Below, in pieces: positions 1 to 64,000 of a DNA stretch of 64,000 bases (positions are counted from its first letter, which is position 1; each line of letters starts with the position of its first letter). The translations under genes and the position numbers were made by a program. The stretch comes from Maricaulis sp. (GTDB lineage Bacteria > Pseudomonadota > Alphaproteobacteria > Caulobacterales > Maricaulaceae), in the NCBI RefSeq assembly GCF_017642925.1, contig NZ_JAEPOL010000001.1, positions 124,001 to 188,000 of the forward strand. The letters run 5' to 3'. The notes below the pieces were generated by a model. It saw only the letters and a program-made list of their open reading frames with translations, made no database searches and was not told where the DNA came from.

Positions 1-795
1 GGCCGTTTCCTCGATCGATCGGCGTGTGACATCGATGGTCGGCCATTTATGCTTGGCGTAGAGCCGCTTGGCGTAAAGGATTTCGTCGCGCACTGCGAAG
101 TCGTCAATATAATCGGTATCGCGGTCTTCATTCAGGCTCAGCAGGCGATTGCGGCGGATCTGCACGATGCGTTCCGGTGAAGCGGTCAGACCGACAACGA
201 GCGGATTGCGCAGTTTGAAGATCGCCTCGGGCAGGGGCACATCCTTGACCAGCGGGATATTTGCGGCGCGATAGCCACGATGGGCGAGATAGACGCTGGT
301 CGGGGTTTTCGAGGTGCGGCTGACGCCCAGCAGCACGATATCGGCCGCTTCATAATCGTCGCCCTGTCCGTCATCATGCGCCATTGTATAATTGAGCGCG
401 TCGATGCGGCGGAAATATTCGGCGTCCAAGGAGCGCTGGGCGCCGGCCCGGCTAGCCACCGGCCGGCCGAGATAGGTACTCAGCGTGGCGAGCATCGGAT
501 CGAGCACGGCAATCGCCGGCACGCCGAGCTCGGCACAGCGCGTTTCCAGCTCCCGGCGCAGATCGGCATTGACGATCGTGTACATCACCACGCCCGGATA
601 GGCTTCCACCTCTTCGAACACGCGCTCCATCTGCCGTGACGAGCGGACCAGGGCGTACAAATGTTCCAGCGGATGCGTGCCTTCGAACTGCGCCACCGAA
701 GCACGCATCACCTCCATCAATGTCTCACCGGTTGAATCTGACACCATATGGATGTGGAAACATGTTTCGAAGCGTGTGGACGGCGGAACGGTCAT
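1..795 (-). CDS. PEP synthase / pyruvate,phosphate dikinase regulatory protein (kinase-pyrophosphorylase), 3' end cut by window
   Basis: Reading leftward from an ATG at 793-795, the frame is open to the window edge, giving about 265 residues of a family that is usually near 280. The N-terminus carries the family signature HMVSDSTGETL. The P-loop-like segment GVSRTSKTPTSVYLA follows in the second half, then PLVKDVPLP and RLLSLNE. These proteins switch PEP synthase or pyruvate,phosphate dikinase on and off by ADP-dependent phosphorylation and Pi-dependent dephosphorylation of a threonine. Only the extreme C-terminus is missing. It diverges from hemE across the origin-like gap. Family identification is from motifs; which dikinase it controls cannot be seen here. 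Confidence 0.9.
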   Translation of the reverse strand, partial: MTVPPSTRFETCFHIHMVSDSTGETLMEVMRASVAQFEGTHPLEHLYALVRSSRQMERVFEEVEAYPGVVMYTIVNADLRRELETRCAELGVPAIAVLDPMLATLSTYLGRPVASRAGAQRSLDAEYFRRIDALNYTMAHDDGQGDDYEAADIVLLGVSRTSKTPTSVYLAHRGYRAANIPLVKDVPLPEAIFKLRNPLVVGLTASPERIVQIRRNRLLSLNEDRDTDYIDDFAVRDEILYAKRLYAKHKWPTIDVTRRSIEETA

Positions 796-1249
796 GGCGC
801 GTTTTTGCCCCTCGATCGCGTTTACGATCTGTTAACAAATTGGGAAAACCGGCCACATTCTGGCCATTCGCTTCCCGCCCTGTGAGTAGTACCGGGTGTT
901 ACCCGGCGCAACCAACACCTCTTTCCACACGCCGGACGCTGTGAACAAGCCTGTTCAGGAATATCGGCAATTCACAGGGTGTATCTCGTTTTCGACACGA
1001 TATTCTTTGAAGATATGTATCCAGCTTGTTGGATTTAAATAAGAGTTTCGGTTTTAAAACGGCTCGTTCTGGCCGGGGTGTGGATATCGCGCCGTGGACG
1101 GGGATATCCGGCAAAACGGTATAACCGTATTCGCCCACACCATTCACGGCCCTACAATCACATCAATTCAATAAGATGGTTTTGGGAAGAAAAAGGGGCT
1201 GGTGAAAAGGACGCATTGATCGAAAGCCCGCGGATGCCTATCAGGCGGT
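796..1249. other. Candidate chromosomal replication origin (AT-rich gap between the PPSR-type gene and hemE)
   Basis: This 454-bp gap without a credible gene is strikingly AT-rich at about 1000-1060 (ATTCTTTGAAGATATG, GGATTTAAATAAGAG, GGTTTTAAAAC) in a high-GC genome. One-mismatch DnaA-box-like nonamers lie at 921-929 (CTTTCCACA), 940-948 (TGTGAACAA, minus strand) and 1079-1087 (TGTGGATAT, minus strand). In Caulobacter the origin lies immediately upstream of hemE, and the nearby parS/parAB genes agree with that layout. The hemE promoter must also lie here. No consensus TTAA-N7-TTAA CtrA site was found. Origin function is inferred. Confidence 0.6.
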
Positions 1250-2287
1250 ATGACACTGACTTCGAAAAAACCGATGCTCGCCGTCCTCTCCGGAGAGACG
1301 CGCACTCCGCCTCCGGTCTGGCTGATGCGCCAGGCCGGCCGGTATCTCGACGAGTACCGGGAGGTTCGCTCCCGGGCGAAGAATTTCATCGATTTCTGTT
1401 TCTCGCCCGATCTGGCGGCCGAAGTGACTCTGCAGCCGATCCGCCGGTTCGGCTTCGACGCAGCGATCCTGTTTGCCGACATCCTGCTGATCCCGATCGC
1501 ACTGGGCCGCAAGGTCTGGTTCGTCACGGGTGAGGGTCCCAGGCTGGAGCCCTTCGATCCGCTGGCGTTCGAGACGCTGACGCCAGAGCGTGCCCGCGAA
1601 GTGTTGGCACCGGTCGGTGAGACCTTGCGCCGGGTTGCGCCTGAACTGCCAGACGAGACAACGCTGATCGGCTTTGCCGGAGCGCCCTGGACCGTCGCGA
1701 CCTATATGGTCGAGGGCGGGGGATCAAAGGACCGGTTTTCAGCCCGCGTTGCGGCCTGGCAGCACCCGGAAGCCTTTGACGGCATGCTGGACCGGATCGC
1801 CGATGCGACGGCAGAATACCTGGTCATGCAGGCCGAGGCCGGCGCCGAGGTTCTCAAGATTTTCGACAGCTGGGCGGAAGGGCTTCCGGAACCCCTGTTC
1901 GAGCGGGTCGTGATCCGGCCGACAAAGCGGATTGTCGACAAGGTGCGGGCTGCCGGCGTGACCGTGCCGATCATCGGCTTCCCGCGGGGAGCCGGGGCTT
2001 TCTACGCCCGCTATGCCCGCGAGACCGGCGTCACCGCCGTGGCGCTCGATACCGGCATGGATCCGGCCTGGGCGCAGTCCATGCTGCCCGAGGGCATGCC
2101 GGTCCAGGGGCATCTCGATCCGGCGGCCTTGCGGGCGGGCGGTGCGGCCCTGCGTAGTGAAACGCAGCGTTTGCTGGATAGCTGGTCGGGACGGCCCCAT
2201 ATCTTCAACCTGGGTCACGGCATTACGCCCGATGTCCCGGTCGCGCATGTCCACGAATTGCTGGCGTGCATCCGGGAGCGGGCCTGA
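1250..2287 (+). CDS. hemE: Uroporphyrinogen decarboxylase
   Basis: The 345-residue product has the expected length. It carries both family signatures: PVWLMRQAGRYLDEYR near residue 23 (the arginines bind substrate carboxylates) and GFAGAPWTVATYMVEG near residue 140. It decarboxylates the four acetate side chains of uroporphyrinogen III to give coproporphyrinogen III in cytoplasmic haem synthesis. The ATG at 1250 gives the expected start just before the conserved SGETRTPPPVW segment. hemH starts 14 bp downstream of the stop and hemJ follows, so this is a haem operon. Its position beside the candidate origin matches Caulobacter. Confidence 0.97.
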   Translation: MTLTSKKPMLAVLSGETRTPPPVWLMRQAGRYLDEYREVRSRAKNFIDFCFSPDLAAEVTLQPIRRFGFDAAILFADILLIPIALGRKVWFVTGEGPRLEPFDPLAFETLTPERAREVLAPVGETLRRVAPELPDETTLIGFAGAPWTVATYMVEGGGSKDRFSARVAAWQHPEAFDGMLDRIADATAEYLVMQAEAGAEVLKIFDSWAEGLPEPLFERVVIRPTKRIVDKVRAAGVTVPIIGFPRGAGAFYARYARETGVTAVALDTGMDPAWAQSMLPEGMPVQGHLDPAALRAGGAALRSETQRLLDSWSGRPHIFNLGHGITPDVPVAHVHELLACIRERA

Positions 2288-2301
2288 ATCAGGAGAGCGC
2301 C

Positions 2302-3354
2302 ATGGGTGATGCGCGCCGCAAGCTGGCTGTTGTGCTGTTCAATCTGGGCGGCCCGGATGGTCCGGACGATGTTCGTCCCTTCCTGCGTAACCTGTTCCGC
2401 GACCCGGCGATTATCCGCGCGCCCGGCCTGATCCGGGAAGCGCTGGCGCTGCTGATCTCGACCACGCGGGCAAAGGAAGCCAGGGCCAATTACGCCAAGA
2501 TGGGCGGCGGTTCGCCGCTCCTGCCGGAAACCCGCAAACAGGCTGAGGCACTGAAGGCCGAGCTGGAAAAGGCTTTCCCCGATCGCGAGATCGGTGTCTG
2601 GCCGGCGATGCGCTACTGGCATCCGCTGACCGAGGATGTGGCGGAAGAAGTCTCGGCCTGGGCGCCGGACGAATGCGTGCTGCTGCCGCTCTATCCGCAG
2701 TTTTCCACCACGACGACCGCAAGCTCACTGAAGCGCTGGCGCGAGGCAGGCGGGCCGGAAACGCGCACCGTGTGCTGCTATCCCACCGAACCGGCCTTTG
2801 TGGATGCGCATGCGGCGCTGATCCGCAAGACCTGGGAAAAGGCGGGCCGGCCGGACAATGTCCGCCTGCTGTTCTCGGCTCACGGCCTGCCGAAGAAAGT
2901 CATCGAGGATGGCGATCCCTATCAGTGGCAGGTCGAGCAGACGGTCGGGGCGGTGATGCACCAATTGCCGGAATTCCCGGACTGGCAGGTCTGTTATCAA
3001 AGCCGGGTCGGACCGCTGGAATGGATCGGCCCGTCGACCGAAGAGGCGATCGAGGGCGCTGCGAAAGACGGCCGGAACATTCTTCTCAGCCCGATTGCCT
3101 TTGTCTCCGAGCATATCGAAACGCTGGTCGAGCTCGACGAGGAATATGGCGATCTGGCCCGTGAGCAGGGGGTGAGCTCCTATGTCCGCGTGCCGGCGCT
3201 GGGTCTGGATGCCGTTTTCATTGAATCCCTGGCGACATTGGTGAAGTCTGCCCTGGCGGGGGCGCCCGGTCCGCGATGCGATACGGGCGGGCGGATCTGT
3301 CCGGCGGAATGGTCCGGATGTCCCTGCCGGAACGGGGAATTGGAAACAGCATGA
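2302..3354 (+). CDS. hemH: Ferrochelatase, probably [2Fe-2S]-type
   Basis: The 350-residue protein inserts Fe2+ into protoporphyrin IX. I chose ATG 2302 because AGGAG lies at 2291-2295. An in-frame upstream ATG at 2266 would overlap hemE and has no such site. Family motifs include FNLGGPDGPDDVRPFLRN at the N-terminus, FSAHGLPKK (catalytic His) and the SPIAFVSEHIETLVELDEEY block. C333, C340 and C342 form C-x6-C-x-C, and C158/C159 lie in the middle of the protein. This matches the ligand pattern reported for the [2Fe-2S] ferrochelatases of Caulobacter and mycobacteria. The stop overlaps the hemJ start (ATGA). Confidence 0.96.
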   Translation: MGDARRKLAVVLFNLGGPDGPDDVRPFLRNLFRDPAIIRAPGLIREALALLISTTRAKEARANYAKMGGGSPLLPETRKQAEALKAELEKAFPDREIGVWPAMRYWHPLTEDVAEEVSAWAPDECVLLPLYPQFSTTTTASSLKRWREAGGPETRTVCCYPTEPAFVDAHAALIRKTWEKAGRPDNVRLLFSAHGLPKKVIEDGDPYQWQVEQTVGAVMHQLPEFPDWQVCYQSRVGPLEWIGPSTEEAIEGAAKDGRNILLSPIAFVSEHIETLVELDEEYGDLAREQGVSSYVRVPALGLDAVFIESLATLVKSALAGAPGPRCDTGGRICPAEWSGCPCRNGELETA

Positions 3355-3809
3355 TCCTGGCAGCAGCGTATGACTGGTTGAGGGCCCTGCACATCCTGGC
3401 GGTGATCTCTTGGATGGCGGCGATGCTCTATCTGCCGCGTCTCTTCGTCTATCACTGCGGCGCACAGCCGGGCGGCGAGCTGGACGAGACGCTGAAAATC
3501 CAGGAGCGCCGTCTGCTCAAGGGCATCATGAACCCGGCGATGATCGCGACCTGGCTGTTCGGCCTGCTTCTGATCTGGTCGAATGCCGAGCGCGCCGGCG
3601 GCTGGACGATCTTCCTGCACTGGGCCTGGATGGCCAAGTTTGCACTCGTGCTGGCAATGTCGGCGATGCATGGCGTCTATTCCAAACGGACCCGCCTGTT
3701 TGCCGAGGGCGCCAATGACTGGTCGGACAAGCGCTATCGCATGCTCAACGAAGTGCCCTTCCTGCTGGCCTTCTTCATCGTGCCGATCGCGGTGGTGGCG
3801 CTGAAATAG
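3351..3809 (+). CDS. hemJ: Protoporphyrinogen oxidase HemJ (membrane protein)
   Basis: This 152-residue integral membrane protein oxidises protoporphyrinogen IX to protoporphyrin IX, the step before ferrochelatase. It has the HemJ hallmark LRALHILAVISWMAAMLYLPR near the N-terminus, with a conserved His, followed by RRLLKGIMNPAMIATWLFG, which carries the conserved Lys. Four hydrophobic segments are visible. The ATG at 3351 overlaps the hemH stop in an ATGA arrangement, indicating translational coupling of the last two haem steps. Upstream in-frame ATGs lie inside hemH and would add a charged non-family extension. Confidence 0.93.
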   Translation: MILAAAYDWLRALHILAVISWMAAMLYLPRLFVYHCGAQPGGELDETLKIQERRLLKGIMNPAMIATWLFGLLLIWSNAERAGGWTIFLHWAWMAKFALVLAMSAMHGVYSKRTRLFAEGANDWSDKRYRMLNEVPFLLAFFIVPIAVVALK

Positions 3810-4039
3810 CCGACGGTCCCGCGCTTGTGCTTGACGAGGATGGCAAGGCGTGGCAAGGCTTTGAGTAACTCCTCTTATGGATCCTTTCTTTGCGTGGCGC
3901 AGGACATCGGTCCGACGACGCGCCAGCCCATTCCACATGTCACAGGTCGTGTCCGGATCCTCCGGCACGCCGATTGTTTGAACGCGACAGCTCCCCGTCC
4001 GGGGATGGTCGCCCGTAATGTCTGACAGATAGACCCATC

Positions 4040-5344
<1,305 letters not shown>

Positions 5345-5362
5345 GTCTGCATCGCCGATGTT

Positions 5363-5527
5363 TGTCATCCCGGCCGTATGGCCTGCGAAGGCAGGCCGGA
5401 GGGCCGGGACCCATACGCTCGCTTGAGGCCGGAAGCAGGCTCGGTTTAAGCGATAGCGGGACGATCACCGGGATTATGGGTCCCGGACTTGCGCCCCGCC
5501 TTCGCGGGGCATTCATCCGGGATGACA
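5363..5527. repeat. Palindromic intergenic repeat element (REP/MITE-like)
   Basis: A 165-bp element between convergent rho and the oxidoreductase gene is bounded by exact 11-bp inverted ends, TGTCATCCCGG at 5363-5373 and CCGGGATGACA at 5517-5527. Nested inside is a second inverted pair, CCGGGACCCAT (5404-5414) and ATGGGTCCCGG (5476-5486). Each half holds a strong hairpin: 5380-5397 (GGCCTGC-GAAG-GCAGGCC) and 5493-5510 (GCCCCGC-CTTC-GCGGGGC). The loops are complementary. Similar GTCATCCCGG palindromes are common between genes in this group of bacteria. It may also terminate both genes. Confidence 0.75.
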
Positions 5528-5540
5528 TCGGCGAGGTGCG

Positions 5541-6518
5541 CTACGGCACTAGAACACTCGCACCCGTGGTACGCCGCCCCTCCAGATCCTCATGCGCCTT
5601 TTGCGCGTCGGCCAGGGCATAGCGCTGGTTTATGGCGATCGAGATGGCGCCGCGGGCGACGGCGTCGAAGACATCAGCGGTGTTCGCGGCGAGATCATCG
5701 TCGGATGCCACATAATGCATCAAGGACGGCCGGGTGACGTAGAGCGAGCCTTTCTGGGTGAGGATGCCCAGGTTGACGCCGGTCACCGGCCCGGACGCAT
5801 TGCCGAATGTCACCAGCAGGCCACGCGGCGCCAGACAATCCAGTGACATCTCGAACGTATCCTTGCCGACACCGTCATAGACGACCGGCACGCCGCGTCC
5901 TTCGGTGATTTCGCGGACGCGCTCGACGACATTCTCGCGGGAATAGTTGATCGTGTGGGCGGCGCCCTTCTGCCGGGCGATCTCGCATTTCTCGTCACTG
6001 CCGGCTGTGCCGATCAGGGTGACGCCCATATCGGCCGCCCACTGGCAGGCGATCTGGCCGACACCGCCCGCGGCGGCATGGAAGAGGATCGTATCGCCCG
6101 CTTGCAGCGCATAGGTGTCCTTGAAGAGATAGCGCACCGTCATGCCCTTCAGCAAGAGGGCTGCGGCCTGCTCGTCGCTGACGCCATCGGGGATTTTGGC
6201 GACGCGTCCGGCGGGCAGGATATGGGCCTGGGAATAGGCGCCGATCGGTCCGGAGCCATAGGCAACCCGATCGCCTTCCTGCAGCGTCGTCACGCCGTCG
6301 CCGACAGCCTCGACGATACCGGCGGCTTCCAGGCCGATCCCGCTGGGCAGGGGCAGAGGGTAGAGACCGGAGCGATGATAAGTGTCGATGAAATTGACGC
6401 CGATGGCCGTGTGGCGTACGCGAATCTGACCCGGTCCAGGATCGGCCAGATCGACCGTATCCAGACGCAGCACGTCGGGCCCGCCGGTCTCGTGAATGCG
6501 GATTGCCTGGATACTCAT
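5541..6518 (-). CDS. NADPH:quinone oxidoreductase (zinc-free medium-chain dehydrogenase)
   Basis: The 325-residue cytoplasmic enzyme resembles the quinone oxidoreductase branch of the MDR superfamily (QOR/zeta-crystallin). The N-terminus has the GroES-like fold with GVNFIDTYHRSGLYPLPLP and GLEAAGIVEAVGDGV. The NADPH-binding Rossmann motif is AAAGGVGQIACQWAADMG near residue 150. The zinc-ligand cysteines of alcohol dehydrogenases are absent, as expected for this branch. The physiological acceptor cannot be predicted. It stands alone, convergent with rho, with a parS-like site just upstream of its start. Confidence 0.9.
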   Translation of the reverse strand: MSIQAIRIHETGGPDVLRLDTVDLADPGPGQIRVRHTAIGVNFIDTYHRSGLYPLPLPSGIGLEAAGIVEAVGDGVTTLQEGDRVAYGSGPIGAYSQAHILPAGRVAKIPDGVSDEQAAALLLKGMTVRYLFKDTYALQAGDTILFHAAAGGVGQIACQWAADMGVTLIGTAGSDEKCEIARQKGAAHTINYSRENVVERVREITEGRGVPVVYDGVGKDTFEMSLDCLAPRGLLVTFGNASGPVTGVNLGILTQKGSLYVTRPSLMHYVASDDDLAANTADVFDAVARGAISIAINQRYALADAQKAHEDLEGRRTTGASVLVP

Positions 6519-6555
6519 CGCGTGTGCTCCCGTATCAACCCCCTGTCACATAGGA

Positions 6556-6571
6556 TGTTTCCCGTGAAACA
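6556..6571. promoter_or_regulatory. parS-like site (ParB binding), one mismatch
   Basis: TGTTTCCCGTGAAACA differs from the parS consensus TGTTTCACGTGAAACA only at the seventh base. It abuts the stop codon of the next leftward gene (TAG, complement of 6572-6574) and lies in the short gap before the oxidoreductase. It is the parS candidate nearest the putative origin, 4.7 kb outward from the main cluster. Confidence 0.7.
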
Positions 6572-6922
6572 CTAGCCTATGAAACGGTCGGGCATCAGAA
6601 AGGCGTCGCGGGATGCCGGGTCGGCGAGGCGGGCCGGGCTGTACCAGGTATCGAGCGTCTGCGGATGCGGAATACCGCCGCCTTCCCGGATCAGTGACAG
6701 GAAAGCCAGCGTCTTGGTGACCGAGCGCTTCTGCGGGACGCCGGCGCGCGCCGTGATACGGGCGAGGGCCTGATCGTAGAGGCAGGCTGCATCCAGGAAG
6801 CCTGTGCGGGCCAGCAGCCCTTGCGCAATACGCACATGCGCGGCGTGGGAGAAGGTGGACGGATCGGTCTGTCCCGCCAGGAAGGCATCCAGTTCGCGAT
6901 CCGGATCAGGCAGGCGCGTCAT
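6572..6922 (-). CDS. Conserved hypothetical protein, second gene after an RHH regulator
   Basis: A 116-residue protein I cannot name. The ATG at 6920-6922 is preferred over an upstream in-frame start because the extra N-terminus is an arginine/serine-rich shadow of the upstream gene. Visible features are the segment FSHAAHVRIAQGLLARTGFLDAA, which resembles a His-rich helical motif (F-x-H-x-x-H-V-R) seen in uncharacterised proteins, and a C-terminal stretch ending DAFLMPDRFIG. It overlaps the end of the RHH-like gene by 17 bp, so the two are translationally coupled and may act together. It could be an effector of a small two-gene module or an unrelated enzyme. Confidence 0.65.
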   Translation of the reverse strand: MTRLPDPDRELDAFLAGQTDPSTFSHAAHVRIAQGLLARTGFLDAACLYDQALARITARAGVPQKRSVTKTLAFLSLIREGGGIPHPQTLDTWYSPARLADPASRDAFLMPDRFIG

Positions 6923-7169
6923 CGCTGTCCTCGCAGAGTGTATGGCTGTCCGCCGCCGTGAGATCGAGCCCGTAGACGGCTTTGAGCTGGTCAATCTTGG
7001 CCAGCGTTTCGGGCGAAAAGGCAGGCCTGCCCTCAAAGGCGTGCCAGACGATCCCTTCAAGGAGATCGCCCAGCGACAGATCGAGATATTCGGCCAGGGC
7101 CTTGAGGGTTTTCAGTGTGCGGGTTTCAAGCCGCACACCGGTCTGCGTCCGGATGAGTGTGTTCGCCAT
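6906..7169 (-). CDS. Small ribbon-helix-helix-like DNA-binding protein
   Basis: An 87-residue protein whose first half fits a ribbon-helix-helix fold: strand TGVRLETRT, helix LKTLKALAEYLD, turn, helix LGDLLEGIVWHAFEG. The C-terminal part is short and acidic. Such proteins bind DNA as dimers and often repress their own operon. A perfect inverted repeat (7170-7197) lies directly against its start codon, supporting autoregulation. It is coupled to the 116-residue downstream gene. The layout recalls antitoxin operons, but no known toxin is recognised, so only the DNA-binding role is inferred. Confidence 0.7.
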   Translation of the reverse strand: MANTLIRTQTGVRLETRTLKTLKALAEYLDLSLGDLLEGIVWHAFEGRPAFSPETLAKIDQLKAVYGLDLTAADSHTLCEDSDDAPA

Positions 7170-7197
7170 AACGGTATATTGTTACCAATGTACCGTT
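7170..7197. promoter_or_regulatory. Candidate operator of the RHH-like regulator
   Basis: AACGGTA (7170-7176) and TACCGTT (7191-7197) are perfect 7-bp inverted arms separated by 14 bp. A third half-site TACC at 7183-7186 also pairs with the first GGTA. The site covers the region immediately upstream of the RHH start at 7169, between it and the stop of the preceding phosphodiesterase gene. Repeated short half-sites are typical of RHH operators. Confidence 0.6.
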
Positions 7198-7200
7198 ATG

Positions 7201-8079
7201 TCAATCCGGTGTGCAGGCGGCGATCTGTGCTTGCAGCGCCTCCGCACCGCCCAGCGCGACGACAGCCGTGTCGACATCGTCGATCGAGAGCAGTTCCACA
7301 CCGGCTGCCGCAGCCGTTTGGTATACGGCGGGATCGCCATTCTCGAGCCTGAACAGACCGGCGGAGGTTTCCAGTCCGGCTTCGGCCAGGCGGGCATCCT
7401 GGTCGGCGTCTGCGGCACCGACCCCGGTCCAGATATAGACGGCATCCAGATTGGCGCCGGCCGCGCTCAGGGCGGCCGGATCATTGGGAGCGGAGAGGAG
7501 GAGGCCGTCATCGAGGGCGTGGATGGCGGCAGCCTGGTCGATCGAATAGGCGATGATGGCGACTTCATCGCGCGCGTCGTGGTCGTGGACAAAGCCGACG
7601 ATCTCTTCGGGGGAGACCGATTTGAGATCCAGATTGAGGACCAGGCCGGCCTCACGCGCGACCGTCAGGGCGTCTGCGAGGGTCGGGATGGTGTCCTCGA
7701 CAATTGTGCCGTCCGGATCGCGCAGTGTGGTGCCGGACAGCGCGTCCCAGGCGAGACCGTCCAGGGAGCCGGTTCCGGTCGTGGTGCGGTCCAGCGTGTC
7801 ATCATGCAGCAGGAAGAGCATGCCATCGGCGGAGCGGCGCACATCGATCTCGGCATAGAGTACGCCCAGCTCGGCAAGACGGTGCAGGGTGGACAGTGCG
7901 TTTTCCGGATAGCCCGGCGCCGGGCCGGCGCGGTGCGCGGCCAGCATGGCAGCCCCGGTCTCGCGGAAACAGTCGAGCTGGATCGCCGGCGCGGCCAGGG
8001 CGGTTTCTGGCGCTGTCGGGGTGGACGGCGAACAGGCGGCGGCCAGGACGAGGAGGGAAGGGATGAGGCGCTTCAGCAT
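7201..8079 (-). CDS. Glycerophosphodiester phosphodiesterase family lipoprotein
   Basis: A 292-residue protein with a lipoprotein signal: LIPSLLVLAAAC, Cys16 as lipidation site. The GDPD catalytic signature is present as AHRAGPAPGYPENAL (His49), YAEIDVRRSADG (Glu/Asp metal ligands) and FLLHDDTLDRTT (His92). GDPDs hydrolyse glycerophosphodiesters to glycerol-3-phosphate and an alcohol; here the enzyme should be anchored to a membrane facing the periplasm. The ATG at 8077-8079 gives the signal peptide directly and has GGAGA upstream. Longer in-frame starts are arginine/proline-rich and unlikely. The substrate is not determined. Confidence 0.85.
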   Translation of the reverse strand: MLKRLIPSLLVLAAACSPSTPTAPETALAAPAIQLDCFRETGAAMLAAHRAGPAPGYPENALSTLHRLAELGVLYAEIDVRRSADGMLFLLHDDTLDRTTTGTGSLDGLAWDALSGTTLRDPDGTIVEDTIPTLADALTVAREAGLVLNLDLKSVSPEEIVGFVHDHDARDEVAIIAYSIDQAAAIHALDDGLLLSAPNDPAALSAAGANLDAVYIWTGVGAADADQDARLAEAGLETSAGLFRLENGDPAVYQTAAAAGVELLSIDDVDTAVVALGGAEALQAQIAACTPD

Positions 8080-8093
8080 GGGTGTCTCCGGAA

Positions 8094-8109
8094 AGTGTCG
8101 CGAGACACT
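8094..8109. promoter_or_regulatory. Short inverted repeat upstream of the phosphodiesterase gene
   Basis: AGTGTC (8094-8099) and GACACT (8104-8109) are perfect arms around a 4-bp centre, 15 bp upstream of the leftward start codon at 8079. It could be an operator or part of the mRNA leader. No family is recognised. Confidence 0.35.
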
Positions 8110-8222
8110 ATCCCATGAGCGCGACAGAGTTGTATCTGTGACATGCTGAAATTCAGCGCGGCGGCGCAAGATCGCCGTGGAACGGTAGGACACGCACAAG
8201 CATGGATAAGGGGAGACCGGCC

Positions 8223-8855
8223 ATGGCCGATACGTCAGGAATTCGCGTCTATCACGCACCGCGCACGCGCTCGATCCGGGTGTTGTGGCTGTTGCAGGAA
8301 ATGGGTGTGCCGCACGAGATCGTGCCGGTGAAGTTCGACTCGCGCCCGGCCGGCGACGAGGCCTATGCCGAAATCCATCCCTTGCGGAAGGTTCCTGCGC
8401 TCGACGACAAGGGCACGATCGTCCTGGAGTCTCTGGCGATCGTGCAATACCTCCTGGGCCGCTACGGACCGTCGCCGCTGGAGGTGACACCGGACGAGGC
8501 CGATTATGGACGGTATCTGCAATGGCTGCATTTCGGCGAAGCCGGGATGATGATGCCGGTCAGCCTGCTGCTGGCGCATACGGTCTTGCTGCCGGAAAAG
8601 GCGCGCGACCCGAAACTGGCCAAGTGGGCCCGTTCGGAAGTGGGTCATCTTCTTGAATTTATTGGGAAACATGGAATCGGTGACCGCGAATACCTGGCCG
8701 GCGACCGGCTGACCGCGGCCGATATCTCGATCGTCTACATGCTCTACATGATCAAGGTGATGCGCCAGTTCGACGGCGCACCGGAGAATGTACAGGCCTA
8801 TTTCAAACGCCTGACCAAGCGCGAAAGCTGGGTTGCCGCGACGGCGGTGGAATAG
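8223..8855 (+). CDS. Glutathione S-transferase family protein
   Basis: A 210-residue cytosolic protein with an N-terminal thioredoxin-like domain. The opening IRVYHAPRTRSIRVLWLLQEM carries the SR-type catalytic/GSH-contact position, followed by NPLRKVP-like HPLRKVPALDD and the GSH-binding ESLAIVQYL. The C-terminal all-helical domain ends with the conserved N-capping motif LTAADIS. I chose ATG 8223, with GGGGAG at 8210-8215; an ATG at 8202 is the alternative. It is a single gene without operon partners, so the electrophile it conjugates is unknown. Confidence 0.9.
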   Translation: MADTSGIRVYHAPRTRSIRVLWLLQEMGVPHEIVPVKFDSRPAGDEAYAEIHPLRKVPALDDKGTIVLESLAIVQYLLGRYGPSPLEVTPDEADYGRYLQWLHFGEAGMMMPVSLLLAHTVLLPEKARDPKLAKWARSEVGHLLEFIGKHGIGDREYLAGDRLTAADISIVYMLYMIKVMRQFDGAPENVQAYFKRLTKRESWVAATAVE

Positions 8856-8912
8856 ATCGATGGGTTGCGTCTGCGGCGCCTGCCCCGGGAGGCAAGCGCC
8901 GGCAGATACGGC

Positions 8913-9617
8913 CTATTCGGATTTCAGATTCTTCCGGAAGAATTCCAGGGTGCGGCTGTCGGCGAGATGGGCGCTCTCGGGATTATAATGTGCCCCCTCG
9001 ATGCGCGAGAAGGCGTGCTCATCGTCGGGATAGTCGTGCAGGGTCACCTGCAGGTGCGGGTCGAGGCCGGTGTGCATCGCGGCCTGAGATTCCGGCGGCA
9101 CGAACTCGTCGCGGCCGGCGATATGCAGCATCAGCGGTTTCGAGATCTTGCCGGCCTCGTCGAGAAAGTTCGGGATATTGACGCCGTAATAGCCGACCGT
9201 GGCATCGCTGTCGGTGCGCGCTGCGGTGAGATAGGCCATCAGCCCGCCGAGGCAGAAGCCGATGGCGCCCACCTTGCCCGTGCACCCGTCCAGCTTGCGC
9301 ACATGATCAAGGGTGGCCTGGACGTCTTCGATGCCCGTATCCGGGTTGAACTTGCCCATCAGATCGAAAGCCTTATCGAGCTCGGCCTGGGTCTTGTCTG
9401 TAATGTCGACACCCGGCTCGATCCGCCAGAACAGGTCGGGGCAGACCGCGATGAAGCCCTGGGAGGCCAGGCGGTCGCACATCTCGCGCATCACATGATT
9501 GACGCCGAAGATTTCCTGCAGGACGACGATGCCGGGTCCGGTACCGCTCGCCGGTTTGGCCAGATAGGCCGAGAATTCGCCGGCCGGCCCGGTGATGCGG
9601 ATGTCTTGACCTGTCAT
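8913..9617 (-). CDS. Dienelactone hydrolase family protein
   Basis: A 234-residue alpha/beta-hydrolase with the DLH catalytic triad: nucleophile C122 in GFCLGG, D170 in AGRDEFV and H201 in DDEHAF, plus the activating E36 in LQEIFGV. Length and order match carboxymethylenebutenolidase. Start ATG 9615-9617 has AGGAG just upstream. No chlorocatechol or other ring-cleavage genes are nearby, so a general esterase/lactonase role is as likely as aromatic degradation. It diverges from the small DUF6489 gene across about 50 bp. Confidence 0.88.
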   Translation of the reverse strand: MTGQDIRITGPAGEFSAYLAKPASGTGPGIVVLQEIFGVNHVMREMCDRLASQGFIAVCPDLFWRIEPGVDITDKTQAELDKAFDLMGKFNPDTGIEDVQATLDHVRKLDGCTGKVGAIGFCLGGLMAYLTAARTDSDATVGYYGVNIPNFLDEAGKISKPLMLHIAGRDEFVPPESQAAMHTGLDPHLQVTLHDYPDDEHAFSRIEGAHYNPESAHLADSRTLEFFRKNLKSE

Positions 9618-9666
9618 GTCATGCTCCTGTTCATTGGAAGAGGACCCACCATCCTGCGAGGCGGCC

Positions 9667-9930
9667 ATGAAGGTCAACATCGAGATCGAATGCACACCTG
9701 AGGAAGCGCGCAGCTTTCTCGGCCTGCCGGACGTCACGGCGCTCAATGAGAGCCTGATGGCGGAAATGCAGAAGCGGGCTGAAGCAAATATGGATCAGCT
9801 GGACCCCGAGGTTCTGATGCGTCAATGGTCGGCCTTTGGTGGCCAGATGACGAACCAGTTCATGGAGCTGATGCGCAGTGCGGCCGGGCCCGCTGCCGGC
9901 GGCAAGACGGGCAGCAGCAAGGATCGCTAG
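9667..9930 (+). CDS. DUF6489 family small protein
   Basis: An 87-residue protein beginning MKVNIEIECTPEEARSFLGL, which is characteristic of a small conserved alphaproteobacterial family (DUF6489). It continues through a helical amphipathic middle (AEMQKRAEANMDQLDPEVLM) to a low-complexity tail. ATG 9667 is chosen because the conserved region begins there; an earlier in-frame ATG at 9616 adds a serine/cysteine-rich stretch that overlaps the divergent gene. Its stop is 3 bp before mnmE, so the two are co-transcribed. The function is unknown. Confidence 0.8.
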   Translation: MKVNIEIECTPEEARSFLGLPDVTALNESLMAEMQKRAEANMDQLDPEVLMRQWSAFGGQMTNQFMELMRSAAGPAAGGKTGSSKDR

Positions 9931-9933
9931 GCC

Positions 9934-11250
9934 GTGAACACGACAATCTATGCCCTGTCGACGCCCCCGGGACGGTCCGGTGTGGCGGTGGTCCGCCTGT
10001 CCGGTCCTGGCGCGGGCGGCATGCTGGATGCGCTGGCGGGTCTGCCGAGGCCGGAGCCGCGCCGGGCGGCGCTTCGCACGCTGAATGCTCCCGACGCGTC
10101 CGTCATCGACCGGGCACTGGTGCTATGGTTTCCGGGTCCGGCAAGCTTCACCGGCGAGGATTGTGTCGAACTGCACCTGCATGGCGGGCCGGCCGTGATC
10201 GAGGCCGCGCTGTCCGCGCTCGACGAGAGCGGGGCGGTACCGGCCGAGCCGGGCGAGTTCACGCGGCGAGCCTTCGAGAATGACAAGCTGGATCTGACCG
10301 AGGCTGAGGGTCTGGCGGATCTGATCGAGGCCGAGACCGAGGGGCAGCGGCAGCAGGCCCTGGCGCAGATGTCCGGGGCTCTGCGTCAGCTCTATGAGGG
10401 TTGGCGCGAGGATCTGATCGTCGCCATGGCCTCGATCGAGGGGGAGATCGACTTCCCCGACGAGGCCGATGTTCCTGACGCATTGTCCCACGTGGCACAC
10501 GCGCCGCTGAGCCGGCTGATTGCGTCCATGGAAGCCCATCTGGATGATGGCCGGCGCGGCGAGCGCGTGCGGACCGGCTTTTCCATCGCGCTGATCGGGG
10601 CACCGAATGCGGGCAAGTCGAGCCTGTTGAACCGGCTCGCACGGCGCGAAGCGGCCATCGTCACGGATATTCCCGGCACCACGCGGGACGTGGTCGAGGT
10701 GCGCGTCACCATGGCGGGCTTTCCGGTGATCATTTCCGACACGGCGGGTCTGCGCGAGGCTGTGGATGCCATCGAGGCCGAGGGCGTCCGGCGGGCGCTG
10801 GATCGCGCCGACAATGCGGACCTGCGGATCGGCGTCGTGGATGCTCGGTCTGATGAGGATCTGCTCGATCTGCGCGGACGTCTGAAGGACGACGATCTGC
10901 TTGTTCTCAACAAGCTCGACCTGGCGCCGCAAAAGCGGTCGGAAGGGGCTTACCGTCTCTCGGCCAAGTCCGGCGACGGTGTGGACATGCTCGAGGCGAA
11001 GATCGAGGAGATCGTGCGCGAGCGCCTCGGCGCGCGGGAACTGCCGGCGTTGAGCCGGGCCCGGCATCGCCGTGCGGTGGAAAGCGCGCTGGGGGCCCTG
11101 AAGCGCTGCCGCGAGCGGCTGGCCGATGCGCCGGAGCTCGCAGGCGAGGATGCGCGATTGGCTGTGCGGGCGCTGGAAAGCCTGACCGGCCGCGTCGGTG
11201 TTGAGGACGTTCTCGACCGGGTGTTCAGCCAGTTCTGCATCGGCAAGTAG
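9934..11250 (+). CDS. mnmE: tRNA-5-carboxymethylaminomethyluridine GTPase MnmE
   Basis: The 438-residue product starts with GTG at 9934. The N-terminal folate-binding domain has TIYALSTPPGRSGVAVVRLS and LHGGPAV. The central G domain has GAPNAGKSSLLN (G1), DIPGTTRD (G2), DTAGLRE (G3) and NKLD (G4). It ends with the family terminus CIGK, whose Cys is catalytic. With MnmG it installs the cmnm5 group on U34 of certain tRNAs. mnmG lies 124 bp downstream, and the gap between them carries a perfect parS site. Confidence 0.97.
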   Translation: MNTTIYALSTPPGRSGVAVVRLSGPGAGGMLDALAGLPRPEPRRAALRTLNAPDASVIDRALVLWFPGPASFTGEDCVELHLHGGPAVIEAALSALDESGAVPAEPGEFTRRAFENDKLDLTEAEGLADLIEAETEGQRQQALAQMSGALRQLYEGWREDLIVAMASIEGEIDFPDEADVPDALSHVAHAPLSRLIASMEAHLDDGRRGERVRTGFSIALIGAPNAGKSSLLNRLARREAAIVTDIPGTTRDVVEVRVTMAGFPVIISDTAGLREAVDAIEAEGVRRALDRADNADLRIGVVDARSDEDLLDLRGRLKDDDLLVLNKLDLAPQKRSEGAYRLSAKSGDGVDMLEAKIEEIVRERLGARELPALSRARHRRAVESALGALKRCRERLADAPELAGEDARLAVRALESLTGRVGVEDVLDRVFSQFCIGK

Positions 11251-11271
11251 GCTCTCGTGAACCGCGCGGCG

Positions 11272-11287
11272 TGTTTCACGTGAAACA
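11272..11287. promoter_or_regulatory. parS: parS site, perfect consensus
   Basis: TGTTTCACGTGAAACA is an exact 16-bp palindrome identical to the canonical ParB-binding sequence. It lies in the mnmE-mnmG intergenic gap, 2.6 kb upstream of parA. Confidence 0.95.
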
Positions 11288-11374
11288 CGCGGGTGTGCCC
11301 CTCGACTCGACGACCTGCGGGCATTATGTAGGCCGACCTTTTCCGCAAGTCAGAGCGTCGGGATCGATCCGGTC

Positions 11375-13234
11375 ATGAAGCAATGGGATGTCATCGTCAT
11401 CGGGGGCGGACACGCCGGCTGTGAAGCCGCGTCCGCAGCCGCACGTCTGGGCGCCTCGACCCTGTTGCTGACCCATCGTCTCGACACGATCGGCGAGATG
11501 TCTTGCAATCCGGCCATTGGCGGTCTGGGCAAGGGGCATCTGGTTCGCGAAGTCGACGCGCTGGACGGGGTGATGGGCCGTGTCGCGGATGCGTCGGGGA
11601 TCCAGTTTCGTTTGCTCAACCGGTCCAAGGGTCCGGCCGTGCGCGGTCCGCGGACCCAGTCCGACCGGGCGCTCTACAAGACCGCGATGCAATCGGCTCT
11701 GGGCGCGACGGACAATCTGGAGATCCGGGCCGCGGCGGTAGAGGACCTGATCATCGACCAGGGCCGCTGCGTCGGTGTGACGGATGCCGCGGGGAATGAA
11801 TACGCCGCCGCGTCTGTCGTGCTCACGACAGGCACTTTCCTGCGCGGCATGATCCATCGCGGTGCCGAGCGTATTCCCGCCGGGCGGGCCGGCGAGGCGC
11901 CGGCTGTGGGTCTGGGCGAGACGCTCTACGGGCTCAAGCTGCAGATGGGCCGTCTCAAGACCGGAACTCCGGCGCGGCTGAAGAAATCGTCGATCGACTG
12001 GGACGCACTGGAGCAGCAGGCGGCTGACGAGACGCCGGTGCCGTTCTCCTTCCTGACCGACCGGATCGAGGTGCCGCAGATCACCTGCGCTATCTCCCGG
12101 ACCACGGAAGCGACGCACGCCATCATCGCCGCCAATCTGGAACACTCCGCCGTTTATTCCGGCGCGATTGCCGGGCGCGGGCCGCGCTATTGCCCCTCCA
12201 TCGAGGACAAGGTGGTGCGCTTTGCCGACCGGACCAGTCACCAGGTTTTCCTGGAGCCGGAAGGGCTGGATGACGACACCGTCTATCCCAATGGCATCTC
12301 CACCTCGCTGCCCGACCACGTGCAGGACGCCTTCCTGAAGACCCTGCCGGGTCTCGAACAGGTCGAGGTGAAGCGCTACGGCTATGCCATCGAATACGAT
12401 TATGTCGACCCGCGCGAGCTTGACGCGACACTTCAGGTGCGCGCCGTTACGGGGCTCTGGCTGGCCGGTCAGATCAATGGCACGACGGGCTATGAAGAGG
12501 CCGCTGCCCAGGGCGTGATGGCCGGCTTCAATGCGGCACTGTCCGCTCAGGCGCGCGAGCCTTTCGTGCTCAGCCGGTCGGACGCCTATATCGGTGTGAT
12601 GATCGACGATCTGATCACGCGCGGTGTCAGCGAGCCCTATCGCATGTTCACCTCGCGCGCCGAATACCGGCTCACCCTGCGCGCCGACAATGCCGATCAG
12701 CGCCTCACGCCGAAGGCGATCGCGCTGGGAGCGGCGTCTGTTTCACGTGAAACACGCTTCACCAGAAAGATGGCGGCGCTCGAAACGACCCGCAGCCAGG
12801 TGCAGGCGCTCACCCTGACGCCGAACGAGGCGAAGGCGCACGGCTTGTCCGTGAATGCCGATGGCAAGCGCCGCACGGCGAGTGAACTGCTCGCCTACCC
12901 GGATATCGCCTGGAGCGACCTCGCACCGATCTGGCCCGAGCTGGACGGTATCGCGCCGGACATTGTCGAGCAGATCGAGATCGACGCGCTCTATGCCGGC
13001 TATATCGATCGTCAGCAGGCCGATATTCTCGCCTTCCGCCGGGACGAAGCTGTGCGCCTTCCGCGTGATCTCGACTATCGCTCTGTCGGCGGGCTGTCGA
13101 ACGAAGCGCGCGAGAAGCTGGAGCGCGCGCGCCCCGAGACCTTGGGCCAGGCCTCGCGTATCGAAGGCGTCACGCCGGGCGCTCTGACAGCGGTTCTGGC
13201 GCATGTGAAACGGCTCAGCAAAGAGGCCAGCTAG
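11375..13234 (+). CDS. mnmG: tRNA uridine-5-carboxymethylaminomethyl modification enzyme MnmG (GidA)
   Basis: The 619-residue FAD protein opens with the dinucleotide-binding motif [19 protein letters not shown]. It contains [35 protein letters not shown] and the second signature [16 protein letters not shown], all family hallmarks. The helical C-terminus contacts MnmE. Within the C-terminal third, the peptide ASVSRET is encoded across a perfect parS site (12739-12754), so this coding sequence also serves as a ParB-binding locus. rsmG begins on the base after the stop codon. Confidence 0.97.
12739..12754. promoter_or_regulatory. parS: parS site inside mnmG, perfect consensus
   Basis: TGTTTCACGTGAAACA, an exact match on both strands, is embedded in the mnmG reading frame, where it encodes part of SVSRET. 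Confidence 0.95.
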
Positions 13235-13858
13235 GTGACACGCGACGAATTCCAGGCCCGAACGGGTGTTTCACGTGAAACGCTCGACGGGTTCGACCGC
13301 TGGCGGCAGATTCTCGTCGAGACGAGCGCTCACACCAATCTGGTGGCCCGCAGTTCGCTCGATCATTTCTGGGAGCGCCACGCTCTCGACAGTTTCCAGC
13401 TGATGCCGCTTGTTTCACGTGAAACGCGTCTCGTGGCCGATCTCGGCGCCGGTGCCGGCTTCCCCGGCATGGCCCTGGCGCTCGGTTTCCGCGACCGCGG
13501 ACAGGCGGCTCGTGTGGTCATGGTGGATTCCGTGGGCAAGAAGGTCGCCTTCCTGCGCAAGGTGATCGACGATCTCGGCCTCAATGCCGAAGCGCGCTCG
13601 GTGCGGGTGGAGACGCTCGATCCTGCGGAAGGTTTCGATCTCGTCACTGCGCGCGCCTTCGCGCCGTTGAATAAATTATTGGGCTATGCCGAGCCCCTGT
13701 TGAAAAACGGGGCTGAAGGCCTCTTCTTCAAGGGCCGCCAGTACCAGGATGAATTGACCGAAGCCCGCAAAAGCTGGACAGTTGATCCGGAAGTCATACC
13801 CAGCCAGACGAGCGACGGTGTGATCCTGCGCATCAAAGAGGTCGAGCGTGTCCGATAA
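13235..13858 (+). CDS. rsmG: 16S rRNA (guanine-N7)-methyltransferase RsmG (GidB)
   Basis: The 207-residue SAM-dependent enzyme methylates G527 of 16S rRNA. Motif I is [15 protein letters not shown], followed by [14 protein letters not shown] and the [11 protein letters not shown] segment typical of the family. It starts with GTG directly after the mnmG stop and ends 11 bp inside parA, so translation is continuous through mnmG-rsmG-parA. Two near-perfect parS sites lie in its first 65 codons, each encoding VSRET in the same frame. Confidence 0.96.
13267..13282. promoter_or_regulatory. parS: parS site inside rsmG, 15/16 match
   Basis: TGTTTCACGTGAAACG differs from consensus only in the last base. 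It encodes part of GVSRETL near the RsmG N-terminus. Confidence 0.9.
13411..13426. promoter_or_regulatory. parS: parS site inside rsmG, 15/16 match
   Basis: TGTTTCACGTGAAACG is the second rsmG copy, 144 bp after the first, which is an exact multiple of three. It encodes LVSRETR just before the SAM-binding motif. Confidence 0.9.
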
Positions 13859-14693
13859 GAACGAGCGCCGCAGAGCGCCCCGCGTCATCGCCATCGCCAA
13901 CCAGAAGGGCGGCGTGGGCAAGACCACCACCGCCATCAATCTGGGAACCGCCCTGGCGGCCATCCGCCAGAAGGTCGCGATCATCGATCTGGACCCCCAG
14001 GGCAATGCCTCCACCGGTCTGGGCGTGCCGCCCAGCAAGCGGACCCTGACATCCTATGACGTGCTGGTGGGTGGCGACCCGCTGAAATCGGCTTTGGTTC
14101 CCACTGTCGTGCCCGGCCTGTCCATCGTGCCGTCCGATCAGCTCCTGTCCGGGGTCGAGCTGGAACTGGCCGACGATCAGCGCCGTTCCTACCGGCTCAA
14201 GCGCGCCGTCGACCAGAGCATTGCGGCGCTGTCGCACGATGAAGACGGGCTGGACTATATCCTGATTGACTGTCCGCCCTCGCTGAACGTTCTGACGGTG
14301 AATTCGCTCACCGCGGCCGATGCCATCCTGGTGCCGCTGCAGTGCGAATTCTTTGCCCTCGAGGGTCTGTCCCAGCTCCTGCGCACCGTCGAGCGTGTGC
14401 GCGGCCACCTGAACACCAAGCTGGAGATCCAGGGCGTCGTGCTGACCATGTATGATGGCCGCAATAATCTCTCCGCCGAAGTCGCTGCCGATGTGCGCGA
14501 GCATTTCGGCGAGAAGGTCTACAAGACCATGATCCCGCGCAATGTGCGGGTCTCTGAAGCGCCCTCCGTGGGCAAGCCGGTGCTGCTCTACGATCTGCAG
14601 TGCACCGGGTCTCAGGCCTATATCAGCCTGGCCAAGGAAATCGTCCAGCAAGAGCGCAAACGCCGCCGGGAAGAGCAGGGTGAAGCCGCATGA
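13848..14693 (+). CDS. parA: Chromosome partitioning ATPase ParA
   Basis: The 281-residue deviant Walker ATPase starts with GTG 13848, inside the rsmG 3' end. The P-loop is [14 protein letters not shown], the switch region has [13 protein letters not shown] and [16 protein letters not shown]. The length fits chromosomal (small, HTH-less) ParA. ParA-ATP forms a gradient on the nucleoid that pulls ParB-parS complexes toward the pole; in this group it acts on the newly replicated origin region. Its stop overlaps the parB start by 4 bp. Confidence 0.97.
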
Positions 14694-15619
14694 CATCCAC
14701 TGACAAGAATCGTCGTCTGGGCCGGGGCCTCTCGGCCCTTCTGGGCGAGGTCGAGACCGAGGACTATGCCGCGCCGGATGGCGGCGATGCGCCGGCCTCC
14801 GCGCCGCGTTCGCGCGATGGCGTGCGCACCCTGCCGATCGAGCTGATCCGCCCGAACCCGGACCAGCCGCGCAAGACCATCACCGAGGCGGAGCTGGAAA
14901 CGCTGTCGGAATCGATTGCCGAAAAAGGCGTGGTCCAGCCGATCCTGGTGCGGCCCGTCAAGGGCGAGGGCGAAGCCTATGAGATCGTTGCAGGGGAACG
15001 CCGCTGGCGAGCGGCCCAGAAGGCCCGCTTGCACGATATTCCGGCGCTTGTCCGCGAGCTCACCGACAAGGAAACGCTGGAAATCGGCATTGTCGAGAAC
15101 GTTCAGCGCTCGGACCTCAACCCGGTGGAAGAGGCGCATGCCTATCGCCAGCTGATCGACCGTTTCGGTCACACCCAGGACGATGTCGCGCGCGCCGTGT
15201 CGAAGAGCCGCAGCCATGTCGCCAACATGGTGCGCCTTCTGGCCCTGCCGGAGGCCGTCCTGACGTCTCTTGCCAGCGGTGAAATCAGCACGGGTCACGC
15301 CCGCGCGATCGCCTCGGCGCCCGATCCGGAAGCGCTGGTCCGTATCATTGTCGAGAAAGGCCTGTCCGTACGCGAGGCCGAGCGCCTGGCGCGCGATGCG
15401 CAGGCCGGCAAAGCGTCTGACGGCAAGGCTGGCAAGGCCTCCAAACCTGGTGACAAGGATGCTGACACGCGAGCTCTCGAGTCCGATGTTACCGCACGCC
15501 TCGGCCTGTCGGTCGATATCCGGCACGGCAATAAGGGCGGCGAGATCCGGGTGCAGTACAAGACACTCGAACAGCTCGACGATGTCTGCCGCCGGCTGTC
15601 CGGAAACCGCACCGCCTGA
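14690..15619 (+). CDS. parB: Chromosome partitioning protein ParB
   Basis: The 309-residue CTP-dependent DNA clamp binds parS and spreads. The N-terminal domain includes LIRPNPDQPRK and the CTP-binding arginine patch GERRWRAAQKA. The central helix-turn-helix region has HTQDDVARAVSKSRSHVANMVRLL. The C-terminal dimerisation domain ends LEQLDDVCRRLSG. A short Gly/Lys/Ser-rich linker lies around residues 238-262. It partners with ParA upstream and with the five parS sites in this window. It is convergent with holA, 18 bp apart. Confidence 0.97.
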   Translation: MTSTDKNRRLGRGLSALLGEVETEDYAAPDGGDAPASAPRSRDGVRTLPIELIRPNPDQPRKTITEAELETLSESIAEKGVVQPILVRPVKGEGEAYEIVAGERRWRAAQKARLHDIPALVRELTDKETLEIGIVENVQRSDLNPVEEAHAYRQLIDRFGHTQDDVARAVSKSRSHVANMVRLLALPEAVLTSLASGEISTGHARAIASAPDPEALVRIIVEKGLSVREAERLARDAQAGKASDGKAGKASKPGDKDADTRALESDVTARLGLSVDIRHGNKGGEIRVQYKTLEQLDDVCRRLSGNRTA

Positions 15620-15637
15620 TTCCTCAAAGATATAAAG

Positions 15638-16690
15638 CTAGCGGCTGGCCTGTGCAGCGCCGCGGGCCAGCCGGATCAGCAATTCGCTGACCAGGGCCTC
15701 GGCCGGGCTGCCCGAGCGCTTGACGTCGCGCTCGGCCTGGAAGGCGAGCTGTCTGGCGTGCTCCAGCCGGCGTCCCCGCCACAGGCTGACCTGCCGCTTG
15801 AAGGCATCGGCCTGGGGCCCGAAGCGCGGCGCACCGGAGCGCGCCAGGGCGGCATCATCCCCGCCGGAGCTCTGCACGACACCGATCTGGTCGAGCCGCC
15901 GCTGCAGGGCGCGCAGGATGGCAACCGGGCTGCCACCCGCACTGACGGACCGGACATAGGCCTTGTCGGCTTCGGCGAGCCGGCCGAGCAGGGCAGGCTC
16001 GATGACGGCATCCATCTGGGCCTCGCCCTGGTCGGCGGCGATGGCCTCGACATCCTCGATCGAGACGACATCGTCACCCTCGGCGCGCTGGCTGCGGAGA
16101 CCCTTGTAGAGAATCAGCTTGTCGATCTCGCCGCGGGCGAGCGCCCGGTCACCTTCGAGCCGCGGCAGCCAAATCATGCGCGCATCGGAAGCAATCGACA
16201 GACCTTCAGCTTTAAGTAGGTCTTCTGCGAGGTTTCCGAGCGATCGCGCGTCATCAGCATAACATGCTATAGATAAAGCCTTTTTCGCCGGTTCGAAGGT
16301 TTTTCTGAGCTTCCCTCGCGGCGTTAGATCCCCGGACTCGACCACGAGTACGGTTTGCGGCGCGAGAGAGCCGCTCTCGATCTCCGAAATCACGTCCGCA
16401 ACGGGGCCGCCGCCGGTCTCGCCGCTGAGCCGGACCCGGACCAGGCGCTGACCGCCGGTCAGCGACATGGCGACCATCGCGTCGGCCAGGGCGGCCGGAT
16501 CGGATTTGAGGTCTTCCTCGGTGAGCAGGGTCAGCGCGAAGGGATCGTCGGGATCGGACAGGATCGACTTGACCAGCGTGCTGGCGCGCTCGTGAGCGAG
16601 GCCGCGATCCGGCCCGTAGATCAGATAGGCCTTGATGGCCGGATCCGGGGTCCGGACGCGCGCATCGGCGTCGCGGGCCGATACCTTCAT
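15638..16690 (-). CDS. holA: DNA polymerase III subunit delta
   Basis: The 350-residue clamp-loader subunit opens the beta sliding clamp. Recognisable blocks are LIYGPDRGLAHERAS near the N-terminus, a region rich in acidic residues around LTEEDLKSDPAALADAM, EIDKLILYKG and the C-terminal helical collar RLDQIGVVQ. The ATG at 16688-16690 overlaps the lptE stop (ATGA), so this is the last gene of the DUF3576-leuS-lptE-holA operon, a conserved alphaproteobacterial order. Confidence 0.92.
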   Translation of the reverse strand: MKVSARDADARVRTPDPAIKAYLIYGPDRGLAHERASTLVKSILSDPDDPFALTLLTEEDLKSDPAALADAMVAMSLTGGQRLVRVRLSGETGGGPVADVISEIESGSLAPQTVLVVESGDLTPRGKLRKTFEPAKKALSIACYADDARSLGNLAEDLLKAEGLSIASDARMIWLPRLEGDRALARGEIDKLILYKGLRSQRAEGDDVVSIEDVEAIAADQGEAQMDAVIEPALLGRLAEADKAYVRSVSAGGSPVAILRALQRRLDQIGVVQSSGGDDAALARSGAPRFGPQADAFKRQVSLWRGRRLEHARQLAFQAERDVKRSGSPAEALVSELLIRLARGAAQASR

Positions 16691-17205
16691 GGCGTGGCGG
16701 GTCCGCGGGTGTGGATCTCGTCCAGGGCGCGGACAAGCTGCATGGAAACCCGCTGGGCTGCCATCCGGGCGGCACGGGCCTGGGCATCCTGTTCGGAGAT
16801 CATGGAGGCGTAGACAGAGCTCGACAGATTGTAGGAGGCCTCGCCATAGGTGGAGCCGACCAGAACCGGATCGGTCTCTCCGTCACGATAAAGCGCATAG
16901 TCGACTTCGAGCCGGATGGAAAAGCGCCGGACGATCGCATCGGCCCCGACGCCCAGTCCGGTCGCGCCCAGATCCGTCTCCGTTCGCAGCGTCAGATCGC
17001 CATTGGCATGGCGCGAGCCCATCTGGTCGATCAGGGCCTCCTGAAGCAGGAAGTCGACCCGTTCATCGCCTGTCTCGACGCGGATCTGGGACAGCGTGCT
17101 GCCGACAGCGCTCGATCCATACATCGGCGAGAAACCGCAAGCGCCCAGCGCCAGCGTGAAAGAGGCTGCCAGAGAGCCCAGGATCACTCGACGGCTGGTA
17201 CGCAT
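16687..17205 (-). CDS. lptE: LPS assembly lipoprotein LptE
   Basis: A 172-residue outer-membrane lipoprotein that plugs LptD and helps place lipopolysaccharide in the outer leaflet. The signal reads VILGSLAASFTLALGACGFSP with lipidation at the Cys of LGAC, followed by the LptE-type FSPMYGSS segment. Sequence similarity in this family is low, so placement between leuS and holA, its standard neighbours, carries much of the weight. It begins 7 bp after the leuS stop and is translationally coupled to holA. Confidence 0.9.
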   Translation of the reverse strand: MRTSRRVILGSLAASFTLALGACGFSPMYGSSAVGSTLSQIRVETGDERVDFLLQEALIDQMGSRHANGDLTLRTETDLGATGLGVGADAIVRRFSIRLEVDYALYRDGETDPVLVGSTYGEASYNLSSSVYASMISEQDAQARAARMAAQRVSMQLVRALDEIHTRGPATP

Positions 17206-17212
17206 GGTTTTC

Positions 17213-19798
17213 CTACCCCACGACGATATTGACGATCCGGTCCGGTACCACGATCACCTTGCGCACTGTAAGCCCTTCGGTGGCGCGCACCACCCCGTCA
17301 TGGGACAGGGCGAGTTCCTTGACCAGGTCTTCGGGCGTACCCTTGGCGACATCGATCTGGGCGCGGCGCTTGCCATTGACCTGGATCGGCAGCGTCACCG
17401 TATCCTCGACCAGCAGCGCCGGATCGGCTTCCGGCCAGGCCGCGTCGATCACCAGGCCTTCCCCGCCCAGCACTGACCAGCATTCTTCGGCCAGGTGCGG
17501 TACGAAGGGGGCGATCATGCGCACGAGAATACCCAGGCCTTCCGCCTTGGCCGCAACACCGGCCGCATCGGTCGGTTCGAACTTCCGCAGCGCATTGACC
17601 AGGTCATGGACCTGGGCGACCGCCGAGTTGAAGCGGAAACCCTCGATCGAATCCGTAACGGATTTCAGGGCCTTGTGCGCGGCCTTGCGGATATCCAGAG
17701 CGTCGCCGCTTGCGTCCGCTGCAATCGTTGCAGGACCCGGCGCACCCTCGGGCAGTGAGGTGACGGTCGTCCACAGGCGCTGGATGAAGCGCCAGACGCC
17801 TTCCACACCGCTGTCGGTGTATTCGACATCGCGCTCGGGCGGGCTGTCGGACAGGACGAACCAGCGTGCTGCGTCCGCGCCATAGCTCTCGATGAATTCA
17901 TCCAGGTCGACGACATTCTTTTTCGACTTGGACATTTTCTCGATCGCGCCGACGGTCACCGGCTTGCCGGTGGCGATCTCGACGCGTGTTCCGTCGCGCT
18001 CCTCGATCTCGTCGGGGCCGAGCCATTTGCCATCCGCCGACTTGTAGGTCTCGTGCGTCACCATGCCCTGGGTGAACAGGCCGGCGAAGGGTTCGCCGCC
18101 GTCCAGCTTCATCAGGCCGCAATCATTCAGAGCGCGCGTGAAGAAGCGGGCATAGAGCAGGTGCAGGATGGCGTGTTCGATACCGCCGACATACTGGTCG
18201 ACCGGCATCCAGTGCTCGGCCTCGGCCGGTGCAAAGGGCGCGTCCTCGGTCCAGGGCGAGGTGAAGCGCAGGAAATACCAGGACGAGCACACGAATGTGT
18301 CCAGCGTATCGGTCTCCCGGCGCGCCGGCTTGCCGCATTTCGGGCAGTCCGTGTTCTTCCAGGTCGGATGGCGTTCCAGCGGATTGGAGGGCTGGTCGAA
18401 GGTCACATCCTCGGGCAGGACCACCGGCAGCTGGTCTTCCGGCACCGGCACGGCGCCGCAATCGGCGCAATGCACGATCGGGATCGGGCAGCCCCAGTAG
18501 CGCTGGCGGGAGACCAGCCAGTCGCGCAGGCGATAGCTGGTCGCACCCTTGCCGAGGTCCAGCTTTTCCAGCTCCTCGATGGCGCGCTCGATCGCGGCCG
18601 GCGTTTCGAGCCCGTCCAGGAAGCGCGAATTATAGATCGTGCCGTGGCCGGTGAAGGCTTCGTCCTCGATTGTGTGCGTCGCGGCATCGGCATTGGGCGG
18701 CAGCACCACCGGATTGACCGGCAGACCGTATTTGCGGGCAAAGTCGAGGTCGCGCTGGTCGCCGGCGGGCGAGCCGAAAATCGCGCCCGTACCATAGCCC
18801 GACAGCACGAAATTCGCCGACCAGACCGGGATTTCCCAAGTGTCGTCAAACGGATGGCGGACCTTGATGCCCAGATCGATCCCCTTCTTGGGGGCTTTCT
18901 CGATCTCTTCTTCCGTCGTACCCATGCGGGCGCAATCCTGACAGAAGGCCTCGATCTGCGGATTGTCCTTCGCCAGCGCCTTCACGATCGGATGATCGGG
19001 CGCCAACGCCAGGAAGCTCGCCCCGAACAGCGTGTCCGGACGGGTGGTGAAGACGTCGATCGTCTCGCCGAAACGGGTATCGGTCAGCGGGAAGCGGACT
19101 TCGGCCCCGCGCGACCGGCCGATCCAGTTTGACTGCATCGTACGGACCTTGTCCGGCCAGCGGTCGAGGCCTTCAATAGCGTCGGTCAGCACATCGGCAT
19201 ACTGGGTGATCTTGAAGAACCACTGGTCCAGTTCGCGCTGCTCGACCTCGGCGCCGGAGCGCCAGCCCTTGCCGTCGATCACCTGTTCATTGGCCAGAAC
19301 GGTCTGGTCGACCGGGTCCCAGTTGACCTTCGCCGTCTTGCGATAGGCCAGACCATTTTCCCACAATTTCAGGAAGATAGCCTGCTGATGGCGATAATAG
19401 GCCGGGTCGCAGGTCGCGATCTCGCGGCTCCAGTCGAGGGCCAGGCCCAGACGCTGGAGCTGTTTGCGCATGACGTCGATATTGCCATAGGTCCACTTGC
19501 CCGGGTGCACACCGCGGTCACGGGCGGCGTTCTCCGCGGGCAGGCCGAACGCGTCCCAGCCCATCGGATGCAGCACGTCGAAGCCGCGGGCGCGCTTGTA
19601 GCGCGCCACGACGTCACCCATCGTGTAATTGCGGGAGTGGCCGACATGGATACGCCCCGACGGATAGGGGAACATCTCCAGGACATAGTATTTCGGCTTG
19701 CCGGACTCGGGTCCGCCGGCACGGAATGCATCACGCTCCGCCCAGGCCGATTGCCATTTCGGTTCGGCCTCGCGGGGATTGTATCGGCTCATGGTCAT
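17213..19798 (-). CDS. leuS: Leucyl-tRNA synthetase
   Basis: The 861-residue class I synthetase has the HIGH-type motif [19 protein letters not shown] after MFPYPSGRI, the CP1 editing domain in the middle ([12 protein letters not shown] and a [16 protein letters not shown] block), zinc-ligand cysteines near HCADCG and CPKCGKPA, and [11 protein letters not shown] as the KMSKS loop. A second ATG at 19792 (MSRYNP) is an equally plausible start. It sits in an operon behind the DUF3576 lipoprotein gene and ahead of lptE and holA. Confidence 0.98.
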
Positions 19799-19825
19799 GC
19801 TCGCTGCGAGGCCGCTATGGCGTCA

Positions 19826-20326
19826 CTAGCCTTCCAGCTGGGAAATACGCAGCTGGCGGGCCCGGGTCAGGATCGCATTCTCGATCTCGTAGGCGGTGTC
19901 GTCGCCGGACTGCGCGTCGGTCCATTCGCCCTGGTCGTTGCGGACCTGGCGGAAGACGTTGACGGCCAGTGCGTCGGCACGCAGGCGCGTATCGAGAATA
20001 TAGACCGTCAGCTTGAAGCGCTCGGTCGGCATCTGCGGATTGGCGTACCAGTCCGTGATGATGACGCCGCCGAACGGATCGACTTCCGACAGCGGCATGA
20101 AGGAGATGGTGTCCAGGCTGGCGCGCCACAGGAAACCGTTGACGCCGATGCCCTCGACCTCGACCGGGCGATTGCCGCCACCCAGCGGGTTGGGCAGGGA
20201 CGGAAGACGCAGGCCGGACCGGCTCTCCGACGCGGCGGATTGCTCGGCCGCATTGTTCGAGGCACAGGCCGACAGGCCAAGAATGGCGGCGGAGAGGGCT
20301 ACTCCAAGAATCCGACGGTCGGACAT
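19826..20326 (-). CDS. DUF3576 family lipoprotein
   Basis: A 166-residue predicted lipoprotein: signal ILGVALSAAILGLSAC, Cys in the lipobox followed by ASNNAAEQ. The remainder has features of the DUF3576 family (GVNGFLWRASLDTISFMPL, DPFGGVIITDWY). ATG 20324-20326 is preferred because AGGAG sits 10 bp upstream; longer frames would run into the divergent promoter region. Family members are always found upstream of leuS-lptE-holA, suggesting an envelope role, but no function is established. Confidence 0.85.
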   Translation of the reverse strand: MSDRRILGVALSAAILGLSACASNNAAEQSAASESRSGLRLPSLPNPLGGGNRPVEVEGIGVNGFLWRASLDTISFMPLSEVDPFGGVIITDWYANPQMPTERFKLTVYILDTRLRADALAVNVFRQVRNDQGEWTDAQSGDDTAYEIENAILTRARQLRISQLEG

Positions 20327-20474
20327 AAGCCGAGACTCCTTCGAAACAGACAGCGGTAACACGCGGGGAACCGTGAACGCGGACGCGCTCCTTGCTTTGA
20401 CGATTTGTATAACATGCGAAACGGGACACGCCAGCGCCGAAAGGCACCCGATGCGAGCGTGGCAGGATCGCAAC

Positions 20475-20490
20475 AACTTGGCGCCAAGTT
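20475..20490. promoter_or_regulatory. Perfect 16-bp palindrome between divergent envelope genes
   Basis: AACTTGGCGCCAAGTT is a perfect palindrome in the 264-bp gap between the leftward DUF3576 gene (start 20326) and the rightward porin gene (start 20591). It sits about 100 bp upstream of the porin start. Its position makes it a candidate operator for either gene; the regulator is unknown. Confidence 0.5.
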
Positions 20491-20590
20491 TTCCGCAAGC
20501 CGTGCGGGGTGCTTGACCGGACGGGCGTGCTGACCTCCTTTAGGGGCGCGACGTCCGGGGGGACGGGGCCGATCGGCGGGACCGCGAGAC

Positions 20591-21832
20591 ATGGTACGGA
20601 CACTCAGCGCGACCTTGATCGCCGCTCTGTCCGGAGCGCTTGCGGCCCCGCCGGCATTCCCCCAGACGGACTCGTCTACCGGCATATTTTCCAATGAAAG
20701 CAACGGGTTCGATGCGGCGTTCGAGACGCGTTTCGAGCTGGCTGCCGGCGCGGTCCTCGCGTCCGGTGATGGCGCTGAGACGCCGCTTTTCGACATCGAT
20801 ACGGCCCTGACCATTGAAGGCTTCACCGATGCCGGCCGCCGCTATGGCCTGGTCGTCGGCGGGCGGATCGAGCGGGACAGCGGCCGCCTCGGCTGGGGCG
20901 GGCTCGCCGGAGACTGTCCGGCCGGCCGCGGCGATTGTGCCACGGGGGTGAGCCCGGCGAGCGGCTATCGCAGCAGCGGCGCACCGGTTGGTGACGCCAC
21001 CCGCACCGCGCTGGAAGACGCCTATCTCTACTACGACACCGGCTGGGGCGAGCTGCGTCTGGGTTACGGGCCGGGCGCCGCCCAGCTCGACACGGCCGGC
21101 GGGCCGGCGGCCTTCCGCCTGAGCCGCGCCGATGGCGGCCGCGTCGCCACCGACCGCCTGTCGGGTGCGCGCACGGCCAACCTCGCGTCCGGCTGGTCGC
21201 CGAAAATCCTGTTCCGCTCGGTCGCGCTGGGGCAGGAGAGCACGATCGGCACCCTGCGGGCCTCGGCCTCCTGGACCCCGGCCGTGCGCGATTGCGGCGT
21301 CGATGTCTGCCATCGCGAATACGGTCCGGCCGGACTGGTCAGCCCGGTCTTCGACGACATGGCCGAGCTGGGCCTGATCTATGCCGTCCGCCGCGGCGAT
21401 CATGAGATCGAGGCCTCCTTCGGTATCGCCAGCGGCGCCGACGCCACCGGCCGGCCGGGCTTCGAGCGCCTGCTTGCCTGGGATGCGGGCCTGTCCTGGC
21501 GCCTTGGCGACTGGTCGGCGGGGCTGCGCGGCCTGGTCAGTGACAATGGTCTTGCCGGCGACCAGGGCTATCAGGCCTGGTCGGCTTCAGCCGGGTATGA
21601 GGCCGGTCCCTGGCTGTTCACGCTGGAATATGCGGGCTTTTCCGACGACGCGGTTCATGTCGACGGCACCAGCTGGCAAGCGGGCGGATCGCGCCTGATC
21701 GGCGAGCACTGGCTTGCCGGCGTCGGACTGCGCAGCGCCCGGCGCTGGGATCCGGTGCTGACACCCGCCGGGCGGACACAGGTCCGGTCGGAGGACACGG
21801 TCGGATTTTTCGAGCTCGGCTGGCAGTTTTGA
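20591..21832 (+). CDS. Outer-membrane porin
   Basis: The 413-residue protein has a signal peptide (LSATLIAALSGALAAPPAFPQ) and a repetitive alternating pattern typical of a beta-barrel, ending in the aromatic terminal residue F (ELGWQF) required for outer-membrane insertion. The stretch GRRYGLVVGGRIE and the DAYLYYDTGWGELRLGYG strand resemble alphaproteobacterial general porins. An extended loop region contains paired cysteines (near residues 112-118 and in DCGVDVC) that could form loop disulfides. Substrate unknown. Confidence 0.8.
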   Translation: MVRTLSATLIAALSGALAAPPAFPQTDSSTGIFSNESNGFDAAFETRFELAAGAVLASGDGAETPLFDIDTALTIEGFTDAGRRYGLVVGGRIERDSGRLGWGGLAGDCPAGRGDCATGVSPASGYRSSGAPVGDATRTALEDAYLYYDTGWGELRLGYGPGAAQLDTAGGPAAFRLSRADGGRVATDRLSGARTANLASGWSPKILFRSVALGQESTIGTLRASASWTPAVRDCGVDVCHREYGPAGLVSPVFDDMAELGLIYAVRRGDHEIEASFGIASGADATGRPGFERLLAWDAGLSWRLGDWSAGLRGLVSDNGLAGDQGYQAWSASAGYEAGPWLFTLEYAGFSDDAVHVDGTSWQAGGSRLIGEHWLAGVGLRSARRWDPVLTPAGRTQVRSEDTVGFFELGWQF

Positions 21833-21935
21833 CAAATCCGCCACAGGCGGCGTGAAACTGTTGTAACCGCCGCAGAATCTTCTTGGGACGGATGGGTCCG
21901 GTGCGGTAAAACCATCTGGTGTGAGGGAGATTGCA

Positions 21936-22403
21936 ATGAGCGGGCGGAGCTATCCGTTTGACATCATTGGTAAGACGGCGCCTGCAGTCGTAACGGCTGC
22001 TGCCCTGTGCCTGTGCGCGCCTGCGGCTTTCGCCCAGGACGATACCGCGGCTGCGCTTGCAGCGCCGGCACCGGCCACGTCCGAGGCTGAAACGCCGTGG
22101 TATGAAGCCTTCACCCTGTCCATGAATGAAGCCGCCCATCCGGGCCTGGAAGAACCCGATACGTTCGACTGGGAATCCGCCGGTGGCCGCTGGGGCATCA
22201 CGCTGGGCGTGGAAGACCATTCCGACACGCGCTTCGAAACCGAAGACGTGAGCGCCGGGGCCTTCGTCAATCTCGGCGAACGCTTCCGCCTCGGCGGTCA
22301 GGTCCGCTTTGCCGCACCGGACAGCGAGTATTTCACGCTTCGCGAGAACCGCCAGGACCGCCGCGAGCCGGAAATCAAGTTCGAGTCGGCCCTGCGCTTC
22401 TGA
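21936..22403 (+). CDS. ntrZ: NtrZ-like periplasmic regulatory protein
   Basis: A 155-residue secreted protein with signal AVVTAAALCLCAPAAFAQ. The mature part ends in a compact domain with GGRWGITLGVED, AGAFVNLGERFRLGGQVRF and a C-terminal KFESALRF, which resembles the NtrZ family of Caulobacter relatives. NtrZ is a periplasmic inhibitor of NtrY phosphatase activity toward the response regulator NtrX. ATG 21936 is chosen with GAGGGAGA upstream. Its last 29 bp overlap the convergent ThiE-like gene. The ntrYX genes are not in this window, so the name rests on sequence resemblance only. Confidence 0.6.
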   Translation: MSGRSYPFDIIGKTAPAVVTAAALCLCAPAAFAQDDTAAALAAPAPATSEAETPWYEAFTLSMNEAAHPGLEEPDTFDWESAGGRWGITLGVEDHSDTRFETEDVSAGAFVNLGERFRLGGQVRFAAPDSEYFTLRENRQDRREPEIKFESALRF

Positions 22404-23007
22404 TCGCGCCGACACACGCAATTCCTGAAAATCCGAGACCTGTCAGCCGTTTCGCCGTGCGGTGATTGACGCCGCCCAGTGCATAGACCGGCAGAACTGT
22501 GGCCCGCGCCATCGCCGCTGCGGCCCAGCCCCCCAAAGGCCGTCCGGCGCTGGGGCTCTGGCTGGGAAAGACCGCCGACAGCAGGGCTGCATCGATACCG
22601 GCATCGCCCGCCCGGGCCAGCGCCCGCCAGGAATGGGCGGCGGCTGTGAAAAAGCCCGTATTGCCGCGCGCCCGGCAGGCGGCGGCTTCGGCGATCTGCC
22701 GTTCCGGCCAGTGCACGCCGTCCGCCCCGGCCCGCCGGGCCAGATCCGGATCTCCCGACACCAGCAGCCAATTGCCCTGCGCGTGGCAGATCGCAGCCAG
22801 CCGTTCTGCGACCTCCAGCCGGTCCGGTGCACCGAAATGCCGGTAGATCACCGCGCTGCCGCCCGGGGCCGCAGCGGCGAACGCTTCCGGGTCTGGCGTG
22901 CGGGCCGGATCGGTCAGCGCCAGCAGCGCCGGCAGACCGGTCCCGCGCGGGGCCTGCACCGCAAGCGCCTGTCTTGCCAAGCCCGCCGGGGCGTCATATG
23001 GCGGCAT
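22375..23007 (-). CDS. Thiamine-phosphate synthase family protein (ThiE/TenI-like)
   Basis: About 210 residues of a TIM-barrel protein with segments VIYRHFGAPDRLEVAERL, GADGVHWPERQIAEA, DAALLSAVFPSQSPSAG and PVYALGGVNHRTAKRL, characteristic of ThiE/TenI. ThiE joins the pyrimidine and thiazole halves of thiamine; TenI members act on the thiazole tautomer or have no catalysis. No other thiamine gene is adjacent, so the exact role is open. The start is uncertain: ATG 23007, or an in-frame GTG at 23019 that would overlap the divergent gene. Confidence 0.7.
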   Translation of the reverse strand: MPPYDAPAGLARQALAVQAPRGTGLPALLALTDPARTPDPEAFAAAAPGGSAVIYRHFGAPDRLEVAERLAAICHAQGNWLLVSGDPDLARRAGADGVHWPERQIAEAAACRARGNTGFFTAAAHSWRALARAGDAGIDAALLSAVFPSQSPSAGRPLGGWAAAAMARATVLPVYALGGVNHRTAKRLTGLGFSGIACVGAIRSAGPTRT

Positions 23008-23008
23008 G

Positions 23009-23686
23009 ATGAGCGACACTTCCGCAATCTCCGCAAACCGTCAGGCCCTGCTCGACACGATCGCTGCCGCGGCCCGGCCGGCAGGACGAAGCCCGGGTGA
23101 TATCACCCTGGTGGCCGTATCGAAACGCCAGAGCGACGACCGGCTGGATGCCGCGCTTGCGGCCGGCCAGCGCGTGTTCGGCGAAAACCGTGTGCAGGAG
23201 GCCCAGGCGCACTGGTCCGGCCGCCGCGCAGACTATCCCGATCTCGAACTGCGCCTGATCGGCCCGCTGCAGTCCAACAAGGCGGACGATGCCGTTGCCC
23301 TGTTCGACGTGATCGAGACGCTGGATCGCGACAAGCTGGCCGGTGCGCTGCGCAAGGCGATGGACGCGCAGGGCCGCACGCCGCGGCTCTATGTGCAGGT
23401 CAATACCGGCGAGGAAGACCAGAAGGCGGGTGTTGCCCCGGCCGAGCTGCCGGACTTCCTGGCGCGGATGCGGCAGGACTATGGCTTCGAGATCGAGGGT
23501 CTGATGTGCATTCCGCCGGTCGAGGAGCCCGCCGGTCTCCACTTTGCCCTGCTCGACAAGCTCGCCCGCGAAAACGGGGTCGAAAAGCTGTCCATGGGCA
23601 TGAGCGGCGATTTCGAGACGGCCGTCGCGCTGGGCGCGACATCGGTCCGCGTCGGCACAGCCTTTTTCGGTGAACGGGAAGTCTAG
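23009..23686 (+). CDS. YggS/PROSC-family pyridoxal-phosphate homeostasis protein
   Basis: A 225-residue PLP-binding protein of the alanine racemase-like N-terminal fold. The lysine that holds PLP lies in LVAVSKRQSD. Further family blocks are VFGENRVQEAQ, LIGPLQSNKADDAV, QVNTGEEDQKAGV, GLMCIPP and LSMGMSGDFETAVALGATSVRVG. It buffers pyridoxal phosphate and affects amino-acid metabolism. The start ATG 23009 lies one base from the divergent ThiE-like start, so its promoter must lie inside that gene's coding region. Confidence 0.92.
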   Translation: MSDTSAISANRQALLDTIAAAARPAGRSPGDITLVAVSKRQSDDRLDAALAAGQRVFGENRVQEAQAHWSGRRADYPDLELRLIGPLQSNKADDAVALFDVIETLDRDKLAGALRKAMDAQGRTPRLYVQVNTGEEDQKAGVAPAELPDFLARMRQDYGFEIEGLMCIPPVEEPAGLHFALLDKLARENGVEKLSMGMSGDFETAVALGATSVRVGTAFFGEREV

Positions 23687-23693
23687 AGCCGCT

Positions 23694-23738
23694 GCATTTT
23701 CGAACCGCGAAACCGGTACCCACTTTCGCTGAAAATGC
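23694..23738. repeat. Inverted repeat of a common alphaproteobacterial intergenic type
   Basis: GCATTTTC (23694-23701) and GAAAATGC (23731-23738) flank a 29-bp centre containing CCGGTACCCACTTTCG. This fills the whole gap between the convergent yggS-type and L,D-transpeptidase genes. Related palindromes with an AACCGGTxCCCACTTTCG core are widespread between genes in this class. It probably also terminates transcription. Confidence 0.6.
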
Positions 23739-24238
23739 TAGCTGATCGTCAGCGTGTCGCCCGGCTTCGCCTGCGCCAGCAGGGCGCGCACATCGTCGGG
23801 ATCCAGCGCGACACAGCCCAGCGTGGGCTCGTAATCGCCGCGCTTGCAGTGCAGGAAGATCGCCGAGCCCGCACCGGGCACGGGCGGATCGTCATTATGG
23901 CCGAGCACGAGAATGATGTCGTACAGCCCGTCCTCGCGCCATAAATCCTCGTGAGACGCCGGATAGGGCTTGCGGACGGGGCGGTTATAGGCGGGGTCGT
24001 CCGGCGCGTCGCACCAGCCATCATCGGGGCGGATCGCCCGCACCGGCAGCGCGGTGTCGGGCGCCGTGACCCGGTCGGCCCGGTACATCACACGGCGCAG
24101 TGCATAGCGGCCCAGCGGGGTGGCGCCATCGCCCTCACGCTTGTCTGACGCGTCCGTGATGCCGCCTTTTCCCAAGGCTGCGCGTACGGTGCGGCCGCCG
24201 AGGTCGATCTGCCCGGTTCGTGAGACTTGCCAATCCAT
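23738..24238 (-). CDS. L,D-transpeptidase (YkuD) family protein
   Basis: The 166-residue protein has the YkuD catalytic arrangement with a conserved His in LVLGHNDDPPVPGAGSAIF and the catalytic Cys in PTLGCVAL. Such enzymes form 3-3 peptide cross-links or attach proteins to peptidoglycan. There is no signal peptide at the chosen ATG 24236-24238 (MDWQVSRTG). Longer in-frame starts up to 24502 would be needed for one but look like shadow sequence, so location is uncertain. It diverges from the CenR-like regulator gene. Confidence 0.85.
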   Translation of the reverse strand: MDWQVSRTGQIDLGGRTVRAALGKGGITDASDKREGDGATPLGRYALRRVMYRADRVTAPDTALPVRAIRPDDGWCDAPDDPAYNRPVRKPYPASHEDLWREDGLYDIILVLGHNDDPPVPGAGSAIFLHCKRGDYEPTLGCVALDPDDVRALLAQAKPGDTLTIS

Positions 24239-24492
24239 GACGCCAGCATAGATGAAAAAAGCGGTGGTCGGCGAGGGACGCTCTTGTGCCGGAAATGGCA
24301 CAGGCATCCACTTCGCCTCCCCCACCACGGAAGGGTGTCCGGCCTGCGGACTCGGCGCTAACCAAGCAATTTCGGTACCAGAATTCGTGATGGAAATACG
24401 GGACACTTCGCTATGCTTAAGCAAATATTGCCGGGCACATCCTGCCGGTGGGCAGAATTTGCCTTGCGACCGGAAAAGGGCATGATCGCACC

Positions 24493-25179
24493 ATGAGCGC
24501 ACAGAAAACGATTCTGATCGTGGACGATGACGAGGATCTGCGCGAGGCGCTGGTCGAACAGTTCGCGCTTCACGAGGAATTCCGCACGCTCAGCGCCGGC
24601 ACGGCCGGCGAAGGCATGGCAACGGCGAAGGCCGAACGCGCCGATCTGGTCCTGCTCGATGTCGAACTGCCGGACATGGACGGCCGCGAGGCCTGCCGGC
24701 TGATGCGCAAGAACGGGGTGTCTGCACCGGTCGTCATGCTGACCGCCCAGGATACCGATGCCGACCAGATTCTCGGTCTGGAATCCGGCGCCAATGACTA
24801 TGTCACCAAACCGTTCAAATTCTCCGTCCTGCTGGCCCGCGTGCGCGCCCATCTGCGCAGCCACGAGCAGAGCGAGGACGCGGTCTTCCGCATCGGCCCC
24901 TACGAATTCCGGCCGGCGATGAAGCTGTTGCTGACCGCCGACGAGAAAAAGATCCGGCTGACGGAAAAAGAGACCAATATCCTCAAATACCTCTACCGCG
25001 CCGGCGGCAAGCCGGTGCCGCGCGACGAGCTGTTGCACGAGGTGTGGGGCTATAATCCGGCCGTGACGACGCACACGCTGGAAACCCACGTCTACCGGCT
25101 AAGACAGAAGATAGAGCCCGATCCGGCCCATGCGCGGCTGCTGGTGACGGAAAGCGGCGGATACCGGCTGCAGGGCTGA
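24493..25179 (+). CDS. OmpR-family response regulator, CenR-like
   Basis: The 228-residue regulator has a receiver domain (VDDDEDLREAL acidic pocket, LLDVELPDMDG with the phosphoacceptor Asp, MLTAQD Thr, VTKPF Lys) and a C-terminal winged helix (RLTEKETNILKYL ... HTLETHVYRLRQKIE). The FALHEEFRTLSAGTAGEG receiver segment and the near-origin location resemble CenR of Caulobacter, which with the CenK kinase controls envelope integrity and is essential there. No sensor kinase lies in the window. ATG 24493 gives the standard N-terminus. Confidence 0.8.
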   Translation: MSAQKTILIVDDDEDLREALVEQFALHEEFRTLSAGTAGEGMATAKAERADLVLLDVELPDMDGREACRLMRKNGVSAPVVMLTAQDTDADQILGLESGANDYVTKPFKFSVLLARVRAHLRSHEQSEDAVFRIGPYEFRPAMKLLLTADEKKIRLTEKETNILKYLYRAGGKPVPRDELLHEVWGYNPAVTTHTLETHVYRLRQKIEPDPAHARLLVTESGGYRLQG

Positions 25180-25194
25180 GGCAAGGGGTCCAAC

Positions 25195-28100
25195 TCAGGG
25201 CTCGTCCGTTCCGCCTTCCCAGATACCGAAACAGGCGGTGAAGACCAGCAGATCGCCCTGCTGCAGCGTGTCCTGCTCGATCTTGTCGTTGTAGCAGGTG
25301 CGGAAATGGAAATCGAAATCGCCCTTGCGGTTGCGCAGCGTGTCGCGCTTGGTCACCGGCAGCCAGCCGACTAGGTGCAGGCCGGCATGGCGTGAACGGA
25401 CCAGGCTGGCATAGCTCTGTCCGATCAGCGGATCGTCGGCCGCCAGCTCCTTCATGTAGAGATGGGTGCCGTCGCGCATATTCATAACGGCGATCAGGAA
25501 ATCGAGAACCGAATTGCCGTCGAACACGTCCTTGACGAGGAAGCGTTCGACCAGCGTCGCGCTGGGGATGACCGCATTGGCGCCCGCGCCGGCCTGGCTG
25601 GCAGTCTCGCGGACAGGCAGATCCTGTCCCTGTGAGAATTGCGGACCGAGAAAGGCGTCGCGGTCCTCGCGGGCGATCGCCTCGGCGATGATCTTGCAGG
25701 TCCATCCGCTGCTGTCGGCGATCTGCCGGATCAGCTTGGTGGCCAGAAGCGTGTGGGCATCGGCCGCACGCACCCGGGCCGAGCTGGACGCATTGCGCTT
25801 CTTCTTCGCGTCGGCCAGGACGATGGCATAGTCGAAAGCCTCCACGCCGCAATCCGTCCTGAAACTGTCGAGGCGTTCGGCCAGGACATTTCGGGTCAGG
25901 AAGGGAGTCGACTCGATCGTGACAACGCAGATCTGCGGGTCGCGGTGAAAGGCGCGCAGGTTCTTTTCCAGCCGGTCGACATGTTCTTCCGAAGCATAGA
26001 TCAGGATCCGCGTGCCCTCGGGGCGGGAAAAATTGAACAGCTCGCGGGGGATCGGGGCTGCGTCCAGAACGGTCTGGCGATGCCCGGGCTTCAGCACCGT
26101 GTCGCGGGTGTGGGCGGCGTAGATGATCCTGTCATTGCGCGCGGGCACATGGTCATAGCCGGCCTCGCGGGTCAGCGAGATGATCGGACCGCCATCCAGA
26201 ACTTCGGCGTCATAGACAGCCTCGCGCTTGAGATCGCCGCGGACCACGCCGATCAGGTTTGCCCCGCTGCGCCAGATCTCGCGTTCGACATCGCACAGCG
26301 TCATTTCCGGGTCATAGCCGGGGTGCCGGTCGCACAATTCGCCGTATTCGACGGCGTAGATTTCGTCGAACGCGTCATAGGTCAGCACTTCCAGCAGATA
26401 ATCCACCATCAGCGGATGGATGGTGGAGAGCGCGGCGGCCTTGGCGATGAAGAGGTCCGGCGTGATCAGCGTGTCGCAGCCGAAGCTCGCGAAATGGTCG
26501 GCATTCTGGTTGAAATTCAGCTCGGCCGAGATGCGGATCTCGGGGTTCAGGCGCTTCAGATTCATCGCCGTCAGGATAGCGCCGATATTCTGGCTTTCCC
26601 GGCGCTCGTAATCGGCCAGGATAATGGCATGCGAGGCGCGCCTGGCGCCGGCTTCCTCGAGCGTCTTGCGGTCGGCGCTGTCGCCGCGCCGGAAGCGGAC
26701 CCGTTTCGGATTGAAATGATGCCCGTCCATCGGGCTCGCATCGCCCGACTGGGCCACCATGCACACCTTGTATCGCTCGGCTGCGTCCTGTCCCGTCAGC
26801 GAGTAGATCACGCCGGAGAGATGCTCGTTCCAGCCGCACACCAGGATGTGGTCATGCCATTTCGTGCGGGCCCAGCCGGCCGCCTTGGCGGCACGCTGCC
26901 GGCCGATGAAATTGCTGGTGACGATAATCGCCGTGATCGGTCCGCCAATGCCCAGCAGGGCCAGGCAGGCCACCATCACCCGGCCCGGCGGGCTCAGCGG
27001 GTAGGCGTCATTCTCGGTGAAGCCGCTGGCCACGAAGGCCAGCATCCAGACAATCCCTTCCATGAAGGCGAGATCGCCGAACGGATTGTCCAGGTTGAAG
27101 GCCCGCGCGTGCATCGCCTCGGCTGTGCGCAGGGCGATAAAGGCGCCGCACAGGATGATGGCAAACAGGCTGATACCGATGAACCAGGGGCTGGGCCGGG
27201 CCCACAGGTCGATCGCCTGCTGCACGCCCGGCAGGCGCCGGTCCCGGGTCCGCGCTTCGCCCGTGCGGTCATAGGTCGTGCGCATGGAAATTGCCGCGAC
27301 GCTCGAGGCCAGCAGCGCGCCCCAGGCGATCAGCCAGAGCCAGTAACGCGGCGGCGCAGCGGCATGGCCCTGTTCGACCAGGACCGCGCGTGCGGCCGGA
27401 TGAAAGTCCAGCGCCAGACGCGTCACGAAATCCTCGGGCGGATACAGCCCGCCGACATCCTGCAGGTCGGGCCAGATCGCGAGGAGTGTACCGGTCAGTG
27501 CTCCGACTGCCTCGCGCGGCGCATCCCGCCGGGCCAGCAGCACGGCGCGTGTCGCCAGCGACGCCTGGATGCGTCCGTCGATCTCCAGGCCGGAGCTTTC
27601 GTAATAGGGGTTCTCGTTGGCCAGCTGGGTGATGATCGAGGGCGGCACGGCGAGGCGCGAGAAGCGGTCCGCATCGAACTCGAAATTCTCGCCGGCCGTC
27701 ACGAAGACGGCATCCACCGTATTGTCGCCCAGCGCCGTGAACGCATCGCGTATGCCGTCGCTGGCCGGCAGATAGTCGACGCCTTCACGCAGACCGGCCG
27801 CGGCCAGCACGTCGCGCGCATTGATCGTGCTGCCCGATCCGGGCACGCCGATATTGATGCGGCGTCCGCGCAGCTCGCCGAACAGATCCGGCGCATTGTC
27901 TTCCCGGCGCACAAAGACTTGCACGAATTCGGGGAAGAGCGGCGCCACAGCCGCAAAGTCCTGCCAGCGTTCCAGCCCGTGGCTGCCGGTAAACTGGTGA
28001 TAGGCGAGATCGTTCTGGGCAATGGCGAAGGCCAGCTCACCGCCGCGCAGCCCGCGCAGGTTTTCCAGGCTGCCGGCGGTCGGGGCGTTGCAGACCGAGC

Positions 28101-28299
28101 CTTCGAGCCCGGCCTCGATCAGGCGCTCCGCGAAGGCGTGATAGCGCCCGCCCGGCTCGCCGGACCCGATACAGATCCCGGCGGCGGCCGCACTGTCCGT
28201 ATCGGTCTCCGTGCTCGTCGCGGAGCCGGAGCCCGTCTGGGCCAGCGCACCGCAGACCGCGAGAATCCATACCGTTGCCGCTGTCAGGAAAATCCGCAT
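25195..28299 (-). CDS. Fusion of TAXI-type solute-binding domain, ion-channel-like membrane region and tandem RCK/TrkA-N-like domains
   Basis: A 1,034-residue single frame starting at ATG 28297-28299. Residues 1-21 form a signal or anchor. About 40-310 resemble TAXI-family TRAP solute-binding proteins (ICIGSGEPGGRYHAFAERL, GELAFAIAQNDLAYHQF, GSGSTINARDVL). Hydrophobic segments follow near 317-336, 369-390, 410-425 and 438-464. The pore-like stretch between the last two reads VASGFTENDAYPLSPPGR, so the K+ channel filter TxGYGD is absent. From about 481, NAD-binding folds HDHILVCGWNEHLSG and RILIYASEEHVDRL appear, as in RCK or CASTOR-type channels. Inference: a periplasmic ligand gates a cytoplasmically regulated channel. 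Transport and ion specificity are unknown. It converges with the CenR-like gene. Confidence 0.8.
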   Translation of the reverse strand: MRIFLTAATVWILAVCGALAQTGSGSATSTETDTDSAAAAGICIGSGEPGGRYHAFAERLIEAGLEGSVCNAPTAGSLENLRGLRGGELAFAIAQNDLAYHQFTGSHGLERWQDFAAVAPLFPEFVQVFVRREDNAPDLFGELRGRRINIGVPGSGSTINARDVLAAAGLREGVDYLPASDGIRDAFTALGDNTVDAVFVTAGENFEFDADRFSRLAVPPSIITQLANENPYYESSGLEIDGRIQASLATRAVLLARRDAPREAVGALTGTLLAIWPDLQDVGGLYPPEDFVTRLALDFHPAARAVLVEQGHAAAPPRYWLWLIAWGALLASSVAAISMRTTYDRTGEARTRDRRLPGVQQAIDLWARPSPWFIGISLFAIILCGAFIALRTAEAMHARAFNLDNPFGDLAFMEGIVWMLAFVASGFTENDAYPLSPPGRVMVACLALLGIGGPITAIIVTSNFIGRQRAAKAAGWARTKWHDHILVCGWNEHLSGVIYSLTGQDAAERYKVCMVAQSGDASPMDGHHFNPKRVRFRRGDSADRKTLEEAGARRASHAIILADYERRESQNIGAILTAMNLKRLNPEIRISAELNFNQNADHFASFGCDTLITPDLFIAKAAALSTIHPLMVDYLLEVLTYDAFDEIYAVEYGELCDRHPGYDPEMTLCDVEREIWRSGANLIGVVRGDLKREAVYDAEVLDGGPIISLTREAGYDHVPARNDRIIYAAHTRDTVLKPGHRQTVLDAAPIPRELFNFSRPEGTRILIYASEEHVDRLEKNLRAFHRDPQICVVTIESTPFLTRNVLAERLDSFRTDCGVEAFDYAIVLADAKKKRNASSSARVRAADAHTLLATKLIRQIADSSGWTCKIIAEAIAREDRDAFLGPQFSQGQDLPVRETASQAGAGANAVIPSATLVERFLVKDVFDGNSVLDFLIAVMNMRDGTHLYMKELAADDPLIGQSYASLVRSRHAGLHLVGWLPVTKRDTLRNRKGDFDFHFRTCYNDKIEQDTLQQGDLLVFTACFGIWEGGTDEP

Positions 28300-28372
28300 C
28301 AACCCGTCCCCCCGGCGCACAGGATGCGTCGGAAAACGGGCCGATTACAAGAGATTGGGTGGAAGTTGGCGG

Positions 28373-29185
28373 TCAGCCGCCGATCCGCAGCACCACCGGG
28401 GCGTGATCCGACGGCTTCTCCCAGCCGCGCACATCTTCCCAGATCCTGAAAGCCTCACGTCCGCCGGCCAGGGCGCGCTCGCGCACGGCGGGAGCGGCCC
28501 AGATATGGTCGAGACGGCGGCCGCGATTGGCGGCTTTCCAGTCGCGGGCGCGGTAGCTCCACCAGGAATAGACCTTCTCGTCCATCGGGATCAGCTCACG
28601 CGCCACATCGGCAAAATCGCCGGCCTGGCGGATCCGCTCCAGGGCTTCGGTCTCGACCGGTGTGTGGGAGACCACTTTCAGCAATTGCTTGTGCGACCAG
28701 ACATCGTGCTCATAGGGCGCGATGTTGAAATCGCCGACCAGGACGAGCGGCGGGTTCTCGGCGGCGCGGGCCTTGAAATAGGCCTCGATGCGGTCGAGGA
28801 AGCCCAGCTTGTGGGCAAAGCGCGGATTGATCGCCGGGTCCGGTTCGTCGCCGCCGGCCGGGATGTAGAAATTGTGAAGCTCGATGCCTTCCACCATCAC
28901 CCGCTGGTGACGGGCTTCCGCCTTCGGGCACAGGTCTTCATCGCCCAGATCCTCCAGCGGGAGTTTCGAGGCGATCGCGACGCCGTGCATCCCCTTCTGG
29001 CCGCGCACGTGGAAATGCCGGAACCCCATCTCGCGGAAGGCCTCTTCCGGGAATTGCTCGTTCAGGCACTTGATCTCCTGCAGGCACAACACGTCCGGAT
29101 CGGCCTGGCTGACCCAGTCGGCCACAAGCGGTGCGCGCAGGCGCACGGAGTTGATATTCCAGCTGGCGAGCGTGAAAGCGGTCAT
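28373..29185 (-). CDS. xthA: Exodeoxyribonuclease III / AP endonuclease
   Basis: The 270-residue Mg2+-dependent nuclease of the EEP fold has SWNINSVRLRAP at the N-terminus, LQEIKC (metal-binding Glu), GVAIASK, VGDFNIAP and the terminal catalytic SDHAPVVLRI. It cuts DNA 5' to abasic sites in base-excision repair. The lolA-xth neighbourhood near ftsK is common in Alphaproteobacteria. It is followed on the same strand by the fusion gene 73 bp downstream. Confidence 0.95.
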   Translation of the reverse strand: MTAFTLASWNINSVRLRAPLVADWVSQADPDVLCLQEIKCLNEQFPEEAFREMGFRHFHVRGQKGMHGVAIASKLPLEDLGDEDLCPKAEARHQRVMVEGIELHNFYIPAGGDEPDPAINPRFAHKLGFLDRIEAYFKARAAENPPLVLVGDFNIAPYEHDVWSHKQLLKVVSHTPVETEALERIRQAGDFADVARELIPMDEKVYSWWSYRARDWKAANRGRRLDHIWAAPAVRERALAGGREAFRIWEDVRGWEKPSDHAPVVLRIGG

Positions 29186-29220
29186 GGGCAGTCCTTGTGC
29201 GGGCGGTCGGTCGGAAAGTG

Positions 29221-29829
29221 TCAGAGGATGTTGTAGGTGGCGCCGGCCAGGCCCACGGGCCAGCGGCCGCGGGCGAACAGGCGCCAGCGCGCGAGGAAGG
29301 GATGGGGCGGCTCATCGTCCTCGGCTTCGGCCAGAACCACCAGGGCCGCGCCATTCGCCGCCTGGGCCAGCGCACCGGCAGCAGCATGGACCAGCGCCAT
29401 GTCCTCGACATCGGCCAGCGCGGCCGCATCCTCGATCGCGTCGCGGGCCGTGTCGCCGGTCTTCTGGGCAACCAGGGTCAGCGCGGCATGCACCGCTTCC
29501 TCGTCCAGCCGCTCGAGAACCCGCGACACCAGGCCGGTGCGCAGCATCTCCTCGGCTTCCCAGCCCATCGGATCGGTATCCATGGTTTCCGCCGCGCCGG
29601 CAGCCTCGTCCCAGCCCGACAGCAGGGCCGGCTCGGCTTCGGGAAAGCCCAGCCCGTCCAGATAGGTCCGCGCCAGAAAGCGCTCGCGCGCGTCCAGCGG
29701 TTCGCCCAGGCGGGAAAACCAGGTGTTGGCATTGAGGCTCTCGGCAAAGGCCCGGGCCTTGTAGAGCAGCGGAATTTCTTCGAGCAGGCGCGGGATGTCG
29801 GCGCCTTCGTCTTCGTCGTGGAAGTGCAT
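29221..29829 (-). CDS. Conserved hypothetical protein, mostly alpha-helical
   Basis: A 202-residue protein beginning MHFHDEDEGADIPRLLEEIP. It contains WFSRLGEPLDARERFLARTYLDGLGFPEAE near residues 42-70 and an alanine-rich helical C-terminal half ending GRWPVGLAGATYNIL. No signal peptide, membrane segment or catalytic motif is evident. It lies 35 bp upstream of xthA on the same strand, a linkage seen in related genomes as far as I recall. Function unknown; cytoplasmic. Confidence 0.75.
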   Translation of the reverse strand: MHFHDEDEGADIPRLLEEIPLLYKARAFAESLNANTWFSRLGEPLDARERFLARTYLDGLGFPEAEPALLSGWDEAAGAAETMDTDPMGWEAEEMLRTGLVSRVLERLDEEAVHAALTLVAQKTGDTARDAIEDAAALADVEDMALVHAAAGALAQAANGAALVVLAEAEDDEPPHPFLARWRLFARGRWPVGLAGATYNIL

Positions 29830-30158
29830 GCGTCGTATTTAGCGATCCGCTGCCGGCTTTGACAGGGGGAAGGTGTGCCGGGGGTCGCGAATGACGGCAG
29901 GCTGAATGACGGGAGCCTGAAACGAAAGGCGCCCGGTCTCGAGGGGGGAGAGACCGGGCGCCGAGCCGTGCGCGTGTCTTTTTACAGCGCAGCGCCGGGA
30001 GGGGATCAGTCCGGCGCGACCGAGAAGGGATCTGCAAGCGGGGGGACGACGCCGATCCTTTGCCTCTCAGTCAGCGTATCAATAACGCCACATCGCCCGG
30101 ATTTCTGCAAATAAAAAATGAGAAAGGATTTGCCTGTGGCAGAAAAACATCAACCATT
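29830..30158. other. 329-bp intergenic region with strong hairpin
   Basis: I see no credible gene here. A perfect 13-bp stem, GGCGCCCGGTCTC at 29928-29940 and its complement at 29950-29962, closes a 9-nt purine loop (GAGGGGGGA). A T-rich run (CTTTTTAC) follows about 15 bp later on the plus strand. The rest includes an AT-rich stretch (30105-30130) just past the lolA stop. The hairpin may be a terminator for leftward or rightward transcripts or part of a small RNA. Confidence 0.5.
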
Positions 30159-30824
30159 TTACCGGTTGCGGCGCGAATCCCGGCGGTCTTCCGCCTCCGG
30201 AATGACAAACAGGCGCGGGTTCAGCCGCATGCCCGTCTCGACATTGTTCAGGCTGACGCGGGTGATCTCGCCCATCGCATCGGTCACGAACCATTCGCGC
30301 AGCTCATAGCTGGGCTCGGCAAAGACGAACATGATCTCGCCCGGCATTTCCTCGCTGGGGTCGCGCAGCGTGACATAGAGAAAGCCGAACTCGCTCTCCA
30401 TGCCCACCAGTTCGGCGTCACGGGCGATATCGATATCCTCTTTCAAGAGCCACCAGAGCGGCGTCGAGCGCAGCGGGCCGCGATCGACCGTCTCCAGGGC
30501 GCTGTCCTCGATCGCGACGGTCGTTCCGTCGGCAATGATGCGGATCGGCGTCGGCTCGTCATACTCGAAGCGCAGGCGGCCGGGACGCGCCATGGCCAGT
30601 TCGCCCGTCGCGGACGAACCGTCGGGGGCCACCTGCACGAACTCCGCACGCAGGGTGTCGATACCGTTGAGATAGGCGTTGATATCGGCCAGCGCCGTTT
30701 CGCGGTCCAGGCCGGACGGCGCCGTGCCGGCTTCTTCGGCCGCCGGCGTTTGCACGGCCTCGGCGGGAGCGTCGGCCGCAGGGTCCTGCTGCAGCAGGGC
30801 GAGGGAGAAAAGCAGAGCGATCAT
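30159..30824 (-). CDS. lolA: Outer-membrane lipoprotein carrier protein LolA
   Basis: The 221-residue periplasmic chaperone ferries lipoproteins from LolCDE to the outer membrane. It has an N-terminal hydrophobic signal (MIALLFSLALLQQ), a long Ala/Pro/Glu linker, then the LolA core: LADINAYLNGIDTLRAEFVQV, GELAMARPGRLRFEYDEPTP, IIADGTTVAIED and LFVIPEAED. The start ATG 30824 gives a short signal peptide. The setting near ftsK and xthA supports the assignment. Confidence 0.9.
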   Translation of the reverse strand: MIALLFSLALLQQDPAADAPAEAVQTPAAEEAGTAPSGLDRETALADINAYLNGIDTLRAEFVQVAPDGSSATGELAMARPGRLRFEYDEPTPIRIIADGTTVAIEDSALETVDRGPLRSTPLWWLLKEDIDIARDAELVGMESEFGFLYVTLRDPSEEMPGEIMFVFAEPSYELREWFVTDAMGEITRVSLNNVETGMRLNPRLFVIPEAEDRRDSRRNR

Positions 30825-30904
30825 GGCCGCAAGCTGGCCCGGGATTTGGGCGCGAGCAAGGCCTGGATGTTCATTCTTCCGTCAGCCGCTGTCATCGCTG
30901 CAGA

Positions 30905-31597
30905 TCAGCGCAGCGTGTCGAGCAGGCCGGGCAGTCCGGCCAGATCGCCGATCTCCCGGAAGCGGGGATGTTCGGCCGGCGCTTCGGCGTGCTCGAGCGC
31001 CCAGGTCATCCCGTGCGGCACGTGAACGCCCCAGCTGCCCGCCTCGATCGCCGGCACCACATCCGAACGCACCGAGTTGCCGATCATCATCGCGCGCTCG
31101 GCGCCGTCGCCATGCCGGTCGAAAATCGTCCGGTAGATATCCGGGGTCTTTTCCGAGACGATCTCGATCCCGTCGAACAGCTCCGCCAGACCGGAGGCCG
31201 CAATCTTGCGCTCCTGGTCCATAAGGTCACCCTTTGTGACGATTATGGTGCGGTAATGAGGGGTCAATGCTTCCACTGTGTCACGCACATGGGGCAGTAA
31301 CTCGACAGGATGCTCCAGCATGTCGTGACCGGCATCCAGGATCTGCCGGATCGTGGCCGCCGGCACCCGGTTCTCCGTCACTTCGACCGCCGTCTCGATC
31401 ATCGACAGGACGAAACCCTTGATGCCGTAGCCATAGCGTTTGAGATTGCGCCGCTCCGCCTCCAGCAGCCGCTCCGACAGGTGGTCCGGCTCGGCATAGT
31501 CGGCCAGCATCGCGGTAAAGCTCTCCTCCGTCAGCCGGTAGAAGCGCTCATTGTGCCAGAGCGTATCGTCGGCATCGAAGGCCAGTGTGGTGATCAT
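30905..31597 (-). CDS. HAD-superfamily hydrolase
   Basis: A 230-residue phosphatase-like protein: motif I FDADDTLWHN (nucleophile and acid Asp), motif II IIVTKGD, motif III Lys in the VSEKTPDIY segment and motif IV GNSVRSDV. A helical cap lies between motifs I and II. The ATG 31595-31597 places motif I at residues 6-12; a longer frame to 31618 is possible. Substrate unknown. It lies between ftsK and lolA on the same strand. Confidence 0.88.
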   Translation of the reverse strand: MITTLAFDADDTLWHNERFYRLTEESFTAMLADYAEPDHLSERLLEAERRNLKRYGYGIKGFVLSMIETAVEVTENRVPAATIRQILDAGHDMLEHPVELLPHVRDTVEALTPHYRTIIVTKGDLMDQERKIAASGLAELFDGIEIVSEKTPDIYRTIFDRHGDGAERAMMIGNSVRSDVVPAIEAGSWGVHVPHGMTWALEHAEAPAEHPRFREIGDLAGLPGLLDTLR

Positions 31598-31663
31598 GAC
31601 AGTCGCGCTCCGGACCATTGCGGGCGCGGGAAAATGACCGCCCCGGCACCGGAAGGCAATGCC

Positions 31664-34072
31664 CTACACCCCGTCATTCTCCGGCAGGAAGATTTCGCGG
31701 CGGCCGGCGTGGTCGGAGGGGCCGATCATACCCTCGTCTTCCATGCGCTCGATCAGGGTGGCGGCGCGGTTATAGCCGATCTGCAGGCGGCGCTGGATAT
31801 AGGAGGTCGAGGCCTTGCGATCGCGGGCCACGAGGGCGACGGCCTGGTCGAAAAGCTGGTCGCCGGAACCCTCATCGCCCATGTCGAGACCGGGAATGCC
31901 GTCCTCGTCATCATCGCCGCCGGCGGTGACGGCCTCGATGTATTCGGGCGGGGCCTGCTTCTTCAGGAAGGCAGCGATTTCCTCGACTTCGCGGTCGGAG
32001 ACGAAGGGGCCGTGCAGGCGGCGCAGACGTCCGCCCGAGGCCATGTACAGGAGGTCGCCCATGCCCAGGAGCTGCTCCGCCCCCTGCTCGCCGAGAATGG
32101 TGCGGCTGTCGATCTTCGAGGTGACCGAATAGGAAATCCGGGTCGGGAAGTTGGCCTTGATCGTACCGGTGATGACGTCCACCGAGGGACGCTGTGTGGC
32201 GGTGACGAGGTGGATGCCGGCGGCACGCGCCATCTGGGCCAGGCGCTGCACGGCAGCCTCGATCTCCTTGCCGGCGACCATCATCAGGTCGGCCATTTCG
32301 TCGATCACCACGACGATATAGGGCATTTTCTCCGCCGGAATCGTCTCGGTCTCGTAGACCGGTTCGCCGCTTTCCTTGTCATAGCCGGTCTGCACCGTGC
32401 GCGAGAGTTCCTCGCCGGTCTTGAGGGCTTCCGCGACGCGCTCGTTGAAGCCGGAGACGTTGCGCACGCCGATCTTGGACATGCGCAGATAGCGGCTTTC
32501 CATTTCGCGCACGGCCCATTTCAGGGCGACCACGGCCTTTTTCGGATCCGTCACGACCGGTGTCAGCAGGTGCGGGATGCCGTCATAGACGGAGAGTTCC
32601 AGCATTTTCGGATCGATCATGATCATCCGGCAGTCTTCCGGCGGCAGCCGGTAGAGCAGGGACAGGATCATGGCGTTGATACCGACCGACTTGCCCGAGC
32701 CGGTGGTCCCCGCGATCAGCAGGTGCGGCATGCGGGCCAGGTCGGCCACGAAGGGTTCGCCGCCGATCGTCTCGCCGAGCGCGAAGGGCAGTTCCGCCTT
32801 GGCGTCCTCGAAGGCCTTGGAATTGAACAGGGCGCGCAGATAAACGGTTTCGCGCTTGGGATTGGGCAGTTCGATACCGATCGCATTGCGGCCGGGCACG
32901 ACGGCGACCCGGGCGGCGGTAGTGGACATCGAGCGGGCGATATCGTCGGCCAGATTGATCACGCGCGACGATTTCACACCCGGTGCCGGCTCGAATTCAT
33001 AGAGTGTGACGACGGGGCCGGGGCGCACCTGGACGATCTCGCCTTTCACACCGAAGTCCGACAACACGCCCTGCAGCAGCTCGGCATTCTGGCGCAGCGC
33101 CATCTCGTCGACGGCGTCATTGCGCACCGACGGCTTCGCCAGAAGATCGAGCCGGGGCAGTTTGAACCCGTCGGTCTTGACGAAGGGCAGCGCGCCCTGT
33201 GCCTCGCGGACGTCACGGTCGGACTGTTTGGCCTTGCGGCCCGGCGCCACTTTCACTGCGCTTGAAGCTTCGGACTCGCTGGTTTGAGCGCGCACGGCTG
33301 CTGGAGCGTCGTCCGCAGCCCGCATGGCACGGCGCAGGACCGGCTCTTCACGAACGGGACGGTGAACCTCGTCGTCCGGGCCGTCATCGCCCGAGAAGCC
33401 GGCGACACGGCCACGCACGGCATCCAGCCATACGCGCACCGTTGCCCAGGCCAGCCCCGCGGCATCGACGGCTGCCGCGATATCGCGTGAGCGCAGGCCG
33501 AAGGTGAGGAAAATACCCGCAATCGACAGGAGGAGAGCAAAGCCCGCCGCCATTCCTGTCGCGCCCGGCAGATCGAAACGGGCCGGCAGAGCGGCCAGCG
33601 TGTTGAGGAAGATATCGCCCATGGCGCCGCCCATGCCCGAGGCAAACGGCCAGGCATTGGGAACGGGAAGGGCGCTCACGGCGGCCGCAAAACCGGCCGT
33701 GCCCAGGGCTGCGAAGAACCAGCGGAAGCCGGCGACCGAACGCGGGCGGTGCTGCGGCGTGCGCCAGACGAGGATGGCGCCCCAGATGGTCAGGGCAATC
33801 GCCGGCCCGCCGGCGGCCCAGCCGACCGATTGCAGCAGCATGTCCGACAGGGATGCGCCCCAGCGGCCCATCCAGTTTCTCACCTCGCCCTCGGCCGCAA
33901 CATTCCAGCTGGGATCGAGCACATTGTGCGACAGCAGGGACAACAGCAGGAAGAGACCGGCCGCCAGCATCAGCCCGCCCGCGACGAGGTCGTGCAGGCG
34001 CAGCCGCCAAAGCGGTTTGGCGGCGCGGTTCGTATCCCCGGTGTCGGCGTTGGCGGCGGCTTTGCGGCTCAT
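31664..34072 (-). CDS. ftsK: DNA translocase FtsK
   Basis: The 802-residue septal protein has four predicted N-terminal membrane helices (for example [20 protein letters not shown]), a linker near residues 220-280, the RecA-like motor with [16 protein letters not shown] (Walker A) and [12 protein letters not shown] (Walker B), and a C-terminal winged-helix gamma domain ([24 protein letters not shown]) that reads KOPS sequences. It pumps terminus DNA and activates XerCD during division. ATG 34072 is preferred (AGGA upstream); a GTG two codons earlier is possible. Confidence 0.97.
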
Positions 34073-34179
34073 GAACACCGTCCTAGCGGGGAAGTCTTCC
34101 CGCAGGGTAAACAGAAACTGAATGCGCTGCGGCGCTCTGACCGCTTTTCACAGAACACAAACCCCGTATTCTCCGTTCC

Positions 34180-35454
34180 ATGACAAGCAAACCCCTTTTT
34201 GATGGCGATGTCGTGATCGCCGGCGGCGGTCTCGCCGGAATGACGCTGGCCCTGGCCATGGACCAGGCCGGTCTGTCGGTCGCGGTCGTGGACGCGCTGG
34301 AATTCTCAGACCAGCTGGCGCCGACTTTCGATGGCCGCGCCTCGGCGCTGGCCTACACCTCCTGGCGCATGTTCGAGGCGCTGGGGGTGGCCGATCACCT
34401 GCGCGAACATGCCCAGCGGATCGAGCATATCCTCGTGTGCGACGGGCGGCCCTATGGCGGCGAAAAGCCCGGCGGGCCGGGACCGCACACGCTGCATTTC
34501 GACCGCAACGAGATATCCGAAGGCCCGGACGGCGAACCGCTGGGCTGGATGGCCGAGAACCGGCGCTCGCGCCAGGCGCTCGTCAAGGCGCTGCAGGCGC
34601 GGCCGCAGATCACGCTGATCGCACCGGCGCGCGCCGATCGCTACGAACATCGCAAGGGCGGGATCGATCTTGTCCTGGCTGACGGGCAACGCCTGTCCGG
34701 CAAGCTGCTGGTCGCGTGCGACGGCAAGTTCTCGCGCCTGCGCGACCAGGCCCGTGTGCGCACGGCCGGTTGGGGCTATGGCCAGAAGGGTCTGGTGGCC
34801 ACTGTCCGTCATGCCGAGCCGCACAATGGCACCGCCTATGAATATTTCCTGCCGTCAGGCCCGTTTGCCATCCTGCCATTGACTGACAACCGCTCCTCAC
34901 TGGTCTGGACCGAGCCGGACGCGATTGCCGATGCGCTCAAGGAGGCGCCGGACGCGGTGTTCCAGGAGGAGCTGGAAGCGCGCTTCGGCGATTTCCTGGG
35001 CGATGTCCGGCCGGAAGGTCCGCGTTTCGCCTATCCGCTGGGCCTGCGCTATGCCGAACAATTCTGCGACGACCGCATTGCCTTTGTCGGCGATGCCGCG
35101 CGCGGGATTCACCCGCTGGCCGGGCAGGGCTTCAATCTGGGCATTCGCGACGCGGCGGCTCTGGCGGAAGTCTGCGGTGAGGCCAGGCGGGTCGGGCTCG
35201 ATATCGGAGCCGTCACGACGCTGCGCCGCTATGAGGACTGGCGCAAATTCGACAGCGCGACGCTGGCCGCGGGTACCGACTTCTTCAATCGCCTGTTTTC
35301 GAACGACATAGAACCGATCCGGCAGCTTCGCGGCATCGGCCTGTCGATTGTCGACAGCATTCCGCCGGCGCGCCGTTTCTTCATGCGCCAGGCCGGGGGC
35401 GAGACCGGCGATCCGCCGCGTCTGCTGAAAGGCCAGCGCCTGGACGCCGCCTAG
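34180..35454 (+). CDS. UbiH/UbiF/COQ6-family FAD hydroxylase
   Basis: The 424-residue flavoprotein monooxygenase hydroxylates the ubiquinone ring precursor. The FAD-binding motif is VIAGGGLAGMTLALAM, followed by DGRASALAYTSWRMFEALG. The second FAD/NADPH motif is VACDGKFSRLRDQA, and the C-terminal signature FVGDAARGIHPLAGQGFNLG is diagnostic. Which ring position it modifies (UbiH, UbiF or UbiL) cannot be told from sequence alone. It diverges from ftsK across about 105 bp and overlaps the convergent DsrE-like gene by 4 bp. Confidence 0.92.
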   Translation: MTSKPLFDGDVVIAGGGLAGMTLALAMDQAGLSVAVVDALEFSDQLAPTFDGRASALAYTSWRMFEALGVADHLREHAQRIEHILVCDGRPYGGEKPGGPGPHTLHFDRNEISEGPDGEPLGWMAENRRSRQALVKALQARPQITLIAPARADRYEHRKGGIDLVLADGQRLSGKLLVACDGKFSRLRDQARVRTAGWGYGQKGLVATVRHAEPHNGTAYEYFLPSGPFAILPLTDNRSSLVWTEPDAIADALKEAPDAVFQEELEARFGDFLGDVRPEGPRFAYPLGLRYAEQFCDDRIAFVGDAARGIHPLAGQGFNLGIRDAAALAEVCGEARRVGLDIGAVTTLRRYEDWRKFDSATLAAGTDFFNRLFSNDIEPIRQLRGIGLSIVDSIPPARRFFMRQAGGETGDPPRLLKGQRLDAA

Positions 35455-35969
35455 AACGGGTTGAGCGTATAGCCGTCGGCCTGCAGCAGGGCGTGGGCCG
35501 TCATGGCCGAGAGCGACATGGACACGCCCGGCAGGAGATCGTCTGCCGCGACGTCGTACCAGACCGCGCTCTGGCCGCAGACGAAAATCTCAACGCCGTG
35601 CTCCACCAGCGCTGCGACAAGGTCGGCATTGGCGCCGGCACTGCCGCGGGTCACATCGTGGACGGCCGTTCCGTGAACCACGATGGCGAGGTGGATGTTC
35701 TCGACGGGCACGCCCGCAGCGGCCTGCATGTTCAGGAAGCGCGCTGCAGCGGTCAGCTTGGAATTGAGTTCGCCTTCGGCGGCCTGGTCCTTGGTGTCGA
35801 AACTGATCCGGAATTCAGTGCCCTCCGGAATGGGCAGGGCGCCTTCGACAGGTGCGACGGGGCCGAATTCCTCGATGACGGGACCGGGCGCGAAGTCCCC
35901 GGGGCCGGCCAAGGCGAGTGCGGGCAAGGCAATGGCGGCTGCGAGGCCGGCGAGAACGGGTTTGAGCAT
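35451..35969 (-). CDS. Exported DsrE-family protein
   Basis: A 172-residue protein with signal LAGLAAAIALPALALAG. The mature domain shows the DsrE/F fold: FRISFDTKDQ, ENIHLAIVVHGTAVHDV and a single Cys in HGVEIFVCGQSAVWYD at the position of the DsrE-type sulfur-carrier cysteine. The periplasmic location differs from cytoplasmic sulfur-relay DsrE proteins. Start ATG 35967-35969 with AGGAG upstream. Function not established. Confidence 0.85.
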   Translation of the reverse strand: MLKPVLAGLAAAIALPALALAGPGDFAPGPVIEEFGPVAPVEGALPIPEGTEFRISFDTKDQAAEGELNSKLTAAARFLNMQAAAGVPVENIHLAIVVHGTAVHDVTRGSAGANADLVAALVEHGVEIFVCGQSAVWYDVAADDLLPGVSMSLSAMTAHALLQADGYTLNPF

Positions 35970-35991
35970 CGCAGTCTCCTCGGACCGGTGA

Positions 35992-36294
35992 TCAGTGCGC
36001 GCTTTCACCCAGCGCATAGAGATAATCCCACGTGAACAGGCCGGAATCATGGCCGTCATCGAAGACGAGCCGCACAGCATAGCGGCCGACGGGCTCGGCT
36101 GCCGTGACCAGCACATTCTCCTTGCCGGTCACCAGTCGCTTCTCGCCGGGGCCGTGTCCCTGGACTTCTGCGCTGGGGCTTTCGACCCGCAGGGTCTCGA
36201 AGGGTATGGCAAAGCGCTTGCCATCATCAAAGGCGACATGCAGGGCCTTGTCGGCACGGGAGAAGCGCAATTGCTCGGGCCAGGGGCGCGCCAT
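35992..36294 (-). CDS. DUF971 (gamma-butyrobetaine hydroxylase-like N-terminal domain) protein
   Basis: A 100-residue stand-alone GBBH-like N-terminal domain: AFDDGKRFAIPFETLRVESPSA near the start, a central basic stretch and the diagnostic VRLVFDDGHDSGLFTWDYLYALG near the end. Such proteins are often found near Fe-S or molybdenum factors, but their role is unclear. It shares an overlap (TGATG) with the upstream Trm112 gene, so the two are coupled. Confidence 0.9.
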   Translation of the reverse strand: MARPWPEQLRFSRADKALHVAFDDGKRFAIPFETLRVESPSAEVQGHGPGEKRLVTGKENVLVTAAEPVGRYAVRLVFDDGHDSGLFTWDYLYALGESAH

Positions 36295-36494
36295 CAGTCA
36301 CGCTCCAGCTTGCGCGCCTCGTCGGGCAGCATGATCGGAATCCCGTCGCGGATCGGATAGGCCAGGCCGGCACTGTCCGAAACCAGTTCCTGGGCCTTGC
36401 GATCATATGTCAGCGGGCCGCGCGTTACCGGGCAGACCAGGATTTCCAGCAGTTTGGGATCGACTTCGCGCGGGGCGGTCTGGTTCTCGCTCAT
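36294..36494 (-). CDS. Trm112 family protein
   Basis: A 66-residue protein with the Trm112 signature [21 protein letters not shown], an Asn/Asp-rich turn and [18 protein letters not shown]. Only one cysteine of the zinc-ribbon pair remains, as in many bacterial members. In eukaryotes Trm112 activates methyltransferases; bacterial members are uncharacterised or act as similar partners. It sits 11 bp downstream of the thioredoxin/TPR gene and overlaps the DUF971 gene. Confidence 0.93.
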
Positions 36495-36505
36495 CGTCTT
36501 CTTCC

Positions 36506-37420
36506 TTACGAAAACAGGATGGCCGACAGGCGGCGGCGGCCCTCACGGGTCACCTCGCTGACCGGGCCTGCCGCATCGAAGACTTTCAGCAGCAGGGTGC
36601 GGGCGGCCTGGTCGTTCCATTCGCGGTCGAGCGCGGTGATCGCGATCAGCTGGTCGATGGCGCCCTTGTGATCGCCGGCAGCAACCAGGGCCTCGGCCAG
36701 CTCGTAGCGGGCCTCAAGGTTCGACGGGTCCTGCTCGACGCGGCTGCGCAGCGCGGCCGTTTCGCTGTCATCAGCCGGAGCGCCGGAGGCAAGCTCAAGC
36801 GCTGCGCGCACGCTTTCAACGGCGGGATCTCCGGCGCGGTCTTCGGGTACATGGTCGAGAATCTCGCGCGCCTTGTCGGTATCGCCATTCTTCAGCCAGA
36901 CACGGGCCAGACCGGCCAGCGCGCCGGGATGCCCCGGATCGGCCTGCAGCACGGCGGCGAAGTCCTGGGACGCACCGCCCAGATCGCCGGCCTCAAGGGC
37001 TGCCAGGGCGCGGTCGACCATCGCTTTCAGCTCGGCCTCGCTGGGGCCTTTGCCGGAAATGCGCTGGATGAAGTCCTTGATCTGGCTTTCCGGCAACGCG
37101 CCCATGAAACCGTCGACCGGCTGACCGTTCTTGAAGGCGAAGACGGCCGGGATGGACTGGACGCGCAGCTGCTGGGCGATGCCCGGGTTCTCGTCGATAT
37201 TGATCTTGACCAGACGCACTTCGCCGCCCGCGTCGCGCACGGCCTTTTCGATCACCGGACCCAGCTGGCGGCATGGCCCGCACCAGGGCGCCCAGAAGTC
37301 GACGATGACCGGCACATCGCGCGACGGCTCGACCACATCCTGCATGAAGGCCTGATCGGTGGAGTCCTTGACGATATCGCCTTCCGGCGCGCCTGTTCCC
37401 AGGGTCAGATCTGCGCTCAT
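36506..37420 (-). CDS. Thioredoxin/TPR chaperone-like protein (CnoX/YbbN type)
   Basis: A 304-residue protein with an N-terminal thioredoxin domain, [18 protein letters not shown] holding the CGPC redox pair, then [19 protein letters not shown], followed by TPR-like helices from about residue 130 to the end ([30 protein letters not shown]). This is the architecture of CnoX/YbbN, which binds oxidised substrates and hands them to GroEL or DnaK. An intact CxxC suggests it is redox-active, unlike E. coli CnoX. ATG 37418-37420 with AGGAA upstream. Confidence 0.92.
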
Positions 37421-37578
37421 GACCAAATTCCTTGTGTTCGCGTCACCCTAGACCGGGAGGCTTCCGCTTGGAAACCGGCCCGGCCGGAATGTTCAAAGGC
37501 ACGATGCGGCTGCCACAGCGGCAATCGCATCGCAGTGTTGTGTCCTAGTTGGCCTTGCTGGCGCCGGGATGCAAGGCG

Positions 37579-38100
37579 TCACTGCGCCGCGCCCGCCTCG
37601 GCAGACAGCGCCTCGAAATCGACAATCTGCACCGGATGGCCGGTGTCCTCGGCAAAGCGGATCAGGTCGGCACAGCTCACCGCAGTCGTGGCGTCATTGG
37701 AGAGCGGGTGGAAGTTCACCGGGTCGTGGCGCGTCAGGGCCGCATCAAGCACGAAGTGGACCCGCTTTTCGACATCATTGATCAAGGCAAAGGCGGTCAC
37801 TGATCCCGGGGTCACGCCCAGCACGGCTTCCATCAGGTCCGGCTTCCCGAAAGAGAGGCGGCCGCAGTCGAGCAGGCGGTGGAGACGGTTGACCGGGATC
37901 TGCGTCTCGCCGAGCGCAGAGACCAGGATGATCCGGCCCTTCTTGTCGGCGAGGAAGAGATTCTTGGTGTGCCCACCCGGCATCTTCGCCTTGATATCGC
38001 GGCCTTCCTCGACCGTGAATACAGGCGGATGATCGACGGTCTCATGGGCGATTCCCAAGGCGTCGAGACGGTCGAAAAGCTGTTGGCGTGTCGCTGGCAT
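37579..38100 (-). CDS. Prolyl-tRNA editing protein (ProX/YbaK family)
   Basis: A 173-residue stand-alone trans-editing domain that removes mischarged alanine (or cysteine) from tRNA-Pro. Recognisable blocks are [33 protein letters not shown] (catalytic/substrate Lys), [21 protein letters not shown] and [14 protein letters not shown]. The PGGHTKNLF motif and size fit the PrdX/ProXp-ala branch. It lies just before the tRNA-Gly gene that hosts the island, in opposite orientation. Confidence 0.9.
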
Positions 38101-38220
38101 CTGTCCGTTGAAGCGCGAGATGCGGCCATGTGCAAGTCGACGGAATCAGGTGCTTGCAATTATCCGGCGTTTGCGCGATATACCCCGCTCCCCGGCGGGG
38201 CCAAGCCCCGCACATCGTGA

Positions 38221-38295
38221 GCGGGCGTAGCTCAGGGGTAGAGCGTCACCTTGCCAAGGTGAATGTCGTGAGTTCGAATCTCATCGCCCGCTCCA
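38221..38295 (+). tRNA. tRNA-Gly (GCC)
   Basis: A complete cloverleaf: acceptor GCGGGCG pairs with CGCCCGC, D-arm region TAGCTCAGGGGTAGAGC, anticodon stem TCACC/GGTGA with loop TTGCCAA (anticodon GCC), T-arm with GTTCGAATC, and an encoded CCA end. Its 3' part is the integration target of the adjacent island, which reconstitutes the tRNA on this side. Confidence 0.97.
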
Positions 38296-38297
38296 TT
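38246..38297. repeat. attL: 52-bp direct repeat in tRNA-Gly
   Basis: From the anticodon stem (TCACCTTGCC) through the CCA end and two following T bases, this 52-bp segment is repeated without mismatch at 47907-47958. It marks the left boundary of the integrated element, inside the intact tRNA gene. Confidence 0.93.
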
Positions 38298-38404
38298 ATT
38301 TCAAAGACTTAGCGAACCACGAAAATCGGGCCGGGAAAATTCCCAGCACCATCCCAGCACGGCGTTGTAAATCGAAGTCGCGAATAGATGGCGTTCGGAC
38401 ATCA

Positions 38405-38983
38405 TCAACGGCCTTCGTGATGGATGCGTGCGTCCTCAAAAGTTGGCAGCAGTTGTTGTGCCTCAAACTTATCGCGGATTCGCTGGCATGCCCGGCTAAA
38501 CCGGGCGGCTCGCAGCGCTGCGTTGGTCAGGGCCGGACTGAAGTAGTTACTCCAAACCATATGGATTTCGCCGCCATCGGGTTTGATGCCTGAAAAGCGA
38601 ACTGGCGCGTTTGGCAGGACCGACATGTGAGCATGTGCCATCTGGTCTCGCAGATCCTTTGTTTTTTCCCAGCGCTTCAACACAGACTGCAACAGCGAGG
38701 AGTATGGACCTAGGGGGCCCGCGGTTCCGGCGATACGCTTCAAGAACCGGACGCGCTTCGACATGGTGAACGGCAATGAGTCATGGTCGGATGCAATGCT
38801 GTCGTACTCAGGAGCGTACGACGCGCGAATGGCCAATTCGGAAAGACACTGCTCGATGTGGGCAAAGCTGGCCAATATCGCCCCGCGAAGCATGTAGGCT
38901 TCGGCGACACGGTCGGATGGTTCCCAGGGGCTTATGACAGCCATCAGCTTCCGATCAAACTCCACAGGCTTCACCTCCGCCAC
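38405..38983 (-). CDS. HEPN-like protein, probable cargo/defence gene of the island
   Basis: A mainly helical protein of up to 192 residues. A helix ILASFAHIEQCLSELAIRA is followed by FTMSKRVRFLKRI and then WEKTKDLRDQMAHAHMSV. The last contains R-x4-H (RDQMAH), the active-site pattern of HEPN RNases found in toxins and anti-phage systems. The start is uncertain: GTG 38983 gives the longest form, but GGAGG lies 8 bp before an in-frame GTG at 38965. It is the last gene before attL, a usual cargo position. Specific family not recognised; nuclease activity is inferred. Confidence 0.6.
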   Translation of the reverse strand: MAEVKPVEFDRKLMAVISPWEPSDRVAEAYMLRGAILASFAHIEQCLSELAIRASYAPEYDSIASDHDSLPFTMSKRVRFLKRIAGTAGPLGPYSSLLQSVLKRWEKTKDLRDQMAHAHMSVLPNAPVRFSGIKPDGGEIHMVWSNYFSPALTNAALRAARFSRACQRIRDKFEAQQLLPTFEDARIHHEGR

Positions 38984-39001
38984 GTAGCCGAGAAACTATC
39001 T

Positions 39002-39346
39002 TCAGCATGGCGTAGTGTGTCCACTCCCGTTCTGGTGGGGCTCGAACTCCCTTGATGCTCGCCGTTCCGCCTCCTGCCGGTCGAGCCCCCCGTCAAATTC
39101 CATGATCGCAGCGCGCTCTTCGTACGCGGCCAGGCGGTCGGCTTCATCGGCATGTTGGCGGGTGTCTTCCCCAGCGGTGGGAACGGTGGGACCAGTGGGA
39201 ACCGAGCCGCCATCTGTCTGGTTTGCCGAGGAATTCCGGGTTCCCACTTCTGCGAACCCGCGTTCCCGGTTCCCACTCGCTGGGGCGGCCGCGCCGAACT
39301 GGCGCCGAGCTGCTGCGATCGCGCCGGCGAGGCGATCAGTCGGCAT
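39002..39346 (-). CDS. Small island protein with a conserved helical C-terminus
   Basis: A 114-residue protein starting at ATG 39344-39346, overlapping the end of the primase/helicase gene by 11 bp. The first half is low-complexity and contains VPTGPTVPTAGED, encoded by GTGGGAAC-type repeats. The second half, ADRLAAYEERAAIMEFDGGLDRQEAERRA, is a motif common in small proteins of alphaproteobacterial mobile elements. Function unknown; a regulatory or replication-accessory role is plausible from position. Confidence 0.65.
   Translation of the reverse strand: MPTDRLAGAIAAARRQFGAAAPASGNRERGFAEVGTRNSSANQTDGGSVPTGPTVPTAGEDTRQHADEADRLAAYEERAAIMEFDGGLDRQEAERRASREFEPHQNGSGHTTPC
39177..39276. repeat. 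GTGGGAAC/GTTCCCAC repeat cluster (left iteron-like array)
   Basis: GTGGGAAC at 39177-39184 and 39195-39202, with GTGGGACC at 39186-39193 between them, gives an exact 9-bp period. The complement GTTCCCAC is at 39240-39247 and 39269-39276. The cluster lies within the small island gene. The same octamer clusters again at 46039-46144. Confidence 0.7.
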
Positions 39347-41795
39347 CGAAGTCGATCCCCAGGACGGCAGCGCGGACCCAGTAGAAGCGGCGGTTCTGGC
39401 CCTGCACCTTCTTGGCTTTCTTGATGTGGTTCCCGTCACCAGGCGCCAACAACTTCTCTTCCAGCACGACGCGCGCCGCGAATTTAAGGTCAAACCCTTC
39501 GAAGATCTCCGCCCACCCGGCGTCGTGGAACAGATAGAAGGTCTCCTCGCCCGCATCGTGCATATACCCCAGCGTCTTCAGTGATCGCGCCTCGCCAGCG
39601 CGCGGACGCGAGCCGGTGTGCTCATCAATTTCGTCTAGGGCTGTGTCTGCGATGAAGGAGAAGCGGCTCTGGTTCTGCTCAATTGCCGCCTTCAGGGTCC
39701 TGACTACGTCCTGCCGCTCACGCGGGGCTGATCGCCCGAACGCTCCGGCCCATCGATTGAAGAGCGTCAAGGCGGCTTTGGACGCGTCGCCAGCCTCCCA
39801 GGGCGCAACCCCGAACGATGCAGCCAATTCGCCCGCGGCCGCGACCAGGGCAAAGCGCAGGGCGCCCCGATGCACCTGCCCGTGATCGCCGGGACGCTGC
39901 GCCGTTTCGATGAAGGCCTGCATGATCTCGCTCGCCGCAGCGCGAGCGGCGTCTGCATCCCGAACGAAGCGTTCCACGAACGCCGGACCGGCATGACCGT
40001 AGTGCCGACCGCATGAAGCCTTGAGCGCGTCCGACAGCTCCGCTGGAGAGGCCGCGCTGTGCAGATCCTCCCAGATCCCCATCCCCTGACCGGCATCGGC
40101 CGGGATATCGATCAGGCGCAATTCCTGCCCCGCCATCACGCGTTCGGCGCGCTTGCTTGTCCGAATGTGGTCTGCGAGGCCGATTTCGCCGGTAGACAGC
40201 AGAATGGTTCGCCACTCCGGCCGGGGCCGAAGCGAGGCGTTCGTGTTCATGCGGCCCTTGGCCTGCCCGCTGGCGAGCGCGTAAGCGGACTGCCCGGCCT
40301 CTTCTGGTGCGACCAGAGCCAGTTCGTCCAGGACGAGCAATGTTTCGCTGTGGCCGTAGGCGATCATCTCAAGGGCGTTCGCGGTCGAGCGCCATGTGTG
40401 CGCCGCCCCCAGCGGACCGCCGCCGCCCCAGATGGATCCGGCCGCCAGCGCAAGCGTTGTCTTGCCGGTCGAACTGCCGCCCCGGAAGTGGAAGCCCCCG
40501 CCTTCGATATCGAGAGGGCGGAGCAATGGTCCGGCAAACCCGATCGACAGCGCGAAGAGCAACATCGAGTTGCCCGGCGCGCGGCCCGCGATGTCCGACT
40601 GCCAAGCCTGTAGCGATCCGCGCTGCCGATAGTGCAGCGCGCTCGCATTGCCGGTGAACAGCATGGGTTCGGAACCATCCGGACCGAATACCCGCTGGGG
40701 CAACACGAACCGGTCGCCACTTTTCCATCCCGTGGAATCCACCAGCGTGAGGCGTTCGGCGCATTCGATTTCGGTGAAGAACTGGGCGAACCGTTCTGCC
40801 TTCGCCCGGCTCGACGGCATGAGGAGGCCCGCGCCCGCCAGCCGGGAGCGCACCGCCCCCGGTTCGGATGCGAGCTGGGATCGGGCAATGATCTCGGTTT
40901 TCTCACGCCCGTCACGATCCTTGAAGCGGATGACGATCGACCAGCCATCGCCGTCCGGATCCCGGCCCTCGCCGATCAGCTCGAACGATCCGGCAATCTT
41001 CATCCAGTGGCGCTTGTCGCCCTCACCGGTTTCATATTCGAGGCCGTTCCGAGAAAGCCGATAACCGTAGGGCAACGCCCGTTCGCTGGGGGTCGAGAGT
41101 GCGCCGGCAATCAACTGGGCAGCGGCTGACTTCTCCAGCGTAGACGGCCACGGGTCCGCCAGTCCCCACCCGTCGGGCAGGCCGGCGGGGATTTCGACCA
41201 CCGACGCGGATTGCGCCCCAGCGGCAAGACAGGCGCGCTGTGCAGCACGGGCAGACTTCTGGCCTGGTGCATCGGCATCGGGCCAGATCGCCACCCTGCG
41301 GCCCTTGAGCGGCCCGAAATCGGCTTTGGCAACGGCGTTCGAACCGCCGGGCCATGTCATGCACACATAGTCCGGAAACCTTTCCGCCGCGCCATCCGCA
41401 TCTTTCTCGCCTTCACACAGCAGGACCGCTGCGCTGGGGCGGCTGGCGAGCTGGTCGAGGCCATAGAGGGGACGAGCATCCCCAGGTTCGGACTTGAAGC
41501 GCCAGGTCAGCTGCCCGGCCTTGTCGCGCCATAGCGTCAGGGGGCGTATTTCCTTGCCGCCGTCCTCCTGGTCAAAGCGAAGCGTGTACCGAAGCACTAA
41601 GCCGCTGGCCTCGAGGAAGGCCCAGCACCTGGACGGAGTGCCCAGTTTCCGGAACTCGTCTGGCGGCGGCGGCGCATCGGCCGGAACCGGCGAAATCAGC
41701 TCTCCGGCCGCTGAACTCGCCGAACGCCGTTCGGTAGGGCCATTCTCGACAGCGGCGCGGACCCGGTCGAAAGGATCGTCAGCCCCGTTCGTCAT
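39336..41795 (-). CDS. Primase/helicase of the island (Toprim plus DUF927 ATPase)
   Basis: The 819-residue protein is probably the element's replication enzyme. Residues about 90-200 form a Toprim-like domain: VLLCEGEKDADGAAERF (catalytic Glu) and VAIWPDADAPGQKSA (DxD). The DUF927-type AAA+ helicase region has FRGGSSTGKTTLALAAGS (Walker A) and LLVLDELALV (Walker B), followed by an arginine-finger-like RPRPEWRTILLSTGE block. A winged-helix-like C-terminus follows. It overlaps the upstream gene by 17 bp and the downstream gene by 11 bp. Confidence 0.85.
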   Translation of the reverse strand: MTNGADDPFDRVRAAVENGPTERRSASSAAGELISPVPADAPPPPDEFRKLGTPSRCWAFLEASGLVLRYTLRFDQEDGGKEIRPLTLWRDKAGQLTWRFKSEPGDARPLYGLDQLASRPSAAVLLCEGEKDADGAAERFPDYVCMTWPGGSNAVAKADFGPLKGRRVAIWPDADAPGQKSARAAQRACLAAGAQSASVVEIPAGLPDGWGLADPWPSTLEKSAAAQLIAGALSTPSERALPYGYRLSRNGLEYETGEGDKRHWMKIAGSFELIGEGRDPDGDGWSIVIRFKDRDGREKTEIIARSQLASEPGAVRSRLAGAGLLMPSSRAKAERFAQFFTEIECAERLTLVDSTGWKSGDRFVLPQRVFGPDGSEPMLFTGNASALHYRQRGSLQAWQSDIAGRAPGNSMLLFALSIGFAGPLLRPLDIEGGGFHFRGGSSTGKTTLALAAGSIWGGGGPLGAAHTWRSTANALEMIAYGHSETLLVLDELALVAPEEAGQSAYALASGQAKGRMNTNASLRPRPEWRTILLSTGEIGLADHIRTSKRAERVMAGQELRLIDIPADAGQGMGIWEDLHSAASPAELSDALKASCGRHYGHAGPAFVERFVRDADAARAAASEIMQAFIETAQRPGDHGQVHRGALRFALVAAAGELAASFGVAPWEAGDASKAALTLFNRWAGAFGRSAPRERQDVVRTLKAAIEQNQSRFSFIADTALDEIDEHTGSRPRAGEARSLKTLGYMHDAGEETFYLFHDAGWAEIFEGFDLKFAARVVLEEKLLAPGDGNHIKKAKKVQGQNRRFYWVRAAVLGIDFDAD

Positions 41796-42360
41796 GCCGC
41801 CCCCTCAATCGATGGAGAGCGGCACGGCTTGCCGCAGGATCCAGAACTTCCAGCGGCGCGTAAACACCATAGAGGGACGAATAACGATCCGCGCTGTGCA
41901 TGATTTGTACGCCGGCCGCCGCGTATACCTCCTGCAGCTCGTTTATTAATGCGGTATCTGGGCTTCGTTCCGACCAAGCCAGACGGTCATAGTCTAGCCG
42001 TACACCAGGCAGCCCGATCACATCCCCTCGCGTCCAGCCGAGCAGGGCGCGGGCTGCGGCCATTAAGAAGCCCGCATGCAGCGGAGCGAACACGAACGCG
42101 CCGGCACCCCGCATGCAAAGGCTCGGTCCGGTGAGCCACACCGGTACCTGCTCGAGTGTGGCGCAGAAGCGCCGGAACTGGGAATCTGTCAGATCAGGGC
42201 AGCCAAGGTTGATGTCACATAGCTGCCGGTATTGATGGATGATGCCTTCCTGCTGCAGCCCGTATCGCAAGCGCTCGCGATCCACCAGGTTCAACCCGGC
42301 CCGCAGGCTGGCAAGTGCCCAGGGCGGGCAGGCATCGAAGCGCCTTGAATGAGCATTCAT
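41779..42360 (-). CDS. Unknown protein of the island replication operon
   Basis: A 193-residue protein beginning MNAHSRRFDACPPWALASLRAG. It contains QEGIIHQYRQLCDINLGCPDL, LTGPSLCMRGAGAFVFAPL and a C-terminal helical part ending LHRLRGRHDERG. I do not recognise a family. The ATG at 42358-42360 overlaps the upstream CHC2-like gene's stop (ATGA), and the end overlaps the primase/helicase start by 17 bp. This places it in one translationally coupled replication operon; an accessory role is inferred from that only. Confidence 0.7.
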   Translation of the reverse strand: MNAHSRRFDACPPWALASLRAGLNLVDRERLRYGLQQEGIIHQYRQLCDINLGCPDLTDSQFRRFCATLEQVPVWLTGPSLCMRGAGAFVFAPLHAGFLMAAARALLGWTRGDVIGLPGVRLDYDRLAWSERSPDTALINELQEVYAAAGVQIMHSADRYSSLYGVYAPLEVLDPAASRAALHRLRGRHDERG

Positions 42361-42695
42361 CGCGCGCCCTCCTCGAACGGATCCACCCCCAGCGACTGGG
42401 CAAGGCTGATTGCAGCCTCCCGCTGCGACTTCCCGGTGACGAAGGCGGACAGGCTCACCAGATCTGTGCCGCGGTCTCCGGTGGCGAAGTCGGCCCACTT
42501 GCCGGTGTTGAGGTTGATCTTGAAGGATCCCAGACGGCGGTCTTGACGCTGGGGGTTGCGGGCAACCCACTCATCACCGTCAAGCCGTCCGCTGGGGAGA
42601 AGCGCCGGCACAATACATCGCGCATTGGACAGGGCGGCGCTGTTCACGCGGGCGAAATCTATTCGACCTCGCCGCGCGCTCGCGTCTTTGGACAT
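42357..42695 (-). CDS. CHC2-like primase N-terminal domain protein lacking zinc cysteines
   Basis: A 112-residue protein resembling the template-binding N-terminal domain of DnaG-type primases. The pattern WVARNPQRQDRRLGSFKINL followed by TGKWADFATGDRGTDLVSL matches, but the CHC2 zinc ligands (C-x2-H-x15-C-x2-C) are not present; only one Cys remains. Separate CHC2-like and Toprim/helicase genes would form a split primase. ATG 42695 is chosen just after the AlpA stop, and the stop overlaps the next start by 4 bp. Confidence 0.7.
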   Translation of the reverse strand: MSKDASARRGRIDFARVNSAALSNARCIVPALLPSGRLDGDEWVARNPQRQDRRLGSFKINLNTGKWADFATGDRGTDLVSLSAFVTGKSQREAAISLAQSLGVDPFEEGAR

Positions 42696-42700
42696 GGGGG

Positions 42701-42892
42701 CTAAACCGAGGTCGACGCGCGCTTGCGATCGGCGAACCACTGATCCAGGTCGGCAACATCATAGACGACGCGCCGGCCGACCTTCACGAACACGGGACCG
42801 CCTCCGGTGGTCCGCAACTTATTCAGGTATCCTTGGCTCACGCCGAGGTATGCAGCGGCTTTGTCGGCGTCCAGATAACGAGAATCATGCAT
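42701..42892 (-). CDS. AlpA-family excisionase / transcriptional regulator
   Basis: A 63-residue winged-helix DNA-binding protein of the MerR/AlpA class: RYLDADKAAAYLGVSQGYLNKLRTTGGGPVFVKVGRRVVYDVADLDQWFADR. Such proteins act as recombination directionality factors or activators in P4-like and PICI satellites. It stands at the head of the replication operon, with a 131-bp gap upstream before the 414-residue gene. ATG 42890-42892. Confidence 0.88.
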   Translation of the reverse strand: MHDSRYLDADKAAAYLGVSQGYLNKLRTTGGGPVFVKVGRRVVYDVADLDQWFADRKRASTSV

Positions 42893-43023
42893 GGGCTATT
42901 CCTTCCAGTTCAAAGCCCTACAGAGTGGGCGAGGGAAGGAATGCCGAACGCGAGCGAATGAGTTCAGACCGGTTGATGGCTAAAAAGGGGAGCAATCATC
43001 ATAAATGGGGGGAGTTTTGATGA

Positions 43024-44268
43024 TCAGTTGGGGGGTCTTCTGGCCTTATCAACTGGGTTGCCCGTTGACCGCTTAAGCTGGCCCTTTTTTTCCCACTTAG
43101 AGATTTGAGCGATGATCCCCGCTCTCTTGGGAAGCCTCCCAATGGGCTCATCGGCTTTTGCCTTGTCGTCAAAGTGTTTAATGAGCTCGTCGGCGAGCGC
43201 CCCCTGACCATGGGCGGGTCTGTCTTCCCGTCGTCTCCTGCACCAGGCCAAGGCATAGTCTCGCCACCGCTTGTCTGCGCGAGATTCGTTGCCAGCGATG
43301 ACGTTTAACCGCCGATCAGCTTCCTCTTCTTCGGCTTGATGGTGGGCATCAATGGATCTCGAGTGTAGCTGTCGCAGTCGGTGCTCCGCCATGAACTGCC
43401 CCAAGTCAAAGCCGAGCTTTCCCGCCACTCCTAGCGTTTTATTCGGATCAGAGAATTCATCCCAGTTTCGACGCAGAACATCTTGGGCGTGGACATAGTT
43501 GATAACCCACAACGCCCAATGAAACGGAGCCCCCAGCGGAAAGGCCTTCTGAAACCTCCGACCATTGCCTTCGCTGTTTTGGCAAGAGCGCCACGTTACC
43601 TTCGTGGGGATCTGCGCCGACTCGCAATCTGAGCGGCTTTCGCTGCGGTCGAGGTGCCCGTGCTCAGGAATAGGTGCCCAACACAGTTTGGGGCCTATCC
43701 ACGCCCAAGCGTGCCCAAAGCCGCTCCCATCACCAAATGAGATTCCGACGCGGCCCCGCTCTGTCTCAACCCCCCAATGAGATGGAAAGTCGTGGGCGTG
43801 GAGAATCTCTGATGCTTGACGGCGGGCGTCGAAATCAATCCAGCTATCCCCGCGCGCCTCAGTCTGAAGGTCGAGATAATTCCAACGGCGATCAATCTCA
43901 ATGGGGAACAAGCGACTAGTCGAACTGCCCTGCCCCCCGAGGAAGGCCACTCGCCGCCGATCGATTCCGGAGCCGGCCCAAACGACCTCTCCAATGGATA
44001 CTGGCTTCAGCTCGCTGCCGTCACTATTCATGGGCAGGTTGACGACCAGCGATCCGTCGTCCCCACCTTTCATGGACGCATCGAAACTTGGCACCGTGAC
44101 GCTCTCGACAGACGGAACGTCAATCAAGAAGGGCCCACCGCTTTCTCTCCCTCGCAAATGATAAGGCGGCCGGGGCTGAGGGGCTTTGGCTTGCGCCACC
44201 GTCTTGATCGGGCGCCACTCTAGCTCCGCTTCTCGACCATCGTCATAGATGAACTTTGGTCCATTCAT
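43024..44268 (-). CDS. Unknown island protein coupled to the XRE repressor
   Basis: A 414-residue protein that starts at ATG 44266-44268, overlapping the XRE gene stop (ATGA). It has a Gly/Pro-rich N-terminal half and a region with FSDPNKTLGVAGKLGFDLGQFMAEHRLRQL. The C-terminal ~120 residues are helical and strongly charged, ending in RPLPKRAGIIAQI-like basic sequence (GRLPKRAGIIAQISKWEKKG). The base composition is lower in GC than chromosomal neighbours. No family is recognised. The link with a repressor suggests an immunity or regulatory partner, but this is a guess. Confidence 0.7.
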   Translation of the reverse strand: MNGPKFIYDDGREAELEWRPIKTVAQAKAPQPRPPYHLRGRESGGPFLIDVPSVESVTVPSFDASMKGGDDGSLVVNLPMNSDGSELKPVSIGEVVWAGSGIDRRRVAFLGGQGSSTSRLFPIEIDRRWNYLDLQTEARGDSWIDFDARRQASEILHAHDFPSHWGVETERGRVGISFGDGSGFGHAWAWIGPKLCWAPIPEHGHLDRSESRSDCESAQIPTKVTWRSCQNSEGNGRRFQKAFPLGAPFHWALWVINYVHAQDVLRRNWDEFSDPNKTLGVAGKLGFDLGQFMAEHRLRQLHSRSIDAHHQAEEEEADRRLNVIAGNESRADKRWRDYALAWCRRRREDRPAHGQGALADELIKHFDDKAKADEPIGRLPKRAGIIAQISKWEKKGQLKRSTGNPVDKARRPPN

Positions 44269-44513
44269 TGCGAGCCCCCGGAGCGCCGGCACGCGAACAC
44301 GAGCTGGGCGCCAGTGCGATCTTCCGCGTGAATGATTTCCACGTGGTGGGTCGAGAACGCTGACAGGACACGTTCGATTGAGGCTCGCCGCATCGGCCGC
44401 CCGTTCTCAAAGCGGGAGAGCGTGCCAGCGGCGATACCGCTGGCCGATGCGAGATCTTCGAGAGCCCAGCCCAAGAGCGCCCGGCCGGCGCGACACGCCT
44501 CTGCAGTCAGCAT
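44265..44513 (-). CDS. XRE-family helix-turn-helix regulator of the island
   Basis: An 82-residue single-domain repressor with the HTH LEDLASASGIAAGTLSRFENG, preceded by AGRALLGWA. Small XRE proteins control lysogeny-like states in islands. It faces the two rightward genes. A GCGTCA-N7-TGACGC operator candidate lies in the gap between them. Its stop overlaps the start of the 414-residue gene. Confidence 0.85.
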   Translation of the reverse strand: MLTAEACRAGRALLGWALEDLASASGIAAGTLSRFENGRPMRRASIERVLSAFSTHHVEIIHAEDRTGAQLVFACRRSGGSQ

Positions 44514-44586
44514 CAGAAATCGAAACCCCCAGCGTTCTCACGATTGGATGCGAACATACCAAGAAAGACGGGTTTGCCAAATTCAA

Positions 44587-44607
44587 AGCGTCATATATCT
44601 TGACGCT
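44587..44607. promoter_or_regulatory. Operator candidate in the divergent island promoter
   Basis: AGCGTCA (44587-44593) and TGACGCT (44601-44607) are perfect arms around an AT-rich 7-bp centre (TATATCT), between the XRE start at 44513 and the rightward gene at 44655. The core GCGTCA-N7-TGACGC occurs with the same spacing at 46288-46306, so it is probably bound by the same regulator. Confidence 0.6.
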
Positions 44608-44654
44608 ATAGGCGTGGCGACGGAATGCGCGCGCTTGAGGAAAGGGGACAGGAA

Positions 44655-45095
44655 ATGCACAACAACGAGAGACGAGCGGTTATCGAAAACCTTCTTGTGC
44701 GCGGACCAATTCAGCCGGCAGAACGAGAAGGCAGCTTGGCCGTGCAATGGAACGAGTTTCTGGAAAGACGAGCCCGCCAGGACCGCGCCCTTGATGCTTT
44801 CGCTCCAGCAGAAACAGCACACAGGGACACGCAGAAGGACGCGAGTATATCCGCTGCCGGGCGCGCGATCGTCGAACTGAACTACGTCACCGCAAAAGCC
44901 AGCCTGTATCGGGCCTCAGATGCGCTGAACGAGACCGCAAGAGCGATCATGGACGGGCCCTTCCATACTACTCAGGACATGCGCATAGCGCTCTCCGTCG
45001 CGGTCCTGGACGAATGGATAGACGATCCAGAAGGCATCGAAGCGATCCTGAAAATCGCCGCCGCTCTCATCGATCGCGAATACGCGGCCGCGTGA
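44655..45095 (+). CDS. Unknown island protein, rightward operon gene 1
   Basis: A 146-residue, helical, acidic protein. It includes LAVQWNEFLERRARQDRALDAFAPAE and a C-terminal DMRIALSVAVLDEWIDDPEGIEAILKIAAALIDREYAAA. ATG 44655 follows AGGGGACAGGA and is preferred to the upstream start at 44625, which would sit closer to the operator. No family is recognised. It and the next gene are the only rightward genes of the element and lie opposite the XRE repressor, as helper-responsive or early genes do in satellites. Confidence 0.65.
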   Translation: MHNNERRAVIENLLVRGPIQPAEREGSLAVQWNEFLERRARQDRALDAFAPAETAHRDTQKDASISAAGRAIVELNYVTAKASLYRASDALNETARAIMDGPFHTTQDMRIALSVAVLDEWIDDPEGIEAILKIAAALIDREYAAA

Positions 45096-45128
45096 CGCCG
45101 CGGCTCAGATCAGAAAGGAGATTGTGAA

Positions 45129-45566
45129 ATGTCGGATATCCCAACAGGAACTTGCCAGTCCACTGAATTGGGTAAGCGGGTCCAGGTAGCGCTAAGCGGC
45201 TGGCAGATCGATACGACCGCGACACCCGAACAGATCGAGACCCAGGAGGAGATCTGTTTTAACAGGGTGAAGGCTGCCGAAGAGGCCGCATCCTGGGCGA
45301 GACCGGACAGCGCTGGAGGGGCATTGGTTCATCTCCTGCTCGCGGCCAGTGACGTGGAGGATTTGCCCAGGATGAACCCCATGTATCTCGACCGAACGGA
45401 GCGGACAGTTTGCCGGAACCTCTATGCTGTGCGCGATTTTCTCTTGCGTCAGATAAGTGACGCGGAACGGAGCGCCCTTCACAAGCTGATAGAGACTTAC
45501 ATGAGGGAAGACCCGCGCACGGTGAACCCGCTCCTGGATTCTGGCAGAGCGGGGCTGACAGCATAG
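45129..45566 (+). CDS. Unknown island protein, rightward operon gene 2
   Basis: A 145-residue protein starting 33 bp after the preceding stop, with AAAGGAGA upstream. The sequence is helical (QIETQEEICFNRVKAAEEAASWA; ERTVCRNLYAVRDFLLRQISDAERSALHKLIETYM). It has no signal, membrane or known catalytic motif, and no recognised family. A strong terminator-like hairpin at 45653-45685 follows, closing the rightward operon. Confidence 0.65.
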   Translation: MSDIPTGTCQSTELGKRVQVALSGWQIDTTATPEQIETQEEICFNRVKAAEEAASWARPDSAGGALVHLLLAASDVEDLPRMNPMYLDRTERTVCRNLYAVRDFLLRQISDAERSALHKLIETYMREDPRTVNPLLDSGRAGLTA

Positions 45567-45652
45567 AACGTTGGCGAGGGGTCAATGTAGTTCGAAACCG
45601 CCAAGCCCCAAGTCGGCTTGAGCGGGACAGCCCCCGCCAGGGGACCCCTCAT

Positions 45653-45685
45653 AAGGCCCCAGCGAATGCCGTTCGCTGGGGCCTT
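45653..45685 (+). terminator. Strong rho-independent terminator of the rightward island operon
   Basis: AAGGCCCCAGCGAA (45653-45666) pairs perfectly with TTCGCTGGGGCCTT (45672-45685) around a 5-nt loop, followed by TTCG. It lies 86 bp after the second rightward gene, so it most likely ends that operon. Confidence 0.85.
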
Positions 45686-45737
45686 TTCGTGTCTCAGGCG
45701 AGGATCTGCACCCTGGGCAGGGTGAACGAACCGAGCG

Positions 45738-45854
45738 AAAGGTGACTTGTCCGTCTAATGGTCTGATTTTGCGGGGTCCCTATGTCATCGTTCCGCGCAA
45801 AGGTGACATTGTGGAATGTCGCTCAATGTCATCAATCTCCGGAAGGGTGACTTT
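45738..45854. repeat. Three AAAGGTGAC-type repeats, possible relict IS21-family end
   Basis: AAAGGTGACTTG (45738-45749), AAAGGTGACATT (45799-45810) and AAGGGTGACTTT (45843-45854) share a core. TGTCATCGTTCCGCGC (45784-45799) immediately precedes the second copy. Multiple AAAGGTGACA repeats with nearby TGTCA are typical of IS21-family ends, but no istA/istB gene is present. It may instead be a regulatory array of the island. Confidence 0.3.
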
Positions 45855-46038
45855 GGAGAGGGGTTGACCCGCCTGGAGTGCGTTTCACCGCCCTTCCTCG
45901 CCCATTACTACGGGGATGGGGGCCACACTAGCGCGGGGATTTTTCCCTGAGTTGGTTGGGCTGATACCGGAGTGCCGTTCAGATCCATCAAAATCGAGCC
46001 GGCCGAACGCCGTTCGGTGAGGTCGGGGGATCCCAGCA

Positions 46039-46144
46039 GTTCCCACCAGTTCCCACTTTCAAGATTCATGTGTGGTGTAGCGTTCTGGCCTTTCCAGGCA
46101 TGCTATCCGGGCTGGTCGGTTCCCACGGTTCCCACCGTTCCCAC
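46039..46144. repeat. GTTCCCAC repeat cluster (right iteron-like array)
   Basis: Five exact copies of GTTCCCAC occur at 46039, 46049, 46119, 46128 and 46137. The last three are spaced exactly 9 bp. The array lies in a 919-bp gene-free stretch (45567-46485) that also contains the terminator, the AAAGGTGAC repeats and the inverted repeats at 46149-46192 and 46288-46306. It is a candidate origin for the element's own replication. Confidence 0.55.
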
Positions 46145-46148
46145 CAAA

Positions 46149-46192
46149 AGTGTCAACCGGTCGCACCGATCCGCGTGACCGGTGTTGACACT
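46149..46192. repeat. Long imperfect inverted repeat beside the right iterons
   Basis: AGTGTCAACCGGTC (46149-46162) and GACCGGTGTTGACACT (46177-46192) pair apart from a 2-nt bulge. The palindrome lies right next to the 9-bp GTTCCCAC repeats, an arrangement reminiscent of origin or operator sites. Confidence 0.5.
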
Positions 46193-46287
46193 CTGTACGA
46201 CGAAGACGGCTACTGTATTGAATTGAAGGGAGTTTCGGCAGTATAGGCGCCCAACTGAAAGGGCTGTTCGACGATGGTCAACCAAGG

Positions 46288-46306
46288 GCGTCAACCATGT
46301 TGACGC
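46288..46306. promoter_or_regulatory. Second copy of the island operator candidate
   Basis: GCGTCA (46288-46293) and TGACGC (46301-46306) are spaced by 7 bp, identical in arms and spacing to the site at 44588-44606. It lies in the gene-free region 180 bp before the integrase 3' end. No gene start is obvious next to it, so it may regulate an unrecognised small transcript or the replication origin. Confidence 0.5.
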
Positions 46307-46485
46307 GCTCTGTGTCTGCAAAACGTCCGCGGCTTGATGCCCCGTATACGGAAAAAGCCCAGGAAGGACCCGCGACCAGCTCGAGGGTCAGCGGGCGACG
46401 AGACGGTGACCTGAACTGCAAAACGCTGAATCTCGCGCGCATGTGGCCTCCCCACCCGCCACCGCGGCGGCGGAAGAGGGGCGGC

Positions 46486-47751
46486 TTACGCCTTCCTCAG
46501 GCTGACCACCTCGCCAGATTGTCCCTTCAAGGCGGCCTCTGTAGCGCTGGCCGTACGGTCAGCGGCTTGTTTGACGGGATCGTCGGCCAGGTGAGCGTAT
46601 TGCGCCGTCGTCTTCACATTCCGGTGTCCCAACAGCTTGCCAATCAGCTGAAGCGGCATGCCCCCAGCGGCGGCCGTGCTGGCATAGCTATGGCGAAGAT
46701 CGTGCAGACGCACATCGTGAAGTCCGGCTTCTGTCCGGATCCGCCGCCACACAGCCGGCGTGCCGACATAGGGCTTTGCGGGATCGCCTTCGGACGGGAA
46801 CACGAAGGGCGACCCGTCTGCCCGGTCGATCGACTTCAGGCATTCGAGCGCGGCCGCACCCACCTGGACGACTTTGGCGCCGGTCTTGGAGTCGCCCAGG
46901 AAGAGGCAGGATCGGCCGAAATCGACCTCTGACCAGCGCAGCTTCTCGATCTCGCCCTTCCGCGCGCCGGTAAGCACCAGAAGGCGAATGATGTTCTTGC
47001 CCTTGGCATTGGCCGGAACGTCCATAAGGGCTTTGCCAAGATCCCCCATTTCCTTGGCTGACAGGTAGCGCTGTGACTGGCCGTCTTGGAAGCGCTTCAC
47101 GCCCCGAACCGGATTGGAGGGGCATAGGCCGCGCTTTACGGCGAAGGCGAAGACGGCGCCCAGCTGCCCCAGCGTGCGAGAAGCAACGCCCTTGCCGCCT
47201 CTGGCAACCGGGTCGGTGCGCTTCCGGTCCCCGCCGTCTCGTTTCACGGCCGTTCGCCCGTTCGCAACGTCCTGCTGAAAGCGTTCGATATCGGCAGAGG
47301 TCACGGCGGAAATACGCTTTCTGCCCAGCAGCGGCTTGACATGGCGCTCGATGCGCTGCCGGTCATTGAGCAGCGTCGAGGCCTTTTTCGTGGCCGCGCC
47401 TTCCTTCAGATAAAGATCGCACAGATCGGCCACGGACATTTCAGAGCGAGCGTCCGATCTGTCGCCGGCCGGGTCGCCGCCCAGCCGAACCGAGCCCAGG
47501 AGCTTCGAAGCTTCGGCCCGCGCTTGGTCAGCGGTGATCTCGCCATGCCGGCCGATCTTGTATTCGCGCTGGGGCGCGCTCCTGCCGCCACCGCCAGCAC
47601 GATAGGTGATGAAATAGGTTTTGCGGCCGCTCGGCATGATCCTCAGGCCAAACCCGGCGAGGTCCTTATCCCAGACCACATACTTTGTGGCGGCCGGGGT
47701 TGCGCTATCGACCACCCGCTTCGTGATTCGTTCGCGTCGATTGAGGCTCAT
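46486..47751 (-). CDS. Tyrosine recombinase integrase of the island
   Basis: A 421-residue integrase of the P4-like type. Its N-terminus (KYVVWDKDLAGFGLRIMPSGRK, DUF4102-like arm domain) is followed by a SAM-like core-binding domain and the catalytic domain with GARKGEIEKLRW (Arg), HDLRHSYAS (His-x-x-Arg), GHRNVKTTAQYAH (His and Tyr nucleophile). ATG 47751 is chosen; the upstream frame to 47835 would approach the attachment repeat. It reads away from attR (47907-47958), the standard orientation for elements inserted in a tRNA 3' end. Confidence 0.94.
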   Translation of the reverse strand: MSLNRRERITKRVVDSATPAATKYVVWDKDLAGFGLRIMPSGRKTYFITYRAGGGGRSAPQREYKIGRHGEITADQARAEASKLLGSVRLGGDPAGDRSDARSEMSVADLCDLYLKEGAATKKASTLLNDRQRIERHVKPLLGRKRISAVTSADIERFQQDVANGRTAVKRDGGDRKRTDPVARGGKGVASRTLGQLGAVFAFAVKRGLCPSNPVRGVKRFQDGQSQRYLSAKEMGDLGKALMDVPANAKGKNIIRLLVLTGARKGEIEKLRWSEVDFGRSCLFLGDSKTGAKVVQVGAAALECLKSIDRADGSPFVFPSEGDPAKPYVGTPAVWRRIRTEAGLHDVRLHDLRHSYASTAAAGGMPLQLIGKLLGHRNVKTTAQYAHLADDPVKQAADRTASATEAALKGQSGEVVSLRKA

Positions 47752-47906
47752 CTGATCAGGTTCCCGCAAGAATTCCAGCACCGTCCCAGCACCGAGAAGG
47801 TAGGGCGCTGCGATCCATGAGATAACCAGTATCACATAAGCCGCTCTAAATCAGTGGGATAGTTTAGTCAGTAGTCCCGCAGGAAATCCCAGAGAATGAG
47901 GAACAT

Positions 47907-47958
47907 TCACCTTGCCAAGGTGAATGTCGTGAGTTCGAATCTCATCGCCCGCTCCATT
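47907..47958. repeat. attR: 52-bp direct repeat copy of tRNA-Gly 3' half
   Basis: This is identical to 38246-38297. The copy carries the anticodon loop and T-arm sequences but lacks the 5' half of a tRNA, so it is not a functional tRNA. It marks the right boundary of the element. Confidence 0.93.
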
Positions 47959-47996
47959 CTTCCTTCGGATCATTTTCAGACCGTACGCCGCCAGCG

Positions 47997-48905
47997 TCAC
48001 GTGACCCGTGCGTGTTCGGCCAGAAAATCGAGGAAGACGCGCACCCGTTTGGGCAGCAACTCTCCCGCGCCGACATAGACAGCGTAAAACTCCTCGACGT
48101 CCGTTTCGCAGATATAGTCTTGCAGAACGGGCACCAGGCGGCCGGCGGCGATGTCGGAGCGAACGGTGAACTCCGCTAGCCTGGCAAGACCGGCGCCTCC
48201 GAGAGCGAGGGCGCGGAGACTCTCCCCGTCGCTGGCCAGGATGCGCCCGTCCGGTGGATAGCGGCGTTCGACGCCATCTACGCGAAAGGGCCAGGCTGAA
48301 ACGGCACGTTCATAGCAGAAGCCGAGGCGGGTATGGCGGCCCAGATCGGCTGGCGTTTCCGGCTGTCCGTGACGCTCGATATAGGCGGGCGCTGCAACGA
48401 TCCGGTTGCGGCTTGTACCCAGTTTGCGTGCGATCAGGTTGGACGATTTCAGAGGACCCGCGCGGACGGCGATATCGGCGCGCGCCTCCATCAGGTCGAC
48501 AACATGGTCGGTGAGCGCGAGATCGACGCCGACCCTCGGGTGGCGGGCGAGAAAGTCCGGCAAGACCGGTGCCAGGACGTGGGTATTGAAGGACGCGCTG
48601 GTATTGAGCCGCACACGCCCCGTTGCCTCCTCTCCGGACGCCACGGCGCGCTCGGCTTCCTCAATGTCCGCGAGGATGCGGCGCGCATGCTGGTAGAACA
48701 GATCGCCTTCCGGAGTGAGGCGCAGCCGCCGGGTTGAGCGCGCCAGCAATTGCGTGCCGAGGCGGGCTTCCAGGCGCGAGACCAGCTTGCTGACTGCGGA
48801 TGGCGTCATGCGCCGCTCGCGCGCAGCGGCGGACAGGCCGCTCTGTTCCACCACCGCAACGAAGACCTCCATCTCGGCGATGCGATTGATCTCGCGCTGC
48901 GTCAT
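47997..48905 (-). CDS. LysR-family transcriptional regulator
   Basis: A 302-residue regulator with the N-terminal HTH (MEVFVAVVEQSGLSAAARERRMTPSAVSKLVSRLEARLG) and a periplasmic-binding-fold effector domain. It is divergent from an MFS exporter gene with a promoter gap of about 106 bp containing an AT-rich palindrome (48914-48929). The layout LysR/exporter/aldo-keto reductase suggests it controls these two genes in response to a small ligand. The ligand is unknown. Confidence 0.9.
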   Translation of the reverse strand: MTQREINRIAEMEVFVAVVEQSGLSAAARERRMTPSAVSKLVSRLEARLGTQLLARSTRRLRLTPEGDLFYQHARRILADIEEAERAVASGEEATGRVRLNTSASFNTHVLAPVLPDFLARHPRVGVDLALTDHVVDLMEARADIAVRAGPLKSSNLIARKLGTSRNRIVAAPAYIERHGQPETPADLGRHTRLGFCYERAVSAWPFRVDGVERRYPPDGRILASDGESLRALALGGAGLARLAEFTVRSDIAAGRLVPVLQDYICETDVEEFYAVYVGAGELLPKRVRVFLDFLAEHARVT

Positions 48906-48913
48906 GTGAATTC

Positions 48914-48929
48914 AATTCATATATGAGTT
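48914..48929. promoter_or_regulatory. Candidate LysR operator
   Basis: AATTCATATATGAGTT is an imperfect palindrome in the divergent gap between the LysR gene (start 48905) and the MFS gene (start 49012). LysR sites often have such AT-rich dyads; here it is 8 bp upstream of the LysR start, compatible with autoregulation. Confidence 0.45.
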
Positions 48930-49011
48930 TCTTTTTCCCAGTCTAATTCAATCTTCCCGGAGGAGCCATCTAGAGCCGCACCAGAAGCCGGATCGACGAG
49001 GTTCCTCATTC

Positions 49012-50184
49012 ATGCCCCGTGCCCTCTACGCTCTCATGGTCGGTGCCTTTGGCATCGGCGTTACCGAATTTGTCATCATGGGTTTGCTGCTGGAGGTCAG
49101 CACAGATCTGGGCGTCAGCCTTTCTGCTGCCGGACTGCTGATCTCCGGCTACGCGCTGGGGGTGGTCGCCGGGGCGCCCCTCCTGACCGCACTCACGGCG
49201 GGCCTGTCACGCAAATCGGTCCTTCTGGCCCTCATGGCGATTTTCACCATCGGCAATGCAGCCTGCGCCATCGCGCCGGACTATGGCCTGCTGATGGTGG
49301 CGCGGGTCCTGACCGCTTTCGCGCACGGCACATTCTTCGGGGTCGGCTCCGTCGTAGCGGCCGGACTCGTCGCGAAAGACCGTCAGGCATCGGCCATCGC
49401 GATCATGTTCACCGGCCTCACCCTTGCGAATATTCTCGGAGTTCCGCTGGGAACATGGCTGGGTCAGCAGCTGGGTTGGCGGGCGACTTTCTGGGCGGTC
49501 TCTATTGTCGGACTGCTGGCCATAGCCGTCATTGCCCGCTTTCTGCCCCATGCCCCGGCACCAGGGCGTGCCGGGGGCTGGCGAGCGGACTTCGCTGCCG
49601 TGTCGCGACCAGCGGTGCTACTCGGCTTTGCGACCACGACTCTGGGCTTCAGCGGGGTGTTCGCGGTTTTCACCTATATCGCGCCGCTGCTGACCCGCGT
49701 GACGGGTTTTGCTGAACCGGCACTCTCGCCTCTTCTCCTGGTGCTTGGCGGCGGGCTGATCGCGGGAAACCTGCTCGGCGGCCGTCTGGCGGACCGGGCG
49801 CTGGTGCCGGCGCTCATCGGGACGATCCTCGCACTGTGCGCGGTTCTGGCCTCGATGAGCGTCCTGCTTGAGAGCCAGCCGGGAGCGGTCGTGGCGATTG
49901 CCCTGCTGGGCGTTTCCGGATTTGCCACGGTTCCGCCGTTGCAGCTGTGGGTGATGCAAAGAGCGCATGGCGCAAGCCAGAGCCTCGCCTCAAGCTTCAA
50001 TATCGCGGCGTTCAATCTGGGCAATGCGCTGGGCGCCGGCCTGGCAGGCCTGGCTCTCGACAGCGGTATGCCGCTGCGAGCCCTGCCGCTTCTTGCTTCT
50101 GCCTTGCCGCTGCTGGGTCTCTTGCTGGCCCTGGCGGCATTGCGGGCCGGCCGGAACCGGCCGTGTCCCGCGCAGGCGCTCTGA
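49012..50184 (+). CDS. MFS exporter (DHA1/AraJ-type)
   Basis: A 390-residue membrane protein with about 12 hydrophobic segments, the first helix GVTEFVIMGLLLEV followed by DLGVSLSAAGLLISGYALGVV. This opening is typical of arabinose/purine-type drug:H+ antiporter exporters. The substrate is not predictable. It stands alone upstream of the aldo-keto reductase gene (27 bp gap) and divergent from the LysR gene. Confidence 0.88.
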   Translation: MPRALYALMVGAFGIGVTEFVIMGLLLEVSTDLGVSLSAAGLLISGYALGVVAGAPLLTALTAGLSRKSVLLALMAIFTIGNAACAIAPDYGLLMVARVLTAFAHGTFFGVGSVVAAGLVAKDRQASAIAIMFTGLTLANILGVPLGTWLGQQLGWRATFWAVSIVGLLAIAVIARFLPHAPAPGRAGGWRADFAAVSRPAVLLGFATTTLGFSGVFAVFTYIAPLLTRVTGFAEPALSPLLLVLGGGLIAGNLLGGRLADRALVPALIGTILALCAVLASMSVLLESQPGAVVAIALLGVSGFATVPPLQLWVMQRAHGASQSLASSFNIAAFNLGNALGAGLAGLALDSGMPLRALPLLASALPLLGLLLALAALRAGRNRPCPAQAL

Positions 50185-50211
50185 TCCCTTTCACTCACAG
50201 GAATTTTCAAG

Positions 50212-51246
50212 ATGGAATATCGACATCTGGGCCGTTCGGGCCTGCAGGTTCCGGCTCTCAGCTTCGGCGCCGGGACGTTTGGCGGCACCGGCCCGCTCTT
50301 CTCCAACTGGGGCCGCACGGGCGAGACAGAAGCGGTCCGGCTGATCGATCTCTGTCTGGAGGCGGGCGTGAACCTGTTCGATACGGCCGACGTCTACTCT
50401 GACGGTGCCTCCGAGAGCATCCTGGGTGCGGCGCTGAAGGGGCGTCGCAATGATGTGCTGATCTCGACCAAGGCGACCTTGCCGATGGGCGAAGGCCCCA
50501 ATACGGCCGGCTCGTCCCGTCAGCGTCTGATTGACTGTGTCGAAGCAGCGCTGCGTCGGCTGGGGACCGACAGGATCGACATCTTCCAGCTTCATGCCTT
50601 CGATGCGTTCACGCCGGTGGAAGAAGTCCTCTACACGCTGGATATTCTCGTGAGGGCCGGCAAGCTGCGCTATGTAGGCGTTTCGAACTTCTCGGGCTGG
50701 CAGGTGATGAAGTCGCTCGCGGTGGCGGAGCGCCACGGCTGGCCGCGCTATATTGTGCACCAGGTTTATTACTCGCTGGTCGGCCGCGCGTACGAATGGG
50801 ACCTCATGCCGCTGGGGCTGGATCAGGGGCTCGGCGCGATGGTGTGGAGTCCGCTCGGCTGGGGCCGTCTTACCGGGAAAATCGCTCGAGACCGTCCGCT
50901 CCCGGAGGGCAGCCGCCTGCATGAGACCGCGGGTTTCGGGCCTCCGGTCGATGACGAAAGGCTGTACGACATCGTGGATGTGCTCCAGGCGATCGCCGGC
51001 GAAACCGGAAAGAGTGTGCCGCAGATCGCCATAAACTGGCTGACGCGCCGCCCGGGGGTCTCGTCAGTCATTCTTGGCGCCCGGAACGAGGCCCAGCTGG
51101 TGGACAATCTTGGCGCGGTCGGCTGGACGCTGAGCGACGCGCATATGGAAAGGCTGGACGCCGTCAGTCGTGTGCCGGCGCCGTATCCGCACGCCCCCTA
51201 TGAACGTCAGGACGGTTTTGCACGCCTGAACCCGCCGGCAGTCTAG
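50212..51246 (+). CDS. Aldo-keto reductase
   Basis: A 344-residue NADPH-dependent (beta/alpha)8-barrel reductase. The catalytic tetrad is visible as Asp/Tyr in LFDTADVYSDGASE, Lys in ISTKATLP and His in FQLHAFD. NADPH-binding elements include WSPLGWGRLTGK and GARNEAQLVDNLGA. ATG 50212 has AGGAA upstream. It may reduce an aldehyde or ketone exported or sensed by its neighbours. A bidirectional terminator follows. Confidence 0.93.
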   Translation: MEYRHLGRSGLQVPALSFGAGTFGGTGPLFSNWGRTGETEAVRLIDLCLEAGVNLFDTADVYSDGASESILGAALKGRRNDVLISTKATLPMGEGPNTAGSSRQRLIDCVEAALRRLGTDRIDIFQLHAFDAFTPVEEVLYTLDILVRAGKLRYVGVSNFSGWQVMKSLAVAERHGWPRYIVHQVYYSLVGRAYEWDLMPLGLDQGLGAMVWSPLGWGRLTGKIARDRPLPEGSRLHETAGFGPPVDDERLYDIVDVLQAIAGETGKSVPQIAINWLTRRPGVSSVILGARNEAQLVDNLGAVGWTLSDAHMERLDAVSRVPAPYPHAPYERQDGFARLNPPAV

Positions 51247-51267
51247 GCGCTGGGTGGGGCGCACGAA

Positions 51268-51297
51268 AAAGGGCCCGGCGAGATCGCCGGGCCCTTT
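51268..51297. terminator. Bidirectional terminator
   Basis: AAAGGGCCCGGCG (51268-51280) pairs perfectly with CGCCGGGCCCTTT (51285-51297) around AGAT, with A and T tracts on both sides. It separates the rightward aldo-keto reductase from the leftward XRE gene. Confidence 0.9.
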
Positions 51298-51319
51298 CTC
51301 AGCAGGATCTGTCTGCGTT

Positions 51320-51706
51320 CTAGTCTGCCAGCGAGCGCAGCAGGTCGATGACGCGGCGGCGGACCGTCTGGTCCTTAATGCCGGCAAAGGCCTGGGCCAG
51401 GGCGAGGCCGTCGGGGCTGGCGATGAAGTCGTAGAGCGTGTCGGATTCAGGGCCCTTCAGCTCGGAGGAGCCGTCTTCCTCGAGGCCTTCGAAGAAGTAG
51501 GACACCGGAACTTCCATGACCTTGGCGACATGGAAAAGCCGGCTTGCACCGATACGGTTCGTGCCGCGCTCGTACTTCTGGACTTGCTGGAAGGTAACGC
51601 CCAGCTTTTCGCCCAGCTCGGACTGGCTCATTTCCATCAGACTTCTGCGCAGGCGCAGACGCGCTCCGACATGCTGGTCAATACTCGTTGGGCCCCTGGC
51701 ACTCAT
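51320..51706 (-). CDS. XRE-family transcriptional regulator
   Basis: A 128-residue protein with an N-terminal Cro/C1 HTH (LRLRRSLMEMSQSELGEKLGVTFQQVQKYERGTNRIGASRL) and a C-terminal tail ending DQTVRRRVIDLLRSLAD. This combination is common in Alphaproteobacteria and often controls development or envelope genes. It starts 7 bp downstream of the LysR gene on the same strand with GAGGA upstream, so it is probably co-transcribed with it. Confidence 0.9.
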   Translation of the reverse strand: MSARGPTSIDQHVGARLRLRRSLMEMSQSELGEKLGVTFQQVQKYERGTNRIGASRLFHVAKVMEVPVSYFFEGLEEDGSSELKGPESDTLYDFIASPDGLALAQAFAGIKDQTVRRRVIDLLRSLAD

Positions 51707-51713
51707 GGCATCC

Positions 51714-52700
51714 TCACGGTTGTGGTCTAATGACGTCTATGCCGCAGAACTCACGCGGATGACAGAACTCTTCGCGAAACCAAGGATTGTTTCTACGATT
51801 GAATATGTCGGTGATCCAGTCGCCAACACACTTTATTCTGCCAATCCCCTGACTTCCGGGCATATATTTCAGCCAGACCCTGATATCCTGATGAAAGTCG
51901 TAGTCGAGTACTACCAATTCATCGGCATAAAGGGCGGCAAGATAGGTCGGTGCCATGGCGATACCGCCGCCATGGCGTACCACCTCAAATAACACCGAAC
52001 TGAGGTCGGTGCGGAAGGAATATTTAATAAGAGTATCTGCTGCCTCGGCTTTTTCGCCCCACAACGAGAGCGAGCGGTCATACTGTTCCAGCGTCGCGAA
52101 CCTCAGGTTCATGACATCGACAAGGGACCGGGGTGCACCATAGGTTTCAATAAATTCCCGTGATGCTACAGGCATATAGTGCAGGGTCGCCAAAAGCTCG
52201 GCCTGCGTGTCCATGGTCTTTTCCGGCACGAAAGTGACGGCCAGGGACGACGTATTTTCTCCGACCGCAGCCGAGTGGTCGCCGAGCAGTTTCAGATCGA
52301 TTGCCGGATGGGTCCGCTGGAATTCCGGCACGTGTCTTGCCAGCCAGAAGCTCGACAGCCCGTCCGGCGCGCGCAGGGCGACCTCGCCTTCGATCGCGCG
52401 GTCGCGACCGGCGATCCGGGTCTCCAGCTGGTGTGCCGAGCGCTGCATGGTCAGCACATAGTCGAAGGCGCTTTCCCCGGCCGGTGTGAGCATGATCCCG
52501 CCGGCATGCCGTTCGATCAGCTGGCTTCCCAGCCGGCTTTCCAGCTGGCGCATGCGCTTGGAAATGGTGGATTGCTGGCAGCCGAGTGCCGTGGCGGCCG
52601 CGCTCATCGATCCCGTCGTCGCCACCGCATGGAAAATCTGCAAGTCGTCCCAGTCGAACAGGTTCCGCCGGAGAAGGGTATCTGTTTCCTGACTATCCAC
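51714..52700 (-). CDS. LysR-family transcriptional regulator
   Basis: A 328-residue protein with the HTH LQIFHAVATTGSMSAAATALGCQQSTISKRMRQLESRLG and an effector-binding C-terminal domain. The start is probably GTG 52700; no ATG with a plausible ribosome site lies nearby, and longer frames overlap the divergent gene. It is divergent from the coupled three-gene operon at 52779-54582, with a 78-bp promoter gap, and likely controls it. Confidence 0.85.
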   Translation of the reverse strand: MDSQETDTLLRRNLFDWDDLQIFHAVATTGSMSAAATALGCQQSTISKRMRQLESRLGSQLIERHAGGIMLTPAGESAFDYVLTMQRSAHQLETRIAGRDRAIEGEVALRAPDGLSSFWLARHVPEFQRTHPAIDLKLLGDHSAAVGENTSSLAVTFVPEKTMDTQAELLATLHYMPVASREFIETYGAPRSLVDVMNLRFATLEQYDRSLSLWGEKAEAADTLIKYSFRTDLSSVLFEVVRHGGGIAMAPTYLAALYADELVVLDYDFHQDIRVWLKYMPGSQGIGRIKCVGDWITDIFNRRNNPWFREEFCHPREFCGIDVIRPQP

Positions 52701-52778
52701 TATTCCAACTTTGCAGAAGTCGCCGTCAAGGCGGGGTGTTAACCATTGGGTAACCGTGTTGGCATGAGGAGCGCGACG

Positions 52779-53414
52779 GTGACTCAGGCAACCCACACTA
52801 GTCAAACCCGGACCGGGTTTCAATTTCCCCTGAAGCGGTTGGATCAGGCTTTTGCATCAATGGATTTCGAGCCTGTCACCCTCGACAGGATCGACGAATT
52901 TCATGCGCTTGCGGACGCGCTTATAGAGGGCGAAATCGCGAGCGCTGAAGATATCGCGCGTGTTCAGGGCTGGACGCAGAGATCGCTTCACATGCGTGTT
53001 TGGAATGGCACCCCTGACGGATTCGTCGCGTCTATCCCGCTGAGCGAAGAAGGCGTGTCTGCGCTGCTTGCTGGGGAGTTCGGTTTCGCGAACGCGCAAC
53101 GAGACTGGGTCTGCGGTCTGGAAGAAAAGGCAGCCGCGCTCCTGTCCTGGGGGCTGGCCGGACGCACACCGCATGCCCAGGCGGCGGCCCTGCGGGCGCT
53201 GCTGGTGGGCTGGCGCGGCTTCTATTCGGATGTGCGGGTCTATGCCCGGGCGCGCACCACGGAGGGGCAGGCGCTGATGCGGCGGCTCGGCTTCGAGGAA
53301 TGTGCAAGGCCGGACGGGATCAATCCGCTCTATGGCAGCACCGGCTTTCCCGACAAGCTCGGCGCCATGCTGCTGCGGCACAGTATTCTTGGGAACTGGG
53401 AGGCGCCGCGATGA
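52779..53414 (+). CDS. Hypothetical protein, GNAT-like, first gene of a coupled operon
   Basis: A 211-residue protein. The start is uncertain: AGGAG at 52767-52771 points to GTG 52779, with ATG 52764 or ATG 52860 as alternatives. The C-terminal part contains RTTEGQALMRRLGFEECA, which resembles the last strand/helix of acetyltransferases, but the acetyl-CoA loop is not obvious. It overlaps the next gene by ATGA and faces a LysR gene. Function unknown. Confidence 0.6.
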   Translation: MTQATHTSQTRTGFQFPLKRLDQAFASMDFEPVTLDRIDEFHALADALIEGEIASAEDIARVQGWTQRSLHMRVWNGTPDGFVASIPLSEEGVSALLAGEFGFANAQRDWVCGLEEKAAALLSWGLAGRTPHAQAAALRALLVGWRGFYSDVRVYARARTTEGQALMRRLGFEECARPDGINPLYGSTGFPDKLGAMLLRHSILGNWEAPR

Positions 53415-54034
53415 CGGATGCGACGGACGGGACGGTAATCGAAGTCACGGTGGCCCGCACGCTCGACCAGGTCGTCATGGCGATGACCCTGCGCGGCGTC
53501 ATCTATCTGGGCGAGCAGGAAGCGCCCTATGCCGAAGAGTATGACGGCAACGACCTGGTGGCGGCCTCGCACCTGATTGCCTGGAAGGGGCGCGAGCCGG
53601 TCGGCGTGCTGCGCCTGCGCTGGTTTGCCGACTTTGCGAAGGTGGAGCGTGCGGCGGTGCTGCAGCAATACCGGCGTGACGGGGTGATGCGGGTGCTGAT
53701 GCAGGAAGCCTTGCGCTACAGCGCCCGCCGCGGCTATCGCCGCGTCATCGGGCATGCCCAGCTCAACCGGGTGAAATACTGGCGGACGCACGGTTTCCGC
53801 GTTCGACCTGAGCGGCCGGAATTCTATTTCTCGGACTATGCCTATGTCGAGATCGAGCGCGAGCTGATCCCGCCGGTCAATGCGATCACGGCGGATACGG
53901 ATCCGATGGTCCTGATCCGGCCGGATGGCGAGTGGGACCGGCCCGGTCCGTTCGACCTGTCGCTCGAACGGCTTGAGGCCGAAAAGGAACAGGCCAGGAA
54001 AGACAAGAAGAAATCGGAGGAGGAAGCGGCATGA
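53411..54034 (+). CDS. GNAT-family N-acetyltransferase-like protein
   Basis: A 207-residue protein with GNAT features: strand GREPVGVLRLRWF, helix following QQYRRDGVMRVLMQEAL (in the position of the acetyl-CoA loop R/QxxGxG/A, degenerate) and AQLNRVKYWRTHGFR near the end of the fold. An acidic/basic charged tail (LEAEKEQARKDKKKSEEEAA) follows. It is coupled by ATGA overlaps to both neighbours. The acceptor is unknown. Confidence 0.65.
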   Translation: MTDATDGTVIEVTVARTLDQVVMAMTLRGVIYLGEQEAPYAEEYDGNDLVAASHLIAWKGREPVGVLRLRWFADFAKVERAAVLQQYRRDGVMRVLMQEALRYSARRGYRRVIGHAQLNRVKYWRTHGFRVRPERPEFYFSDYAYVEIERELIPPVNAITADTDPMVLIRPDGEWDRPGPFDLSLERLEAEKEQARKDKKKSEEEAA

Positions 54035-54582
54035 CGAACGCCCATAAGCCGGCGCTGATCCTGCTCGACTGCCAGCGTGACCGGGTCGAGGGGCCGGATG
54101 GCCGGATCGATGCGGACAATCATGCAACCATGACCCGGATCGAGGCGCTGCTGCGCCGGGCCCGGGCCGATGGCTGGTCGATCTGCCATTGCCAGCACGC
54201 CATCACAGATGGCGTGCGCGCGGACCGCACGCCGGTGCCCGCCTTGCGTCCGTTGACGCGGGAACCCGTCTTCGTGCGGCGGGGCCTGTCGGCGTTTTCA
54301 GACAGCTATTTTCATCAGTTCATGGCGCGCAATACCGGCCGGGACTGTCTTCTTGTCGGGTTTTCCGCGCCCTTTTCGATCCTGGCGACGCTGTTCGATG
54401 CCCAGACCCGCGACATTCCGCTGACCCTGGTGCCCGAAGCCGTGGGGGCGCTGGCCGTTGCGCCGCGCGATGTCGCGGAAACCCGGGCCCTGGCGTTTGA
54501 CCTGGCGGGCCGTCTGGCGCCGTCACTCAGCCTGGACGCCATCGACCGGCAGTGGCCGCGCCTGGCCGAAACGGCAGGCTGA
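54031..54582 (+). CDS. Isochorismatase-fold protein with altered catalytic triad (probable pseudoenzyme)
   Basis: A 183-residue cysteine-hydrolase-fold protein. D13 (in LILLDCQRD) aligns with the catalytic Asp. The Lys position is R83 (FVRRGLSAF, normally K-x-x-x-S-A-F), and the nucleophile Cys position is S116 (GFSAPFSILAT, normally G-v-a-t-n-v-C). The start of the fold and the LALVPEAV-like strand (LTLVPEAVG) are intact. So the hydrolase chemistry is probably lost or changed. It overlaps the GNAT gene start by ATGA. Confidence 0.75.
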   Translation: MTNAHKPALILLDCQRDRVEGPDGRIDADNHATMTRIEALLRRARADGWSICHCQHAITDGVRADRTPVPALRPLTREPVFVRRGLSAFSDSYFHQFMARNTGRDCLLVGFSAPFSILATLFDAQTRDIPLTLVPEAVGALAVAPRDVAETRALAFDLAGRLAPSLSLDAIDRQWPRLAETAG

Positions 54583-55093
54583 GCCCGCTTTCCGGGGCGG
54601 GCCGCCGGGCTTCACGAGAGTGTGACGGGCCGTGCCCTTGGCGCGGAGAATGGGGCGCGCCATATCGGTTTTCGAACGCGGCGGAAACTGCTGTGTCCGG
54701 GCCGGCGATTTTCGACACTGACGGTCTTGGATTCAGTCCGGGCGTTCCTACATGAATAAGCGAGTGGCCGCCCTGCCCTGTTCTCCTCCCCTCGAGCGGG
54801 CAGGAAGACGGCCGCTCCAGACGATCAGGCCTCAAACGAGCGTCCCCCCAGCCTGCCGATGAGGTCTGCCAGGCACCGCCGGGTTCCCTGTCCCTACCCG
54901 GCGGTGCCGCTATCGTCACCGCTGCCGCTGGTGGCATGAAATCCCGGCCGGGATGGCCCCGCCTCTCCCAAAATCTGCGCTCTTGCCAAAAAGAATGGCT
55001 TGTTTGCGTTTTCAACGGTGTACATGGCTTGCGTGTGGGGAAAACAGGGCTAGGCTCGCCTCAAGAACCACAACAGACCACAGGGAGCGCCAC
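54583..55093. other. 511-bp gene-free region with strong RNA hairpins
   Basis: Two strong stems lie here. GAGTGGCCG (54762-54770) pairs with CGGCCGCTC (54809-54817), and inside it CCTGCCC (54772-54778) with GGGCAGG (54798-54804). A perfect 12-bp stem joins 54872-54883 (GGCACCGCCGGG) and 54897-54908. The gdhZ leader, with AGGGAG at 55082-55087, completes the gap. I see no credible protein gene. A structured RNA, a terminator and the gdhZ promoter are all possible. Confidence 0.5.
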
Positions 55094-58000
55094 ATGGGGG
55101 CGGTCGTCGGAGTCGCGCACGCGTACACCCGTGACGAATTCATGGAGGCCGCGCGTTCGCGCTGGCAGGATCGCTATGGCAGCGAGTGCGGAGAGACGGG
55201 CACGTCCTTCTTTTCGCAGATCTACGACGATGCCCTGGCCGAAGACCTCGAACAGGTTGCGGCCGCCGATCTGGCATCCATGTGCGTCGATTTCTGGCAT
55301 TATGGCGAACAGCGCAATGGCGAGGAGATTCTCGTCCGGATGCGCACGGCCACTCGCGACGACGGCAGCGAGCTGCCCCGCGACGTGTTGGAGATCATCG
55401 GCCGTGACCGGCCCTTCATCGTCGACAGCGTGATGGGCGAAATCGGTGCCCAGGGTTACGACATCCTGGCGATGTTCCACCCGATCGTTCAGGTGCGCCG
55501 TGACAATGACGGTGCGCGGGTCGACCAGGGCGGGCGCTGTCTCGCCGAATCGATGATCCAGGTACATCTGCCGCCGCTGGACGATCTGTCCCGCCGCACG
55601 CTGATCGAGGGCGTTACCGCGACCCTCGACGATGTCCGCGTCACAGTCGAGGACTGGGCCGACATGCGCGCCCAGATGGACGAGGCCATCGCCCATCTCG
55701 CCCAGGCGACCACGAACGCCTCGCCGGAAGAGCTTACGGAGGCCTGCGAATTCCTGCGCTGGCTGCGCGACGACCACTTCGCCTTCCTGGGCTGCCGCAT
55801 CTATGACTTCGAGGTCGACGAAAACGGCGGCATGGCCCAGCGCCATCCGCGCGTGCGTCCGGAGACCGGCCGCGGCGTGCTGCGCGATCCCGATCGTCAT
55901 GTGCTGCGCAAGGGCTCCGAGCCTGCGGTTCTGACACCGGCCATCGAAACCTTCCTGCGCGAACCCAGCCCGATCATTGTCGCCAAAGCCAACATGAAGT
56001 CGCGCGTCCACCGCCGCGTCTACATGGATTACATCGGCGTCAAGCGCTACCGCGAAGACGGTGCCGTGATCGGCGAGATGCGCTTTGTCGGCCTGTTCAC
56101 CGCCGAGGCCTATGACCAGTCCGCCGCGCAGGTGCCGCTGATCCGCCGCAAGGTGCGCCGCGTGCTCGAGCGTGCCGGCAAGACGCCCGGTACCCACAGC
56201 GCCAAGAAGCTGCGCAATACGGTCGAGAATTTCCCGCGCGACGAGCTGTTCCAGACAGACGAGAACGACCTGCTGGAAATCTGTCTCGGTATTCTGCACC
56301 TGCATGACCGGCCGCGCACCAAGCTGTTCATCCGCCGCGACCAGTTCGACCGTTTCGTGTCGGCGCTGCTCTTCGTGCCGCGCGAGCGCTATTCCTCGAA
56401 AGTCCGCGAGCAGGCCGGGGAGCTGATCCGCGACGCGTTCGGCGGCCGCCTCTCGGCTTTCTATCCGCAATTCGGCGACGGTTCGCTGGCCCGGGTGCAC
56501 TACATCATCGGGCTCAACCCGTTCGATCACCCGGAACCGGAAGTCGGCGAACTGGAACGCCGGGTCGCCCGTCTGGCCCGCACGTGGGAAGACGATCTGG
56601 AAACCCATGTGCGCCGCAACGCGCCCGAGGATATCCGCCTGCGCATGCCGTCCTATCAGGATGCGTTCAAGGCCGGCTATCGCGAACTCTACGATCCGGA
56701 AGACGCCCTTGCCGACGTGATCAAGCTGGAAGGGCTGGACACGCCCAACCAGGTCGCGGTGCGCGTCTATCGCGAAGCCAATGACCCGGACAATGAGCTG
56801 CGGCTGAAAATCTACCGCGTCGGCAAACCGGTTTCGCTGTCCCGGGTGATGCCGGTTCTGGAGAATCTCGGCCTTTACGTGGTGCAGGAGACCGGTTTCC
56901 CGGTGGATCGCCGCGCCAGCGATGGCCAGGGCGTCGACCGGGCCTATGTGCACGACTTCGAGATGAAGTCCGACGCGCTGAAGGGCCAGGACGTCAAGGC
57001 ACTCGCGCCTGTGCTCGAAGATGCGCTTCTGGCGATGGCTGACCGCCGCGCCGAGGATGACGGGTTCAACCGCCTGATCGTCGAGATCGGCGTGACCTGG
57101 CGCGAGGCGGCTTTCCTGCGCACCTGCGCGCGCTATCGCCAGCAAACGGGGCTCGACCCGTCCCAGGCGATCCAGGAAGAGGCGCTGGCCGCCTATCCGG
57201 ACATTGCCCGCGGCCTGCTGGAACTGGCCCGCGTCAAGTTCGATCCGGCCTTCACCGATGACCGCAAGACGCGTTCCGATGCTGTCTGGGACGTCGAGGA
57301 GCGGATCGGCAAGGCGCTCGATGGCGTCAAGAGTCTCGATCACGACCGGGCCCTGCGCCGGATCTTCCATCTGATCCGGGCGACGTTGCGTACGAACTTC
57401 TACCAGCTCGGCGCCGACGGTCAGCCCAAGGCGCGGATCTCGATCAAGATTGCCAGCGAACTGCTCGAAGAGCTGCCGCTGCCCAAGCCCTATCGCGAAA
57501 TCTTCGTCTGGGCACCCGATGTCGAAGGGGTGCACATCCGCTTCGGCCCGGTTGCCCGCGGCGGCCTGCGCTGGTCGGACCGGCGAGACGATTTCCGCAC
57601 CGAAGTCCTGGGCCTGGTGAAGGCCCAGCAGGTGAAGAATGCCGTCATCGTGCCGGTCGGTTCGAAGGGCGGTTTCTATCCCAAGGCCCTGCCGCGCAAT
57701 GGCAGCCGCGACGAGATTTTCGAAGCCGGACGCGAGGCCTACAAGACCTTCATCCGCGGCTTGCTCGACATCACCGACAATATTGTCGACGACGTGGTCA
57801 GGCATCCCGAGGCGACGCTGTGCTGGGATGATGAGGATCCCTATCTCGTCGTTGCCGCCGACAAGGGCACCGCGACCTTCTCGGACACGGCCAACGGGCT
57901 GGCGACCGACGAGTTCGATTTCTGGCTCGGTGACGCCTTCGCCTCGGGCGGTTCGGCCGGCTACGACCACAAGAAGATGGGCATCACGGCGCGCGGCGCC

Positions 58001-60019
58001 TGGGAATCCGTCAAGCGCCACTTCCGCGAGATGGGCAAGGACATCCAGTCCGAACCCTTCACCGTGATCGGCGTCGGCGACATGTCCGGGGACGTGTTCG
58101 GCAATGGCATGCTGCTGTCGAAACAGATCCGTCTCGTGGCGGCCTTCGACCACCGCGACATCTTCATCGATCCCGATCCGGGCGATCCGGAGACGATGTG
58201 GAATGAGCGCAAGCGTCTGTTCGACCTGCCGCGTTCGTCCTGGCAGGACTATGACACCTCGCTGATTTCAAAGGGCGGCGGCGTTTTCTCGCGGGGCGAG
58301 AAGTCGATCAGGCTGACCGACGAGATCAAGGCGCTGACCGGCCTGACAAAGGATGCGGTCAGCCCGACCGAGCTGATCCACGCCCTGTTGAAGGCCGAAG
58401 TCGAGCTGCTGTGGTTCGGGGGTATCGGCACCTATGCCAAGGCGACGCACGAGCAGCACTGGGAAGTCGGCGACAAGACCAATGACGGTCTGCGGGTCAA
58501 TGCCGACCAGGTGCAGGCAAAGGTCATCGGTGAGGGCGCCAATCTGGGCTTCACCCAGGCGGCGCGGATCGAATACGGCCGTCTTGGCGGCCGGGCCAAT
58601 GCCGACTTCGTCGACAACTCGGCCGGCGTCGACAGTTCCGACCACGAGGTCAATATCAAGATCCTGCTGCGTCCGATGGTCCGCAATGGCGAGATGAGCC
58701 GGGAAGACCGCGACACGCTGCTGGAATCGATGACCGACGATGTCGCGGAACACGTGCTGCGCCACAATTACGACCAGACTCTCGCCCTTTCCATGGCCGA
58801 GCATACGGCCGAGGCCGATCTGGATGCGCATGAGCGTTTCATGCTGTCCCTTGAGAAGCAGGGACGCTTGGACCGTGAAGTCGAGGGCCTGCCCTCTTCC
58901 GAAGGCATGCGCGCGCTCAAGGGCCGTGGCCAGGGCCTGACCCGGTCCGAGCTGGCGGTGCTGAACTCCTATGCCAAGATCACCCTGTTCGATCAGCTGG
59001 TTGCCTCCGACGTGCCGGACGATCCGCACTTCCGGGACATGCTGACCACCTACTTCCCGGAGGGTGTCCACAAATTCTCGGCCGCGATGGACGGGCACCG
59101 CCTGAAGCGCGAAATTGTGTCGACGGTGCTGGCCAACGAGATGATCAATCTGGGCGGTCCGACCTTCATCCACCGGGCGATCGACTCCACCACGGCGACC
59201 GTGCCGGCGATTGCCCGCGGTTTCGAGGCCGGACGGGGCATTTTCGGCTTTGCCGAACTGACGGCGGCGATCAATGCGCTGGACAACCAGGCTCCGGCCG
59301 ACGTCCAGATCAAGCTGCACGAGGAGATCATCCGTCTCCTGCGCCGCCAGACCTACTGGCTTGTCCGCCGCGGCCGCAATGAGGCCACGGCCAATGCCAG
59401 CTCGATCTCCGACGTGATCGCCTCCTACCGGCCGGGCGTGCAGGAATTACGCTCCATGGTGCACGAGATCATTTCCGAGCACGAACGCGCTGGCGTGAAG
59501 AAGCGCAAGTCCGCCTTCGTCAAGGCGGGCGCTCCGGCCGAACTGGCCCAGTCGGTTGCCGAATTGCGGCCGCTGACCTCGTCGACGGACGTGATCGACA
59601 TGGCCAATAATTTCGACTGGCCGCTCGCTTCGACGGCCTACATCTACCACGCGGCCGGTGCGCGTTTCCGCTTCGACCGTCTGCGCGGTCTCGGCCAGGA
59701 GGTCTCCTCGGATCTGCACTGGGACCGTCTGGCCGTGCGGCGCCTGATGGAAGACTTCTACGCCAACCAGCAGGCGGTGACGGCGTCGATGATGCGCTTT
59801 GCCCGCCAGGCCGGCGGGTCGCTGGAAGCGGGTATCGAGAACCCCTCCCGCGACTGGGCTGATGCGGTCGTCGAAGCCTGGAATACGGTCAATGAGGAAG
59901 AGGCCGGCCGGGTCGACTCGGTGCAGCGGCAGCTGGACGAGTCCGGCGCGTGGACCCTGTCCAAGCTGGCGATCGCCTCGACCCAGATCGGCGAGATGGC
60001 GGCGGTCGCTCAGCCCTGA
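55094..60019 (+). CDS. gdhZ: NAD-specific glutamate dehydrogenase, 180-kDa class
   Basis: The 1,641-residue enzyme converts glutamate to 2-oxoglutarate and ammonia with NAD. ATG 55094 with AGGGAG upstream gives a start typical of the family. N-terminal ACT-like regulatory repeats precede the catalytic core: IRFGPVARGGLRWSDRRDDF, VIVPVGSKGGFYPK (substrate Lys), IGVGDMSGDVFGNGMLLS (NAD fold) and GEGANLGFTQAARIEY. In Caulobacter this enzyme (GdhZ) also restrains FtsZ when NADH/glutamate are bound, coupling metabolism to division; a similar role here is inference. Its end overlaps the convergent hydrolase by 10 bp. Confidence 0.97.
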   Translation: MGAVVGVAHAYTRDEFMEAARSRWQDRYGSECGETGTSFFSQIYDDALAEDLEQVAAADLASMCVDFWHYGEQRNGEEILVRMRTATRDDGSELPRDVLEIIGRDRPFIVDSVMGEIGAQGYDILAMFHPIVQVRRDNDGARVDQGGRCLAESMIQVHLPPLDDLSRRTLIEGVTATLDDVRVTVEDWADMRAQMDEAIAHLAQATTNASPEELTEACEFLRWLRDDHFAFLGCRIYDFEVDENGGMAQRHPRVRPETGRGVLRDPDRHVLRKGSEPAVLTPAIETFLREPSPIIVAKANMKSRVHRRVYMDYIGVKRYREDGAVIGEMRFVGLFTAEAYDQSAAQVPLIRRKVRRVLERAGKTPGTHSAKKLRNTVENFPRDELFQTDENDLLEICLGILHLHDRPRTKLFIRRDQFDRFVSALLFVPRERYSSKVREQAGELIRDAFGGRLSAFYPQFGDGSLARVHYIIGLNPFDHPEPEVGELERRVARLARTWEDDLETHVRRNAPEDIRLRMPSYQDAFKAGYRELYDPEDALADVIKLEGLDTPNQVAVRVYREANDPDNELRLKIYRVGKPVSLSRVMPVLENLGLYVVQETGFPVDRRASDGQGVDRAYVHDFEMKSDALKGQDVKALAPVLEDALLAMADRRAEDDGFNRLIVEIGVTWREAAFLRTCARYRQQTGLDPSQAIQEEALAAYPDIARGLLELARVKFDPAFTDDRKTRSDAVWDVEERIGKALDGVKSLDHDRALRRIFHLIRATLRTNFYQLGADGQPKARISIKIASELLEELPLPKPYREIFVWAPDVEGVHIRFGPVARGGLRWSDRRDDFRTEVLGLVKAQQVKNAVIVPVGSKGGFYPKALPRNGSRDEIFEAGREAYKTFIRGLLDITDNIVDDVVRHPEATLCWDDEDPYLVVAADKGTATFSDTANGLATDEFDFWLGDAFASGGSAGYDHKKMGITARGAWESVKRHFREMGKDIQSEPFTVIGVGDMSGDVFGNGMLLSKQIRLVAAFDHRDIFIDPDPGDPETMWNERKRLFDLPRSSWQDYDTSLISKGGGVFSRGEKSIRLTDEIKALTGLTKDAVSPTELIHALLKAEVELLWFGGIGTYAKATHEQHWEVGDKTNDGLRVNADQVQAKVIGEGANLGFTQAARIEYGRLGGRANADFVDNSAGVDSSDHEVNIKILLRPMVRNGEMSREDRDTLLESMTDDVAEHVLRHNYDQTLALSMAEHTAEADLDAHERFMLSLEKQGRLDREVEGLPSSEGMRALKGRGQGLTRSELAVLNSYAKITLFDQLVASDVPDDPHFRDMLTTYFPEGVHKFSAAMDGHRLKREIVSTVLANEMINLGGPTFIHRAIDSTTATVPAIARGFEAGRGIFGFAELTAAINALDNQAPADVQIKLHEEIIRLLRRQTYWLVRRGRNEATANASSISDVIASYRPGVQELRSMVHEIISEHERAGVKKRKSAFVKAGAPAELAQSVAELRPLTSSTDVIDMANNFDWPLASTAYIYHAAGARFRFDRLRGLGQEVSSDLHWDRLAVRRLMEDFYANQQAVTASMMRFARQAGGSLEAGIENPSRDWADAVVEAWNTVNEEEAGRVDSVQRQLDESGAWTLSKLAIASTQIGEMAAVAQP

Positions 60020-60882
60020 TCGCGGAGGTCGCGGTCAAGAATATCGACGATGCGGGCGCGCGCGCGGGCTGCCGCGTTCGCATCGTATTCCATCCGCGGA
60101 TCCGGCGGTGCGGCCGGCTCGTCGAAGGCATGGGTGATGCCAGGCCAGGTGACATGATCGACCGGGTGTCCGGCCGCCTCCGCGCGGTCGAACAGGCGTG
60201 TACAATCGCCTGTCGGGGCCACCATGTCGCGTTCCGCCAGGATGGCGTGAATGGCAATGTCTGACGGGAATGCCCGTCCGTCGGCCCGCACCGGAAATCC
60301 GCAATAGGGATAGAGCAGGATGGCCGAACGCACGCCGGCCAGGGGCGGCGTCGTCACGCCGGCAAGGCCGGGCGGAACCCGGCCCTCGCCGGCATAGTCC
60401 AGCGCATCCAGCACGGTCCAGCCGCCATGGCTCCAGCCGATCAGGGCGAGGCGGGTTTCGTCGATCCGTGCATCCTCGCGGGCCAGCATCAGGGCGGCCT
60501 CGATATCCGAAGCCCGTTCGCGGCCCCACAGGCGCAGCGCGGTGCAGACCTGGCTCATCGCGGCAAGCCGGCCGATGCCGCGGGCGCTGTTGGAATCCAC
60601 CGTGATCACGCCATAACCGGCCTCCAGAAGGGCGGCGGCATAGTCCGGCTGGACCTGGCGCAATCCGCCACAGCCATGCAGCAGGATCGCTGCGGGCACC
60701 GGCGTTTCGGCATCAGCGGGTATTTCGATCGTGGTGTGCGGCCGGATCAGCGCGACCTGGTCGGCGATATCGCGCCGGGGCGTGGTGATCCCGGTCGCCT
60801 GTCCGATGGCGCAGCCGCCCAGCCCGGCGAGCAGAAGGATGAGCGTGGCCAGTCCGCCGCGCAGGATTGTGTTTCCCGACAT
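60010..60882 (-). CDS. Alpha/beta-hydrolase lipoprotein (dienelactone hydrolase-like)
   Basis: A 290-residue protein with lipoprotein signal (LATLILLLAGLGGC). The hydrolase core has VPAAILLHGCGGLRQV (oxyanion region), the nucleophile elbow GWSHGGWT (Ser in G-x-S-x-G) and a C-terminal catalytic His in WPGITHAFDE. ATG 60880-60882. A hairpin (60888-60916) covers the region just upstream of this start codon. Substrate unknown; probably periplasmic. Confidence 0.8.
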   Translation of the reverse strand: MSGNTILRGGLATLILLLAGLGGCAIGQATGITTPRRDIADQVALIRPHTTIEIPADAETPVPAAILLHGCGGLRQVQPDYAAALLEAGYGVITVDSNSARGIGRLAAMSQVCTALRLWGRERASDIEAALMLAREDARIDETRLALIGWSHGGWTVLDALDYAGEGRVPPGLAGVTTPPLAGVRSAILLYPYCGFPVRADGRAFPSDIAIHAILAERDMVAPTGDCTRLFDRAEAAGHPVDHVTWPGITHAFDEPAAPPDPRMEYDANAAARARARIVDILDRDLRDQG

Positions 60883-60887
60883 GAAAA

Positions 60888-60916
60888 GACCCTGGCGGGC
60901 AGCGCCGGCCAGGGTC
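60888..60916 (-). terminator. purH terminator hairpin just upstream of the hydrolase start
   Basis: GACCCTGGC (60888-60896) pairs perfectly with GCCAGGGTC (60908-60916). Read leftward it is followed by TTTTC, fitting the end of the purH transcript. The AGGGTC of this stem lies where the ribosome-binding site of the downstream hydrolase (start 60882) should be, so the hairpin may also limit its translation. Confidence 0.65.
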
Positions 60917-60959
60917 AATGAAAAACGGATTCACGCGCAGTGGCGCGACAAGCCCCGCC

Positions 60960-62555
60960 CTAGTGGCGGAAATGGCGCATGCCCGTGAAGACCATCGCGA
61001 TGCCGGCCTCGTCGGCGGCAGCAATGACTTCCTCGTCGCGGATCGAGCCGCCCGGCTGGATCACGGCCGTGGCGCCGGCTTCGGCCGCGGCGTGCAGGCC
61101 GTCGGCAAAGGGGAAGAAGGCGTCAGACGCACAGACCGAACCCTGGGTGCGCGGCTCGTCCCAGCCGTTTTCCTCGGCGGTTGCTTCAGCCTTTCGAACC
61201 GCCAGACGTGCCGCTTCCAAACGGCTGGTCTGGCCCATGCCGATGCCGGCGGTGGACAGGTTGCGGGCATAGACGATCGCGTTCGACTTGACGTGCTTGA
61301 CCACTTTCCAGGCGAACATCAGGTCGGCCAGCTCGGCTTCGGTGGGTTCGCGCTGGGTCACGGTCCTGAGGTCCTTCACCGAGATCATCGCGGTATCGCG
61401 TTCCTGGACCAGAAGGCCGCCGGCGACGGTCTTGGTCAGCCAGCCGGACTGTTTGGCGTCGGGCAGGCCGCCGGTCAGCAGGACCCGCAGGTTCGACTTG
61501 CCGGACAGCACCGACAGCGCGTCTTCGTCGGCGTCCGGTGCGATCACCACTTCGGTGAAAATCTTCACCAGCTCGCCGGCCGTGTCGGCGTCCAGCTTGC
61601 GGTTCATGGCAACGATGCCGCCGAAGGCGGAAATCGGGTCGGCCGCAAAGGCCTTCTCATAGGCGACGGCGAGATCGTCGTGCGTGGCCACGCCGCAGGG
61701 ATTGGCGTGCTTGACGATGACAACGGCGGCCTTGTCGGCCGGATCGAACTCGCCGGCCAGTTCGAAGGCGGCGTCGGCGTCGGCCAGATTGTTGAAGCTC
61801 AGCGCCTTGCCCTGCACCTGGCGGGCTGTGGCGATGCCGGGCCGGTTTTCCGGTGTGGCGTAGAAGGCGGCACTCTGGTGCGGGTTCTCGCCATAGCGCA
61901 GCGGCTGGGCGAGCTTGCCGCCGAAGGCGCGCCAAGCCGGGCTGGTATCTTCCAGCGTGTCGGCAAACCAGTTCGAGATCGCCGCATCATAGGCGGCCGT
62001 GCGCGCATAGGTCTTGGCCGCCAGGCGCTTGCGCAGCTCGAGCGGCGTGTGGCCTTCATGAGCCTCCATGGCGGCGAGCACGGCGTCGACATCCTCGCCA
62101 TCCGTGCACACGCTCACCCAGGCATGATTCTTCGCCGCGGCGCGCAGCATGGCCGGCCCGCCGATATCGATATTCTCGACGCAGTGGGCCTCTTCGGCAC
62201 CCTTGGCGACGGTTTCCTCGAACGGGTAGAGATTGACATAGAGCAGGTCGATATTCGGGATGCCGTGATCGGCCATCGCAGACCGGTCCTCGCCATTGTC
62301 ACGCCGGCCGAGCAGGCCGCCATGCACGCGCGGGTGCAGTGTCTTGAGACGGCCGTCCATCATTTCAGGAAACTCGGTCACCTCGGACACGTCACGGGCC
62401 GCGATACCGGCTTCATTGAGGGCGCGCAGCGTGCCGCCGGTGGACAGGATTTCCACACCGGCATCGACGAGCCGGCGGGCTCGCTCGACCAGTCCCGTCT
62501 TGTCGGACACGGAAATCAGGGCGCGGCGCAGAGGCGCAAGATCAAGGTCGGACAT
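60960..62555 (-). CDS. purH: Bifunctional AICAR transformylase / IMP cyclohydrolase
   Basis: The 531-residue enzyme carries out the last two steps of purine synthesis. The N-terminal IMP cyclohydrolase has [20 protein letters not shown] and GRVKTLHP-like [13 protein letters not shown]. The C-terminal transformylase contains [23 protein letters not shown] (catalytic Lys-His) and [28 protein letters not shown] 62553-62555. It is followed leftward by a hairpin at 60888-60916. Confidence 0.98.
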
Positions 62556-62618
62556 GGCTGGGGCTCCGTTGTAACCATCCGGATGTGCGCGGCGAGGTAT
62601 CTATCACGGCGCAGCAAG

Positions 62619-64000
62619 TCAATCCGCGGCCGTGGCAGGCCGCAGGGCGCACAGGGCGCCCAAAGCTTCGGAAACGGCTGCGGCGTCACCGCTGCGCGCC
62701 GCATCGAGCAGGCATTCCAGTTCGGCGGCCACCGCCCCGGTATCGAGGACCGGGCCGGTGATCGACCAGACACCGTCAATCGCCGTCGGTTCGCGGCGTT
62801 CGAAGGCGTAGACGAGGTTTTCATGGCGCTTCTCCCCGGGCCGCAGGCCGACGATCGAGATCGCACCGGGCGCGTCCGGGTCGCGGCCGCGCAGGCGCAG
62901 GAGCTGCCGCGCCAGGCGCAGGATGGAAACCGGCTCGCCCATATCCAGCACGTACAAGGCGCCATTGAGGTCGGCGTCGAAGGCGGTCTGGGCCGCGGCA
63001 TCGAGCACGAGGCCGGAAGCTTCCTCGACCGTCATGAAATAGCGGGTGGCATCCGGATCGGTCACGGTGACCGGGTCGCCGGCCTCGATCTGGCGCTCGA
63101 ACAGCGGCACGACCGAGCCGGTCGAGCCGAGCACATTGCCGAAGCGCACGACGCAGATGCGGGTGTCGGAACCCTCGGCGGCAGCCGAGCGGGCATAGAG
63201 TTCGGCGGCGCGCTTGGTCGCGCCCATGACATTGCCCGGATCGACGGCCTTGTCGGTCGAGATCAGGGCGACGATGCGGGCGCCGTAGCGTTTGGCCATC
63301 TCGATCGTGTTGACCGTGCCGATGACATTCGTGCGCACGGCCTCGCCCGGATTGAGCTCGCTCATCGGCACGTGCTTCAGCGCAGCGGCGTGCAGAACCA
63401 CATCCGGGCGCTCTTCGGCGAAGGCGGTTTCCAGACGCTGGGTATCGCGGATATCGCCCAGCATGGCGCGCCATTGCATATGCGGCCGGTGGCGGGCGAA
63501 TTCGAGATCGATCTCGTAGAGATTGGCCTCGGACGCGTCGAAGAAGATCAGCTTTTCCGGATTGAGCGTCGCGGCGAGCCGAGCCAGCTGCGAGCCGATC
63601 GTGCCGCCGGCACCGGTGATCATGACGCGGCGGCCCTCGATGAGCGGCCGGGCCGGCTCCAGGTTTGGCGGCCGCGGCGGACGGTTCAGGAGGTCGGCGG
63701 CTTCCACCGGCGAGAAGGCGCCAGGACCTTCGGACGGACGGGCGCGGGACAGTTTGGCGCCGGTGCGGGCGGCCACGCGGATCAGCTCGTTGACGACTTC
63801 CACATCGGTATTCGTGCCGGCCAGAACCAGGCGCGGCGCCAGGGTTTCGGCCTGGGCCAGCCGGTTCAGCGCCGGGGTCAGCGCATGCAGGCCGCCCAGC
63901 ACGGGCACGCCGCGAATGGCGTGACCGGTGAGCTGCGAGCCCGGCTCGATCAGGCCTTTCGGCCGGAAGGGCGCAGATCCGTTGCGCCGGACAATGTCGC
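62619..64000 (-). CDS. CapD/WbpM-type nucleotide-sugar 4,6-dehydratase, N-terminus beyond window
   Basis: An open frame of 460 codons from the window edge to a TGA at 62619. It begins inside PKGLIEPGSQLTGHAIRGVPVLGG, the region between the N-terminal membrane/CoA-binding-like part and the dehydratase domain. The core has ITGAGGTIGSQLARLA (NAD(P)) and STDKAVDPGNVMGATKRAAEL, with Met in place of the usual catalytic Tyr, as in WbpM/PglF/FlmA-type enzymes. It probably makes a 4-keto-6-deoxy UDP-sugar for surface polysaccharide or glycan. The upstream (N-terminal) part is missing. Confidence 0.9.
   Translation of the reverse strand, partial: DIVRRNGSAPFRPKGLIEPGSQLTGHAIRGVPVLGGLHALTPALNRLAQAETLAPRLVLAGTNTDVEVVNELIRVAARTGAKLSRARPSEGPGAFSPVEAADLLNRPPRPPNLEPARPLIEGRRVMITGAGGTIGSQLARLAATLNPEKLIFFDASEANLYEIDLEFARHRPHMQWRAMLGDIRDTQRLETAFAEERPDVVLHAAALKHVPMSELNPGEAVRTNVIGTVNTIEMAKRYGARIVALISTDKAVDPGNVMGATKRAAELYARSAAAEGSDTRICVVRFGNVLGSTGSVVPLFERQIEAGDPVTVTDPDATRYFMTVEEASGLVLDAAAQTAFDADLNGALYVLDMGEPVSILRLARQLLRLRGRDPDAPGAISIVGLRPGEKRHENLVYAFERREPTAIDGVWSITGPVLDTGAVAAELECLLDAARSGDAAAVSEALGALCALRPATAAD

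Follow-up and report, generated by a model that had tools for sequence, protein, structure and literature searches.

A single-gene fusion of a TAXI solute-binding domain, a potassium-channel-like pore and an RCK region in Maricaulis and a few related bacteria suggests a new design for a small-molecule-opened channel

The window analyzed here, a 64,000-nucleotide stretch of the genome of a Maricaulis sp., carries on its minus strand (25195–28299) a single unbroken frame of 1,034 codons plus stop, the coding sequence of a protein that joins a TAXI solute-binding domain, a channel-type pore and an RCK region. A G-rich stretch precedes the ATG at 28299; an alternative, longer GTG start is possible at 28320. 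The convergent neighbor on the plus strand (24448–25179) encodes a CenR-like response regulator and stands outside the system, and an exonuclease III-like gene (Exo_endo_phos, herein xthA; 28373–29185, minus strand) forms the other edge of a site that is empty in most genomes of the genus.

Along the protein, all on the minus strand, a hydrophobic signal peptide (residues 1–21, 28237–28299; hydropathy 3–21, predicted helix 2–21) precedes the TAXI domain (residues 41–311, 27367–28179) and a first transmembrane segment, TM1 (residues 319–339, 27283–27345; hydropathy about 321–339, the predicted model and charges), that would link the periplasmic domain to the cytoplasm, where a basic linker (residues 340–369, 27193–27282) is predicted to lie. 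The pore unit consists of TM2, the putative outer pore helix equivalent to S5 (residues 370–401, 27097–27192; hydropathy 372–390, the MthK profile match and the model), a pore helix and filter loop (residues 412–436, 26992–27066; a pore-helix stretch in the hydropathy plot at 407–428, alignments and the model) and TM3, the inner pore helix equivalent to S6 (residues 437–472, 26884–26991; hydropathy 441–459, the MthK match and the models). It is followed by RCK1 (residues 482–737, 26089–26856; Pfam and MthK matches) and by an RCK2-like half (residues 764–1024, 25228–26010), which has no sequence match and is delineated by the strand-helix alternation of the model and by tandem-RCK fold matches. 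Positive charge is placed between TM1 and TM2 (7 K/R in residues 340–371) and after TM3 (5), so that the TAXI domain should be outside and the RCK region inside. The hydrophobic segments proposed in an earlier, sequence-only reading of this DNA are all present in the hydropathy plot (the signal peptide, TM1–TM3 and, in addition, the pore-helix stretch), as is the uninterrupted 1,034-codon frame.

Eight full-length members of the family were found in eight genomes, the seven homologues being ∼32–95% identical to the window protein (L002 95%; L003 and L004 about 60%; L098 60%; L046 47%; L005 and L045 32%; L011, a Maricaulis MAG contig, is apparently the same record as L002). All eight share the same unbroken architecture. 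An error of assembly or a frameshift that had joined two genes, a possibility raised in the sequence-only reading, found no evidence in its favor; the frames are unbroken in all eight genomes, across five genomic settings, and the fused TAXI domains cluster together. We reject this explanation as scarcely conceivable on account of the unbroken frames, and hold it virtually certain that the fused TAXI-pore-RCK architecture is real. The same reading knew of no characterized protein of this kind, and the literature searched agrees: no description of the architecture occurs among the matches listed, as judged from titles and the start of abstracts, in a search with bioRxiv and most subscription journals outside its scope.

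The fusion gene is rare and belongs to a few bacteria related to Maricaulis. Full-length members occur in 5 of 61 genomes in a scan of relatives (plus five TAXI-only matches), in 6/137 genomes of the window's own family and 2/62 of the family of G040, in 5 of the 299 genomes of an order sample, in one of 385 genomes of a class sample (the window's own) and in two of 398 genomes of a phylum sample, which also returned five weak RCK channels. These samples overlap, and as no more than two or three leading candidates per genome were scored in the large scans, some members may have been missed. A scan of genome contigs with the window protein as single query, which hardly covered other phyla, returned one near copy. 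Eight long-frame stretches of the class, picked from among the matches listed and judged by reading, held ordinary TAXIs and one tandem TAXI, with no other TAXI-channel fusion; no relative of the fusion was found among 99 pattern stretches from viral contigs, nor among phages and plasmids searched with the post-TAXI part, where one Priestia K+ channel matched at 30% cover. In a tree of 42 rows, the eight fused TAXI domains group together (98/98); one fusion origin is the simple reading of this grouping, in a tree whose long stems carry a long-branch warning and which may mislead.

The genomic settings of the gene vary. The cenR gene is present in 19/19 genomes of the genus, the window's own included, and adjoins xthA without the fusion gene in 17 of them (with gaps, estimated from alignment ends, of <90 bases in 14 and of 236–649 bases in three), and only G000 and G008 carry the fusion there. 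In L070, the end of the contig truncates xthA. Two genomes among the 17 with the empty junction, G012 and G013, carry the fusion elsewhere, beside an RlmL-like gene (in G013 as judged by eye); in G529 it is flanked by a Flavoprotein-family gene and a DUF2390 gene, in G1071 by MFS and Na_sulph_symp genes, and in G040 and G530 it is near rpoD, with rpoD and some further frames common to both. Five further carriers, inspected over about 19 kb around the gene, have the fusion away from cenR. No neighbor is common to all five genomic settings, and the fusion therefore appears to move as a single gene. A meaning of the CenR neighborhood is not upheld by these settings, and we reject a functional link to CenR or to exonuclease III, since cenR and xthA stand together without the fusion in 17/19 genomes. 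The frames shared by G040 and G530 run counter to a complete absence of links, as does a LolA gene that lies within a few kilobases of the fusion both in the window and in G529 (41% identical); lolA is a housekeeping gene, and we take its shared presence to be chance.

The assignment of the N-terminal domain is well supported. TIGR02122 (NCBIfam) matches the window protein at residues 11–311 with 96.4 bits (cut-off 84.35), NMT1_3 (Pfam, PF16868) matches at 44–311 (E 8.7e-22; 78.5 against a cut-off of 27) and is found in all eight fused members, and residues 41–264 match TAXI structures (phmmer). Comparison of residues 40–310 with TAXI profiles confirmed a TAXI domain, which also has the TAXI clamshell fold, and the charges fit the periplasmic location originally claimed for it. 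For the binding cleft we compared the family with VcGluP (PDB 8S4J), of which Tyr45 and Gln93 are described as the critical glutamate-binding residues (PMC11574862). In the HMMER alignment these correspond to Y53 and Q95 of the window protein, which are kept in 8/8 fused proteins, as are the cleft residues E124 and G156, whereas S77 is kept in 6/8 (T in two). Among 29 solo TAXIs of the class, a biased sample in that they were chosen as best matches to the fused family, Tyr and Gln are both present in 28 (the 29th has a gap at Tyr); the cleft is hence intact, and the ligand is not proven to be glutamate. Indeed, the fused set departs from VcGluP at other cleft positions: S40 (E in five, Q in two, D in one), H123 (F in eight), D157 (S in six, T in two), Y200 (V in seven, M in one), M201 (T in eight) and G203 (A in four, G in two, Q in two). 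With the critical residues kept and these positions different, some small amino or organic acid is the probable ligand; it need not be glutamate, which we did not adopt as the named ligand.

The fusion gene is the only NMT1_3 match in its own genome. DctM, the TRAP membrane component, is present in the genomes of all seven carriers searched (G1071 left out) and in no case shares a contig with the fusion, two of these seven contigs being short (5 and 13 kb). The view that the membrane part is not a TRAP permease is supported.

What follows the TAXI domain is instead a pore that is homologous, as judged from sequence profiles, to those of RCK potassium channels. A profile of the post-TAXI part built from five members matches MthK (E 7.4e-12) over its pore and RCK domain and BK (E 1e-5 to 4e-5) from before the pore into RCK1, phmmer matches MthK with residues 416–623 of the window protein, and profile–profile comparison with five K+ channels (L048–L052) gives 99.2% probability over residues about 395–732. 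The inner helix contains LGIG, the order of the pore elements is that of K+ channels, and by its charges the pore would be upright, with the TAXI domain contiguous at 44–311. The pore-like stretch singled out in the sequence-only reading, VASGFTENDAYPLS, is present and lacks TxGYGD, as that reading had stated. HMMER against MthK, MAFFT and hhalign agree on a register that sets GFTEND (residues 426–431, 27007–27024) opposite the TVGYGD of K+ channels, which is kept in all five of the compared channels (L048–L052, from the phylum scan). The filter loops of the eight members read FVASGFTENDAYP (four), FVVSGLTLQDTLP (two), YVSSGFTENDAFP (one) and FVASGFTENNAYP (one), and hence follow the pattern SG[FL]T..[DN]..P in 8/8; none has a TVGYGD-type filter, the position being taken by GFTEND, GFTENN or GLTLQD, and in L098 the outer filter aspartate is an asparagine. 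As both K+-channel filter glycines are replaced in this register, the protein is unlikely to select K+ in the usual way.

Each region of the protein is kept under purifying selection. Between the window protein and L002, the closest pair (Nei–Gojobori, five regions), overall dN is 0.027 and dS 0.263, and dN is far below dS in the TAXI domain (0.035/0.240, the highest regional dN), TM1–TM2 (0.005/0.121), the pore with TM3 (0/0.335), RCK1 (0.005/0.209; also the lowest dN of all regions against L004) and the rest of the protein (0.019/0.306). Distant pairs are near saturation, with pN still below pS. These values bear on the idea that the protein is a non-conducting membrane receptor, which would retain the frame of a channel and signal through its RCK half. 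The loss of the K+ filter speaks for such a receptor, as most RCK channels, CASTOR apart, keep that filter; however, the family has a conserved filter pattern of its own in 8/8 members with zero nonsynonymous change in the closest pair, no gene is common to all settings beside the fusion itself, and CASTOR conducts as an RCK channel without TVGYG, according to PMC6697748. We regard a non-conducting receptor as very unlikely.

In the cytoplasmic half, Slo-like_RCK (482–590) and TrkA_N (526–614) both match above the Pfam cut-offs, and both are found in 8/8 members; RCK1 begins HILVCGWNE, its MthK counterpart HVVICGWSE. One RCK domain is recognized by sequence. A PDB search with the last 355 residues gave no sequence match at E 10, and alignment of RCK2 with RCK1 joins only shared border residues, with no clear kinship. 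The putative second RCK domain is seen only in predicted folds, from single-chain AlphaFold models of modest quality (mean pLDDT 59 and 69), the second of which was built from an alignment that included five K+ channels and is thereby biased toward an MthK match; fold matches to Slo and CASTOR span both RCK halves at low TM-scores (0.2–0.4) and large rmsd. Of the two RCK domains first proposed, one is supported by its Slo-like_RCK, TrkA_N and MthK matches and the other is a candidate at the level of predicted fold. When the part from residue 317 to the end is compared with CASTOR/POLLUX and RCK channels, the RCK-channel match is firm (MthK, E 7.4e-12) and the CASTOR match weak (sequence E 0.57). 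The proposal of two NAD-binding Rossmann segments is not supported: the dinucleotide-binding loop motif is GxGxxG, which was not found on reading the start of RCK1 (CGWNE), and RCK2 offers no PDB sequence match. Regulation by NAD was not adopted given the CGWNE start; yet nucleotide binding may occur, since RCK proteins with bound NAD, ADP or ATP (GsuK, KtrA) are among the fold matches.

Calcium is the other candidate cytoplasmic signal. The counterparts of MthK D184 and E210 are D563 and E593 in 8/8 members, and the position of E212 is N or A in 8/8, which leaves the MthK calcium site incomplete (D184 and E212 are taken as Ca2+ site residues from PDB titles; E210 presumably belongs to the site as well, with consistent spacing). 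An RCK-gated cation channel, opened by cytoplasmic Ca2+ or a nucleotide and merely tuned, tethered or assembled by its TAXI domain, would account for RCK1 being among the best conserved parts and the TAXI domain the least conserved in the closest pair, and would fit both the D563/E593 pair and the nucleotide-bound fold matches. The altered E212 position and the continued conservation of the TAXI cleft residues count against it, and we think it unlikely.

We hypothesize, with somewhat more confidence than doubt, that this one gene encodes a ligand-gated cation channel of the inner membrane that is gated by a periplasmic ligand. Each subunit would comprise a periplasmic TAXI clamshell, TM1 as the crossing into the cytoplasm, an upright TM-P-TM pore unit and a tandem RCK, and a tetramer of such subunits would have a single pore, four outer sensors and an inner RCK gating ring. 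A small amino or organic acid would close the clamshell, TM1 and the basic linker would transmit the resulting pull to the outer pore helix, the RCK ring would add a second, cytoplasmic signal, and the open pore would pass cations without K+ selectivity. The tetramer, the topology, conduction, the ligand, the direction of gating and the second RCK are what we infer in this scheme. TAXI domains otherwise serve transport, fusions of TAXI to GltS exist (PMC12344293), and the filter is not of the K+ type, so that the permeant need not be K+; the protein might thus be a solute uptake facilitator in which a solute captured by the TAXI domain is passed on to the pore and goes through it, much as TAXI presumably serves the symporter GltS. 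However, the homology of the membrane part is with channel pores that carry RCK and not with elevator transporters, and a channel cannot concentrate a scarce solute. No case is known to us in which a binding protein delivers its solute to a four-fold channel, and we consider such a facilitator distinctly unlikely.

If the proposed ligand-gated channel is real, TAXI proteins gain a role outside transport, and the gene offers a compact natural channel with one outer and one inner sensor. The filter is also a natural experiment, in which a K+-channel pore has lost the TVGYG signature and the loop is still under selection. Of the closest known systems, MthK and other RCK K+ channels (also BK/Slo and GsuK) share with the window protein the succession of a TM-P-TM pore and RCK; MthK has in common with it the LGIG inner helix and the CGW(N/S)E start of the RCK domain, and Slo and GsuK may have in common with it the tandem RCK, to judge from fold matches of low TM-score. 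Unlike these channels, the window protein lacks TVGYGD, has an additional N-terminal TM and a periplasmic TAXI domain, and has a putative second RCK that is unrecognized by sequence. CASTOR, POLLUX and DMI1 resemble it in a pore without TVGYG and perhaps in a tandem RCK ring, and CASTOR-type gating rings are among its fold matches (6o7a, 6o7c, 6o6j and 7vm8; TMt 0.35–0.41, with the weak sequence match noted above). They have no solute-binding protein, however, and the Ca2+-selective AD(S/A)GNHA filter of CASTOR (PMC6697748) is not in the window protein, whose loop was read directly. The TAXI-TRAP binding proteins VcGluP and TtGluBP share the TAXI fold and the key Tyr and Gln, and TAXI-GltS is the published example of a TAXI joined to a membrane protein other than TRAP (PMC12344293); in contrast to both, the membrane partner here is a channel-type pore with RCK rather than DctQM or GltS.

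A further comparison is with GluR0 and the ionotropic glutamate receptors (iGluRs), which likewise join a bacterial-type solute-binding clamshell covalently to a K+-channel-type pore. In GluR0 and in prokaryotic and animal iGluRs, an inverted pore interrupts the binding protein (PMC6385376, PMC2950845), and the presumed ancestor of iGluRs is a fusion in which a binding protein joined an inverted K+ channel (PMC6385376). The window protein does not have this split-domain, inverted-pore arrangement: its binding protein is of another family, is intact, and precedes a pore, upright as judged by charges, that is followed by RCK. We tentatively suggest, as a possibility that falls a little short of probable, that the fusion, with its intact TAXI domain in front, upright pore, new filter SG[FL]T..[DN]..P and RCK ring behind, is independent of GluR0 and the glutamate receptors, and that it is a dual-sensor channel opened by an outer metabolite, tuned from inside and not selective for K+. 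If so, it would be a second, differently wired bacterial solution, and fusions of this kind would have arisen more than once; with its outer sensor, its pore with an unusual filter and its inner gating domain in one gene, it has the look of a novel construction for a channel that a small molecule opens.

The fusion genes of two genomes of one genus, G529 and G1071, are only about 51% identical to each other despite this relationship, and they lie at different genomic locations; the G1071 copy is closer to the copies from the genus of the window, with which it shares 58–66% identity. Taken together, these divergent, differently placed copies and the affinity of one of them for another genus hint at horizontal transfer of the fusion gene. 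When the surroundings of the fusion gene in the window and in G529 were compared, the sole close neighbour common to the two settings was a LolA gene, located within about 2 kb of the fusion-gene start in both (window 30162–30824, minus strand; G529 stretch L065:13670–14572, minus strand).

An open frame of 936 aa runs antisense to the fusion gene on the plus strand (window 25639–28449). This frame is most likely a codon-bias artefact, given that the GC content across the region is 63–67% and that relatives show shadow frames as well.

TAXI-like sequences were also encountered in other arrangements. A 692-aa open frame in another stretch from the class (L090:3381–5456, minus strand) contains two tandem TAXI-like stretches. 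A second TAXI-like family, distinct from the fusion, comprises open frames of 436–490 aa in five stretches (L006:769–2112, L007:775–2118, L008:664–1971, L009:643–1989 on the minus strand and L010:1327–2796 on the plus strand), in which, as read by eye, a hydrophobic N-terminal segment is followed by the TAXI part, a second hydrophobic segment and a charged tail; these proteins are perhaps membrane-anchored sensors.
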